Positions 1 to 35,059 of a stretch of DNA of 35,059 nucleotides are shown piece after piece. The stretch is from Bryobacteraceae bacterium. Lineage in GTDB: Bacteria > Acidobacteriota > Terriglobia > Bryobacterales > Bryobacteraceae. Positions within the stretch are counted from its first letter, which is position 1. Each line of letters begins with the position of its first letter. Position numbers and translations under genes: made by a program. The notes below the pieces were generated by a model. That model did not search any database. It saw only the letters and a program-made list of their open reading frames with translations, and had not been told where the DNA came from. Location of the stretch: the NCBI GenBank assembly GCA_030041495.1, contig JASHNT010000060.1, forward strand, positions 1 through 35,059, in the 5' to 3' direction.

Positions 1-180
1 AAGCCCCGGGCGGCTCATGACAAGGTCGTGGACGCGATTTTGACGATTTTGGCTGTCCTGAAGGCCGTCGAAGGCACTTTCACAGCCCCGCGGCCAACTC
101 TTTATCGCAAGCTTCGATTTTCCCGCCGTTCAGATCGACCCCACTTGCATTTCTCGGCTGGCCGAAAACGCCCGGTTTAG
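1..180 (+). other. window-edge segment with an unassigned open frame
   Basis: Frame 1 is open from the window edge to a TAG at 178-180 (59 codons). The conceptual product has a short hydrophobic stretch (AILTILAVL) and then a basic tail, and I recognise no family. It could be the 3' end of a gene entering from the left, or chance. Its stop overlaps the TAA of the minus-strand gene that ends at 177. I see no other gene, RNA or repeat here. Confidence 0.15.
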
Positions 181-944
181 GCACGGGCTGTTAAAGCCTG
201 GTACGCCGGCCGCACCTCGGATTCGTTGATGCGCTGCGGAATCGAAGTGACTGGCCGCTGGCCCAGCGATTGGTGCGGCTCGCCAGGCTCGCGCAGGTCA
301 GAAAGAATCAATTCCAGGAAAACCGCGCCGGGGTAAACGTCGGCGTTGCTGATTTCGAGGTCGATGCGGCTGCAGCAGCTCAGATCGATCATGTTCGCAA
401 AATTCTGCCGGGCTTCCATCTCCAACGGGAAACGGTCCGACGAACGAAATACCTTTTTCGCGGGGTCGCCGTTCAATGAGTACGACCCACCGGGCGGCCT
501 TCGATCCGGATATTTGAAGAACCAGTACACGCCGTCAAACGGAATGGTCCAGTTTTGTTCTTTTGGGCCGTGCCCACGCCCGGGCTGCGGCCGAGGCGCC
601 ATAACAAGCGTCTGGTGCTTCGGCGGCATCCACAGAATCACCCCGCGATATTTTCCGGAGCCGGATCCACCTGTATCTCGCAGCAAGTAAGGGTCTCCGA
701 ATCCGCTCCGGCGCGGCCGCAACCCGACAAATCCGGCGACCAGCGCGGCCACAAGCGCCGCCACCTGCAACCGGTGCACGGTCCGTTCCGAAACGGTCCC
801 GGCGGCCTTCAACCGCGCGACCAGAATCGCAGAACCGGCCGAAGCCAGCAACGATCCGATCCACAGTGCCCCAGTGAACCATCCCGCCACAGCCGCGTGC
901 AGCAGCAAGGAAGCGAGCCACGCGGCGAGGAAGGAATCAGCCAT
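177..944 (-). CDS. hypothetical membrane-anchored protein, third gene of the BlaI/M56 operon
   Basis: A 255-residue protein of no family I recognise. Residues 1-45 and about 60-75 are hydrophobic, suggesting two membrane segments. The rest is a soluble domain rich in Pro, Gly and Arg, with a Cys-Cys pair near residue 192, and probably lies outside the cytoplasm. The ATG at 944 is 15 nt after the stop of the upstream M56 protease, so the two are very likely cotranscribed and under the same BlaI control. A role in signalling or in responding to the stress sensed by that pair is possible but inferred only from position. The stop (TAA at 179-177) is the last recognisable element on this strand before the window edge. 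Coding potential is good and the function is unknown. Confidence 0.6.
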   Translation of the reverse strand: MADSFLAAWLASLLLHAAVAGWFTGALWIGSLLASAGSAILVARLKAAGTVSERTVHRLQVAALVAALVAGFVGLRPRRSGFGDPYLLRDTGGSGSGKYRGVILWMPPKHQTLVMAPRPQPGRGHGPKEQNWTIPFDGVYWFFKYPDRRPPGGSYSLNGDPAKKVFRSSDRFPLEMEARQNFANMIDLSCCSRIDLEISNADVYPGAVFLELILSDLREPGEPHQSLGQRPVTSIPQRINESEVRPAYQALTARA

Positions 945-959
945 CGCTTTGGTCCGGAG

Positions 960-2945
960 TTAATTGGCCGTCGGAGTTTTTTCCACGTGATCGATCACGA
1001 TCATCTCCACCGGCATCTTCCGCGATTCTATCTCCAGCCCCAGCTTCTTCAGCCCGCTCTGCAAAACGTCCAGTTCGGCTCTATGCGCCGCCGCGACATC
1101 GCCTCGGTTCGCCCGAACCTCAGCGATCAAATCCGCCATCGAAATATCCAGGTTCACTTGATACCGGCCGGCCAACCCCGTCCGATCCACAACGGGAGTG
1201 TCCAGCCCGTTTCCAGCCAAAGTCGCCAGTTCCGCCAACCCCTCCGCGCTGATGTTAGGGGCTTCATAGTGAATGGTTCCGGAAAGCCCGCCTGTGTCCG
1301 ATCGCCGCACAAAACCCATACCAGGGGTCTCCCAGACCGTCGTAAACGATGCGTCCGGACCTGGCACCGGGATGGAACGGAAGCGTACACCCCCGATTCG
1401 CCCGTTTCCGAACGGGCCCATCGCTGCCTTCGCTGCGCGCATCCACTCCGCCTCAACCGGCTCCGGCGCAGCCTGTTTCGGCTTCGGCCCTCCTTTGGCG
1501 ACGATGAGATTGTGCACCGTTCCGTCCCTGAATTCGCGATGAGACCTCATCCCGAAGCGGTCGTCCAGTAGAGATTGAAGCATCGCCGGGATATCTTCCG
1601 GAGTAGCGCCCGCCGGTAGCTTGGCGGAAATGTCGAATCTCTCGACCTCGGTCCAATCCGGCGCCGTGAGCAGGCTCGGCGGCACGCCGAACGCATCCGC
1701 CAATAGCTCCTTCACGGACGCACAAATCCGGTCTACCCGTCCTCCATCCGTTGCAGATCTCGGAAAGCATGCCGGTCCTCCCGGCGGCGGAGGAGTAGGC
1801 GGTAATGCTCCGGGCGTGGCCGGCCCGGCCGGCAGCGGAGGCCCCGAGGGTGCGGCCAGACGGATCGACGCAACCTCGAACTTCAGTAGCGCGCTCTGTC
1901 TTGGAGCAGGCCTCGGAGGAGGCGGAGGAGGAGGCGCACCGGACGGCACGTACGGAGGCCGCTGAAACATCAACAGCGGAGGCAAGGGCGTTGGACCGTC
2001 CAGCACCAGTGTCCCGGCTCCCAGCACCACCGGAATTCCGCACAATGTAATTGCCGCGAGTGCAGTCCGGCTCAAACCCTTGTGAAACGTCCGCCCTTTT
2101 TCCAGGATCAACTCGATCCTCCGCCTCAGGTGGGAACTCGCTGCCATGCTGAACAACGGCCCGCGCAGCCTTCCTCGCGATCCATCCACCGTCTGAGCCA
2201 TCTCAAGCAGCAAACTCGCGTACCGGCACCCATCTCCCAGTTCCGCCACGCATGCCTCATCGCAGGCGAGCTCGGCCAGCAGCCCCAGCCTCCGCTCGAT
2301 CCACCACGCCAGTGGATGAAGCCAGAACACGCACCGGTTGATCCCCGCCAGCATCGCGATCGATCCGTCCCATCTGCGCACGTGTGCGCTCTCATGCGCC
2401 AGCACCGCTTCGAGCTTTGCTCGATCCCATTCCCGCCAGTCCATCGGCAGTAGGATCCGCGGCCGCAGGCACCCTACTGTCAAAGGGACGTTGATCAGCG
2501 CGCTCTCGAAAAATCCACCCACCCGAGTGCTGCTTCGCACCAGCCTCCAAGCCAGCAGCAACCCGATCGCGAACCTCAAAAGCAGCACGCCAGCCACGCT
2601 GGCATAGAGATTCACCGCGACCTCGCCCCAGTCGATCCTCCGCTTCGGCGCTGGCGTGAGCACCGCTGCTGACGTCACTCTGACGAAGGGGATTCCATTT
2701 ACGTCATAAGCTGCCCATTGTGCGGGAGGGGCAGGTAAACGTTCTGGAACCGTTGCTCGCGTGGGCACCACCACCGGCAGTCGCGGCAGCGCCGGCCCGA
2801 AGACCAGCAGCCCCAACATCCCCAGCACGACCACGGTCCACACGGCGTGCTGCATCGCGGCTGACCTTTTCCGTCCCGGCACAGCAGCGGCGATCGCGGC
2901 CAGCGCCAGCGCCCGCACCGAAACATCCGCCAGATGCGCGAGCAT
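960..2945 (-). CDS. BlaR1-like M56 metallopeptidase fused to a TIGR03435 domain
   Basis: A 661-residue membrane protein. The first 330 residues are BlaR1/MecR1-like: hydrophobic segments near 12-22, 32-52, 112-133 and 293-315, and a zinc-protease motif HESAH at 184-188. A second acidic motif, ELACDEA (225-231), fits the third zinc ligand region. A proline-rich linker (about 329-350) leads to a TIGR03435-type domain (about 354-658) beginning FEVASIRLA and ending near VVDRTGLAGRYQVNLD. In the family, M56 proteases cleave a BlaI-type repressor after sensing a signal. Here the usual penicillin-binding sensor is absent and the TIGR03435 domain takes its place, so the ligand is unknown. I chose ATG 2945 because it is 1 nt after the blaI stop and begins a good membrane segment. 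The upstream extension of the frame lies inside blaI and is Trp/Arg-rich, unlike real protein. Confidence 0.9.
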   Translation of the reverse strand: MLAHLADVSVRALALAAIAAAVPGRKRSAAMQHAVWTVVVLGMLGLLVFGPALPRLPVVVPTRATVPERLPAPPAQWAAYDVNGIPFVRVTSAAVLTPAPKRRIDWGEVAVNLYASVAGVLLLRFAIGLLLAWRLVRSSTRVGGFFESALINVPLTVGCLRPRILLPMDWREWDRAKLEAVLAHESAHVRRWDGSIAMLAGINRCVFWLHPLAWWIERRLGLLAELACDEACVAELGDGCRYASLLLEMAQTVDGSRGRLRGPLFSMAASSHLRRRIELILEKGRTFHKGLSRTALAAITLCGIPVVLGAGTLVLDGPTPLPPLLMFQRPPYVPSGAPPPPPPPRPAPRQSALLKFEVASIRLAAPSGPPLPAGPATPGALPPTPPPPGGPACFPRSATDGGRVDRICASVKELLADAFGVPPSLLTAPDWTEVERFDISAKLPAGATPEDIPAMLQSLLDDRFGMRSHREFRDGTVHNLIVAKGGPKPKQAAPEPVEAEWMRAAKAAMGPFGNGRIGGVRFRSIPVPGPDASFTTVWETPGMGFVRRSDTGGLSGTIHYEAPNISAEGLAELATLAGNGLDTPVVDRTGLAGRYQVNLDISMADLIAEVRANRGDVAAAHRAELDVLQSGLKKLGLEIESRKMPVEMIVIDHVEKTPTAN

Positions 2946-2946
2946 A

Positions 2947-3330
2947 TCATTCGCCCCCCTTCGCCACTTTGCGGGCCAGTTCCTCCAGCTCCTCCCGATC
3001 CACCACTTCGTTCTCCACCAAGCCCACCAGAAGCTGTTCCAGCGACCCTCCACAAAAGCGGTCCAGGATCTGGCGCACGGCCTGCACAGCCACGTTACGC
3101 GGCTTTTCCACCACGCTGTAGACGAACGCACGGCTGGCGATCTTGTGGCGGATGTAACCCTTATGTTCCAGGCGCGTCAGAATCGTACGTACGGTGGAAT
3201 CCTTCAAGGCGTGTTTGGGCGCGAGCGCCTCGCGAATCTGCTCGGCCGTGCCCGGGCCGGCCTTCCATAGAATCTCCATCAACTGGTGCTCGAGGTTGCT
3301 CAAGGCTTTGCGGCCGGATTTGCGTTTCAT
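2947..3330 (-). CDS. blaI: BlaI/MecI/CopY-family transcriptional repressor
   Basis: A 127-residue winged-helix repressor of the penicillinase-repressor family. The N-terminal two thirds (about 8-80) has the family pattern LEHQLMEILW, then a recognition region with TVRTILTRLEHKGYI, then a wing ending in FVYS. The acidic C-terminal helix region (VDREELEELARKV) fits the dimerisation and cleavage region. The stop is 1 nt before the M56 protease start, the classic blaI-blaR1 arrangement in which the protease inactivates the repressor. A palindrome of the expected type lies 12 bp upstream of the ATG, so autoregulation is likely. No beta-lactamase gene is nearby, so the symbol describes the family and not a resistance role. 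Confidence 0.93.
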   Translation of the reverse strand: MKRKSGRKALSNLEHQLMEILWKAGPGTAEQIREALAPKHALKDSTVRTILTRLEHKGYIRHKIASRAFVYSVVEKPRNVAVQAVRQILDRFCGGSLEQLLVGLVENEVVDREELEELARKVAKGGE

Positions 3331-3341
3331 CGCGCTTTATC

Positions 3342-3375
3342 GCTACAGCATGTAGCAGTAAACGGCGGATGTCAA
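3342..3375 (-). promoter_or_regulatory. BlaI-type operator and promoter of the blaI-M56 operon
   Basis: The palindrome GCTACA-GCA-TGTAGC at 3342-3356 is a perfect 6-bp dyad with a 3-bp centre. It contains the TACA...TGTA core typical of BlaI/MecI operators. A perfect -35 hexamer TTGACA reads on the minus strand at 3375-3370, just upstream, so the dyad occupies the -10 region. The blaI ATG is at 3330. Repressor binding here would block the promoter. The -10 itself is not clear-cut. Confidence 0.75.
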
Positions 3376-3400
3376 GCGGAATCTTGTTGCGCAGCGGCTG

Positions 3401-3760
3401 CTACTTCCGGAAGCCTTGATACAAAACGAAATATTGCGGACTGAGACCGGCTAGCCGTTCGTGCAGCTTCTTCAACTCGGCCTCCGGACCGTGAGCCTCG
3501 ATCCGCGCCAGGTCCGAGATGGTCCCAGCCTCTTGAAGCAGCTCGCCGACGTTATCGGCATGCTTGAGCAGCGCGTCAGCGTCCACGTAGCCTTCGCGGC
3601 AATACACCACGTCGTTGTCGAAGGTGAAAGAGTAATATAAACAGCCCGGCTCGGTCTTGGTCTTCTCGAGGAAGCGGTTGCAAAGAGCCTTGAAGGCATC
3701 GATCTTGCCGCTGTGAATCTTAAAGTACGGATGCAGGGAAACGCTGGTATCTGATGTCAT
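3401..3760 (-). CDS. ABM-fold (antibiotic biosynthesis monooxygenase-like) protein
   Basis: A 119-residue small protein that reads as a dimeric alpha/beta-barrel (ABM) domain. It has an opening strand HPYFKIHSGKIDAFKALCN, the pattern KTKTEPGCLYYSFTFD, then YVDADALLKHADNV. These are the usual signatures of the fold: a first strand, a helix, an E-x-G-C-L-x-Y turn, then the second half of the ferredoxin-like domain. Members include quinone and polyketide monooxygenases, heme-degrading enzymes and many proteins of unknown function, and no residue here assigns a substrate. It starts 17 nt after the rmlB stop on the same strand and may be the last gene of that operon, though nothing links it chemically to dTDP-sugars. 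Confidence 0.8.
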   Translation of the reverse strand: MTSDTSVSLHPYFKIHSGKIDAFKALCNRFLEKTKTEPGCLYYSFTFDNDVVYCREGYVDADALLKHADNVGELLQEAGTISDLARIEAHGPEAELKKLHERLAGLSPQYFVLYQGFRK

Positions 3761-3776
3761 GATCTTTCTGCCTCTT

Positions 3777-4790
3777 TTAAATCGCCCTACCGCTATAGTT
3801 CTGCTCGTAATAATGCAAATATTCGCCGGATTTTACGCGCGCGACCCAGGCCGAATTCGCGCGATACCAGTCGATGGTCGCCTGCAAACCCTGCTCGAAC
3901 GGCATCTCGGGCTTCCATCCGGTCTCGCGCATCAGTTTTTCGCTTGAAAGCGCGTACCGCCGGTCGTGCCCGGGACGATCCTTCACTGCCTGCATCAAGC
4001 TTTGCGGCTTGCCTAGCGCCGCCAGAATCTTGCACACCACCTCGATGTTCGGTAGCGCCCGGCTGCCGCCGATGTTATAAATCTCCCCCGGTTTCCCGCG
4101 CTCGATCGCCGCTAATATGGCGCGGCAATGATCGTCCACATACAGCCAGTCGCGAATCTGCATGCCGTCGCCGTAGATCGGCAGCGGCTTGTCCTCCATC
4201 GCGTTGGAAATCATCAGCGGAATGAGTTTTTCGGGGAATTGATGGGGGCCGTAATTGTTCGACGCCCGCGTCACGGTCACCGCGAGCTTGTAGGTGACGA
4301 AATACGAGAGCGCCAGCAAGTCCGAACCGGCCTTGGAGGCGGAATACGGGCTGCTGGCGCGCAGCGGATAATTTTCATCGGCCTCGTGCGGAGACTCTAT
4401 GCTGCCGTAGACCTCATCGGTTGATACATGCAGGAACCGCGGCACTTTCTTAAGGCGCGCGGCCTCCAGCAGAGTCAGAGTGCCGCGCAGGTTGGTCTCG
4501 AACACCGGCTCCGGCGAAAGAATGCTGCGGTCTACGTGCGATTCCGCCGCGAAGTGCACGATCGCGTCTGGCCGGGCTTCCTCGATCGCCGCGTTCACCA
4601 GCTTCGCGTCGCAAATGTCGCCATGCAGGAAGCGGTAGCGCTCGCCCTGTTCGATCCCAGCCAGATTTTCCGGATTGCCCGCGTAAGTCAGTTTGTCGAT
4701 ATTAACCACGTGCGCGTCGGGACGCGCGGCTAGCATGCGCACAAACGCGCTGCCGATGAATCCGGCGCCCCCGGTTACCAGGAATCTCAT
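3777..4790 (-). CDS. rfbB: dTDP-glucose 4,6-dehydratase
   Basis: A 337-residue extended SDR enzyme converting dTDP-glucose to dTDP-4-keto-6-deoxyglucose, the second step toward dTDP-L-rhamnose. The NAD-binding glycine motif TGGAGFIGS is at 6-14. The dehydratase-specific Thr-Asp-Glu triad is at 124-126 (STDEVYG) and the Tyr149-Lys153 catalytic pair sits in YSASK. The family sequences NNYGPHQFPEKLIPL and GDGMQIRDWLYVDDHC are also present. Length is normal. Its ATG overlaps the stop of the upstream epimerase gene by one base (TAATG), so the two are translationally coupled. This places the protein in lipopolysaccharide or exopolysaccharide sugar supply. rmlA and rmlD are not in the window. Confidence 0.96.
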   Translation of the reverse strand: MRFLVTGGAGFIGSAFVRMLAARPDAHVVNIDKLTYAGNPENLAGIEQGERYRFLHGDICDAKLVNAAIEEARPDAIVHFAAESHVDRSILSPEPVFETNLRGTLTLLEAARLKKVPRFLHVSTDEVYGSIESPHEADENYPLRASSPYSASKAGSDLLALSYFVTYKLAVTVTRASNNYGPHQFPEKLIPLMISNAMEDKPLPIYGDGMQIRDWLYVDDHCRAILAAIERGKPGEIYNIGGSRALPNIEVVCKILAALGKPQSLMQAVKDRPGHDRRYALSSEKLMRETGWKPEMPFEQGLQATIDWYRANSAWVARVKSGEYLHYYEQNYSGRAI

Positions 4791-5344
4791 TATTTGTGTT
4801 GCAGCTCCCAGTCGTAGGCGATGGAGGAATCATTATGAGGGATGCGGCCCTCGTCCTCGGGATTGTAGAGCTGGTTAGTGACGTACACCAGCATCGCCGC
4901 ACCTTCGCCGACCACTTTGTACCCGTGCCCCACCCCCGGCGGAATCAGAATCTGCCACGGTTTGAGGGAGCCAACATACATCGTGTTTTTCACGCCATAG
5001 GTCGGCGAATGCGGACGCATGTCGACCAAAGCCACTTGAAACATCCCCTGCGCAGGAACCCACAGGTCGGTTTGAAATCTATGATAGTGAAACGCCTTGA
5101 TCGTGCCGGGATAACTCAGCGCCGCGGAAACCTGCGTCGTTGCGGGCGGAAAGTCGGCCGCGAGCCCCTGCTGGAGCCGCGCCACTTCCAGAAAGTATCC
5201 GCGATCGTCCGGCCACACGTCAAAGGGCCGGATCACGACGCCTTCGATGCTGCCGGCAGCGTCGGGAGTCCTTAGAACGCGCCCGATGCCGGGCTCGCAG
5301 TGTGGCGTCTCGATGGAGACGGATGAGATCGTAGTTGCGCTCAC
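4790..5344 (-). CDS. rfbC: dTDP-4-dehydrorhamnose 3,5-epimerase family protein
   Basis: A 184-residue RmlC-type cupin acting after the 4,6-dehydratase. Family features are DDRGYFLE (46-53), the substrate-handling His86 in AFHYHRFQTDLW, PPGVGHGYKV (135-144) and the C-terminal LYNPEDEGRIPHND (159-172) that normally carries the catalytic tyrosine and closes the active site. The usual H-x-Q pattern reads HYH-RFQ here, so whether it performs both epimerisations or only one is open. It is coupled to rfbB by a one-base overlap. The membrane-protein gene upstream ends 23 nt before its start, so it may be internal to a longer transcript. Confidence 0.88.
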   Translation of the reverse strand: MSATTISSVSIETPHCEPGIGRVLRTPDAAGSIEGVVIRPFDVWPDDRGYFLEVARLQQGLAADFPPATTQVSAALSYPGTIKAFHYHRFQTDLWVPAQGMFQVALVDMRPHSPTYGVKNTMYVGSLKPWQILIPPGVGHGYKVVGEGAAMLVYVTNQLYNPEDEGRIPHNDSSIAYDWELQHK

Positions 5345-5367
5345 TTCTTCTTAGAGTAACGCACGCC

Positions 5368-5796
5368 TCACACGCGCCAATAGTCGGCTCTCCAGTTCTT
5401 GACCTCTTCCTTGATCTGCTTGCGCTTCCAGTTCCCGGCCAGCGCCTGCGCCGCCAGCGCGGACACTTCCGCATCGGAGGCAAACCGCAGCCCAATTAAC
5501 TGGTCTTCCGTCAAGTCCCCGATCTTTGCGCCCAGCGCGGGAGCCACTTCCTTCAAGCGCAGCCTCTCCTCCAAGCGAATCAGCCGGTCCTGCACCTTCA
5601 ACGCGTACAACCGGATTTTGAACGTCGCGACGAACGCCCACAGCGCCACCAGGATGTGCGCGGCAGTCATCCAGCCGGGGTGGCGGACGCACTCGACGAT
5701 AGTGGCAATCACCATCAGCAGAGCCACCGGCGCCAGAAAAAAGTGAAACAGAGGATCGAACTTCGCGTGGTTTTTATAGGTCTGGGGTTGTGCCAT
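5368..5796 (-). CDS. small membrane protein, probably DUF6526 family
   Basis: A 142-residue protein beginning MAQPQTYKNHAKFDPLFHFF. Two hydrophobic segments (about 16-37 and 44-60) are followed by a charged region with heptad character (LKVQDRLIRLEERLRL) and a cytoplasmic C-terminus. The opening is the pattern I associate with the uncharacterised DUF6526 membrane family, but this is recall rather than a search. The start is well placed: it faces truA across about 50 bp. It precedes rfbC by 23 nt on the same strand. No function is known and the position next to sugar-nucleotide genes is not strong evidence of one. Confidence 0.7.
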   Translation of the reverse strand: MAQPQTYKNHAKFDPLFHFFLAPVALLMVIATIVECVRHPGWMTAAHILVALWAFVATFKIRLYALKVQDRLIRLEERLRLKEVAPALGAKIGDLTEDQLIGLRFASDAEVSALAAQALAGNWKRKQIKEEVKNWRADYWRV

Positions 5797-5848
5797 GAAC
5801 GCTATGCTACTTCACGCGCGCGCCGCGCGCTTGGGTACCATCGGAGGA

Positions 5849-6601
5849 ATGCCGCAGACCTTCAAACTCACCCTGGAATACGACGGCTCCAAGTTTTCCG
5901 GCTGGCAGCAACAGATCAACGCCCGCACGGTGCAGGGCGAATTGCTCAGCGCCGCCCGCGAGTTGCTGCATTCCGAAGTCGACATTCAGGGAGCGGGCCG
6001 CACCGATTCCGGCGTTCACGCGCTCGGCCAAGCGGCGCATTTGAAGCTTAGGACCCCAACGCGCCTGACAGTGGAACACTTGCTGCGCGAACTCAACGAC
6101 CGGTTACCGTCGAGCATCGCCGTGGTGGAACTCCAGCCCGCGCCTGCGCGTTTTCACGCCCGCCACGATGCGCTCACCAGGAGCTACTTTTACCAGATCT
6201 CGACCCGCAAAGCCGCTCTAGCCAAGCGTTACGTCTGGTGGATTAAGGAGCCGCTTGATCTGGACCTTATGCAACAAGCAGCCGCACTCCTCGCCGGCCG
6301 GCACGACTTCGCCGCATTCCGCGCGCCTGATCCCTCTAAACCCGGAGAATCGACAATAGTTGTGGTGGATTCGGCGGAAGTCGGCCGGGATGGGCACATG
6401 ATCGTGTTTCGCATCGAGGCCTCCCATTTTCTGTGGAAGATGGTAAGAAGGTTAGCCGGAACTCTCGTCAGAATTGGCAAGAGTGAGTTGTCCGTGGAGC
6501 AGTTCCGGGAACTGTTGAGCGGAAGGTCCCTCGCTGGTCTGGACGTCGCGGCGTGGACCGCTCCGCCTTCCGGCCTGTTCCTGGAAGGAATAAAATATTA
6601 G
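5849..6601 (+). CDS. truA: tRNA pseudouridine synthase A
   Basis: A 250-residue enzyme that converts uridines 38-40 of the tRNA anticodon stem to pseudouridine. The N-terminus KLTLEYDGSKFSGWQ and the catalytic motif GAGRTDSGVHALGQ (Asp53) are diagnostic. The C-terminal pattern FLWKMVRRLAGTLVRIG is also typical. I chose ATG 5849 because it is preceded by GGAGGA and matches the family N-terminus. The open frame continues upstream to 5795, but those 18 residues have no family counterpart and overlap the divergent gene. It is followed after 122 nt by the TIGR03437 protein gene and is probably a separate transcript. Confidence 0.95.
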   Translation: MPQTFKLTLEYDGSKFSGWQQQINARTVQGELLSAARELLHSEVDIQGAGRTDSGVHALGQAAHLKLRTPTRLTVEHLLRELNDRLPSSIAVVELQPAPARFHARHDALTRSYFYQISTRKAALAKRYVWWIKEPLDLDLMQQAAALLAGRHDFAAFRAPDPSKPGESTIVVVDSAEVGRDGHMIVFRIEASHFLWKMVRRLAGTLVRIGKSELSVEQFRELLSGRSLAGLDVAAWTAPPSGLFLEGIKY

Positions 6602-6723
6602 TCGCCGCTTCGAGGGGATTAAAGATCAGCAGCAGCCTCAGAAATTCCAGCCTCAACACAGGAGAGTCTTAAGTCCTGGAAACGCGAACAGCCTTTGCGC
6701 GCATCCAAACGCTAGGGTCTACC

Positions 6724-9063
6724 ATGAAGAGTTCTATTCGATTTTTCCGCATCGCCGCGCCTGCGGCTGTTTTTGCCGCATTGCTTTCGCCCGCGGTGTT
6801 TGCCCAGGATTCGAGCGGCAATAGCATGCTCACCGGGGCTTTTCGTTTTCGCTACGTCGCAACCGTGGCCACCAATGAGTCCGGCGTCGTCATCGAGACC
6901 ACCGCTGCGGAAGGCGTCCTCACTTTTGACGGCAACGGGAACTACACCATTGCCACGGACAGCGGATGGATCGACAACACCCAGAATAGCGGTAAGGGAC
7001 AACTCATTCCGCAGGGATCATCCACGGGCCAATACGCCATCAATGCGGCCGGCATTGGCCTCATCACCAATCCGAATCCGAATCCGAACCTGCCCGGCCT
7101 CCCCATGTATGGAACGTTTTCGCAGGGCGTATTCACCGCCTCTACCACTGAGGAGAGCCAGGACGAATACGGCGATACGATTCCCGCCGTCAATGATCTG
7201 CTGGTCGCGGTAGCCGTCGGACCCATACCGACCAACTCCACTTTCACTAGCCCCTACTGGATCGGTGCACTCGACTTCGCGGAGGGCACGGATTCCGACG
7301 TGAAGAACGCCTTATTCGAGATCTCGCCGGATGGAAAGGGCGACCTCGGCTCCCTCAGCATCCAGGGCCAGGCCAACAGCAACACTGCCAGTTGCGGCAA
7401 TGGACCTGCTTGTCTTCTTATGCAGAATGTGACCGGCGCGACGTATAATTTCGCCAGCGATGGAAACGCCCAATTCTCCATCCCCGCGCCTCAAGGGGTC
7501 GCCACGCCCCAAGTTCTGGTGAGCGGCAGCCGGACCGTGTATGTCTCAGTCGACGGGAATTTTCTTCTCGGCTGGACTGCCAACGGTTACGACATTATGT
7601 TTGGCGTTAAGGCGTTACCCTCCGGCGTGGCAGGCGCCGATGCCCTCAATACTGGCCTGTTCTACCTGTCCGGCATTGGCGACCAACCCGTGTATGCGGG
7701 CATGGAAGCCTGCGGTCCGTTCTCGTTCTGGGGTTCCCAAAACGGGGATGGCGCGGAGAATGAATGGGTGCATCAGCGTTTGTACTGGGCCTGCGCCAAC
7801 TCCCCCGATGCTGACGGGTACCCGCTGGCTTACGACTACACAAGCTGGAACGAAATTGCCATGAATCCCGATGGCAGCGGGTTGGACGACCCGTTAGCCA
7901 TCGCTCTCTCCGACGGATACAGTTATGGTTTCGGCGACGTTACCGGTAACTGTGTGCCGTCCATGGCCAACGCCACGTGCGGCTTTGTCTCGATTTCCAA
8001 CACCTCCGGGGTCATGGGATTGACCATCGGAATTCATGCTCCCAGCCTAAGCGGCTCCGGTATCTATCTGAGCCCCATTGGCGTGGTCAACGGCGCCAGT
8101 TTCGCACCGCCCACCACTAGTTTGGCTCCAGGCGAGTTTATCGCTCTGTTCGGAAATTTCGGCTCCGGCATACCAGCCGGCGGAGTCACCGCTCCGGCTG
8201 GACCGTTTCCTGAGGTCCTCAGTCAGGTTCAAGTGACCATTAACGGGGTCCTGGCTCCCATCTACTTCGTGAGCCCGACCCAGATCAATGTAATTACGCC
8301 GTACGAACTTGCCGATATTACGCCCCCCGCCCAGGTCCAGATTCAAGTGAATAACAACGGGCTCCTTTCCAACACAGTCTCCATGTATCTGCTGGACTAC
8401 CCGGAGCTGGCAGGCATCGACGCCGAGCCCGGCATCTTTTCTTACGGACCACAAGGCAATGGCGCTTCGGACGGCATCGGCTTCGCCATCGCTGAACACG
8501 CCGACGGGAGCCTCGTCACTCCGGACAGCCCCGCGCAGCAGGGCGAAACCATCGTGCTCGGCATGGGCGGCTTGGGCAGCGTGACGCCTGCCATCGCCGA
8601 CGGCGCGATCCCCACTTACTCCACGCTCAATTACGCGAACAATTACAACTACGGCGAGTTGGCGGTGTATTTTGACGACTTCGATAACAATGCCTACTTT
8701 CAAACCGGCACTGTGCAGTTCGCTGGCTTGTACCCCGGATTCCCGGGTGAATACCAAATGAACGTCACGGTTCCCACCAGCGTGGGGCCCAGCGACCAGG
8801 TGTTCATTGATGTGGTTACGCCCCAGGCCGACGTGACCGAGGTGTCCATCCCCGTGGCGGGGTCCACCAGCTCGACTTCCGCCAAGGCGGCGCGCACCGG
8901 AGCGCAAAGAACCTCCGGTCCGGGCGTCAGCGAGGTCATGATTCCGCTGCCCCCTCAGCTTTCTCGCAAGTCCCCGCAATGGCATGGCCCGGTGCACACG
9001 CCGACAAGAATGACCGCGCCTCGCAGGCCCCTGCCGGCCCAGCCGGCTTCTCCGCAGAATTAA
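6724..9063 (+). CDS. large secreted protein with a TIGR03437 C-terminal domain
   Basis: A 779-residue exported protein. Residues 1-27 are a Sec signal peptide (RFFRIAAPAAVFAALLSPAVFA, cleavage expected before QDSS). The first 450 residues form a beta-rich, Gly/Asn/Asp-rich region of no family I know. It includes a short NPNPNPNLPG run made of three copies of a 6-nt repeat (7069-7086). From about residue 452 (IGVVNGASF) to about 715 it matches the TIGR03437 pattern: LAPGEFIALFG, VQVTINGVLAPIYFVSPTQINVITPYE, and later AEPGIFSYG and GETIVLGMGGLG. This domain is common on secreted Solibacter-type proteins and its role is unknown. A Pro/Arg-rich tail (about 730-779) ends the protein. It could be a cell-surface or matrix protein. 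The gene stops inside the first copy of the hairpin repeat. Confidence 0.87.
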   Translation: MKSSIRFFRIAAPAAVFAALLSPAVFAQDSSGNSMLTGAFRFRYVATVATNESGVVIETTAAEGVLTFDGNGNYTIATDSGWIDNTQNSGKGQLIPQGSSTGQYAINAAGIGLITNPNPNPNLPGLPMYGTFSQGVFTASTTEESQDEYGDTIPAVNDLLVAVAVGPIPTNSTFTSPYWIGALDFAEGTDSDVKNALFEISPDGKGDLGSLSIQGQANSNTASCGNGPACLLMQNVTGATYNFASDGNAQFSIPAPQGVATPQVLVSGSRTVYVSVDGNFLLGWTANGYDIMFGVKALPSGVAGADALNTGLFYLSGIGDQPVYAGMEACGPFSFWGSQNGDGAENEWVHQRLYWACANSPDADGYPLAYDYTSWNEIAMNPDGSGLDDPLAIALSDGYSYGFGDVTGNCVPSMANATCGFVSISNTSGVMGLTIGIHAPSLSGSGIYLSPIGVVNGASFAPPTTSLAPGEFIALFGNFGSGIPAGGVTAPAGPFPEVLSQVQVTINGVLAPIYFVSPTQINVITPYELADITPPAQVQIQVNNNGLLSNTVSMYLLDYPELAGIDAEPGIFSYGPQGNGASDGIGFAIAEHADGSLVTPDSPAQQGETIVLGMGGLGSVTPAIADGAIPTYSTLNYANNYNYGELAVYFDDFDNNAYFQTGTVQFAGLYPGFPGEYQMNVTVPTSVGPSDQVFIDVVTPQADVTEVSIPVAGSTSSTSAKAARTGAQRTSGPGVSEVMIPLPPQLSRKSPQWHGPVHTPTRMTAPRRPLPAQPASPQN

Positions 9064-9126
9064 TAGGGAGCGGCGGGTCCGCTCCATGGTGACTGATAGG
9101 GAGCGGCGGGTCCGCTCCGGGTGACT
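9063..9126. repeat. two tandem 33-bp hairpin repeats between convergent genes
   Basis: Two near-identical units with a 33-bp period start at 9063 and 9096. Each contains a perfect 7-bp stem, GGAGCGG-CGGGT-CCGCTCC (9067-9085 and 9100-9118), and ends in GGTGACT. The pair fills the gap between the stops of the TIGR03437 gene and lpxA, which converge here. It could act as a bidirectional transcription terminator or be a copy of a genome-wide interspersed palindromic repeat. There is no T-run, so classic intrinsic termination is doubtful. Confidence 0.85.
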
Positions 9127-9128
9127 AG

Positions 9129-9917
9129 TCACGGCCGGCAGATGCCGCGCTTCGAGGAACGGATGAATTCGGCCAGGCGCCGCGCGTGTTCGCCCGGCGC
9201 CTCAGCTTCGATCTTCTGGAGAGCTTCTTCCAACTTCAAGCCTGAGCGGTATAGGATCCGGTACGCGTTCTTGATCTCTTGAACCTCCGCGGCGCTAAAT
9301 TCGGCGCGCTTCAGGCCTACTAGGTTGAGTCCCCTGGCTTCAGCGTTGTAGCCCGCGTACAGAAAATACGGCGGCAGATCGGTATTCACCCGCGTATTGC
9401 CCGCGACCATCGCCAGCCGGCCGATCTTCGAGTACTGATGAATCACCACACCCCCGGAAATGAACGCCTCGTCTTCGATCTCGGCATGCCCGGCCACCAG
9501 CGCACAGCTCGCGATCACCGTGCGGTTGCCAACCCGGCAGTTGTGCGCGATGTGCCCCGAGGTCATGATGTAATTCCCGTCGCCCACCACCGTCTCGGAT
9601 TCCGGCGCGGTCCCGCGCGAAATGGTGTAGTGTTCGCGGATGATGTTGCCGGCGCCGATGCGCAGGTAGCTGCGCTCACCCGTGAAATTCTTGTCCAAGG
9701 GATCGGTGCCCAGCACCGTTCCCGCGGAAATCTGGTTGCGTTCGCCGAGGGTGGTCCAGCGCTTCACCCACACGTACGGCTCCAGCGCCGTTTCCGCGCC
9801 GATCGTCACGTCGCGCTCGACGATCGCAAATTCGCCCACCACTACGCCCGCGCCGATCGTGGCTTCTGGATCGACGCGCGCGGTAGGCGCAATTCTAGCC
9901 GAGGGGTCGATGGGCAT
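9129..9917 (-). CDS. lpxA: acyl-ACP--UDP-N-acetylglucosamine O-acyltransferase
   Basis: A 262-residue left-handed beta-helix acyltransferase that attaches the first acyl chain to UDP-GlcNAc in lipid A synthesis. Hexapeptide repeats run from residue 2 to about 180. The catalytic base is His125 in GHIAHNC (121-127), and SGGVVIHQYSKIG (154-166) matches the family. The C-terminal helical domain (about 200-262) is present, so the gene is complete. The usual partners lpxD, fabZ and lpxB are absent. Instead it lies 32 nt after the cytochrome oxidase subunit III gene, at the end of a mixed minus-strand run. It shows that the organism makes lipid A or a related lipid. Confidence 0.95.
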   Translation of the reverse strand: MPIDPSARIAPTARVDPEATIGAGVVVGEFAIVERDVTIGAETALEPYVWVKRWTTLGERNQISAGTVLGTDPLDKNFTGERSYLRIGAGNIIREHYTISRGTAPESETVVGDGNYIMTSGHIAHNCRVGNRTVIASCALVAGHAEIEDEAFISGGVVIHQYSKIGRLAMVAGNTRVNTDLPPYFLYAGYNAEARGLNLVGLKRAEFSAAEVQEIKNAYRILYRSGLKLEEALQKIEAEAPGEHARRLAEFIRSSKRGICRP

Positions 9918-9949
9918 GGCGGGCGGAACTGCTCAGGATATCAGATGCC

Positions 9950-10555
9950 TCACGAGCTCAAGTGTAAGGTGCCGAACAGAACCACCCACAGCACACCCAG
10001 AAAATGCCAGTAGTAGGTGACCATGTCCACCAGTTCGCGCCGCGGATTCTTGCGGAGCAACAGCACGAGTAGAGCGATCACGCCTCCCACCAGATGTAGC
10101 GCATGCAGGCCGGTGAACAGGTAGAAAAAGGAGCTGTGTGGATTCTGCGACAGGTACGCGCCGGCCCGCACCAGTTCGCGCCAGGCGGTGATCTGCGAGG
10201 ATAGAAACGCCGCGCCCAGGCACCCGGTGACCACGAAGAGGCGCGAGGCGCCGCGATGGTTCCCTCGCCCGAACATGCGCCGCGCCGCCTCAAACACGCC
10301 GCTGCTGACGAGGATGATGACGGTGGAAAGCCACAGCGTGGGCGGCAGCGTGATCGGATCCCAGAACGGCGCGGTGCGCGCGCGCCACAAATACGCGATG
10401 ATCAGCGCCGTGAAAAAAGCGAAGATCGATCCGCAGATGGAAAGCAGCCCGACGCGGTACAGTCCGGCAGGCGCCTTGGTGGGATCGTCCAGGGAAGCCG
10501 GCAGCACGGTAACGCCGGCCGTCCGCTCCGCCCGATCGCTTACCAGCCGCGCCAT
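9950..10555 (-). CDS. cytochrome c oxidase subunit III family protein
   Basis: A 201-residue heme-copper oxidase subunit III (CoxC/CtaE-like). Five hydrophobic segments are visible, around 34-55, 72-87, 106-121, 141-166 and 180-199. Family hallmarks are STVIILVSSGVFEAARR, then LFTGLHALHLVGGVIAL, then the terminal VDMVTYYWHFLGVLWVVLFGTLHL. Subunit III has no redox centre; it supports proton uptake and stability of the oxidase. The short five-helix form is common outside proteobacteria. No subunit I or II gene is in the window, so it is an orphan here and must pair with an oxidase encoded elsewhere. It is preceded by GGAG and starts 53 nt after the hydrolase stop. Confidence 0.9.
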   Translation of the reverse strand: MARLVSDRAERTAGVTVLPASLDDPTKAPAGLYRVGLLSICGSIFAFFTALIIAYLWRARTAPFWDPITLPPTLWLSTVIILVSSGVFEAARRMFGRGNHRGASRLFVVTGCLGAAFLSSQITAWRELVRAGAYLSQNPHSSFFYLFTGLHALHLVGGVIALLVLLLRKNPRRELVDMVTYYWHFLGVLWVVLFGTLHLSS

Positions 10556-10608
10556 GACTCCATTTTACGTCCATTCGTCGGCGCAGGCGTCCTCGCGCCG
10601 GCAACCAC

Positions 10609-11556
10609 TCATCGGGAGCCGCTACCCGCCGCGCCGTGCTCGTAACCGTCGATCGCATTCGCGGCCAGTGTTTGAGCGAGATCGTCATGCAGCAGCCGGC
10701 GGGCTTGCGGATGGGCCTTCACCGTCGCGTCCAGATGAGCGAGCGTGAGGCCGCGGGCAAAACGGCGGGCTTCCTCCCCGCTCGACAGCTCGCCGATGGG
10801 CCGCATCTCGCGCGGAATCCACGCAGCCGCCGGCGGAAAACTCATCGCGCGCATCTGCTCGTGCCGCTCCTCCACGTTGTCGAGAAAGTGGAGATGGTCC
10901 GCGCGGCGCAGGATCACCATCTGTTTCGCCCCTGGCTGTTTCGCCCCTGGCGTGCGCTCATACAGCTCGTACATTCCCGCAATCGGCAAAAATACGTCGT
11001 CCTGAGCGACCAGATACAGCGTAGGCGGTGGATGTTGCCAACGGAAGCTCAGTGTGGCCGGAATGATTCCCGGCTTCGGATTCGACGCCCCGCCCGGCGC
11101 CATCGCGACCACGGCCACGATTCTCTCGTCGCTTTCGGGCAAGGCCAGCGCAGTCCATCCGCCAAAGCTGTGCCCGACGATGCCGATGCGCCTGGCGTCA
11201 GCCGCCGGCGAGTTGCCGAGCAAACATTCGATCAAAAACTCTACATCCGGGACGCGGCTGGCAATAATCTGGTCCAAGTTGCCCGCAATTTCCGGCGCGG
11301 CCACTTCCGAGTGATCCAACGCACCGACCAAATAACCATGGCTAGCCAGATGCGTGGTAAGAAAAGTGGCCGCCCGCCGGCTTCCGAAGCTCTGATGAGA
11401 AAAGACGATCAGCGGCCAGTCGCCGGCCTGATCGGGACGCCAAAGCTCGCACGGAAACAACCGCCCACGCGTCTCGTCGCGAGCCTCGAAACTCTCGGTT
11501 CGCACTGCGAACGGTCCCGAGCCGAATGGATCATAAGCCCCTGCGCGGTCCTGCAT
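10609..11556 (-). CDS. alpha/beta hydrolase, PAF-acetylhydrolase/dienelactone hydrolase-like
   Basis: A 315-residue serine hydrolase. The nucleophile elbow is GHSFGGW (Ser130), the acid is probably Asp186 or Asp187 in LVAQDDVFLP, and the base is His221 or His223 in RRADHLHFLDN. The oxyanion region VFSHQSFGSRRAA resembles the PAF-acetylhydrolase/platelet-type group, but the substrate cannot be read. There is no signal peptide, so it is cytoplasmic. I chose ATG 11556, 8 nt after the SDR stop; the frame is open further upstream only inside the SDR gene. A perfect 15-bp tandem duplication (10921-10950) repeats PGAKQ in a surface loop before the catalytic His region. The C-terminal 80 residues extend past the hydrolase core and are rich in Arg and Ala. 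Confidence 0.85.
   Translation of the reverse strand: MQDRAGAYDPFGSGPFAVRTESFEARDETRGRLFPCELWRPDQAGDWPLIVFSHQSFGSRRAATFLTTHLASHGYLVGALDHSEVAAPEIAGNLDQIIASRVPDVEFLIECLLGNSPAADARRIGIVGHSFGGWTALALPESDERIVAVVAMAPGGASNPKPGIIPATLSFRWQHPPPTLYLVAQDDVFLPIAGMYELYERTPGAKQPGAKQMVILRRADHLHFLDNVEERHEQMRAMSFPPAAAWIPREMRPIGELSSGEEARRFARGLTLAHLDATVKAHPQARRLLHDDLAQTLAANAIDGYEHGAAGSGSR
10921..10950. repeat. perfect 15-bp tandem duplication inside the hydrolase gene
   Basis: The unit CTGTTTCGCCCCTGG occurs twice head-to-tail with no mismatch. It is in frame (5 codons) and gives PGAKQ-PGAKQ at residues 203-212 of the encoded hydrolase. The absence of any difference between copies suggests a recent slippage event. 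Confidence 0.95.
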
Positions 11557-11564
11557 GTTGTCTT

Positions 11565-12362
11565 TCAAGCTTGCTTGCGCCGCCGGTAACGCCTTACCGC
11601 GGCAATGGACATTTTGTGCAGGAGGGAAGGCGGAATCCATTTCATCGACCTCACCAGCAAGCGGTAGCGCCAGCCCGGGATCACGATCAGCTTCCGGCGA
11701 TCGAAGCCACGCAGACTCTCCTCCACCACGAAATCCGCCGTCATCCACAACGATTTTGGGATCGTGCCGCGATTCATCCCCAAAACGTCGTGGAATTCGG
11801 AGAGCGTGAAGCCGGGGCACAGAGCCTGCACCGTTACGGGCGAGCCTCTTCCAGCCAGCTCCGTGGCCAGGCCTTCGGTGAACGCGTTCATCCACGCTTT
11901 GGTCGCGCAGTAACTCACGTTCTGCGGGCTCGACCCGAACGCCGCCACGGAGCTCACGTTGATCACGCCGGTCCCCGCGGCTCCGCGAGCGAACAGATTC
12001 CCAAGCGCGGCCTGCGTCAGTACCATGGTCGCGACCACGTGCAACTGATGCATGCGCTCTTGACCTGCGGGATCGGCCTCGAAAAAATAGCCCATGGTGC
12101 CGAAGCCCGCGTTATTCACCAGCAGCCCGAGATCCTCGGCTTGGCGCAGCCGCGCAGCCACGCACTCGCGATCCCCCAAATCCGTCAGGTCGGCGCACAA
12201 ATACCCGGCCGTGACGTGATGCAGTTCCTGCACCTCGCTTGTAACGGAGCGCAGCCGGTCTTCGCGCCGGGCAACTAAGAGCAAGTCGTAGCCCCGCGCA
12301 GCCAGCCTTCGTGCGAACGCCGCGCCAATCCCGCTGGAGGCTCCCGTGATCACCGCCAGCAC
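11565..12362 (-). CDS. short-chain dehydrogenase/reductase
   Basis: A 265-residue classical SDR using NAD(P). Cofactor motif TGASSGIG is at 6-13, NNAG at 83-86, the catalytic Ser in NVSSVAAFG (137/138), and Tyr151-Lys155 in YCATK. The basic residues in VARREDRL (30-37) suggest NADP(H). The basic, Pro-rich C-terminus (WIPPSLLHKMSIAAVRRYRRR) is like that of SDRs acting on lipids at the membrane surface. The substrate is unknown. The start is a GTG at 12362-12360, 1 nt after the stop of the upstream YihY gene, and the hydrolase follows 8 nt downstream, so the three genes form a tight operon. Confidence 0.92.
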   Translation of the reverse strand: MLAVITGASSGIGAAFARRLAARGYDLLLVARREDRLRSVTSEVQELHHVTAGYLCADLTDLGDRECVAARLRQAEDLGLLVNNAGFGTMGYFFEADPAGQERMHQLHVVATMVLTQAALGNLFARGAAGTGVINVSSVAAFGSSPQNVSYCATKAWMNAFTEGLATELAGRGSPVTVQALCPGFTLSEFHDVLGMNRGTIPKSLWMTADFVVEESLRGFDRRKLIVIPGWRYRLLVRSMKWIPPSLLHKMSIAAVRRYRRRKQA

Positions 12363-12363
12363 G

Positions 12364-13236
12364 TCAATCCGCTCCTTCCTGGACCGCAGGCTGGGGAGCG
12401 TCGAAGCGGTGCCCCCGCGCCGCCCACTCCGCCCCAGCCAGTACCACCATCGATGCGAAAAACGCGATGAAGATCAACGTAGCCGAGTAACGGAACACCC
12501 CATATTCCCTCTGGAGCTTCAAGTCGAACCAGGGCCACGCCAGCGCGACCACATATTTCAGCGCCTCTAGCAACAATCCCGCGCCGATCGCCGCCGGAAT
12601 CACCCGCTTCAGCGGAGGCTTTCCGTTCGGCAGGAAGCGGTATACCAGGAACAGAATCAGCGCCGTCAGCGGTACCGCCGCCAGCTTCAGAAACAGCCCC
12701 GAGACCAGCCTTTCCACCACATTGCCGCTCAGATTCTGGCGGTTCAACGCCGTCAGCCACAGAGAGAGAAGCTCCAGCCCGCCGCACACGAAGATCAACG
12801 CCAGGCTCACCAGTTGATTCCGCAAAAAGCTGCGGTTCCGGGCGATGCCCCACGCCCGGTTCAGCGCAACCTCGAGCGGCTCAAAAATCCCGTTGGCGGT
12901 GATCAGCAGCAGCACCACCGACAAAACCTCCGGCGACCTTTGGTGGGGCAACTGCGGCAGATTGCGTTGGAGAAAGTCGCTGAAGACGTTGGGAAAGTAA
13001 TCGTGCAGCGCGAAATCGATGGCCGCCACCGTGGTGGAGTAGTTGAAATGGATGCGCGACACCGTTACGCAGACGATCAGGAAAGGAAAAAAGGAAAGTA
13101 GAACATTGGCGGCGATGGAGAACGCGTAAACGTGCACCTCCGTCTGCATCCAATACCGGAAGGTAGGGGCGATCGCCCGAAACAGCTTCGTGACCGGTCC
13201 ATCGTACTCCGGCATCCCCAACTGCAACTGCGCCAT
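12364..13236 (-). CDS. YihY/BrkB family inner-membrane protein
   Basis: A 290-residue membrane protein with about six hydrophobic segments, for example YAFSIAANVLLSFFPFLIVC, VLSVVLLLITANGIF and LVSLALIFVCGGLELLSLWL. The family patterns NGIFEPLEVALNRAWGI, LFLVYRFLPNGKPPLK and IPAAIGAGLLLEALKYVVAL are clear. YihY/BrkB proteins are widespread and poorly understood, once misnamed ribonuclease BN. Some are proposed transporters. I chose ATG 13236 because it has an AAAGGGG ribosome site 4 nt upstream; the longer frame to 13344 runs into the divergent radical SAM gene. It is the first gene of the minus run that continues to lpxA. Confidence 0.9.
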   Translation of the reverse strand: MAQLQLGMPEYDGPVTKLFRAIAPTFRYWMQTEVHVYAFSIAANVLLSFFPFLIVCVTVSRIHFNYSTTVAAIDFALHDYFPNVFSDFLQRNLPQLPHQRSPEVLSVVLLLITANGIFEPLEVALNRAWGIARNRSFLRNQLVSLALIFVCGGLELLSLWLTALNRQNLSGNVVERLVSGLFLKLAAVPLTALILFLVYRFLPNGKPPLKRVIPAAIGAGLLLEALKYVVALAWPWFDLKLQREYGVFRYSATLIFIAFFASMVVLAGAEWAARGHRFDAPQPAVQEGAD

Positions 13237-13265
13237 CGTCCCCTTTCGCGGAAAGGATTTGAGTA

Positions 13266-13277
13266 TAGCGTACGCTA
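13266..13277. promoter_or_regulatory. 12-bp perfect palindrome between divergent genes
   Basis: TAGCGTACGCTA is a perfect palindrome in the 55-bp gap between the YihY start (13236) and the radical SAM start (13292). Its position suggests an operator over one or both promoters. No clear -35/-10 pair was found and no regulator gene adjoins it. Confidence 0.4.
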
Positions 13278-13291
13278 GACTGGGACCAGGG

Positions 13292-14659
13292 ATGCTCGAT
13301 CCAGGAAAGCCAGAACCAGGGAAAAAAGTCCTGCTGATTTCCACCTACGAGCTCGGCCACCAGCCGTTCGGTCTCGCATCGCCGGCGGCGTGGCTCGATC
13401 GCGCTGGCCACAATGTCACCTGTGTGGACCTCGCGGTCGACCCGCTGCCGGAGGACGCGGCGCGCCAAGCCGACTTGGTCGCCTTCTACCTGCCCATGCA
13501 CACGGCGACGCGTCTGGCCGTGCCGGTGATTGAGCGCGTGAGGCAGCTCAACCCGAACGCTCGTCTCGCCTGCTATGGATTGTACGCGCCCATCAATACG
13601 GATCTGCTACGAGCCATCGGCGTAGAGGCGATCGTGGGCGGCGAGTTCGAGTCCGGATTGGTGCAACTGGCCGGAGACCGCGATCCACAACCCATTTCCC
13701 TTGAGCGCCAGGACTTCCTGACTCCGCAGCGCGATTCTCTGCCCGTGCTCAACCGCTATGCCAAGCTACGCCAGAACGGCGACGCCAAGCTGGTCGCCTA
13801 CACGGAGTCGAGCCGCGGCTGCAAGCACGTGTGCCGGCACTGTCCGGTTACGCCCGTCTATAACGGGGCTTTTCGAATCGTCGGGCGCGAGATTGTACTC
13901 GCGGATTTGCGCCAACAGATCGCCGCCGGTGCGGCCCACGTGACTTTCGGCGACCCCGATTTCTTCAACGGCCCCAAGCACGCTCTAGCCATCGTTGAAG
14001 CCCTGCACTCCGAATTCCCCGCGGTCACCTACGATGCCACGATCAAGATCGAACATCTTCAGAAACATCGCGAGTTTCTCCCTCTACTCAGGAAAACCGG
14101 ATGCCTGTTCGTAACCAGCGCTGTAGAGTCGCTCGACGACGCGGTGTTGGCCAAGCTCGAAAAGAATCACACCCGCCGCGATTTTGAAGAGGCTGTGGCA
14201 GCGATGCGCGGCGCGGGCCTGGCGTTGCAACCGACTTTCATTGCGTTCACTCCCTGGACCACGCCCGAAACTTATCGCGACTTGCTGCGGAGTCTCGCCG
14301 CGCTCAATCTGGTACAGCAGGTCGCGCCCGTGCAGCTCGCGCTGCGCTTGCTGATCACCGCGGGCTCACGCCTGCTGGAGCTGGACGACATCCGCGCCGT
14401 CGCCCGCGAATTCGATTCCGAGGCTCTGGTTTATCCCTGGAAGCACCCGGACGCAGCGGTCGACCAGCTCGCGCGCGAAGTGTTCCGCTACGTGAGTCAG
14501 GCGCAAACCCGCAAGCTCCCGCGCGCGGAAATTTTTTCCGGCGTCGCGGATCTTGCCGGAGCCGCCCCCCTGAGTGTCTCGGCTGCTTCGCCATCTCCTT
14601 ACCCGTCGCCTTACATGGACGAGCCCTGGTATTGCTGCGCGGAGCCCCTGCCGGTGTGA
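13292..14659 (+). CDS. CCAEP-tail radical SAM protein (cysteine form of the CUAEP family)
   Basis: A 455-residue radical SAM enzyme. Residues 12-130 form a Rossmann-like, cobalamin-binding-type domain opening KKVLLISTYELGHQPFG; the His of the canonical cobalamin motif DxHxxG is not evident. The [4Fe-4S] cluster motif is CKHVCRHC: Cys177, Cys181, Cys184 (CxxxCxxC). The TIM-barrel pattern HVTFGDPDFFNGPKHA follows at 216-231. The protein ends in a Pro/Ser-rich linker and then WYCCAEP (446-452). In the family I know as CUAEP/CCAEP-tail radical SAM (seleno)proteins, one tail position is selenocysteine or cysteine. Here both codons are TGC, so no selenium is needed. ATG 13292 is the only start that gives a sensible N-terminus; earlier codons overlap the divergent gene. 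Substrate and product are unknown. It overlaps the next gene by 4 nt. Confidence 0.88.
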   Translation: MLDPGKPEPGKKVLLISTYELGHQPFGLASPAAWLDRAGHNVTCVDLAVDPLPEDAARQADLVAFYLPMHTATRLAVPVIERVRQLNPNARLACYGLYAPINTDLLRAIGVEAIVGGEFESGLVQLAGDRDPQPISLERQDFLTPQRDSLPVLNRYAKLRQNGDAKLVAYTESSRGCKHVCRHCPVTPVYNGAFRIVGREIVLADLRQQIAAGAAHVTFGDPDFFNGPKHALAIVEALHSEFPAVTYDATIKIEHLQKHREFLPLLRKTGCLFVTSAVESLDDAVLAKLEKNHTRRDFEEAVAAMRGAGLALQPTFIAFTPWTTPETYRDLLRSLAALNLVQQVAPVQLALRLLITAGSRLLELDDIRAVAREFDSEALVYPWKHPDAAVDQLAREVFRYVSQAQTRKLPRAEIFSGVADLAGAAPLSVSAASPSPYPSPYMDEPWYCCAEPLPV

Positions 14660-15867
14660 AGCGCCGCGTCTTATTCGTCGCATCCAAACTCGGCTACCAG
14701 GTGGCCGAGTTTTACGGAGCCGCGCAGCGGCTCGATGTCGATCTGGTCCTGGCCACCGACCGCTGCCAAATCCTCGACGATCCCTGGGGCGATCGCGCCA
14801 CGCCTCTGCGCTTCGAGATGATTCCTGAAGATCGCGATATTGACGCACTGCGCGCCCGCGGACCCTTTGAAGGGGTCCTCGCTGTGGGCGATCGTCCGGC
14901 ATTCATCGCCGCCTATTGCGCTGAGCGCCTCGGCGTTTCCTTTCATCCCAGCGCTGCGGTCGCCTCGGCCGGAGACAAATACCAGACGCGCGAGCGCTTT
15001 CGCTCCGCCGGCCTGAATGTCCCGGCTTTTGAACTGCTCGCTCCCGGCCAGAGTCGAGCGCAGTCGCGGTTTCCGTGTGTGCTGAAACCTCTGCGCTTTT
15101 CCGCCAGCCGGGGCGTCATCCGCGCCGATTCGCTCGAAGAATTTCTTGCGGCCGAAGCCCGCATCCGCAAAATGACCGGGCCGAACGAGGCGTTGCTGGC
15201 GGAAGATTTCATCCCCGGGCGCGAGTTCGCATTGGAAGGTCTGGTCAACTCAGGCAAACTTCAGGTACTCGCGATCTTCGACAAACCCGATCCTCTCAAC
15301 GGTCCGTTCTTCGAAGAGACCATTTACGTCACGCCCTCGCGCGAGCCGGCGGAGGTGCAGCGCGCCATCGAAGACGCCGCGCAGCGGGCTGTGGCGGCGC
15401 TCGGTTTGCGCCAAGGACCGGTGCACGCCGAGATGCGCGTCAATGAGCGCGGCGTGTGGATGCTGGAAGCCGCGGGACGGCCCATCGGCGGCCTATGCTC
15501 GCGCGTGCTGCGCTTCGACCGGGACGGTGGTTTGGAGGACCTACTGTTGCGTCACGCGGCCGGTGAAGATGTTTCGCAGGCAAAGCTCGCGACTGGCGCG
15601 CATGCCGTGATGATGATTCCCATCCCTCAAGCCGGCGTTTTTTTTCGTGCGGACGGGGTGGAGCAAGCCCGCGCCACTGCCGATATGGAGTCCGTAGAGA
15701 TCACGGCGAAACAAGGGCAGGTCCTGGAAACTCTACCGGAAGGCGCAAGCTACCTGGGATTTCTTTTCTCGCGCGCGCCCCATGCAGCTCAGGCTGAAAC
15801 AGCATTGCGCCAGGCTCACTCTCACCTGCGGTTTCAAATAGAGCCGGTACTGCCCGTCGTAAGATAA
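14656..15867 (+). CDS. ATP-grasp domain protein, coupled partner of the radical SAM protein
   Basis: A 403-residue ATP-grasp enzyme, a class that joins a carboxylate to a nucleophile through an acyl phosphate. The N-terminal domain starts KRRVLFVASKLGYQ. The ATP-binding part includes FPCVLKPLRFSASRGVI, ALLAEDFIPGREFALEGLV, and the Mg-binding segment GPVHAEMRVNERGVWMLEAAGRPIGG, which resembles amino-acid ligases and carboxylases of the BL00235/D-Ala-D-Ala type. A C-terminal domain ends PEGASYLGFLFSR. I chose the GTG at 14656-14658 because it overlaps the radical SAM stop as GTGA, implying translational coupling; an in-frame ATG at 14632 would add eight unlikely residues. Joint action on one small molecule or peptide is inferred from coupling. 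The substrate is unknown. Confidence 0.88.
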   Translation: MKRRVLFVASKLGYQVAEFYGAAQRLDVDLVLATDRCQILDDPWGDRATPLRFEMIPEDRDIDALRARGPFEGVLAVGDRPAFIAAYCAERLGVSFHPSAAVASAGDKYQTRERFRSAGLNVPAFELLAPGQSRAQSRFPCVLKPLRFSASRGVIRADSLEEFLAAEARIRKMTGPNEALLAEDFIPGREFALEGLVNSGKLQVLAIFDKPDPLNGPFFEETIYVTPSREPAEVQRAIEDAAQRAVAALGLRQGPVHAEMRVNERGVWMLEAAGRPIGGLCSRVLRFDRDGGLEDLLLRHAAGEDVSQAKLATGAHAVMMIPIPQAGVFFRADGVEQARATADMESVEITAKQGQVLETLPEGASYLGFLFSRAPHAAQAETALRQAHSHLRFQIEPVLPVVR

Positions 15868-15877
15868 AAAGACTTAT

Positions 15878-17242
15878 ATGAATGTTGCGATTTTGGGAAC
15901 TGGTTATGTCGGTTTGACTACAGGAGCGTGCCTCGCCTACCTGGGACACCAGGTTTATTGCGTCGACGCCGATCCCAAGAAGATCGAAGCATTGGAACGC
16001 GGCGAAATGCCCTTTTTCGAGCCGCACCTGGCCGACGTGGTGGCGGATGCTAAAGAGAACCTGCGCTTCACCACCGAATATGCCCAGGCGATCCCCGCCG
16101 CGCAGGTGATCTTTATTGCGGTCGGCACTCCGCCCGGCCCCGGCGGCGCTCCCGACCTGCGCTACCTGGAAGCCGCAGCGCGCGGCATCGGCGAGTATCT
16201 GGGCCCGCACTTCACCGTGATCGTCAACAAATCCACGGTGCCCATCGGCAGCGGCAACTGGGTGGATTCGCTGGTGCGCGACGCGTTCCAAAAACGCGGC
16301 GGCTCGCGCGCCGGAGGTAGCTTTGCGGTCGCCTCCAATCCCGAATTTCTGCGCGAAGGCTCGGCGCTCGGCGATACGCTCTATCCGGATCGCGTCGTGG
16401 TGGGCGCGGATGAAGAGCCGACAGCGGAGGTGCTGTACACGCTTTACCGGCCCATTCTGGAGCAGACCTTCACCGCTCCCGCTTACTTGCCCCGTCCGGA
16501 AGCCATCGAGGCCGCGCCGCTCATCTCCACCGACTTAGCCTCGGCGGAGTTGATCAAATACGCCGCCAACGCGTTTCTCTCGCTCAAGATCAGCTACATC
16601 AATGAAATTGGTCTATTGGCCGAAAAAGTGGGCGCGGATATCGCACAAGTGGCCAAAGGTATGGGCCTCGACGCGCGCATCGGCACTCGCTTCCTGCAAG
16701 CCGGCATCGGCTGGGGTGGGTCCTGCTTCGGCAAGGATACCGCGGCCTTGGTCGCGACTGCCGCCGAATACGGCCTTCACATGCCTATCGTGATGGCCGC
16801 GCGCGAAGTCAACAAAAAGCAGCGCGAGCGCGTGGTGGACAAACTCCTGGGCGAGCTGAAAATTCTCAAAGGCCGCACCATCGGCCTGCTAGGCTTGGCA
16901 TTCAAACCCAATACCGATGACCTGCGCGATGCCCCCGCCGTGGATATCGCCAAACGCCTGATCGAGCGCGGCGCGCGGGTCAAGGCCCACGATCCCGTCG
17001 CCATGGACCGCTTCCGCCAGGAGCATTCCAACTGCGAAGTGCTCTTGTGCGCTTCGGCCGAAGAGGTCGCCGAAGGCTGCGACGCTCTGGTTTTGGTGAC
17101 GGAATGGCCGGAATATCGAGAGTTGGATTGGGAAAGCCTGGCGAAGTCCATGCGCTCTGCCTTCGTCCTGGATGGACGGCTGGTGTTGGACCGTACGCGC
17201 CTGAGCCGCGCCGGCTTCCGCGTCTCTGGCTTAGCAGGTTAA
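15878..17242 (+). CDS. ugd: UDP-glucose/GDP-mannose dehydrogenase family protein
   Basis: A 454-residue enzyme that oxidises a nucleotide sugar twice to the uronic acid, most likely UDP-glucose to UDP-glucuronate. The NAD-binding start is MNVAILGTGYVGLTTG, and NPEFLREGSA and DLASAELIKYAANAFLSLKISYINE match the family. The catalytic Cys283 lies in GWGGSCFGKD. The C-terminal UDP-binding domain contains LLGLAFKPNTDDLRDAPA. Whether the substrate is UDP-glucose, GDP-mannose or an N-acetylhexosamine cannot be settled by eye. It begins 10 nt after the ATP-grasp stop. It may simply share the transcript, or supply a sugar for polysaccharide together with the dTDP-sugar genes at 3.8-5.3 kb. Confidence 0.93.
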   Translation: MNVAILGTGYVGLTTGACLAYLGHQVYCVDADPKKIEALERGEMPFFEPHLADVVADAKENLRFTTEYAQAIPAAQVIFIAVGTPPGPGGAPDLRYLEAAARGIGEYLGPHFTVIVNKSTVPIGSGNWVDSLVRDAFQKRGGSRAGGSFAVASNPEFLREGSALGDTLYPDRVVVGADEEPTAEVLYTLYRPILEQTFTAPAYLPRPEAIEAAPLISTDLASAELIKYAANAFLSLKISYINEIGLLAEKVGADIAQVAKGMGLDARIGTRFLQAGIGWGGSCFGKDTAALVATAAEYGLHMPIVMAAREVNKKQRERVVDKLLGELKILKGRTIGLLGLAFKPNTDDLRDAPAVDIAKRLIERGARVKAHDPVAMDRFRQEHSNCEVLLCASAEEVAEGCDALVLVTEWPEYRELDWESLAKSMRSAFVLDGRLVLDRTRLSRAGFRVSGLAG

Positions 17243-17271
17243 CGTGGCTGGTTGGCGCTAGCCGGGGTAAA

Positions 17272-18072
17272 GTGGGAGTAGTGCTCCATCTTCGCCAGTT
17301 GCTGGAGGATGAAGGAAGACCCGGCCGGCTGGACCGCGCCGCCCTGGACCTTGCCACCATCCACTTCCCCGGTCTCGACCCCGAGCCGGTGCTGGACCAG
17401 TTGAACGAACTGGCTTCGCGCCTGGGCGACCGGCTGCGTAATTTCAACGACGGCCGCGACTTCGTGGAGGCCGCCCAGCGATTTCTCTTCGGCGAGCTCG
17501 GCTTCCACGGAAATCAGGAAGATTTCTTCGACCCCTGCAACAGTTGCCTCAATCAGGTGCTGGAGCGCCGCACCGGCCTACCCATCACTCTTTCCGTGAT
17601 GTACATGGAAATCGCCCGGCGCTTGCAGATGCCGGTGTTCGGCATCGGACTGCCGCGTCACTTCGTGTTGCAATTCGACGATGGCAACTACGCCGCCTAT
17701 GTCGACCCGTTCCACGGCGGTCGCGTGATTACCGCCAGAGAATGTTACGCGCTGGCCGGAGCCGAAGTGGCCGATCCGGCTCTCCTCCAGCGAGTCAGCA
17801 AAAAACAAATCGTGGTGCGCATGTTGCAAAACCTGCACCGCGTCTATGTTCGCAGCAAGGATTACACGCGCGCCGTGGCGACTCTCGACCTGATGATCTC
17901 CGGTGCACCGGAAACTGCCGCGTGGTATCACGCCCGCGCCGTCCTGCTGATGGAACTCGACCGCTGGGAGGCCGCCCGGCGCGACTTCGAAACCTATCTC
18001 GCTATGAGTCCCTCAGCACCCGACCGAGACGTGGTTGTACGCCAGATTCACTGGCTCGCGCGCCTAAATTAG
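17272..18072 (+). CDS. SirB1-type transglutaminase-like protein with TPR tail
   Basis: A 266-residue protein. Residues about 40-165 form a Transglut_core2 (SirB1) domain: NSCLNQVLERRTGLPITLSV (90-109) followed by LPRHFVLQF with His130. Residues about 187-250 look like one or two tetratricopeptide repeats (VYVRSKDYTRAVATLDLMI, then AWYHARAVLLMELDRWEAAR). The biochemical role of SirB1 proteins is unsettled. The start is uncertain: I chose GTG 17272, 29 nt after the ugd stop with CGGGG upstream; GTG 17281 is possible. The open frame extends back to 17047 but that part overlaps ugd and is Arg/Gly-rich shadow sequence. It is probably the last gene of the plus-strand operon. Confidence 0.85.
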   Translation: MGVVLHLRQLLEDEGRPGRLDRAALDLATIHFPGLDPEPVLDQLNELASRLGDRLRNFNDGRDFVEAAQRFLFGELGFHGNQEDFFDPCNSCLNQVLERRTGLPITLSVMYMEIARRLQMPVFGIGLPRHFVLQFDDGNYAAYVDPFHGGRVITARECYALAGAEVADPALLQRVSKKQIVVRMLQNLHRVYVRSKDYTRAVATLDLMISGAPETAAWYHARAVLLMELDRWEAARRDFETYLAMSPSAPDRDVVVRQIHWLARLN

Positions 18073-18095
18073 GGCCGACGGTAACGTGTAAGAAG

Positions 18096-18122
18096 TTGGC
18101 AGCCGCTGTGGTATTCTACTAG
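18096..18122 (+). promoter_or_regulatory. possible promoter of tRNA-Asp
   Basis: TTGGCA (18096-18101) and TACTAG (18117-18122) are separated by 15 bp and lie about 20 bp upstream of the mature tRNA 5' end. The spacing is short and the hexamers imperfect, so this is a weak call. TATTCT at 18112 is an alternative -10. Confidence 0.25.
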
Positions 18123-18141
18123 GTACCGCACGTTGACATGC

Positions 18142-18218
<77 letters not shown>

Positions 18219-18255
18219 CTCAACCCTTTTGTTTCTCTCATTTAGGCCCGGAGCG

Positions 18256-18277
18256 GCGCTTTTCAGCCGAAAAGTGC
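18256..18277. terminator. 9-bp hairpin between tRNA-Asp and the molybdenum hydroxylase gene
   Basis: GCGCTTTTC-AGCC-GAAAAGTGC forms a 9-bp stem (one G-T pair) with a 4-nt loop. It sits between the convergent tRNA gene and the hydroxylase stop at 18302. There is no T-run in either direction, so a role in termination is plausible but not proven. Confidence 0.4.
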
Positions 18278-18301
18278 AACTCCTGTCCCGGAACGAACAC
18301 T

Positions 18302-20653
18302 TCACGCTTTGAGCGCGGCCTGCACGTACTCGGGCTTCAGGGGAAGCCGGCGCAGGATTTTGCCGGTGGCGTCGAAAAGCGCGCCGGCGATCGCCGGGGC
18401 AGCCAGAGCGTTCGCCGCTTCGGACCCTCCGCCATAGGTCCCGACCTCCGGCCGGTTCAGCAGGACCACCTTGATCTCCGGAATCTCGGACATCTTCAGG
18501 ATCGGATACGTTCGCCAGTCGCGCGTAATGATGCCGCTTTCGTCGAATTGCAGCTCCTCGAAAAGAGTGATGCTCACGCCCATCACCGTGCCGCCTTCCA
18601 CCTGACGCTTCAACTGCATTGGATTGACCACGATGCCCGGATCCACGGCCACGGTGACTTTCTCCACCGTGATCGCGCCGGTCGCCGGCGTCACGGAGAT
18701 TTGGGCGACACAAGCCCAATAGGTCGCCGAGCGGAACATCAGCGACACGCCTTGCCCACGGAGGACTGTCCCGCTGTCGCTGGCTCGCGTGCTGCGCGTC
18801 TCCCAGCCGGAAGCGTCGCGCACGGATTTGAGGACATTGATCGCGCGTTCGCCATCGGTACTACCGGCTTTGGCGTGATCGATGCGGAACTGAATCGCGT
18901 CGGCGCCGGCCAGCGCGGCTGCTTCCGTGATGGCCAGCTCGCGTGGATAATTTTGCTGGAATTGACCCGGCGTGCGCAGGCTGTGATCGCGCAAGCCGAC
19001 CGTCAGCGGAGAACTGTGTTCGCCCACCTGATAAGTGCCGTGGCCACGCTCCGCGATGTTGACAGCGCCGTCGTAGACCCACGGATCTTGAATATCGTTG
19101 ACCGTGGAACCGATGAACACGCCTTTTTCATTCGGCGCGGCCATGGTGGGAAGGCCGGCGAGCACGGCGCCGATGGGACGGTCATCCTGCATGGCAGGCA
19201 TGTAGTGATCGATCTGGTAGGCCGCAATCTTGCCGTTCGCATCCAGGCCGATTTCGACATCGGACATCGAGGCCGGCGATTGCGTCGACCACTGGAAATC
19301 GTCCGGGCGCATCCACTGCACGCGCACCGGACGGCCGACGGCCTTCGATAGAATCACGGCTTCGTCCTCGGCTCCGGCGTTTCCGCCGTTGGAGCGGCCG
19401 TAGTGGCCAGGACCGGAGAACGTACGCACGATGATATTGTCAGGCTGAGTCGAGAGCATCATCGCGATCTCGCCGCGCAGAGCCTGCGGATTCTGGTTGT
19501 GCGTGTAAATGTACACCGTGCCGTCCTTGCGCACGTCGGCCATGGCCATTGTCGGCCCCAGCGGCGCGTGCTTGATGAACGGCATCTGATACGTTGCGGT
19601 GAGCTTCTTAGCCGCGCCGGACATGGCGGAGGAAACGTCGTCCTTCGATTTTTGGCTCTGGGTGACCTTTGTCGTCGTCCAGTCCGCGTCGCGGCGGAGG
19701 AAATCGAAGAGGCGAGCGTGGCCGGGCAGTCCTTTCCAGTCTTTCCATTTGGTGGACGCCGAAACCTGCTCGGCCGCCTTGATGGCTTCCCATTCCGTGG
19801 GCGCAACCACGCCCACCAGGTTGGCTTTCACCACCACCTGCGCGTTCGGGAACTTCGACTTGTCGAGCGTTCCCACTTGCACCAGCGTCGAGCCCAGCGA
19901 CTTCGGATGCACCATGCGCCCGTGCAGCATGTCCGGAAGCCGCACGTCGGTGGCCCATTGCTCCTTCGCCGCAACCTTCAACGCCGTCACCGAGTTGCGG
20001 AAGGATTTGCCGATCACCGTGTAATCCTTCACCGCCTTCATGGGCGGATTGCCGTCCACGGTCAGCCCCATGGGGCTGGTCAGGTCGCCCTTCACGGGTA
20101 TAGTCAGCTTCAATTGCTGGCCCTTAATCAGCTCGCCATAGGTCATGCTCTTGCCGCCGCCGGAGACCACGCCGTCTTTAACGGAAATGGCGTTCTTAGG
20201 GACATTGAGACGTTGCGAGGCGAGATCCAGCAGAGCCTGATATGTGTACGCCGCGGCCTTGCGGATATTCGGAGTTCCGCTGCCCAAAAAATCGAACGCA
20301 CCGCTGCCGTCGGGAGTGCGATCGGTGTCGCCCATCACCACCGTGGTGATCGCGTCGAAGGATGCGTTCAGCTCCTCGGCGACAATCTGGCGATAAGCGG
20401 TGAAGGTGGTGCTCTGGCCGAAGTCGCTCTTGCCGGTGCGGATCAGGATAGTGTTGTCGGGATGAATCTCGATCCACGACTCGGGCAGACTGGCATCGAG
20501 CGTGTTGCGCATGGTCGTGGCCGCCTTTGCGGTCTTTTCCAAGACACCGGTTCCGGCCATGCCGAAGCCGACCAGTAGAGCTCCGCCGGTCTTGACGAAT
20601 CCGCGGCGCGAAAGAGCTGCCCCGTAAACGCTGGTGTGATTCTGGCTGTTCAT
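18302..20653 (-). CDS. Tat-exported molybdopterin hydroxylase large subunit, IorB-like
   Basis: A 783-residue molybdenum-binding subunit of the xanthine dehydrogenase/isoquinoline 1-oxidoreductase type. A twin-arginine signal, SRRGFVK with Arg16-Arg17 followed by a hydrophobic stretch to about residue 34, directs folded export. Cofactor-region sequences include KSDFGQSTTFTAYRQIVAEEL, GPGHYGRSNGGNAGAEDEAV and VQWMRPDDF. Near the C-terminus GTYGGGSEAANALAAPAIAGALFDATG carries the Glu expected at the active site. The family hydroxylates aromatic heterocycles or aldehydes and uses an external electron acceptor; the actual substrate is unknown. Its ATG overlaps the stop of the small-subunit gene (ATGA), so the subunits are translationally coupled. 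No FAD subunit or cofactor-maturation gene is in the window. Confidence 0.92.
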   Translation of the reverse strand: MNSQNHTSVYGAALSRRGFVKTGGALLVGFGMAGTGVLEKTAKAATTMRNTLDASLPESWIEIHPDNTILIRTGKSDFGQSTTFTAYRQIVAEELNASFDAITTVVMGDTDRTPDGSGAFDFLGSGTPNIRKAAAYTYQALLDLASQRLNVPKNAISVKDGVVSGGGKSMTYGELIKGQQLKLTIPVKGDLTSPMGLTVDGNPPMKAVKDYTVIGKSFRNSVTALKVAAKEQWATDVRLPDMLHGRMVHPKSLGSTLVQVGTLDKSKFPNAQVVVKANLVGVVAPTEWEAIKAAEQVSASTKWKDWKGLPGHARLFDFLRRDADWTTTKVTQSQKSKDDVSSAMSGAAKKLTATYQMPFIKHAPLGPTMAMADVRKDGTVYIYTHNQNPQALRGEIAMMLSTQPDNIIVRTFSGPGHYGRSNGGNAGAEDEAVILSKAVGRPVRVQWMRPDDFQWSTQSPASMSDVEIGLDANGKIAAYQIDHYMPAMQDDRPIGAVLAGLPTMAAPNEKGVFIGSTVNDIQDPWVYDGAVNIAERGHGTYQVGEHSSPLTVGLRDHSLRTPGQFQQNYPRELAITEAAALAGADAIQFRIDHAKAGSTDGERAINVLKSVRDASGWETRSTRASDSGTVLRGQGVSLMFRSATYWACVAQISVTPATGAITVEKVTVAVDPGIVVNPMQLKRQVEGGTVMGVSITLFEELQFDESGIITRDWRTYPILKMSEIPEIKVVLLNRPEVGTYGGGSEAANALAAPAIAGALFDATGKILRRLPLKPEYVQAALKA

Positions 20654-21171
20654 CGCGCGGCTCCTTTCATCTGCATCGCGGCAAATTGCACGGCCGCGAT
20701 GATTGCCGTGTAGCTTCCGCAGCGGCACAGGTGCGCCGAGACTCCTGTGCTGAAAGCCGTCTTGATGTCCGCGACACTGGGCGAGGCGTTGCGCTCCAGC
20801 AGCTCCGTCGCCTTGATCATCATGCCGTTCTGGCAAAAGCCGCACAGAGGCACCTGTTCTTCGATCCAGGCCTGTTGCACCGGATGCAGCGTTTTCTCGG
20901 ACTCCGCGGCGGGAAGTCCCTTTTGGTGCGCCCACCGCGCAGGCAGTCCTTCGAGCGTGGTCACCTCTTTCGTGCCGACCGCGGTCAGCGTCGTGGTGCA
21001 CGAGCGGATTTCCTTGCCGTCCAGCAGCACGGAGCAGGCTCCGCACTGTGCCAGCCCGCAGCCAAATTGCGGACCGGTCAATTGCAGATCGTTTCTGAGA
21101 ACGTAAAGCAGAGGCGTATCCCCGGACGCCTGAACTTCGCGCTTCATTCCGTTAACCAGGATTGTGGCCAT
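20650..21171 (-). CDS. [2Fe-2S] small subunit of the molybdenum hydroxylase, IorA-like
   Basis: A 173-residue electron-transfer subunit with two [2Fe-2S] clusters. The plant-ferredoxin-type set is Cys38, Cys43, Cys46 and Cys58 (CGLAQCGACSVL...SC). The C-terminal set is Cys110, Cys113, Cys149 and Cys151 (LCGFCQNGM and HLCRCGSY). It passes electrons from the molybdenum site of the partner to an outside acceptor, probably a cytochrome. I chose ATG 21171, which has a strong AAGGGGGG site 4 nt upstream; the frame continues to 21249 but without family similarity. The protein has no signal of its own, so it is presumably exported bound to the Tat-bearing large subunit. It is the first gene of the pair. 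Confidence 0.94.
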   Translation of the reverse strand: MATILVNGMKREVQASGDTPLLYVLRNDLQLTGPQFGCGLAQCGACSVLLDGKEIRSCTTTLTAVGTKEVTTLEGLPARWAHQKGLPAAESEKTLHPVQQAWIEEQVPLCGFCQNGMMIKATELLERNASPSVADIKTAFSTGVSAHLCRCGSYTAIIAAVQFAAMQMKGAAR

Positions 21172-21276
21172 GAAACCCCCCTTGCGCAGGTGCGCTGACG
21201 GACTCAGTCTATCAAAGACCGGCGCGATGGGGCCATTTGGAGAGGGCACGCTTTGAGGGAGGCAGCCTGGAAGGCC

Positions 21277-21573
21277 CTAGCGCATCTCCCACTTCTTGGT
21301 GATCTCGGCGATGGTCTCCTCCGGCTTGGTGGTATACAACCAGAAGATCTGCACGGCGGCGCTGCCGCGGACCTGCATCTTCAATCCGCCGCTAACCGGC
21401 ATGAATTTCAAGTGCTCCGCGCCGGACTTGAGCGGCGTGATCACGCCCAGCGCGATCTTGGTGACGTGAGGGCAATCGCGCGCGGCCTCGACCACCGGGA
21501 TGGCGTCCGGAATCACCGTCGAGTGCCGTCCGTTGAACTTGGATCCCTTGAGCAGTCCGCGAGTATGGCTCAA
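21277..21573 (-). CDS. DUF2103-like small protein
   Basis: A 98-residue protein resembling the DUF2103 family, described as predicted metal-binding proteins. The patterns NGRHSTVIP, KIALGVITPLKSGAEHLKFMPVSGGLKMQVRG and AVQIFWLYT fit my memory of that family, but this is not a search result. No ATG suits the N-terminus. A TTG at 21573 (giving SHTRGLLKGSK) is the best start, and upstream codons in the same frame are Arg/Ala-rich and unlike protein. There is no convincing ribosome site. It follows the BON gene by 25 nt on the same strand and may be read with it. Confidence 0.65.
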   Translation of the reverse strand: MSHTRGLLKGSKFNGRHSTVIPDAIPVVEAARDCPHVTKIALGVITPLKSGAEHLKFMPVSGGLKMQVRGSAAVQIFWLYTTKPEETIAEITKKWEMR

Positions 21574-21598
21574 AACCCAATTATATTGTCGCCGCGCG

Positions 21599-22051
21599 TT
21601 ACTGCTGCGTGCGCGGGTCGCTGCGCTTGACCTGGGCGCGGCGGCGTCCCTGATCCAGATTCGCGGCGGCCTTTTCCTTGGCCGCATCGGTCACCTTGAT
21701 GTTGTTGACCACGGACTTCGCCCCAGCCGCTTTCGCCATCCTGGTGGCGGAGCCTTTATGCTGGACCACGCTGGTCGAGCCTTCCCAGTAAGCCACGCCC
21801 CCTTGCACCCGCACCGTGAAACCGTCCTTGCCGATCTTGGATTTGGCGAGTTTCGCCCGGATGGCGGCCTCCGTCTGCTGGTCCTGCTGCGAGGTCGTAC
21901 CCTGCCCGCCCGTGGTTCGCTTGGCGGGAACGCCGTGGTTGGACTTCGGGGACGGCGTTTTGGTCTGCCCCTGGATCGTTTGCGGAGGCATCTGAAGCTG
22001 TCCCAGAATCGCTCCGCCGGCACACGCCAAAATCACCAACAGTCGCGTCAC
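21599..22051 (-). CDS. secreted BON-domain protein
   Basis: A 150-residue exported protein. Residues 1-18 are a signal peptide (MTRLLVILACAGGAILGQ); the Cys at residue 10 is not in a clear lipobox. A Gln/Thr/Pro-rich linker (19-58) precedes a BON domain (about 60-122) with AAIRAKLAKSKIG, then VRVQGGVAYWEGSTSV, then KSVVNNIKV, matching the helix-strand pattern of OsmY-like proteins. BON domains bind phospholipid or peptidoglycan in several families. The last 25 residues are highly basic. The start is a GTG at 22051-22049 with no strong ribosome site. It is divergent from the STAS gene. Confidence 0.82.
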   Translation of the reverse strand: MTRLLVILACAGGAILGQLQMPPQTIQGQTKTPSPKSNHGVPAKRTTGGQGTTSQQDQQTEAAIRAKLAKSKIGKDGFTVRVQGGVAYWEGSTSVVQHKGSATRMAKAAGAKSVVNNIKVTDAAKEKAAANLDQGRRRAQVKRSDPRTQQ

Positions 22052-22091
22052 AACACACTAGTCGCGCCGCCGCGGAGATATTCTCACTTTC

Positions 22092-22114
22092 AGGCGCGCT
22101 TTCGTAACGCGCCT
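22092..22114. promoter_or_regulatory. inverted repeat between divergent BON and STAS genes
   Basis: AGGCGCG-N9-CGCGCCT is a perfect 7-bp inverted repeat, in the 74-bp gap between the BON start (22051) and the STAS start (22126). It could be an operator or an RNA hairpin in the STAS leader. No promoter hexamers were resolved. Confidence 0.35.
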
Positions 22115-22125
22115 TTAACACGAGA

Positions 22126-22503
22126 GTGATAACATCTACGTTCACCGTGCCTAACGATCAGCTTCATTTAGAGGCCAAGAACGGCGCCGCGCCCGGCCAG
22201 CGTGTGCTCGTACTAACCGGCGTCCTTACGATTTCCACTTTATTCGCCTTTCAGGAGTTCACCCACAAGGACCAGTCGGAAGCCTTGATCGTGGATCTGA
22301 GCGGTGTGCCGTACATCGATTCGGCCGGGCTGGGCTCGATGATTTCGGCCTACGTCAGCCGGGAACGGGAAGCACGCAAGATGGCCCTGGTGGGCGTCAA
22401 CGACCGGGTCAAGATGGTGATGACGGTCAGCGGCGTCGACCAGCTCTTCCGGACTTACCCCACCATCGCCGAAGCCGAAAAAACACTCGGCGCGGCGGCT
22501 TAG
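22126..22503 (+). CDS. STAS-domain anti-sigma factor antagonist-like protein
   Basis: A 125-residue single-domain STAS protein of the SpoIIAA type. The core is ALIVDLSGVPYIDSAGLGSMI (53-73), in which Ser66 of DSAGLG is the expected phosphorylation site. In the family, the unphosphorylated protein binds an anti-sigma factor kinase and releases a sigma factor. No partner kinase or phosphatase gene adjoins it, so the pathway is unknown. The start is a GTG at 22126; a GTG at 22147 is a possible alternative, and neither has a strong ribosome site. It lies alone on the plus strand between minus-strand genes and converges with phoU. Confidence 0.9.
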   Translation: MITSTFTVPNDQLHLEAKNGAAPGQRVLVLTGVLTISTLFAFQEFTHKDQSEALIVDLSGVPYIDSAGLGSMISAYVSREREARKMALVGVNDRVKMVMTVSGVDQLFRTYPTIAEAEKTLGAAA

Positions 22504-22528
22504 AGACCCGCCTTCGCGAAAACTCCGC

Positions 22529-23242
22529 TCAGCCCCGCGGCTCCTTTGCCCCTGCGCCGACTCCGCCTTCCGAGTGATGGCGCACGTCGATGCCCTTCAC
22601 GTAGTACAGGACATCCTCCGCGATGTTGGTGGAATGGTCCGCGATCCGCTCCAGGTTGCGTACGATGGAGAGGAGGTTCAGCGCCTGCGGAATATGGCTT
22701 GGCTCCCGCTGCATGAAGCTGATCAGCTCATGGAAGAACGCCGTGCGCAGGCTGTCGACGGCGTCGTCGGAAGCCAGCACGCTCTGCGCCAGTTCGGCGT
22801 CGCGGGCGACGAACGAATCCAAAGCCTTGCGCACCATGGACTGCACCAGCCCGCCAATGTAGGGGATGTCGATCATCGGCTGCACCATGGGCTCTTCCAT
22901 CAGAGCCAGGGCGCGTTGCGCAATGTTCACCGCCAGGTCTCCCATGCGCTCCAGGTCGTTGTTGATCTTCAGCGCGGAGGTGATTAGCCGCAAATCCCCG
23001 GCCATCGGTTGCTGGAGGGCCAGCAAGCTGATGGCCTGGTCATCGATCTCCAGCTCCATCTGGTTCACGCGTGACTCATTCTGCAATACTTCCTCGGCTA
23101 GTTTGCGATCCTTCTGCACGACTGCAGTGATGCTGCGGTACACGGCGGATTCCACCAGGGCGCTCATGGCGAGCAGCTTGCTTTTGAGCTGCTCCAGCTC
23201 TTGGTCGAAATGACGCAGTTGTGTTGGCACGGGCGCTCCCAT
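22529..23242 (-). CDS. phoU: phosphate transport system regulator PhoU
   Basis: A 237-residue, all-helical cytoplasmic protein with two PhoU repeats. Typical sequences are HFDQELEQLKSKLLAMSALVE, EIDDQAISLLALQQPMAGDLR with KINNDLERMGDLAVNIA, and the second-repeat equivalent ALNLLSIVRNLERIADHSTNIAED. In the family PhoU links the PstSCAB transporter to PhoR so that PhoB is switched off when phosphate is plentiful. I chose ATG 23242 because AGAGGA lies 5-6 nt upstream; a TTG at 23275 overlapping the pstB stop is less likely. It is the last gene of the pst operon. Confidence 0.96.
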   Translation of the reverse strand: MGAPVPTQLRHFDQELEQLKSKLLAMSALVESAVYRSITAVVQKDRKLAEEVLQNESRVNQMELEIDDQAISLLALQQPMAGDLRLITSALKINNDLERMGDLAVNIAQRALALMEEPMVQPMIDIPYIGGLVQSMVRKALDSFVARDAELAQSVLASDDAVDSLRTAFFHELISFMQREPSHIPQALNLLSIVRNLERIADHSTNIAEDVLYYVKGIDVRHHSEGGVGAGAKEPRG

Positions 23243-23271
23243 GATATTCCTCTCTTCGTGCCGCTCGTGAA

Positions 23272-24090
23272 TCAACCGAAGCGGCCGGTGATGTAATCTT
23301 CGGTCGCCTTCACTTTCGGATTCTTGAAGATAACTTCGGCGGTGTCGAACTCCATCAGTTTGCCCATCAGGAAGAAGCCGGTGTAATCGGCGATACGCGC
23401 GGCCTGCTGCATGTTGTGGGTGACGATCACCACCGTGCAGTTGTCCTTCAGATGGAACAGCAGTTCCTCGATTTTCGCGGTCGCGATGGGATCGAGCGCG
23501 GAGCAGGGCTCATCCAGCAGCAGCACTTCCGGGTCCACCGCCAGGGCGCGCGCAATGCACAGGCGCTGCTGCTGGCCGCCGGAAAGGTCAAACGCGCTTT
23601 TGTGCAGCTTGTCTTTGACCTCGTCCCAGAGAGCCGCGCGGCGCAGGCTGCGCTCCACGCGCTCCGCCATTTCGCCGCGCCTGCCCATGCCGTTGATGCG
23701 CGGGCCGTAGGCGATGTTGTCGAAGATCGATTTGGGGAACGGATTGGGGCGCTGAAACACCATGCCCACTCTCCGCCGCAGGTGCGATACTTCCATTCCC
23801 AGAATGTTTTCGTTGTCCAGCAGAATCTCACCCTCTACCCTGCTGCCTTTGATGGTCTCGTTCATCCGGTTCAGCGTCCGGAGGAACGTCGATTTTCCGC
23901 ACCCGGACGGCCCAATGAACGCAGTTACCCTATGAGTGTTCACGTCCAGGCTGATTCCATGCAGCGCTTGAAACGACGAATAGAAAAAATTCAGGTTGGT
24001 GGAGCGAAGTTTCAGGCCTGGATCCGGCACGGCGGGCTTGGCCGCTTCGCCGGTCTCTTTGGGTGCGTCATTGGCGCGAGTCGAACTCAT
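23272..24090 (-). CDS. pstB: phosphate ABC transporter ATP-binding protein
   Basis: A 272-residue ATPase that powers phosphate import by PstC/PstA. Walker A is GPSGCGKST (60-68), the Q-loop is in [11 protein letters not shown], the signature is DLSGGQQQR, Walker B is [12 protein letters not shown], and the switch His is in IVTHNMQQA. The phosphate-specific ending [13 protein letters not shown] with YITGRFG at the C-terminus is also present. I chose ATG 24090, 16 nt after the pstA stop. GTG 24102 or TTG 24126 would add residues without family similarity, and the choice is not certain. The N-terminal 25 residues are a variable extension. Confidence 0.96.
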
Positions 24091-24106
24091 TTGAGGTGTC
24101 ACGGAA

Positions 24107-24952
24107 TCATCTCGTCTTATGGGCAAACCCGCTCGCGACGATGGAGCGGGCGGCGATATTTATCATCAGAACAAAGGTGAGCAGCACGAATCCGGCCGCA
24201 TAAGCTTGCCGATGCCAGTCCGGATAGGGCGCAATTGCATAATTAAAGATCATCACCGGAAGGGTAGCTGTGGGTTGCTTCCAGCCCGGGCTCCAGAACT
24301 GGTTGCCGAAGGCCGTGAACAACAGCGGAGCGGTTTCACCCGACACGCGCGCCAGATTCAGCATCATGCCCGAGATCAATCCCCGGATCGCCGCAGGGAC
24401 CACCACCGTGGCGATGGTGCGGGACTTGGTCGCGCCCAGCGCCATCGCGCCCTCGCGCAAGGGAACCGGCACGGTCTTGAGGAATTCCTCGGTAGACCGC
24501 AGCGCAATGGGAATCATCATGATTCCCAGGGCCACCCCGCCGGAGTACGTGGAGAAGCCCTCCTTGGCCACCAGGACAGTATAAACGAAAATCCCGATTA
24601 CGATGGACGGTACGCCATTCAGCAGGTCGGTCACGAATCGAATCGTGTTCGCGAAGGCGCCGCCGGCGTATTCAGCCAGGTAAATCCCGGCGAGAAAGCC
24701 GACCGGAACGCCCAAGCACGTGGCCAGCAGCAAAACCTTCGCGCTGCCGATTACCGCGTTAGCCATGCCGCCGCCTACCTCGCCCACCGGAACCGGAAGC
24801 TTAGTGAAGAAGTTCCAATTCAGCGAAAAGCCGCCTTCGACGAAAAGGTATCCCAGGATGAAAAACAGCATGCCGACTGCCAACACGGTGCACACGCCCG
24901 TCAGCGCCAACATCACCGCGTTCACCGCTTTGCGCCGGAAGGAGAGCTTCAT
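24107..24952 (-). CDS. pstA: phosphate ABC transporter permease PstA
   Basis: A 281-residue inner-membrane permease, one half of the phosphate channel. Six hydrophobic segments are visible, beginning [21 protein letters not shown]. The permease-ATPase coupling loop is [29 protein letters not shown]. The motifs [12 protein letters not shown] and [14 protein letters not shown] are typical of PstA. The start is ATG 24952, with a strong AGGAGG site, and it overlaps the pstC stop by 4 nt (ATGA). Confidence 0.95.
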
Positions 24953-25926
24953 TTAGCCTCCTGCCCCGAGGTAGCCACTATCAGCAGCCGGGCCAGTGCG
25001 TTCAAGACAATGGTTAGGCCGAACAGCGCCAGGCCCACTTCAATCAGCGCGCTGGGGTACAGGTTGCCGATCGCTTCGGAGAACTCATTGGCGATCACGG
25101 AGGCCATGGAGTAGCCCTGCGAGAGCAGAGAGGTCGCAATTTTAGGCGTATTGCCCACTACCATGGTCACGGCCATGGTCTCGCCGAGCGCGCGCGCCAG
25201 AGCCAGGAATACGGAACCGAGAACGCCGCGGCGCGCAAACGGCACCACGACCTGCCAGGTGGTCTCCCAGCGGGTGGCGCCCAAAGCCAGCGCCGCTTCG
25301 CGCATGTCGCGCGGCACCGCCAGCAGCACTTCGCGCGAGACCGAAATAATGAACGGCGCGATCATCACCGCGAGCACGAATCCGGCAGCCAGCAAACTGG
25401 GGCCGTAAAACGGGCCGGAAAAGAAAAACGGCGGATGATCCCCGAATGCGTCCTTGATGGGCGGAACGACGATCAACAGCATCGGCACCAGCACCAGGAT
25501 GCCGATCAATCCGATGATCACACTGGGCACTGCAGCCAGCAGCTCGATCAGGAACGTCATCGCGTCGGAAAGCTTGGGCGGAGCCAGTTCGGCAAGGAAA
25601 ATTGCCGCTCCCACGCCGAACGGCACGGCAAGGAGCAGCGCCAGCACCGAGGTCACTACCGTTCCGTAGATGAACGGCAGCGCTCCGAACTCCCCCGTGA
25701 CCGGATTCCAGACCGAGGTGATCAGAAAACGGAGTCCGAACTTTTCTCGCGCCAGGGCCGAATGAACCCACAGCTCCCCTACCAGCAGTGCCGTGATCAC
25801 CAGAATCAACGTGGCGCAACTCAGGGCGAGAGCCTGCGCCATGCTGTCGCCGCTGAAGACTCGAGAGAGAAACGAAGCCCGCCCTTTCGGGCGGGCCGTC
25901 GGCGGTATGGTGACGGCGCTAGCCAT
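24949..25926 (-). CDS. pstC: phosphate ABC transporter permease PstC
   Basis: A 325-residue inner-membrane permease, partner of PstA. The membrane part starts about residue 30 (MAQALALSCATLILVITALLVGEL). Family sequences are FGALPFIYGTVVTSVLALLLAVPFGVGAAIFLAE, VPSVIIGLIGI and the coupling loop EAALALGATRWETTWQVVVPFARRGV. The periplasmic loop (about 170-190, IKDAFGDHPPFFFSGP) is as in other PstC proteins. The start ATG at 25926 overlaps the pstS stop by one base (TAATG), so translation is coupled. Confidence 0.95.
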   Translation of the reverse strand: MASAVTIPPTARPKGRASFLSRVFSGDSMAQALALSCATLILVITALLVGELWVHSALAREKFGLRFLITSVWNPVTGEFGALPFIYGTVVTSVLALLLAVPFGVGAAIFLAELAPPKLSDAMTFLIELLAAVPSVIIGLIGILVLVPMLLIVVPPIKDAFGDHPPFFFSGPFYGPSLLAAGFVLAVMIAPFIISVSREVLLAVPRDMREAALALGATRWETTWQVVVPFARRGVLGSVFLALARALGETMAVTMVVGNTPKIATSLLSQGYSMASVIANEFSEAIGNLYPSALIEVGLALFGLTIVLNALARLLIVATSGQEAK

Positions 25927-26945
25927 TACTTTATTCTAGCGATTGCCTTCTGCTCCTTCGCGACGACCTCCTTGGGCAGCGGAGCATAGCTCAGCGCGGA
26001 GGTCATTGTCTGCCCGTCCTTAAGCATCCAGTTCAGAAAATCGGTGATCGCCTTCTTCTTCCCTGGGTCAGAGATCTTCTCGGGAACCAGGAGCCAGGTG
26101 AAGCTTGAGATCGGGTAAGCTCCCTTGCCCGGAGCGTTGGTGATAGAAACCCGGAAGTCGTCCGGCATGGTCTTTGCCGCCCCGGCCGCTGCAGCCGTGA
26201 CGCTGGCAAGGCTGGCTTCGACGAACTCACCGTTGAGGTTCTTCACCTTACCCATCTGCATCTTGTTCTGGAGCACATAGGTCAGTTCAACATAACCGAT
26301 CGAATTCGGAGTCTGCTTGATCTGGCCGGCCACGCCCTCGTTACCCTGGCCGCCTAGGCCGACCGGCCACGCCACCGAAGCGCCGCGCCCCACTTTGGTC
26401 TCCCACTCCTTGCTGATCTTGGACAGGTAGTCGACCCAGATGAACGTGGTGCCGCTACCTTCGGCGCGATGCACCACGACGATGTCGGTCTTGGGAAGGT
26501 TCACTCCCGGATTGGCCTTGGTCAACTCAGGGTCATTCCACTTCGTGATCTTGCCCAAGAAGATTCCGGCCAACGCCTCCGGCGTGAAGTTCAAGGGCGC
26601 GGTGACACTCTTGAGGTTGTACGCCGGAACGTCCGCGCCCAACACCGTGGGGAATTCCAGCACGGCCATCCCGCGTTTGTCACGGAAATCCTTCAATTGC
26701 ATGTCTGTCAGCGCGTAATCGCTGGCGCCGAAGTCAACGGTCCCCGCGGTGATCTGTTGCACGCCGAACCCGGACCCTTTGGACTGGTAATTGATCATGA
26801 CGCCGGTCTTTTTACCGTACTCATTGAACCACTTCGAGTAGACCGGATAAGGGAAGGTGGCGCCGCCGCCGTTGATGAGGTTCTGGGCGAACGCGCCCAG
26901 AACCACCATCCCTAACCCGGCCAGCACGTTCCGTAACTGCTTCAT
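25926..26945 (-). CDS. pstS: periplasmic phosphate-binding protein
   Basis: A 339-residue substrate-binding protein. Residues 1-20 are a signal peptide (VLAGLGMVVLGAFA, cleavage expected before QNLINGGG) with no lipobox Cys, so it is soluble in the periplasm. Phosphate-binding motifs are INGGGATFPYPVYSKWF, YQSKGSGFGVQQI with DFGASDYAL, and VVHRAEGSGTTFIWVDYLS. The C-terminus matches FLNWMLKDGQ. The start is fixed by a perfect GGAGG site 8 nt upstream of ATG 26945; the frame further back overlaps the porin gene. It follows the porin by 28 nt and is expected to be made in large amounts under phosphate limitation. Confidence 0.97.
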   Translation of the reverse strand: MKQLRNVLAGLGMVVLGAFAQNLINGGGATFPYPVYSKWFNEYGKKTGVMINYQSKGSGFGVQQITAGTVDFGASDYALTDMQLKDFRDKRGMAVLEFPTVLGADVPAYNLKSVTAPLNFTPEALAGIFLGKITKWNDPELTKANPGVNLPKTDIVVVHRAEGSGTTFIWVDYLSKISKEWETKVGRGASVAWPVGLGGQGNEGVAGQIKQTPNSIGYVELTYVLQNKMQMGKVKNLNGEFVEASLASVTAAAAGAAKTMPDDFRVSITNAPGKGAYPISSFTWLLVPEKISDPGKKKAITDFLNWMLKDGQTMTSALSYAPLPKEVVAKEQKAIARIK

Positions 26946-26973
26946 GATGTGTCCTCCTTGCTTCAATTGTCGT

Positions 26974-28755
26974 TTAGTACTGGATGCTCGGGGCCGTGCC
27001 CGGCAATACGTAACGCAAGTCGAACCAGATGGCGTCCTGATGCGCATTCTTGGGAGCGTTCGAGGCCACATAGAACGGGTCCCGAGTGAAGTAGGCGTAC
27101 TGCACCATCTCCTGCAGAGCTCCATACTTGGCATCGCGCCACATGGTGTGAACCCAGCCGATCGTAAACTCCTGGATGGCCTTGTTTTCGGAGTTGGGCG
27201 AACCGACATAGCCCCAGCCGATCGGCGAGTGCGCGGCGTTCGAGTCTAAAGCGATATTCTTTCCGCTCGCAATGCCGCCGTAGTAGGTATAGAACTGGAA
27301 TTTGCCCAAGGTCCACTCGAATCCGTTCACAGTCGATCCGGCGTGGATCGCCGACAGGCTGCCGTCGGAGCGGACAATCACATCCGGCACTTCGCCGAAC
27401 AGATACCGGCCTTCGCCGTCGCTCCAGAAATTATTGGTAACCAGACGCAAACTCTTGGTCAATCCGAAATTGGCGTTGATCGATCCGCCCTCCCCAGTGG
27501 TGGTGAAAGATTGGTTGGTTGACGAATTGAAAACCTTGAATTGGCTGCTCACGCCGCCTATTTCGACATGCACCCGGGAGTTGGGCTGGAACGCCATCTT
27601 CGCGATGATGTCTGGGCGGAGCTGGGGAATATTGACGTCGTTGGTTTGGCTGTCGTCCAACTGATTACCGTAATCGCTCGAAAACACCGAAGCGGAGGGC
27701 AACTGCGGCGAACCGGCACCACCGGATCCGCCGAAATACTGGTCCGCATTCTCAAACGAGATGCCGATGTTGAACTTGTCGCCGTCGGAGTGATACAGGA
27801 AACGGTATCCAGGGATGCGGCCCCAAGTAAGGCCGTTCAGGTAGTTCACGTCGAACTCTTGCCCGTAGAACAGGTCGCCCGGCAATGCCGAAAGGCCGTT
27901 GCGATTGGGCGTCAGCAAGCTCCAGGACTGTCCAGCGAGCACCTCAAAATGCTTGTTGCGCAAGTCCACCCAGTACAAGCGCAAGCGCATCAGAACTGAG
28001 TTGCTGGTGACCTGCGTGTTGTTGCCCGCAAAATCTCCGACAAAGTCAGACTCCCAGTAGCCCAGGTAGTGCCAATCCTTGTAGGAGCCGTCTAAACGGG
28101 CGCCGATGCGTGAGTTCTGCAAGCTCATTTTGTCTTCCGAATCCCGCGCCAACGGAAGGCTGTTGTTGTAGGGAAACTTTCCAAAGTTGGTCTTCAAGCT
28201 ATCGCCGTCCGCCGTGCTCCGCCAAGTATTCGTGGCATCCATGAATCCAATCGGTGTAATCGTAGTGCCTCCAACTTTGAGTTGCAGCGGGGAATCCGGA
28301 AGCGTCGCCTGAGCGGAGCCTTGCGGACCGGGAAGCGGGGCGGGTGCCGGCGGCGGAGGGACTACCGCGCTGGGCGCAGGTGCGGCCGGCAGCGGCGGCA
28401 CGATCGGCGCGACCGTCGCAACGTCCCCCACATTGGACTTAGCGGGCGCCTCAGAAACTGGTGTCTGAACGACAGGAGTGCTTGACTGCGCGGCGGATAC
28501 GCCGTCAATCTGCTTCTTCTGATCGAGCAACAACTGCCGCAACTCTTCGAGCTGCTTTTGCTGATCGTTCACCTGCTGTTTCAGATCCTGAATCTGCTGG
28601 GCATCGCCCGGGGTTGCGCTCTGCTGCTGGGCACCTGTCTGGTTCTGGCTATTAGTGGCGCTGTTGTCATCCGCGCCGTACGTCGCAACAGCCATGCCAA
28701 GCACTGCGATTACGCTGATTGTTCGCCGGATATACCGGTCGGCTCTTAGCCTCAT
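26974..28755 (-). CDS. outer-membrane porin, first gene of the pst operon
   Basis: A 593-residue exported protein. Residues 1-27 are a signal peptide. A Gln-rich coiled coil runs 51-84 (DAQQIQDLKQQVNDQQKQLEELRQ), followed by a Pro/Ala-rich linker (about 100-147). The rest (155-593) alternates hydrophobic and polar residues as in a beta-barrel and ends in an aromatic residue (Tyr593), as expected for barrel insertion. The strands (DWHYLGYWESDFVGD, RLYWVDLRNKHFEVLAG) resemble phosphate/polyphosphate porins such as OprP/OprO, but this is by pattern. Its position 28 nt before pstS, behind a candidate Pho box, supports an outer-membrane phosphate channel. The coiled coil could reach peptidoglycan or form a trimer. 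Specificity is inferred. Confidence 0.87.
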   Translation of the reverse strand: MRLRADRYIRRTISVIAVLGMAVATYGADDNSATNSQNQTGAQQQSATPGDAQQIQDLKQQVNDQQKQLEELRQLLLDQKKQIDGVSAAQSSTPVVQTPVSEAPAKSNVGDVATVAPIVPPLPAAPAPSAVVPPPPAPAPLPGPQGSAQATLPDSPLQLKVGGTTITPIGFMDATNTWRSTADGDSLKTNFGKFPYNNSLPLARDSEDKMSLQNSRIGARLDGSYKDWHYLGYWESDFVGDFAGNNTQVTSNSVLMRLRLYWVDLRNKHFEVLAGQSWSLLTPNRNGLSALPGDLFYGQEFDVNYLNGLTWGRIPGYRFLYHSDGDKFNIGISFENADQYFGGSGGAGSPQLPSASVFSSDYGNQLDDSQTNDVNIPQLRPDIIAKMAFQPNSRVHVEIGGVSSQFKVFNSSTNQSFTTTGEGGSINANFGLTKSLRLVTNNFWSDGEGRYLFGEVPDVIVRSDGSLSAIHAGSTVNGFEWTLGKFQFYTYYGGIASGKNIALDSNAAHSPIGWGYVGSPNSENKAIQEFTIGWVHTMWRDAKYGALQEMVQYAYFTRDPFYVASNAPKNAHQDAIWFDLRYVLPGTAPSIQY

Positions 28756-28801
28756 GGGTAGGGTTTACTCCTCGTTGGTGTGTTTTTAAAGCCGGAAGCA
28801 G

Positions 28802-28835
28802 AGAATACCCTGTACTGGTGAGTCAATCGTGACAG
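28802..28835 (-). promoter_or_regulatory. candidate PhoB-dependent promoter of the porin-pst operon
   Basis: On the minus strand, half-sites CTGTCAC (28835-28829) and GACTCAC (28824-28818) are 4 bp apart, the spacing of a Pho box. After 10 bp a -10-like TATTCT follows (28807-28802). The first half-site matches the E. coli PhoB consensus well, the second poorly. Further 7-bp blocks with the same 11-bp period continue upstream (CTTGACA, TGTAATC). The porin ATG is at 28755. Confidence 0.4.
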
Positions 28836-28860
28836 TTGTGTCAAGAATTGATTACAACGC

Positions 28861-30267
28861 TTAGGTCAGCGGCAAAGTGATTGTAAACACAGAGCCTTTT
28901 CCGACCTGGCTGGTGGCTGATACGCCGCCGTTCATGCGCTCTACGATGTGCTTGACGATCGACAAACCCAGTCCCGTGCCTCCGACTTGGCGCGAGCGCG
29001 CTTTGTCTACCCGGTAGAAGCGCTCGAAAATCCGAGGAAGATCGCGCGATGGGATACCAACGCCGGTGTCGGAAACCATAATCCCGACGCTGGCGCCATT
29101 ACGCTTGGCTTCCACCCGCACCTTGCCATCTGGACGGTTGAACTTGACGGCGTTGGCCAGTAGATTCACCAGAGCCTGCTCCAGCCGGTAGCGCGAGCCC
29201 ATCACCACCAGGTCGTCGACCGGCCCACGTTCGAGAGAAACGCCGCGCAGAGCCGCCTCCGCCGCGACGGTAGACAGCGCGCTGTCGATGGCCTCCGACA
29301 GTGGCACGGGCTCCGTGTTCTGCACCTGTTCCCGGGTCTGGAGCTCAGAAAGGGTCAGCAGGTCGGCCGCGATGCTGTTCAGGCGGATCGCGTTGGAGCG
29401 GATGATCTCGAGAAATCGCCTGTTGTTGACCTGATCCTCGATGGCCCCATCCAGCAGCGTTTCCGCATAGCCGGCGATGGCCGCCAGCGGTGTGCGGAAT
29501 TCGTGCGAGACGTTGGCCACGAAATCCTTGCGGACGTTTTCGAGCCTCTCTAAGTCCGTGATATCGTGCAGGATCGCGATCGCGCCGGGACGGTCGCCGG
29601 AAACCAACGGAGCGGCCAGCAACTCAAAGCTCCTTCCGCCGCCGGCCGGTATCTGAAGATTCAGTTTTACGGGTTCCCCCGATTTAATCACCTGACTGAG
29701 CGTGTCTTGAAGCATTGTGTCGCGCACCAGTTCCATCAAAGGCATGCCGCTTGAAGGCGTGCGCGTGCCGGCCAGCCGCGCCAGTGCTGCGTTACAAAAA
29801 GTCACGCGCAGGTTTTCGTCCACCGCGAGAACGCCTTCGGCCATCGAGGCCAGAATGGCCTCGCGCCGCGCCGCCTCGACTTTCGCCCGCTCCACCAGCA
29901 CTCGGGTTTGTCCGGCCATTCGCAGCAGCGACCGGTCTAGAGCCGCCAACTGATCCACGCCCAGGTAGGTCAGCACGGTGCTACCGGCTCCTTCGCTGGC
30001 CTCCAGGAGACCTTCGGCGAAGACGCGCATGCGTTCGATCCTGCGGTCCAGGGCGCGGGACAGCGCAAACGCCAACGCCAGAGCAATGGCCAGAGCGCCT
30101 GCGACGGCCACTACCCAAACGCCCGGCGTCAGCCCGCGTAGCCCGCCGCCCGCCGCCAGGACCGCTGCAACAGCCGCCTCCGCCAGAAAGGCGCACCAGA
30201 ATAGCCGCTGAAAGATGGTGCTGCGAAAGTTGGGCCGCACGAACACTCTCTCGGAAATCACCATCAT
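28861..30267 (-). CDS. phoR: PhoR-like sensor histidine kinase
   Basis: A 468-residue membrane kinase. Two hydrophobic segments (about 24-42 and 48-69) anchor it, with little between them, so like PhoR it has no real periplasmic sensor. A HAMP-like region (70-130) and a PAS domain (about 137-240, ILASMAEGVLAVDENLRVTFCN) follow. The phosphoacceptor is His255 in FVANVSHEFRTPL, and the ATPase has LVNLLANAVKFN, DTGVGIP and GGTGLGLSI. It phosphorylates PhoB when phosphate is low. I chose ATG 30267, which has AGAGGG 8 nt upstream; an in-frame ATG at 30294 overlaps the likely -10. It is divergent from phoB, unlike the usual phoBR order, and lies just upstream of the pst operon on the same strand. 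Confidence 0.92.
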   Translation of the reverse strand: MMVISERVFVRPNFRSTIFQRLFWCAFLAEAAVAAVLAAGGGLRGLTPGVWVVAVAGALAIALALAFALSRALDRRIERMRVFAEGLLEASEGAGSTVLTYLGVDQLAALDRSLLRMAGQTRVLVERAKVEAARREAILASMAEGVLAVDENLRVTFCNAALARLAGTRTPSSGMPLMELVRDTMLQDTLSQVIKSGEPVKLNLQIPAGGGRSFELLAAPLVSGDRPGAIAILHDITDLERLENVRKDFVANVSHEFRTPLAAIAGYAETLLDGAIEDQVNNRRFLEIIRSNAIRLNSIAADLLTLSELQTREQVQNTEPVPLSEAIDSALSTVAAEAALRGVSLERGPVDDLVVMGSRYRLEQALVNLLANAVKFNRPDGKVRVEAKRNGASVGIMVSDTGVGIPSRDLPRIFERFYRVDKARSRQVGGTGLGLSIVKHIVERMNGGVSATSQVGKGSVFTITLPLT

Positions 30268-30292
30268 CCTACCATCCCTCTGCAACCAATCC

Positions 30293-30323
30293 ATTACATT
30301 TTCAGTGACTTCCCCGCCGTCAA
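30293..30323 (-). promoter_or_regulatory. putative phoR promoter
   Basis: TTGACG (30323-30318) and TGTAAT (30298-30293) on the minus strand are 19 bp apart and lie 25 bp upstream of the phoR start at 30267. The spacing is slightly long, but both hexamers are close to consensus. This promoter would leave a short leader and argues against the earlier ATG at 30294. Confidence 0.45.
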
Positions 30324-30339
30324 TCGGAGTTCACGTAAT

Positions 30340-30373
30340 TGTAATGCAGACGTAATGATTACTCGGTTAATCT
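30340..30373 (+). promoter_or_regulatory. candidate PhoB box and promoter of phoB
   Basis: Direct repeats TGTAATG (30340-30346) and CGTAATG (30351-30357) are 4 bp apart, the Pho box layout. Ten bp further on, TAATCT (30368-30373) fits a -10. An additional GTAAT copy begins at 30335 and an inverted copy ATTAC at 30358, giving four GTAAT elements in 28 bp. The half-site sequence differs from the E. coli consensus. The -10 lies only 9 bp before the phoB ATG, so the transcript would have almost no leader. Confidence 0.35.
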
Positions 30374-30382
30374 TGTGGGTAG

Positions 30383-31084
30383 ATGAAGAAGATTGTACTC
30401 ATCGAAGACGACGCCGACCTGTATTCCTTGATCCAGTACAACTTGGAGAAGGAAGGTTTCACCATGGTGGGCTCGCAAACCGGCAAAGGCGCAATCGAGT
30501 TGTGCCGCCGCGAGCGTCCCGACCTCATTATTCTGGACATCATGCTCCCGGATTCCGACGGGCTGGACATTTGCAAGGGCATCCGCGCCCATCCCGAGCT
30601 GCAGCACATCCCGGTTATCTTCCTCACCGCCCGAGCCTCGGAAACCGACCGCATCGTCGGCCTGGAGCTGGGCGCGAACGACTACATCGTCAAGCCGTTC
30701 TTCGTGCGTGAGCTGATCGCGCGCATCAAGATCCATTTCCGCGGCCAGCAGGGCGCCACCACCAAGCTGCTCAAGGCCGGGGAGCTGGAGTTGGACCGTC
30801 CGCGCTGCCAGGTGCGCCTGGCAGGCGTGGAAGTCGCGCTCACCGCCACCGAATTCCGTCTACTTGAGTTTTTGATGACCCGTCCTGGCGTGGTCTTCAG
30901 CCGCGAGCAACTGCTCGACGCGGTGTGGGGCCACGATCGCGCCGTCACCGACCGGACCGTCGACGTCTACGTGCTCCGGCTGCGCCAGAAGATCGAGACC
31001 ACCGAAGGCGTCTCCTACATCCGCAGCGTCCGCGGCTTCGGCTACAGCTTCAACATCGAGGTCCCGGCGGCGCAAAGCCAGTAA
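30383..31084 (+). CDS. phoB: PhoB-like response regulator
   Basis: A 233-residue OmpR/PhoB-family regulator. The receiver domain (1-120) has the acidic pair Asp9-Asp10, phosphorylation site Asp52 in LIILDIMLPDSDG, conserved Thr in FLTARAS and Lys in DYIVKPF. The winged-helix DNA-binding domain (about 130-228) has the recognition region TDRTVDVYVLRLRQKIE and ends YIRSVRGFGYSF. Phosphorylated by PhoR, it should activate the porin-pst operon through tandem half-sites. It is transcribed away from phoR, so the pair shares an 88-115-bp intergenic control region. It converges with the mazF-like gene 18 bp past its stop. Confidence 0.93.
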   Translation: MKKIVLIEDDADLYSLIQYNLEKEGFTMVGSQTGKGAIELCRRERPDLIILDIMLPDSDGLDICKGIRAHPELQHIPVIFLTARASETDRIVGLELGANDYIVKPFFVRELIARIKIHFRGQQGATTKLLKAGELELDRPRCQVRLAGVEVALTATEFRLLEFLMTRPGVVFSREQLLDAVWGHDRAVTDRTVDVYVLRLRQKIETTEGVSYIRSVRGFGYSFNIEVPAAQSQ

Positions 31085-31102
31085 CGCGGCTTTACAGGGG
31101 AA

Positions 31103-31465
31103 TCAATCCCAGGCTGATCTTGATCGCCGCATCGCCGCAGTATCGACCTGCCCGAGCCGCTTGATCAGACGTTGCCGGTCCACGGTGCGGGCTTGATCGA
31201 GCCGGATGGTTGACATGGCCGCCAGGCCGGCGCGACCGGGCGAGACGACAACCTCGTTCGGATAGGGCGGGGTCGAAACTCGGCTGGTTATCGCAGCCAC
31301 AATCGTCGTCAGGGCATAGCGATTCGTAATGTCATTTTGAATGACTAGGGCCGGACGAGTTTTCTTTATCTCGTGGCCTACCGTCGGGTCGAGCGCCGTG
31401 AGGTAAATTTCCCCGCGCCGGGGGTAGTCCTTGGGATCTGTTCTTCTCTTTCCAGACTCTGCCAT
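31103..31465 (-). CDS. MazF/PemK-family mRNA interferase toxin
   Basis: A 120-residue type II toxin. The fold signature RRGEIYLTALDPTVGHEIKK followed by TRPALVIQND is present, with the conserved Arg-Gly and the Thr-Arg-Pro of the active site. The middle has TTIVAAITS and the C-terminus has STIRLDQARTVDRQRLIKRLG, both family-typical. Such toxins cut mRNA at short sequences. ATG 31465 has AGGA 4 nt upstream and is the only usable start. It lies inside the antitoxin gene in another frame, an 88-nt overlap. Nothing looks damaged, so the toxin is probably active. Confidence 0.92.
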   Translation of the reverse strand: MAESGKRRTDPKDYPRRGEIYLTALDPTVGHEIKKTRPALVIQNDITNRYALTTIVAAITSRVSTPPYPNEVVVSPGRAGLAAMSTIRLDQARTVDRQRLIKRLGQVDTAAMRRSRSAWD

Positions 31466-31695
31466 GCTTCCTGCTCCGCTGGGAACCACTCTTCTGCGAT
31501 CTCCAGGTCCAGCTCGGTGTTCGCCAGAGCCCCCTTCTTGAGGCATTCACGCAGTTGCTCCGCCGCACGAGTCCGCACATAGTGATGCACGGCCCGCGAG
31601 ATGAAGCGGCTGCGCTCGCCCTTGGGTGCTAGGCGGTCCAGAATCCGGACGGTCGCATCCGGACGCAGAATGTTCAATCGCCTGCTCATAGCCAT
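31378..31695 (-). CDS. MazE-like ribbon-helix-helix antitoxin
   Basis: A 105-residue protein upstream of the toxin. The N-terminus (MSRRLNILRPDATVRILDRLAPKGERSRFISRAVHHYV) is a ribbon-helix-helix DNA-binding region, and the acidic middle (ALANTELDLEIAEEWFPAEQ, EAWQSLEREEQ) is the likely toxin-binding segment. The last part, about 28 residues including PGAGKFTSRRSTRR, is encoded by the overlap with the toxin gene and is basic, unlike an antitoxin tail. It may be a late extension from a lost stop codon. The start is ATG 31695, or the in-frame ATG two codons later. A 19-bp inverted repeat lies 4 bp upstream. Confidence 0.82.
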   Translation of the reverse strand: MAMSRRLNILRPDATVRILDRLAPKGERSRFISRAVHHYVRTRAAEQLRECLKKGALANTELDLEIAEEWFPAEQEAWQSLEREEQIPRTTPGAGKFTSRRSTRR

Positions 31696-31699
31696 AGGT

Positions 31700-31718
31700 T
31701 ACACACTGTTCGTGTGTA
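31700..31718 (-). promoter_or_regulatory. putative autoregulatory operator of the toxin-antitoxin operon
   Basis: TACACAC-TGTTC-GTGTGTA is a perfect 7-bp inverted repeat around 5 bp, 4 bp before the antitoxin ATG at 31695. Ribbon-helix-helix antitoxins normally bind such repeats at their own promoter. The -35/-10 elements are not resolved. Confidence 0.6.
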
Positions 31719-31754
31719 CTTCAGTGCGCCGCAGATGGAGCCTCCAGGCGCGTG

Positions 31755-33773
31755 TCACTTCCCGGTGAGGACCGGGCTGGCCTCGGCTTGGGCGATGAGT
31801 TTGTCCGCATCCTCACGCAGCAGGAATCGCTCGGTCACCAGCTTCTCCGCGGCCGACTTGACCGCCGCGACGTAACCGTCGTGGTTCTTGTAACGCTCCT
31901 CCAGCGACAGCCTGGAGTCGCCTGTCCTCGTTCGCTCGGCTTTGGTCTCGGCGAAAGGAATGTAGCCGCCGTTCAGCCCGCAGATCTGCCCCTGGTCGAA
32001 ACCGCGCGCGGTGACATTCCAACCTAAATATGTTCCCAGCGGGGCTTGCCGCAATACCGACGGCACCCCTCCCACGTCCGACCCGTCCGCGTTGACCCTC
32101 GGAACCAGCAGCGTGATGTTCTGCTTGACCCGCGGCGGCTCGATCGAGATCACTCCGGAGAGATCGTTGTAATGGAAGCCGGGGCCGAAATCGTAATCCG
32201 GCAGCGAATTGATCACCGGCTCGGGAGCGCCTGGAATTTTTGGAAACCCCATTGCCGCTGGCGTGGGCTTCACCAATTCCCCGGCCGCGAGGCGTGGATA
32301 TTGGCTCGCAGGCGGCTCCGTTCCCTGCGTCACCCACTCCGTCAAATCCACCATCAGTGCGCGCAGCGTATCGGATTCCGGATTCGGATTCGCCGCCAGC
32401 ACACAGCCATTGGGAGGATTCGCAGCCGCCGCGTTGAACCCTCCCCGCCCGCCTCCATGCGTTGTTCCCGGCGAAAAATAGCGCCGGACGTTAGCGGGCA
32501 GCGCAATATCCGCCTTCGCATCCGTGCCGACCAGATTCGGCGACATCCGCAAATCCCAAAATTCGGATCCGCCGAAGGTCTCAAAAATCTTCGGGCACGT
32601 CTTAGTGGCAGAGCAGCGGTCGAGCAGGCTCGCCGTCTGGCGGCCGCGCGTTTTGTCCGCGTATTTGCTCCACCACAGCACCGCATCGCTGCCCGGCTCA
32701 TCCGGATTCGCTGCTCCGCTCGCGTTCGCGAAGCGGAAATTCATCGCCAGTTGCCGTCCCGCGATGTTCGCATTCGCTCCGTCCCACACGATTCTGCCGG
32801 CTTCGTCCTGATTGAATCCCAGATGGATGAAGCTACGGATGAAATTGCCGGATTGCGAATTGCCCTGACTGATCGCCCACTTCACTTGGCCGGCGATGGG
32901 ATTCGCGTTCCCTGCGTCGTCCTTTTCCGCGTAGCGCAAGAACGAATTCAGATCGCGCGTTGCCGCGTAGCCGATGCCCAGCACCAGCGGATCCTTGGCC
33001 GTGAACACCAGCTCATAGAGGTATTTCGGATCGAATCCGCCTTTGACGCAAATCTTCGACGCATCGGGCGTTCCCGGAAACGGCGTGGATGCGCAGTCGG
33101 CGAATGCCCATTCGCTCGCGGGAATCGGCACGGGCTTCGCTTCTTCCGACGCCAGCGTCGCCAGGGATGCCATGCTCGTACTCAGGCTCACCGGACGTTG
33201 ATAGGTCAACCCGCCTCCGATCGCCGCCGTCAGCGCGAGGGTCGTCGTGTTCGCCGGCATATTCATGAAGCGCGCCAACACCGGACCCGTCATCCGCGGG
33301 CTTCCTCCACTATTGGCGGCATTCTCCGCCACGGGAACGTTCAGCGTCTGCGAATTCGCGTTAGGAAGAAGGTCGCCCTGCCATCCGCTGACCACGCTGA
33401 GCTGCCCCTCCGCCGACCCAGCCGTGTTACCCCTGCCCCGATTTACTACGCTATATAGCAGCACGTGATTCGATTTCGCCGCATCCACTGGCATCGAGAT
33501 TGCGAACGTCCCCGAATACTCCACCATCCCGTGCGAGTTCTTTGGCGCGAATTGGAGATCCGTGATGATCGCGTTGTGCGGGTCCTTCGGGTCCAGCTCG
33601 CCGTAGAAGCGCCCGCGGAGCGTTTCATACGTCCCGGCTCGGCCGAACGTCTGCCCGTTGAACGCGGGCGATTCCTTCTGCTCGATCACGATGCGCGTGA
33701 TTCGCGCGTCAAGCGTCGCGCTGGCAAGCAGCATTGCGATTGCCGCCGTAAACGCAGTGGAAGCTGCCTTCAT
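31755..33773 (-). CDS. secreted alpha/beta-hydrolase-domain protein
   Basis: A 672-residue protein with a signal peptide (about 1-23, FTAAIAMLLASATLDA). It matches the large alpha/beta hydrolase domain family I know as PF20091. Features are ITRIVIEQKESPAFNGQTFG near the N-terminus, LLYSVVNRGRGN, and the nucleophile segment WAISQGNSQSGNFIRSFI with Ser306 as the likely nucleophile. RYFSPGTTHGG may hold the catalytic His. An extra C-terminal region (about 500-672) contains PRVNADGSDVGGVPSVL and YKNHDGYVAAVKSAAEKLV. Substrate unknown; secreted members are usually annotated as esterases or hydrolases without proof. It starts 118 bp from the divergent small secreted protein. Confidence 0.85.
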   Translation of the reverse strand: MKAASTAFTAAIAMLLASATLDARITRIVIEQKESPAFNGQTFGRAGTYETLRGRFYGELDPKDPHNAIITDLQFAPKNSHGMVEYSGTFAISMPVDAAKSNHVLLYSVVNRGRGNTAGSAEGQLSVVSGWQGDLLPNANSQTLNVPVAENAANSGGSPRMTGPVLARFMNMPANTTTLALTAAIGGGLTYQRPVSLSTSMASLATLASEEAKPVPIPASEWAFADCASTPFPGTPDASKICVKGGFDPKYLYELVFTAKDPLVLGIGYAATRDLNSFLRYAEKDDAGNANPIAGQVKWAISQGNSQSGNFIRSFIHLGFNQDEAGRIVWDGANANIAGRQLAMNFRFANASGAANPDEPGSDAVLWWSKYADKTRGRQTASLLDRCSATKTCPKIFETFGGSEFWDLRMSPNLVGTDAKADIALPANVRRYFSPGTTHGGGRGGFNAAAANPPNGCVLAANPNPESDTLRALMVDLTEWVTQGTEPPASQYPRLAAGELVKPTPAAMGFPKIPGAPEPVINSLPDYDFGPGFHYNDLSGVISIEPPRVKQNITLLVPRVNADGSDVGGVPSVLRQAPLGTYLGWNVTARGFDQGQICGLNGGYIPFAETKAERTRTGDSRLSLEERYKNHDGYVAAVKSAAEKLVTERFLLREDADKLIAQAEASPVLTGK

Positions 33774-33781
33774 GTCCGGTC

Positions 33782-33787
33782 ATTATA
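33782..33787 (-). promoter_or_regulatory. perfect -10 hexamer close to the hydrolase start
   Basis: TATAAT reads on the minus strand at 33787-33782, only 8 bp upstream of the ATG at 33773. The transcription start would be about 2-3 nt before the ATG, giving a nearly leaderless mRNA. There is no good -35, so this may be coincidence. Confidence 0.35.
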
Positions 33788-33891
33788 TCCCCCTGGTTCG
33801 ACGCGTTGCCGTCCTCGTAAAAAGATTCTGAAAAAATGTGTAGTGCCGAGCTCATAGCGCTGTGATAGAGTCAATCGGCAGCGGAGGGGTT

Positions 33892-34584
33892 ATGGGACGG
33901 CTACGCTTTTTGCTCCCGGTTTTCGCGACCCTGCTGGCGGCGGCAGACGCCCCGTCCTGGAGCACCAAACCGATCTCGGAGTGGACCGATGATGACGCGC
34001 GGGAGGTGCTCGACTCCTCGCCATGGGTGAAGTGCGTCACCGTTCAGCAGGTACGCAACCTAAGCCCCGATGAGCGGCGTGAGGGTGGAGACTGGGATGC
34101 CGGCATCGGCCCCGGCGTTGGCCTCGCCGGCACCGGCATTTTGGGTCCCGAGGAACAGGCCGAAGCCCTTGCCCGCGCCCATCAACGCCAAAATTTGGGC
34201 AGCGTTATGGTCCGCTGGGAAAGCTCGCTGGTCGTTCGCTCCGCCCAGAGCAAGCTGGGTCTGCCCAGCGCAGCTCAAAACACCGACGATTACTACGCGA
34301 TCGCCGTCTACGACATCCCCACACCGACGCGTTGGAACACCGCGAATGAGCTGAAGGGCATCGCGTTCCTCCGGCGCGACAAGAAAAAGGATCTTCACCC
34401 GGCGCGTGTCCTGATTGAGCGCCACACCGGCGGCAAGGCCACGGTGGTCTACCTGTTCCGCCGCACTCAGGAGATCACTCGCAAGGACCGCACCCTGCGC
34501 TTCGTCGCCCAGATCGGGCGCCTCTTCGTCTCCCAATTCTTCTTCACCGAGGACATGGTCGTCGACGGGCGCCTGGAACTCTAG
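33892..34584 (+). CDS. small exported protein of unknown function
   Basis: A 230-residue protein. Residues 1-19 are a signal peptide (RLRFLLPVFATLLAAADA). The mature start WSTKPISEWTDDDAREVLDSSPWVK is a pattern I have seen in acidobacterial hypothetical proteins. A Gly-rich segment follows (DWDAGIGPGVGLAGTGILG), then an alpha/beta region containing VMVRWESSLVVRSAQSKL and YYAIAVYDIP. No enzyme motif is visible. ATG 33892 has a strong GGAGGGG site; the frame extends to 33862 but without a better start. It is transcribed away from the hydrolase gene and stands alone on the plus strand. Confidence 0.75.
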   Translation: MGRLRFLLPVFATLLAAADAPSWSTKPISEWTDDDAREVLDSSPWVKCVTVQQVRNLSPDERREGGDWDAGIGPGVGLAGTGILGPEEQAEALARAHQRQNLGSVMVRWESSLVVRSAQSKLGLPSAAQNTDDYYAIAVYDIPTPTRWNTANELKGIAFLRRDKKKDLHPARVLIERHTGGKATVVYLFRRTQEITRKDRTLRFVAQIGRLFVSQFFFTEDMVVDGRLEL

Positions 34585-34591
34585 CGGCCGT

Positions 34592-34609
34592 GGCGGCCTG
34601 TGTGCCGCC
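34592..34609. terminator. hairpin after the small exported protein gene
   Basis: GGCGGC-CTGTGT-GCCGCC is a perfect 6-bp stem with a 6-nt loop, 8 bp after the stop codon at 34584. There is no T-run, so termination is only plausible. The rest of the gap to 34785 shows no other feature that I can support. Confidence 0.4.
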
Positions 34610-34785
34610 CTCTGTGACAACGCCGTGAATTGCAGCCCCAAAGAATGCGATAGTGAATAGAACCAAGTCGTTTCGAGGAGGTCTTCCAGGGAAGCTCGTG
34701 CTCTTACTGCAATGCCGTGTCTCGCGTTGTTGTGGAATGCAGGAAGCTGTTGGTCGCGTCTGCTGTTTGTAACGCCTGAATACGA

Positions 34786-35059
34786 ATGGCACTAGACCCA
34801 TCCCAGACGGCCATCGCCCCGCAGAAGAGCGCCTGCAACGATATTTTCGAGAAGTGCCGCGCCTTCACGCGCCCGCACGATCTGCAGCAGGCCGGCCTGT
34901 ACATGTATTTCGAGACCTTCGGCGACCGCGAAGGGTGCGCCCCCGGCGAAGTTCGTCTGGGCTCGGACGGCAAGAACGTCCTGATGTTCGGGTCGAATGA
35001 CTACCTGGGCCTGATCACCGACCCTCGCGTCACCGAAGCCGCCGCCGGCGCCATCCATA
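34786..35059 (+). CDS. alpha-oxoamine synthase family enzyme, N-terminal fragment
   Basis: The first 91 codons of a gene cut off by the window edge. The product begins MALDPSQTAIAPQK and reaches NVLMFGSNDYLGLI, the hallmark N-terminal segment of alpha-oxoamine synthases (BioF, Kbl, HemA and serine palmitoyltransferase). These PLP enzymes condense an amino acid with an acyl-CoA. The earlier segment HDLQQAGLYMYFETF resembles the serine palmitoyltransferase/CAI-1 synthase-like branch, which is only a guess. The PLP lysine lies beyond the window. The ATG follows 200 bp without a gene and has no strong ribosome site. Confidence 0.85.
   Translation, partial: MALDPSQTAIAPQKSACNDIFEKCRAFTRPHDLQQAGLYMYFETFGDREGCAPGEVRLGSDGKNVLMFGSNDYLGLITDPRVTEAAAGAIH

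Follow-up and report, generated by a model that had tools for sequence, protein, structure and literature searches.

A radical SAM protein family with a Cys-Cys or Cys-Sec tail, its L-amino acid ligase-type partner and its kinship with ArsL

ArsL as the nearest characterised relative

ArsL is a radical SAM enzyme of arsinothricin biosynthesis and is described as transferring a 3-amino-3-carboxypropyl group from SAM to arsenic, as As(III) (PMC8552651). For the L-amino acid ligase BL00235, the products reported are Met-Gly and Met-Met (PMC6920838). The radical SAM gene studied here lies next to an ATP-grasp gene in a window of 35,059 nt (the whole stretch of DNA analysed) from a Bryobacteraceae genome. 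Its 455-aa product ends in ...DEPWYCCAEPLPV and belongs to NF040546 (rSAM_CUAEP), scoring above the curated cut-off over model positions 1–462 of 468 (Table 1). The family tail is present as CCAEP at residues 448–452, as is the cluster motif, and the protein does not differ from the family. Neither a function nor a ligase partner of NF040546 is described in the database records or literature searched, and the accessible text of a 2026 selenoproteome review does not name the family (PMC13188914). Searches with the motif names CUAEP, CCAEP and RCCLKC, in which subscription literature is sparsely covered, returned nothing, in agreement with the initial annotation, which knew of no described function. 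The protein belongs to a named family without an assigned function, but a characterised relative had been missed.

This relative is ArsL. Its model (NF040542, cut-off 450 bits) was the second-best NCBIfam family both for the source protein, at 268.1 bits and thus below the cut-off, and for the T. roseum member, at 315 bits; the next family reached 48 and 57.5 bits, respectively. Among plasmid records, 17 reached a query coverage of 80% or more, one of them CUAEP and 16 of the RCCLKC/ArsL type, and the next rows scored 61–63 bits. The tree splits 151 CUAEP rows from six ArsL rows with 100% SH-aLRT support. Judged by sequence, ArsL is the nearest characterised relative of the radical enzyme and its sister clade, which leads to a concrete chemical prediction for the latter.

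The protein shares 31–35% identity and the same RGCxHxC cluster block with three ArsL proteins, and the CxxxCxxC motif, invariant in 18/18 aligned CUAEP proteins, is present in 3/3 aligned ArsL proteins as well. Both clades have a C-terminal Cys-Cys, in YC[CU]AEP and RCCLKC, respectively. However, the ArsL tail contains three cysteines and the CUAEP tail two, the third Cys of RCCLKC being absent. Further differences are Sec, found in most CUAEP-family relatives, and the ars gene context, an ArsL trait seen in very few of the 158 CUAEP loci that we compared (180 loci of relatives minus 22 copies). Other radical SAM enzymes with a B12-type fold (AprD4, MgmA, OxsB and TsrM) show 13–20% identity to the protein. 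Their chemistry is different, and none of them is known to have a Cys-Cys or Cys-Sec tail.

A B12-type N-terminal domain had also been assigned at the outset. Fold comparison groups the protein with the B12-type radical SAM enzymes, and the score of the N-terminal domain against the Pfam B12-binding family (PF02310) lies slightly below the gathering score of 32.1. Since the fold matches take in AprD4 and MiaB, which are not known to use B12, the assignment stands for the fold and does not imply the use of B12.

The ligase and its association with the radical enzyme

Table 1. Features of the gene pair, with positions in the window.
Feature	Position	Strand	Basis
Radical SAM gene, NF040546 (rSAM_CUAEP), Cys form, 455 aa	13292..14659	+	611.2 bits vs cut-off 500; start ATG 13292, stop TGA 14657–14659
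Predicted B12-type Rossmann N-terminal domain, about residues 12–130	13325..13681	+	PF02310, 30.2 bits; fold matches
CxxxCxxC, the radical SAM motif that binds the [4Fe-4S] cluster (C177, C181, C184)	13820..13843	+	Alignment
C-terminal tail EPWYCCAEP, residues 444–452; C449 is Sec in most relatives	14621..14647	+	Alignment; tail scan
GTGA, shared by the stop of the radical SAM gene and the start of the ligase gene	14656..14659	+	Sequence
Gene for an L-amino acid ligase-like ATP-grasp protein, 403 aa	14656..15867	+	PF13535; PDB 3vot (BL00235) sequence and fold match; start GTG 14656, stop 15865–15867
LAL_C2 domain of the ligase, residues 320–396	15613..15843	+	51.4 bits vs cut-off 29.4

The GTG start of the ATP-grasp gene coincides in alignment with the point where homologues, for example that of locus L032, begin with MKR.... 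Both the ATP-grasp core (PF13535) and the LAL C-terminal domain (PF18603) score over their cut-offs, and PDB 3vot (BL00235) is matched over nearly the full length, with an E-value of 1.6e-33 for the single sequence and 1e-71 for the profile. The same structure is the top fold match, with a TM score of 0.81–0.83. By homology, the ligase belongs with the dipeptide-forming L-amino acid ligases. The identity to BL00235 is 24%, and the Met-Gly specificity of that enzyme may not be shared by the partner. Arg at the position of BL00235 P85 was considered as a sign of an acidic substrate and rejected, as in our own alignment to BL00235 just 22 of 34 sequences have Arg there, the others having Gln, Glu or Asp.

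The partner belongs to one orthologous family across Acidobacteriota and Actinomycetota. When the four best candidates were scored per genome, the ligase was found in 63/65 acidobacterial genomes with the radical enzyme versus 5/331 without it, and in 22/24 versus 10/372 actinomycete genomes (Fisher p-values of 1.7e-64 and 2.4e-26, without a correction for relatedness). Among the 61 genomes of relatives, all 24 with the radical enzyme contain the ligase, versus one of the 37 without. The pair withstands the test proposed in the initial annotation, whether the ATP-grasp gene regularly accompanies the radical enzyme, and a dedicated pathway, as suggested there, offers the simplest interpretation. 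In Nonomuraea, in T. roseum and in the Chloroflexi loci L116 and L124, the surroundings of the radical enzyme showed no ligase as far as the locus flanks reach, which are long in the latter two. The Nonomuraea genome contained none at E 1e-60, and none was found in one further genome (G088), whose locus stops at a contig end.

The order of the pair varies by phylum, yet the genes mostly remain linked. Within 10 kb, the acidobacterial ligase lies downstream on the same strand in 29 cases, downstream on the opposite strand in eight, upstream on the same strand in four and upstream on the opposite strand in two, whereas in Actinomycetota it is upstream on the same strand in 17 cases and downstream on the opposite strand in one. 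The stop/start overlap described at first is present in the sequence, but is not a conserved trait: in 66 loci, chosen for a downstream ligase at a gap of -12 to 200 bases, the gaps fill this whole range. From the strong co-occurrence we conclude that radical enzyme and ligase very probably form a system.

That the two genes serve different functions and stay together just through common regulation or transfer is very improbable. This view draws on 15 genomes with the ligase alone and four with the radical enzyme alone in the two phyla, and is opposed by co-occurrence despite rearranged order and by 19 and three genomes, respectively, with both genes on different contigs of draft assemblies.

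An L-amino acid ligase-type ATP-grasp gene is also present in five of six ArsL clusters inspected. Against the profile of the partner ligase, these proteins score 87–144 bits and BL00235 scores 245 bits. As they form a separate family, the parallel is one of recruiting the same kind of enzyme, not of one inherited pair.

The tail and the neighbouring genes

The tails were scanned with a pattern of W, an aromatic residue, two Cys or stops, any residue and E. The motif W-[YF]-[CU]-[CU]-[AS]-E-P was found in 151 of the 158 loci, as Cys-Sec in 113, Cys-Cys in 37 and Sec-Cys in one, which bears out the view of CCAEP as the cysteine version of a Sec tail and shows that the tail is conserved among homologues. 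Three of the seven remaining loci reach contig ends, three (L046, L241 and L236) carry it in a different frame or in the form ENWFC-TGA-SEP, and in the frame-shifted L244 no tail was assigned. An in-frame TGA at the Cys position was confirmed for 111 of the 113 Cys-Sec tails, the other two reaching contig ends. For a SECIS-like hairpin downstream of the TGA, folding showed a modest contrast between 113 Sec and 37 Cys forms (median z of -1.0 and +0.35, respectively, mononucleotide shuffles). On the tree, Sec and Cys were exchanged at least 20 times. The selB gene scored above cut-off in 13/17 Sec-form versus 1/7 Cys-form relatives, although it is common in the set, occurring also in 26/37 relatives without the radical enzyme; two of the four Sec-form relatives lacking it at this level have partial matches below the cut-off. 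In the Bryobacteraceae source genome there was no selB match at E 1e-40, and Cys would stand there in place of Sec.

Among the neighbours within 5 kb, a POT oligopeptide symporter occurs in 18/158 loci and an NfuA-type Fe-S carrier in 31/158, two members of each being identified individually. POT transporters are mostly importers. The Nonomuraea cluster includes two MerB-like lyase genes along with methyltransferase and LysE genes, and an MFS gene adjoins the T. roseum member. MerB as a general partner was dismissed, with 1/158 loci and 1/61 genomes of relatives. DUF169 was seen near 7/37 Cys-form versus 1/114 Sec-form loci (raw p-value of 2e-4); it was rejected as a Cys-form partner, since the tree gives about 3.3 versus 0.2 independent pairs (p-value of 0.25), and is kept as a lead only. 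Carriage by phages was dismissed, as 50,697 phage records gave no match. Clustering of neighbours, in one analysis at 86 chosen loci, took in ORFs from 80 or 110 aa upwards and showed no recurrent precursor-like family.

Eleven ars-type queries were run against the 158 loci. Eight of them (ArsN1 twice, ArsQ, ArsB, ArsR, ArsH, ArsP and ArsI) matched none, ArsC matched one, and two ArsM queries matched one and two loci, one of these within 5 kb. A looser repeat with four more ACR3/ArsR queries gained only L060 and one weak ArsM match. In L060 an arsR-acr3-arsC set lies between radical enzyme and ligase, 3–5 kb from the former. In L241, an ArsM-like match lies about 8 kb away. No ars query matched in the window at E 1e-3. 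With ars matches in so few loci and none in the window, arsenic as the acceptor is not claimed from context.

A candidate dipeptide pathway and its alternatives

We propose, as a tentative reading, that the two enzymes act in one pathway leading to a modified dipeptide. The C-terminal Cys-Cys or Cys-Sec arm would capture a thiophilic metal, metalloid or chalcogen as the acceptor and offer it to the [4Fe-4S]-SAM site, where the radical enzyme would build a gamma-substituted 2-aminobutyrate on the acceptor held by the tail. The ligase would then couple this modified amino acid to another by a peptide bond, and a transporter of the POT, SSF, MFS or LysE type, according to lineage, would move the product. 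We infer this chemistry from three computed results, namely the joint inheritance of the genes, the sisterhood with ArsL including a Cys-Cys tail in both, and the BL00235-type ligase. The POT and NfuA-type neighbours, the Nonomuraea cluster, the ligases of the ArsL clusters and the repeated Sec/Cys exchange count in its favour. Counting against it are the scarcity of ars genes, the two instead of three tail cysteines, the separate family of the ArsL-cluster ligases, the loci without a nearby ligase, the genomes with the ligase alone, the importing role of most POT transporters and the restriction of MerB-like genes to one locus. Taken separately, a small peptide is a somewhat probable product, and an ArsL-type transfer, by analogy, a real though not the favoured possibility for the radical step; the whole chain is held slightly more cautiously.

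The tail could instead work as a redox shuttle or as an arm that hands over metals, for which the Cys-Sec tail of thioredoxin reductase and the Cys-Cys tail of MerA offer comparisons, while the core alters an amino acid by ordinary radical chemistry of the 5′-deoxyadenosyl or B12 kind, e.g. by methylation or dehydration, and the ligase still yields a dipeptide. We consider this unlikely, though worth keeping in view, as the sister by sequence is ArsL (268 bits), well above AprD4 (26.8 bits) and the B12 families, and the Cys-Cys C-terminus common to ArsL and the CUAEP family suggests acceptor binding. The kinship with ArsL would also suit an organo-element detoxification, in which the two enzymes would convert a toxic, thiophilic element (arsenic, antimony, mercury or tellurium) into a peptide-bound form fit for export, as would the gene neighbours of the Nonomuraea and T. 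roseum members and the ars set of L060. The ars and ArsR queries, however, were without a match near the pair in nearly all loci and MerB is rare among the relatives' genomes, which makes this reading improbable.

RiPPs are substrates of some radical SAM and ATP-grasp enzymes, and the radical enzyme might modify a ribosomal peptide, with the ATP-grasp enzyme ligating to the peptide or to the radical enzyme's own tail. Such a maturation is highly unlikely, because the ligase resembles those that use free amino acids, the residues following AEP differ among relatives in sequence and in number (2–43) and the neighbour clustering revealed no recurrent precursor-like family among the ORFs covered. 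The ligase type and these variable residues likewise make the tail an unlikely target of the ligase, contrary to one early suggestion.

Returning to the proposed pathway, its extension to a widespread, so far unrecognised class of element-bearing dipeptides in Acidobacteriota and Actinomycetota, with a radical enzyme that in most members is a selenoprotein, a C-element bond formed on an atom held by the Cys-Sec tail, a dedicated ligase and a non-arsenic acceptor, is rather doubtful at present. The family name NF040546, lacking a function, was already known; new are the near-constant ligase partner in two phyla and the characterised sister. A selenoprotein family named in databases without a function thereby gains a partner, a sister enzyme and an assayable prediction, and because the source protein is the Cys form, it could be assayed without a selenocysteine expression system. 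If the proposed pathway is true, it would represent a second branch of carbon-element bond formation through non-canonical SAM cleavage, with a selenocysteine arm, and would indicate a hidden class of dipeptides.

The radical enzyme and its ligase partner

The initial annotation had described a CCAEP-tail radical SAM protein (here the radical enzyme) as translationally coupled to an ATP-grasp enzyme (here the ligase, which by sequence is of the L-amino acid ligase type), and the GTGA shared by the stop of the one gene and the start of the other is indeed present in the window sequence. The closest named relatives of the window are MAGs of Bryobacterales and other Acidobacteriota.

Coordinates of the gene pair in the window
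Feature	Position	Strand	Remarks
Radical SAM gene	13292-14659	+	NF040546 membership clear, 611 bits
ATP-grasp gene	14656-15867	+	GTGA overlap with the end of the radical SAM gene

The pair is preceded by two divergently oriented genes, one of BrkB type and one for a short-chain dehydrogenase; on its downstream side are genes of UDP-glucose dehydrogenase type and transglutaminase-like type. Several close relatives keep these four neighbours beside the pair, whereas other genomes do so only occasionally. Since linkage to the pair is patchy beyond close relatives, the four flanking genes were left out of the system. Elsewhere in the same genome, a row of four genes on one strand (G000:C17:84471-90468) encodes distant radical SAM relatives, which score 20-74 bits against NF040546.

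To count ligase orthologues we used a 34-row profile (A2). Among 61 genomes of relatives, the radical enzyme was detected in 24 (21 above the cut-off, 3 partial) and the ligase in the identical 24; the sole extra genome, G033, had a weaker ligase match without a radical enzyme. In phylum-wide searches, with at most four candidates scored per genome, 396 Acidobacteriota yielded 65 genomes with the radical enzyme, 68 with the ligase and 63 with both, and 396 Actinomycetota yielded 24, 32 and 22, respectively. Fisher tests of this co-occurrence, which ignore kinship, gave p = 1.7e-64 and 2.4e-26. Because most genomes are draft assemblies, an apparent absence of a gene may reflect missing sequence.

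The adjacency seen in the window recurs: the genes lie at most 500 bases apart in 37 of the 63 Acidobacteriota and 16 of the 22 Actinomycetota, and within 10 kb in a further 6 and 2. They are on separate contigs in 19 and 3 genomes and distant on one contig in one genome of each phylum. The ligase is mainly downstream in Acidobacteriota and upstream in Actinomycetota, with opposite-strand cases in each. With absence within 5 kb scored as a state of its own, the tree requires no fewer than 22 changes of arrangement. That gene order is rearranged in two phyla argues for a genuine linkage of the pair.

A scan of genome contigs confirmed at least 568 relatives, of which the best 80 were used, so that the spread is a lower bound and the 80 are biased to close kin; the ligase cluster was found in 38 of these 80 named loci. 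After removal of 22 copies from 180 loci, 158 were kept. Where 5 kb were available on either side (97 loci), the ligase lay within 500 bases in 55 and within 5 kb in 67. Among 86 loci that we selected for clustering, the ligase family occurred in 45, followed by NfuA-type and POT genes (17 each); the neighbour clusterings covered ORFs of at least 80 or 110 aa. At 31 of the 158 loci, from both phyla (e.g. L073, L173, L187, L194), an NfuA-type Fe-S carrier gene lies no more than 5 kb from the radical enzyme. Counting against the pairing, however, the Nonomuraea and T. roseum loci, like L116 and L124, showed no ligase in flanks of about 8-10 kb per side.

A Cys/Sec tail

The tail noted in the initial annotation proved to be conserved among homologues, with 151 of the 158 loci matching its pattern; the stretch E-P-W-Y-C-C/U-A-E-P, with the Cys/Sec exchange, is otherwise invariant across 18 aligned relatives. 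The seven other loci comprise three contig ends, three cases of another frame or a variant form and one unassigned. The 151 tails divide into 113 Cys-Sec, 37 Cys-Cys and one Sec-Cys form; Y or F follows the W, and S replaces A twice. The stop codon of the Cys-Sec tails is TGA in 111 of 113, the remaining two reaching contig ends. The Sec-Cys form belongs to an Anaerolineae member (L116, 10001-11374 and following; EEWY-U-C-AEP, codons TAC TGA TGC GCC GAA), where Sec takes the first of the two positions, opposite to the other 113 Sec forms.

At least 20 exchanges between Sec and Cys were counted on a quick tree of 157 rows with the tail excluded. Among the 61 relatives, selB exceeded its cut-off in 13 of the 17 genomes with a Sec form, in 1 of the 7 with a Cys form and in 26 of the remaining 37; no selB match was found in the window genome at E 1e-40. 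The hairpin signal is modest, with a median z of -1.0 for Sec forms versus +0.35 for Cys forms.

Eight loci (L029, L076, L084, L094, L177, L187, L188, L194) carry a DUF169 gene with conserved cysteines at most 5 kb from the radical enzyme. Seven of the eight are Cys forms, an association that is no longer significant when the phylogeny is allowed for.

Kinship with ArsL and the type of ligase

The arsinothricin enzyme ArsL is the nearest characterised family by sequence and ranks second in NCBIfam. Among 32 matching plasmid records, 17 align over at least 80% of the query, namely one CUAEP and 16 RCCLKC/ArsL records, so that ArsL is the sole other family to do so. ArsL is also the sister group of the radical enzyme in a quickly built tree with SH-aLRT support only and ArsL as the only outgroup. 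The C-terminus is RCCLKC in the three ArsL proteins that were aligned and YC[CU]AEP plus a variable stretch in the family of the radical enzyme; the Cys-Cys arm is common to both. The model of the radical enzyme (mean pLDDT 90.6, pTM 0.89) consists of a B12-type Rossmann domain and a radical SAM barrel, and in fold it most closely resembles AprD4, MgmA, OxsB, TsrM and MiaB. Near the C-terminus, residues 431-437 have pLDDT below 50, residues 441-450 average 79, and a short strand spans 450-452.

The ligase is closest to BL00235 (1.6e-33 with a single sequence, 1e-71 with a profile), which is also the top fold match of its model (mean pLDDT 92.2). BL00235 makes the dipeptide Met-Gly, according to PMC6920838. 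Six of the 16 ArsL/RCCLKC plasmid records were examined for their clusters, and five contain an ATP-grasp gene (two Priestia, Alicyclobacillus, Pantoea and Klebsiella; L129, L131, L257, L258, L259); none was present in the displayed stretch of the P. amygdali cluster. These ligases form a family separate from that of the radical enzyme's partner, yet are likewise of the L-amino acid ligase type; the Alicyclobacillus one, the only one searched against the PDB, is closest to BL00235. This suggests that plasmid ArsL clusters may make a peptide form of arsinothricin or a relative.

Proposed chemistry and its genomic context

Kinship with ArsL, the tail, the ligase type and the co-inheritance of the pair are established by our data. 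A radical SAM enzyme transfers the 3-amino-3-carboxypropyl group of SAM to arsenic, as stated in a 2025 review (PMC12159101). By analogy, the radical enzyme would cleave the C-gamma-S bond of SAM in ArsL-kind chemistry with an acceptor other than that of ArsL. Its tail may capture a thiophilic acceptor, and peptide ligation after the radical step would give a dipeptide product. Nearby transport genes are consistent with a product that is a small amino acid or a peptide. Oligopeptide symporter genes lie within 5 kb at 18 of 158 loci, an SSF-type cluster with one named member immediately upstream at 4 of 86, and MFS and LysE genes neighbour the radical enzyme in T. roseum and Nonomuraea, respectively.

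Our single-sequence ars queries, which remote homologues can escape, found ars-type genes at few of the 158 loci and none in the window. The sole arsR-acr3-arsC set found lies on the opposite strand between radical enzyme and ligase in L060 (about 14278-16132). In Nonomuraea candida (L094, 10001-17376), a CCAEP radical enzyme is followed by methyltransferase and aminotransferase genes, a weak WelO5-like match, two MerB-like genes and genes for DUF169 and LysE proteins; no ligase orthologue was found in this genome at E 1e-60 among four scored candidates. This isolated cluster hints at carbon-element bonds.

The family NF040546 has been named before. Searches under its motif names, with incomplete journal coverage, returned no publications on it. 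Within the same coverage, our searches turned up no earlier description of the near-constant ligase partner, of the relationship to ArsL and the Cys-Cys arm that the two families share, or of the parallel ligase in ArsL clusters. There is a real chance that the pair carries out new chemistry.
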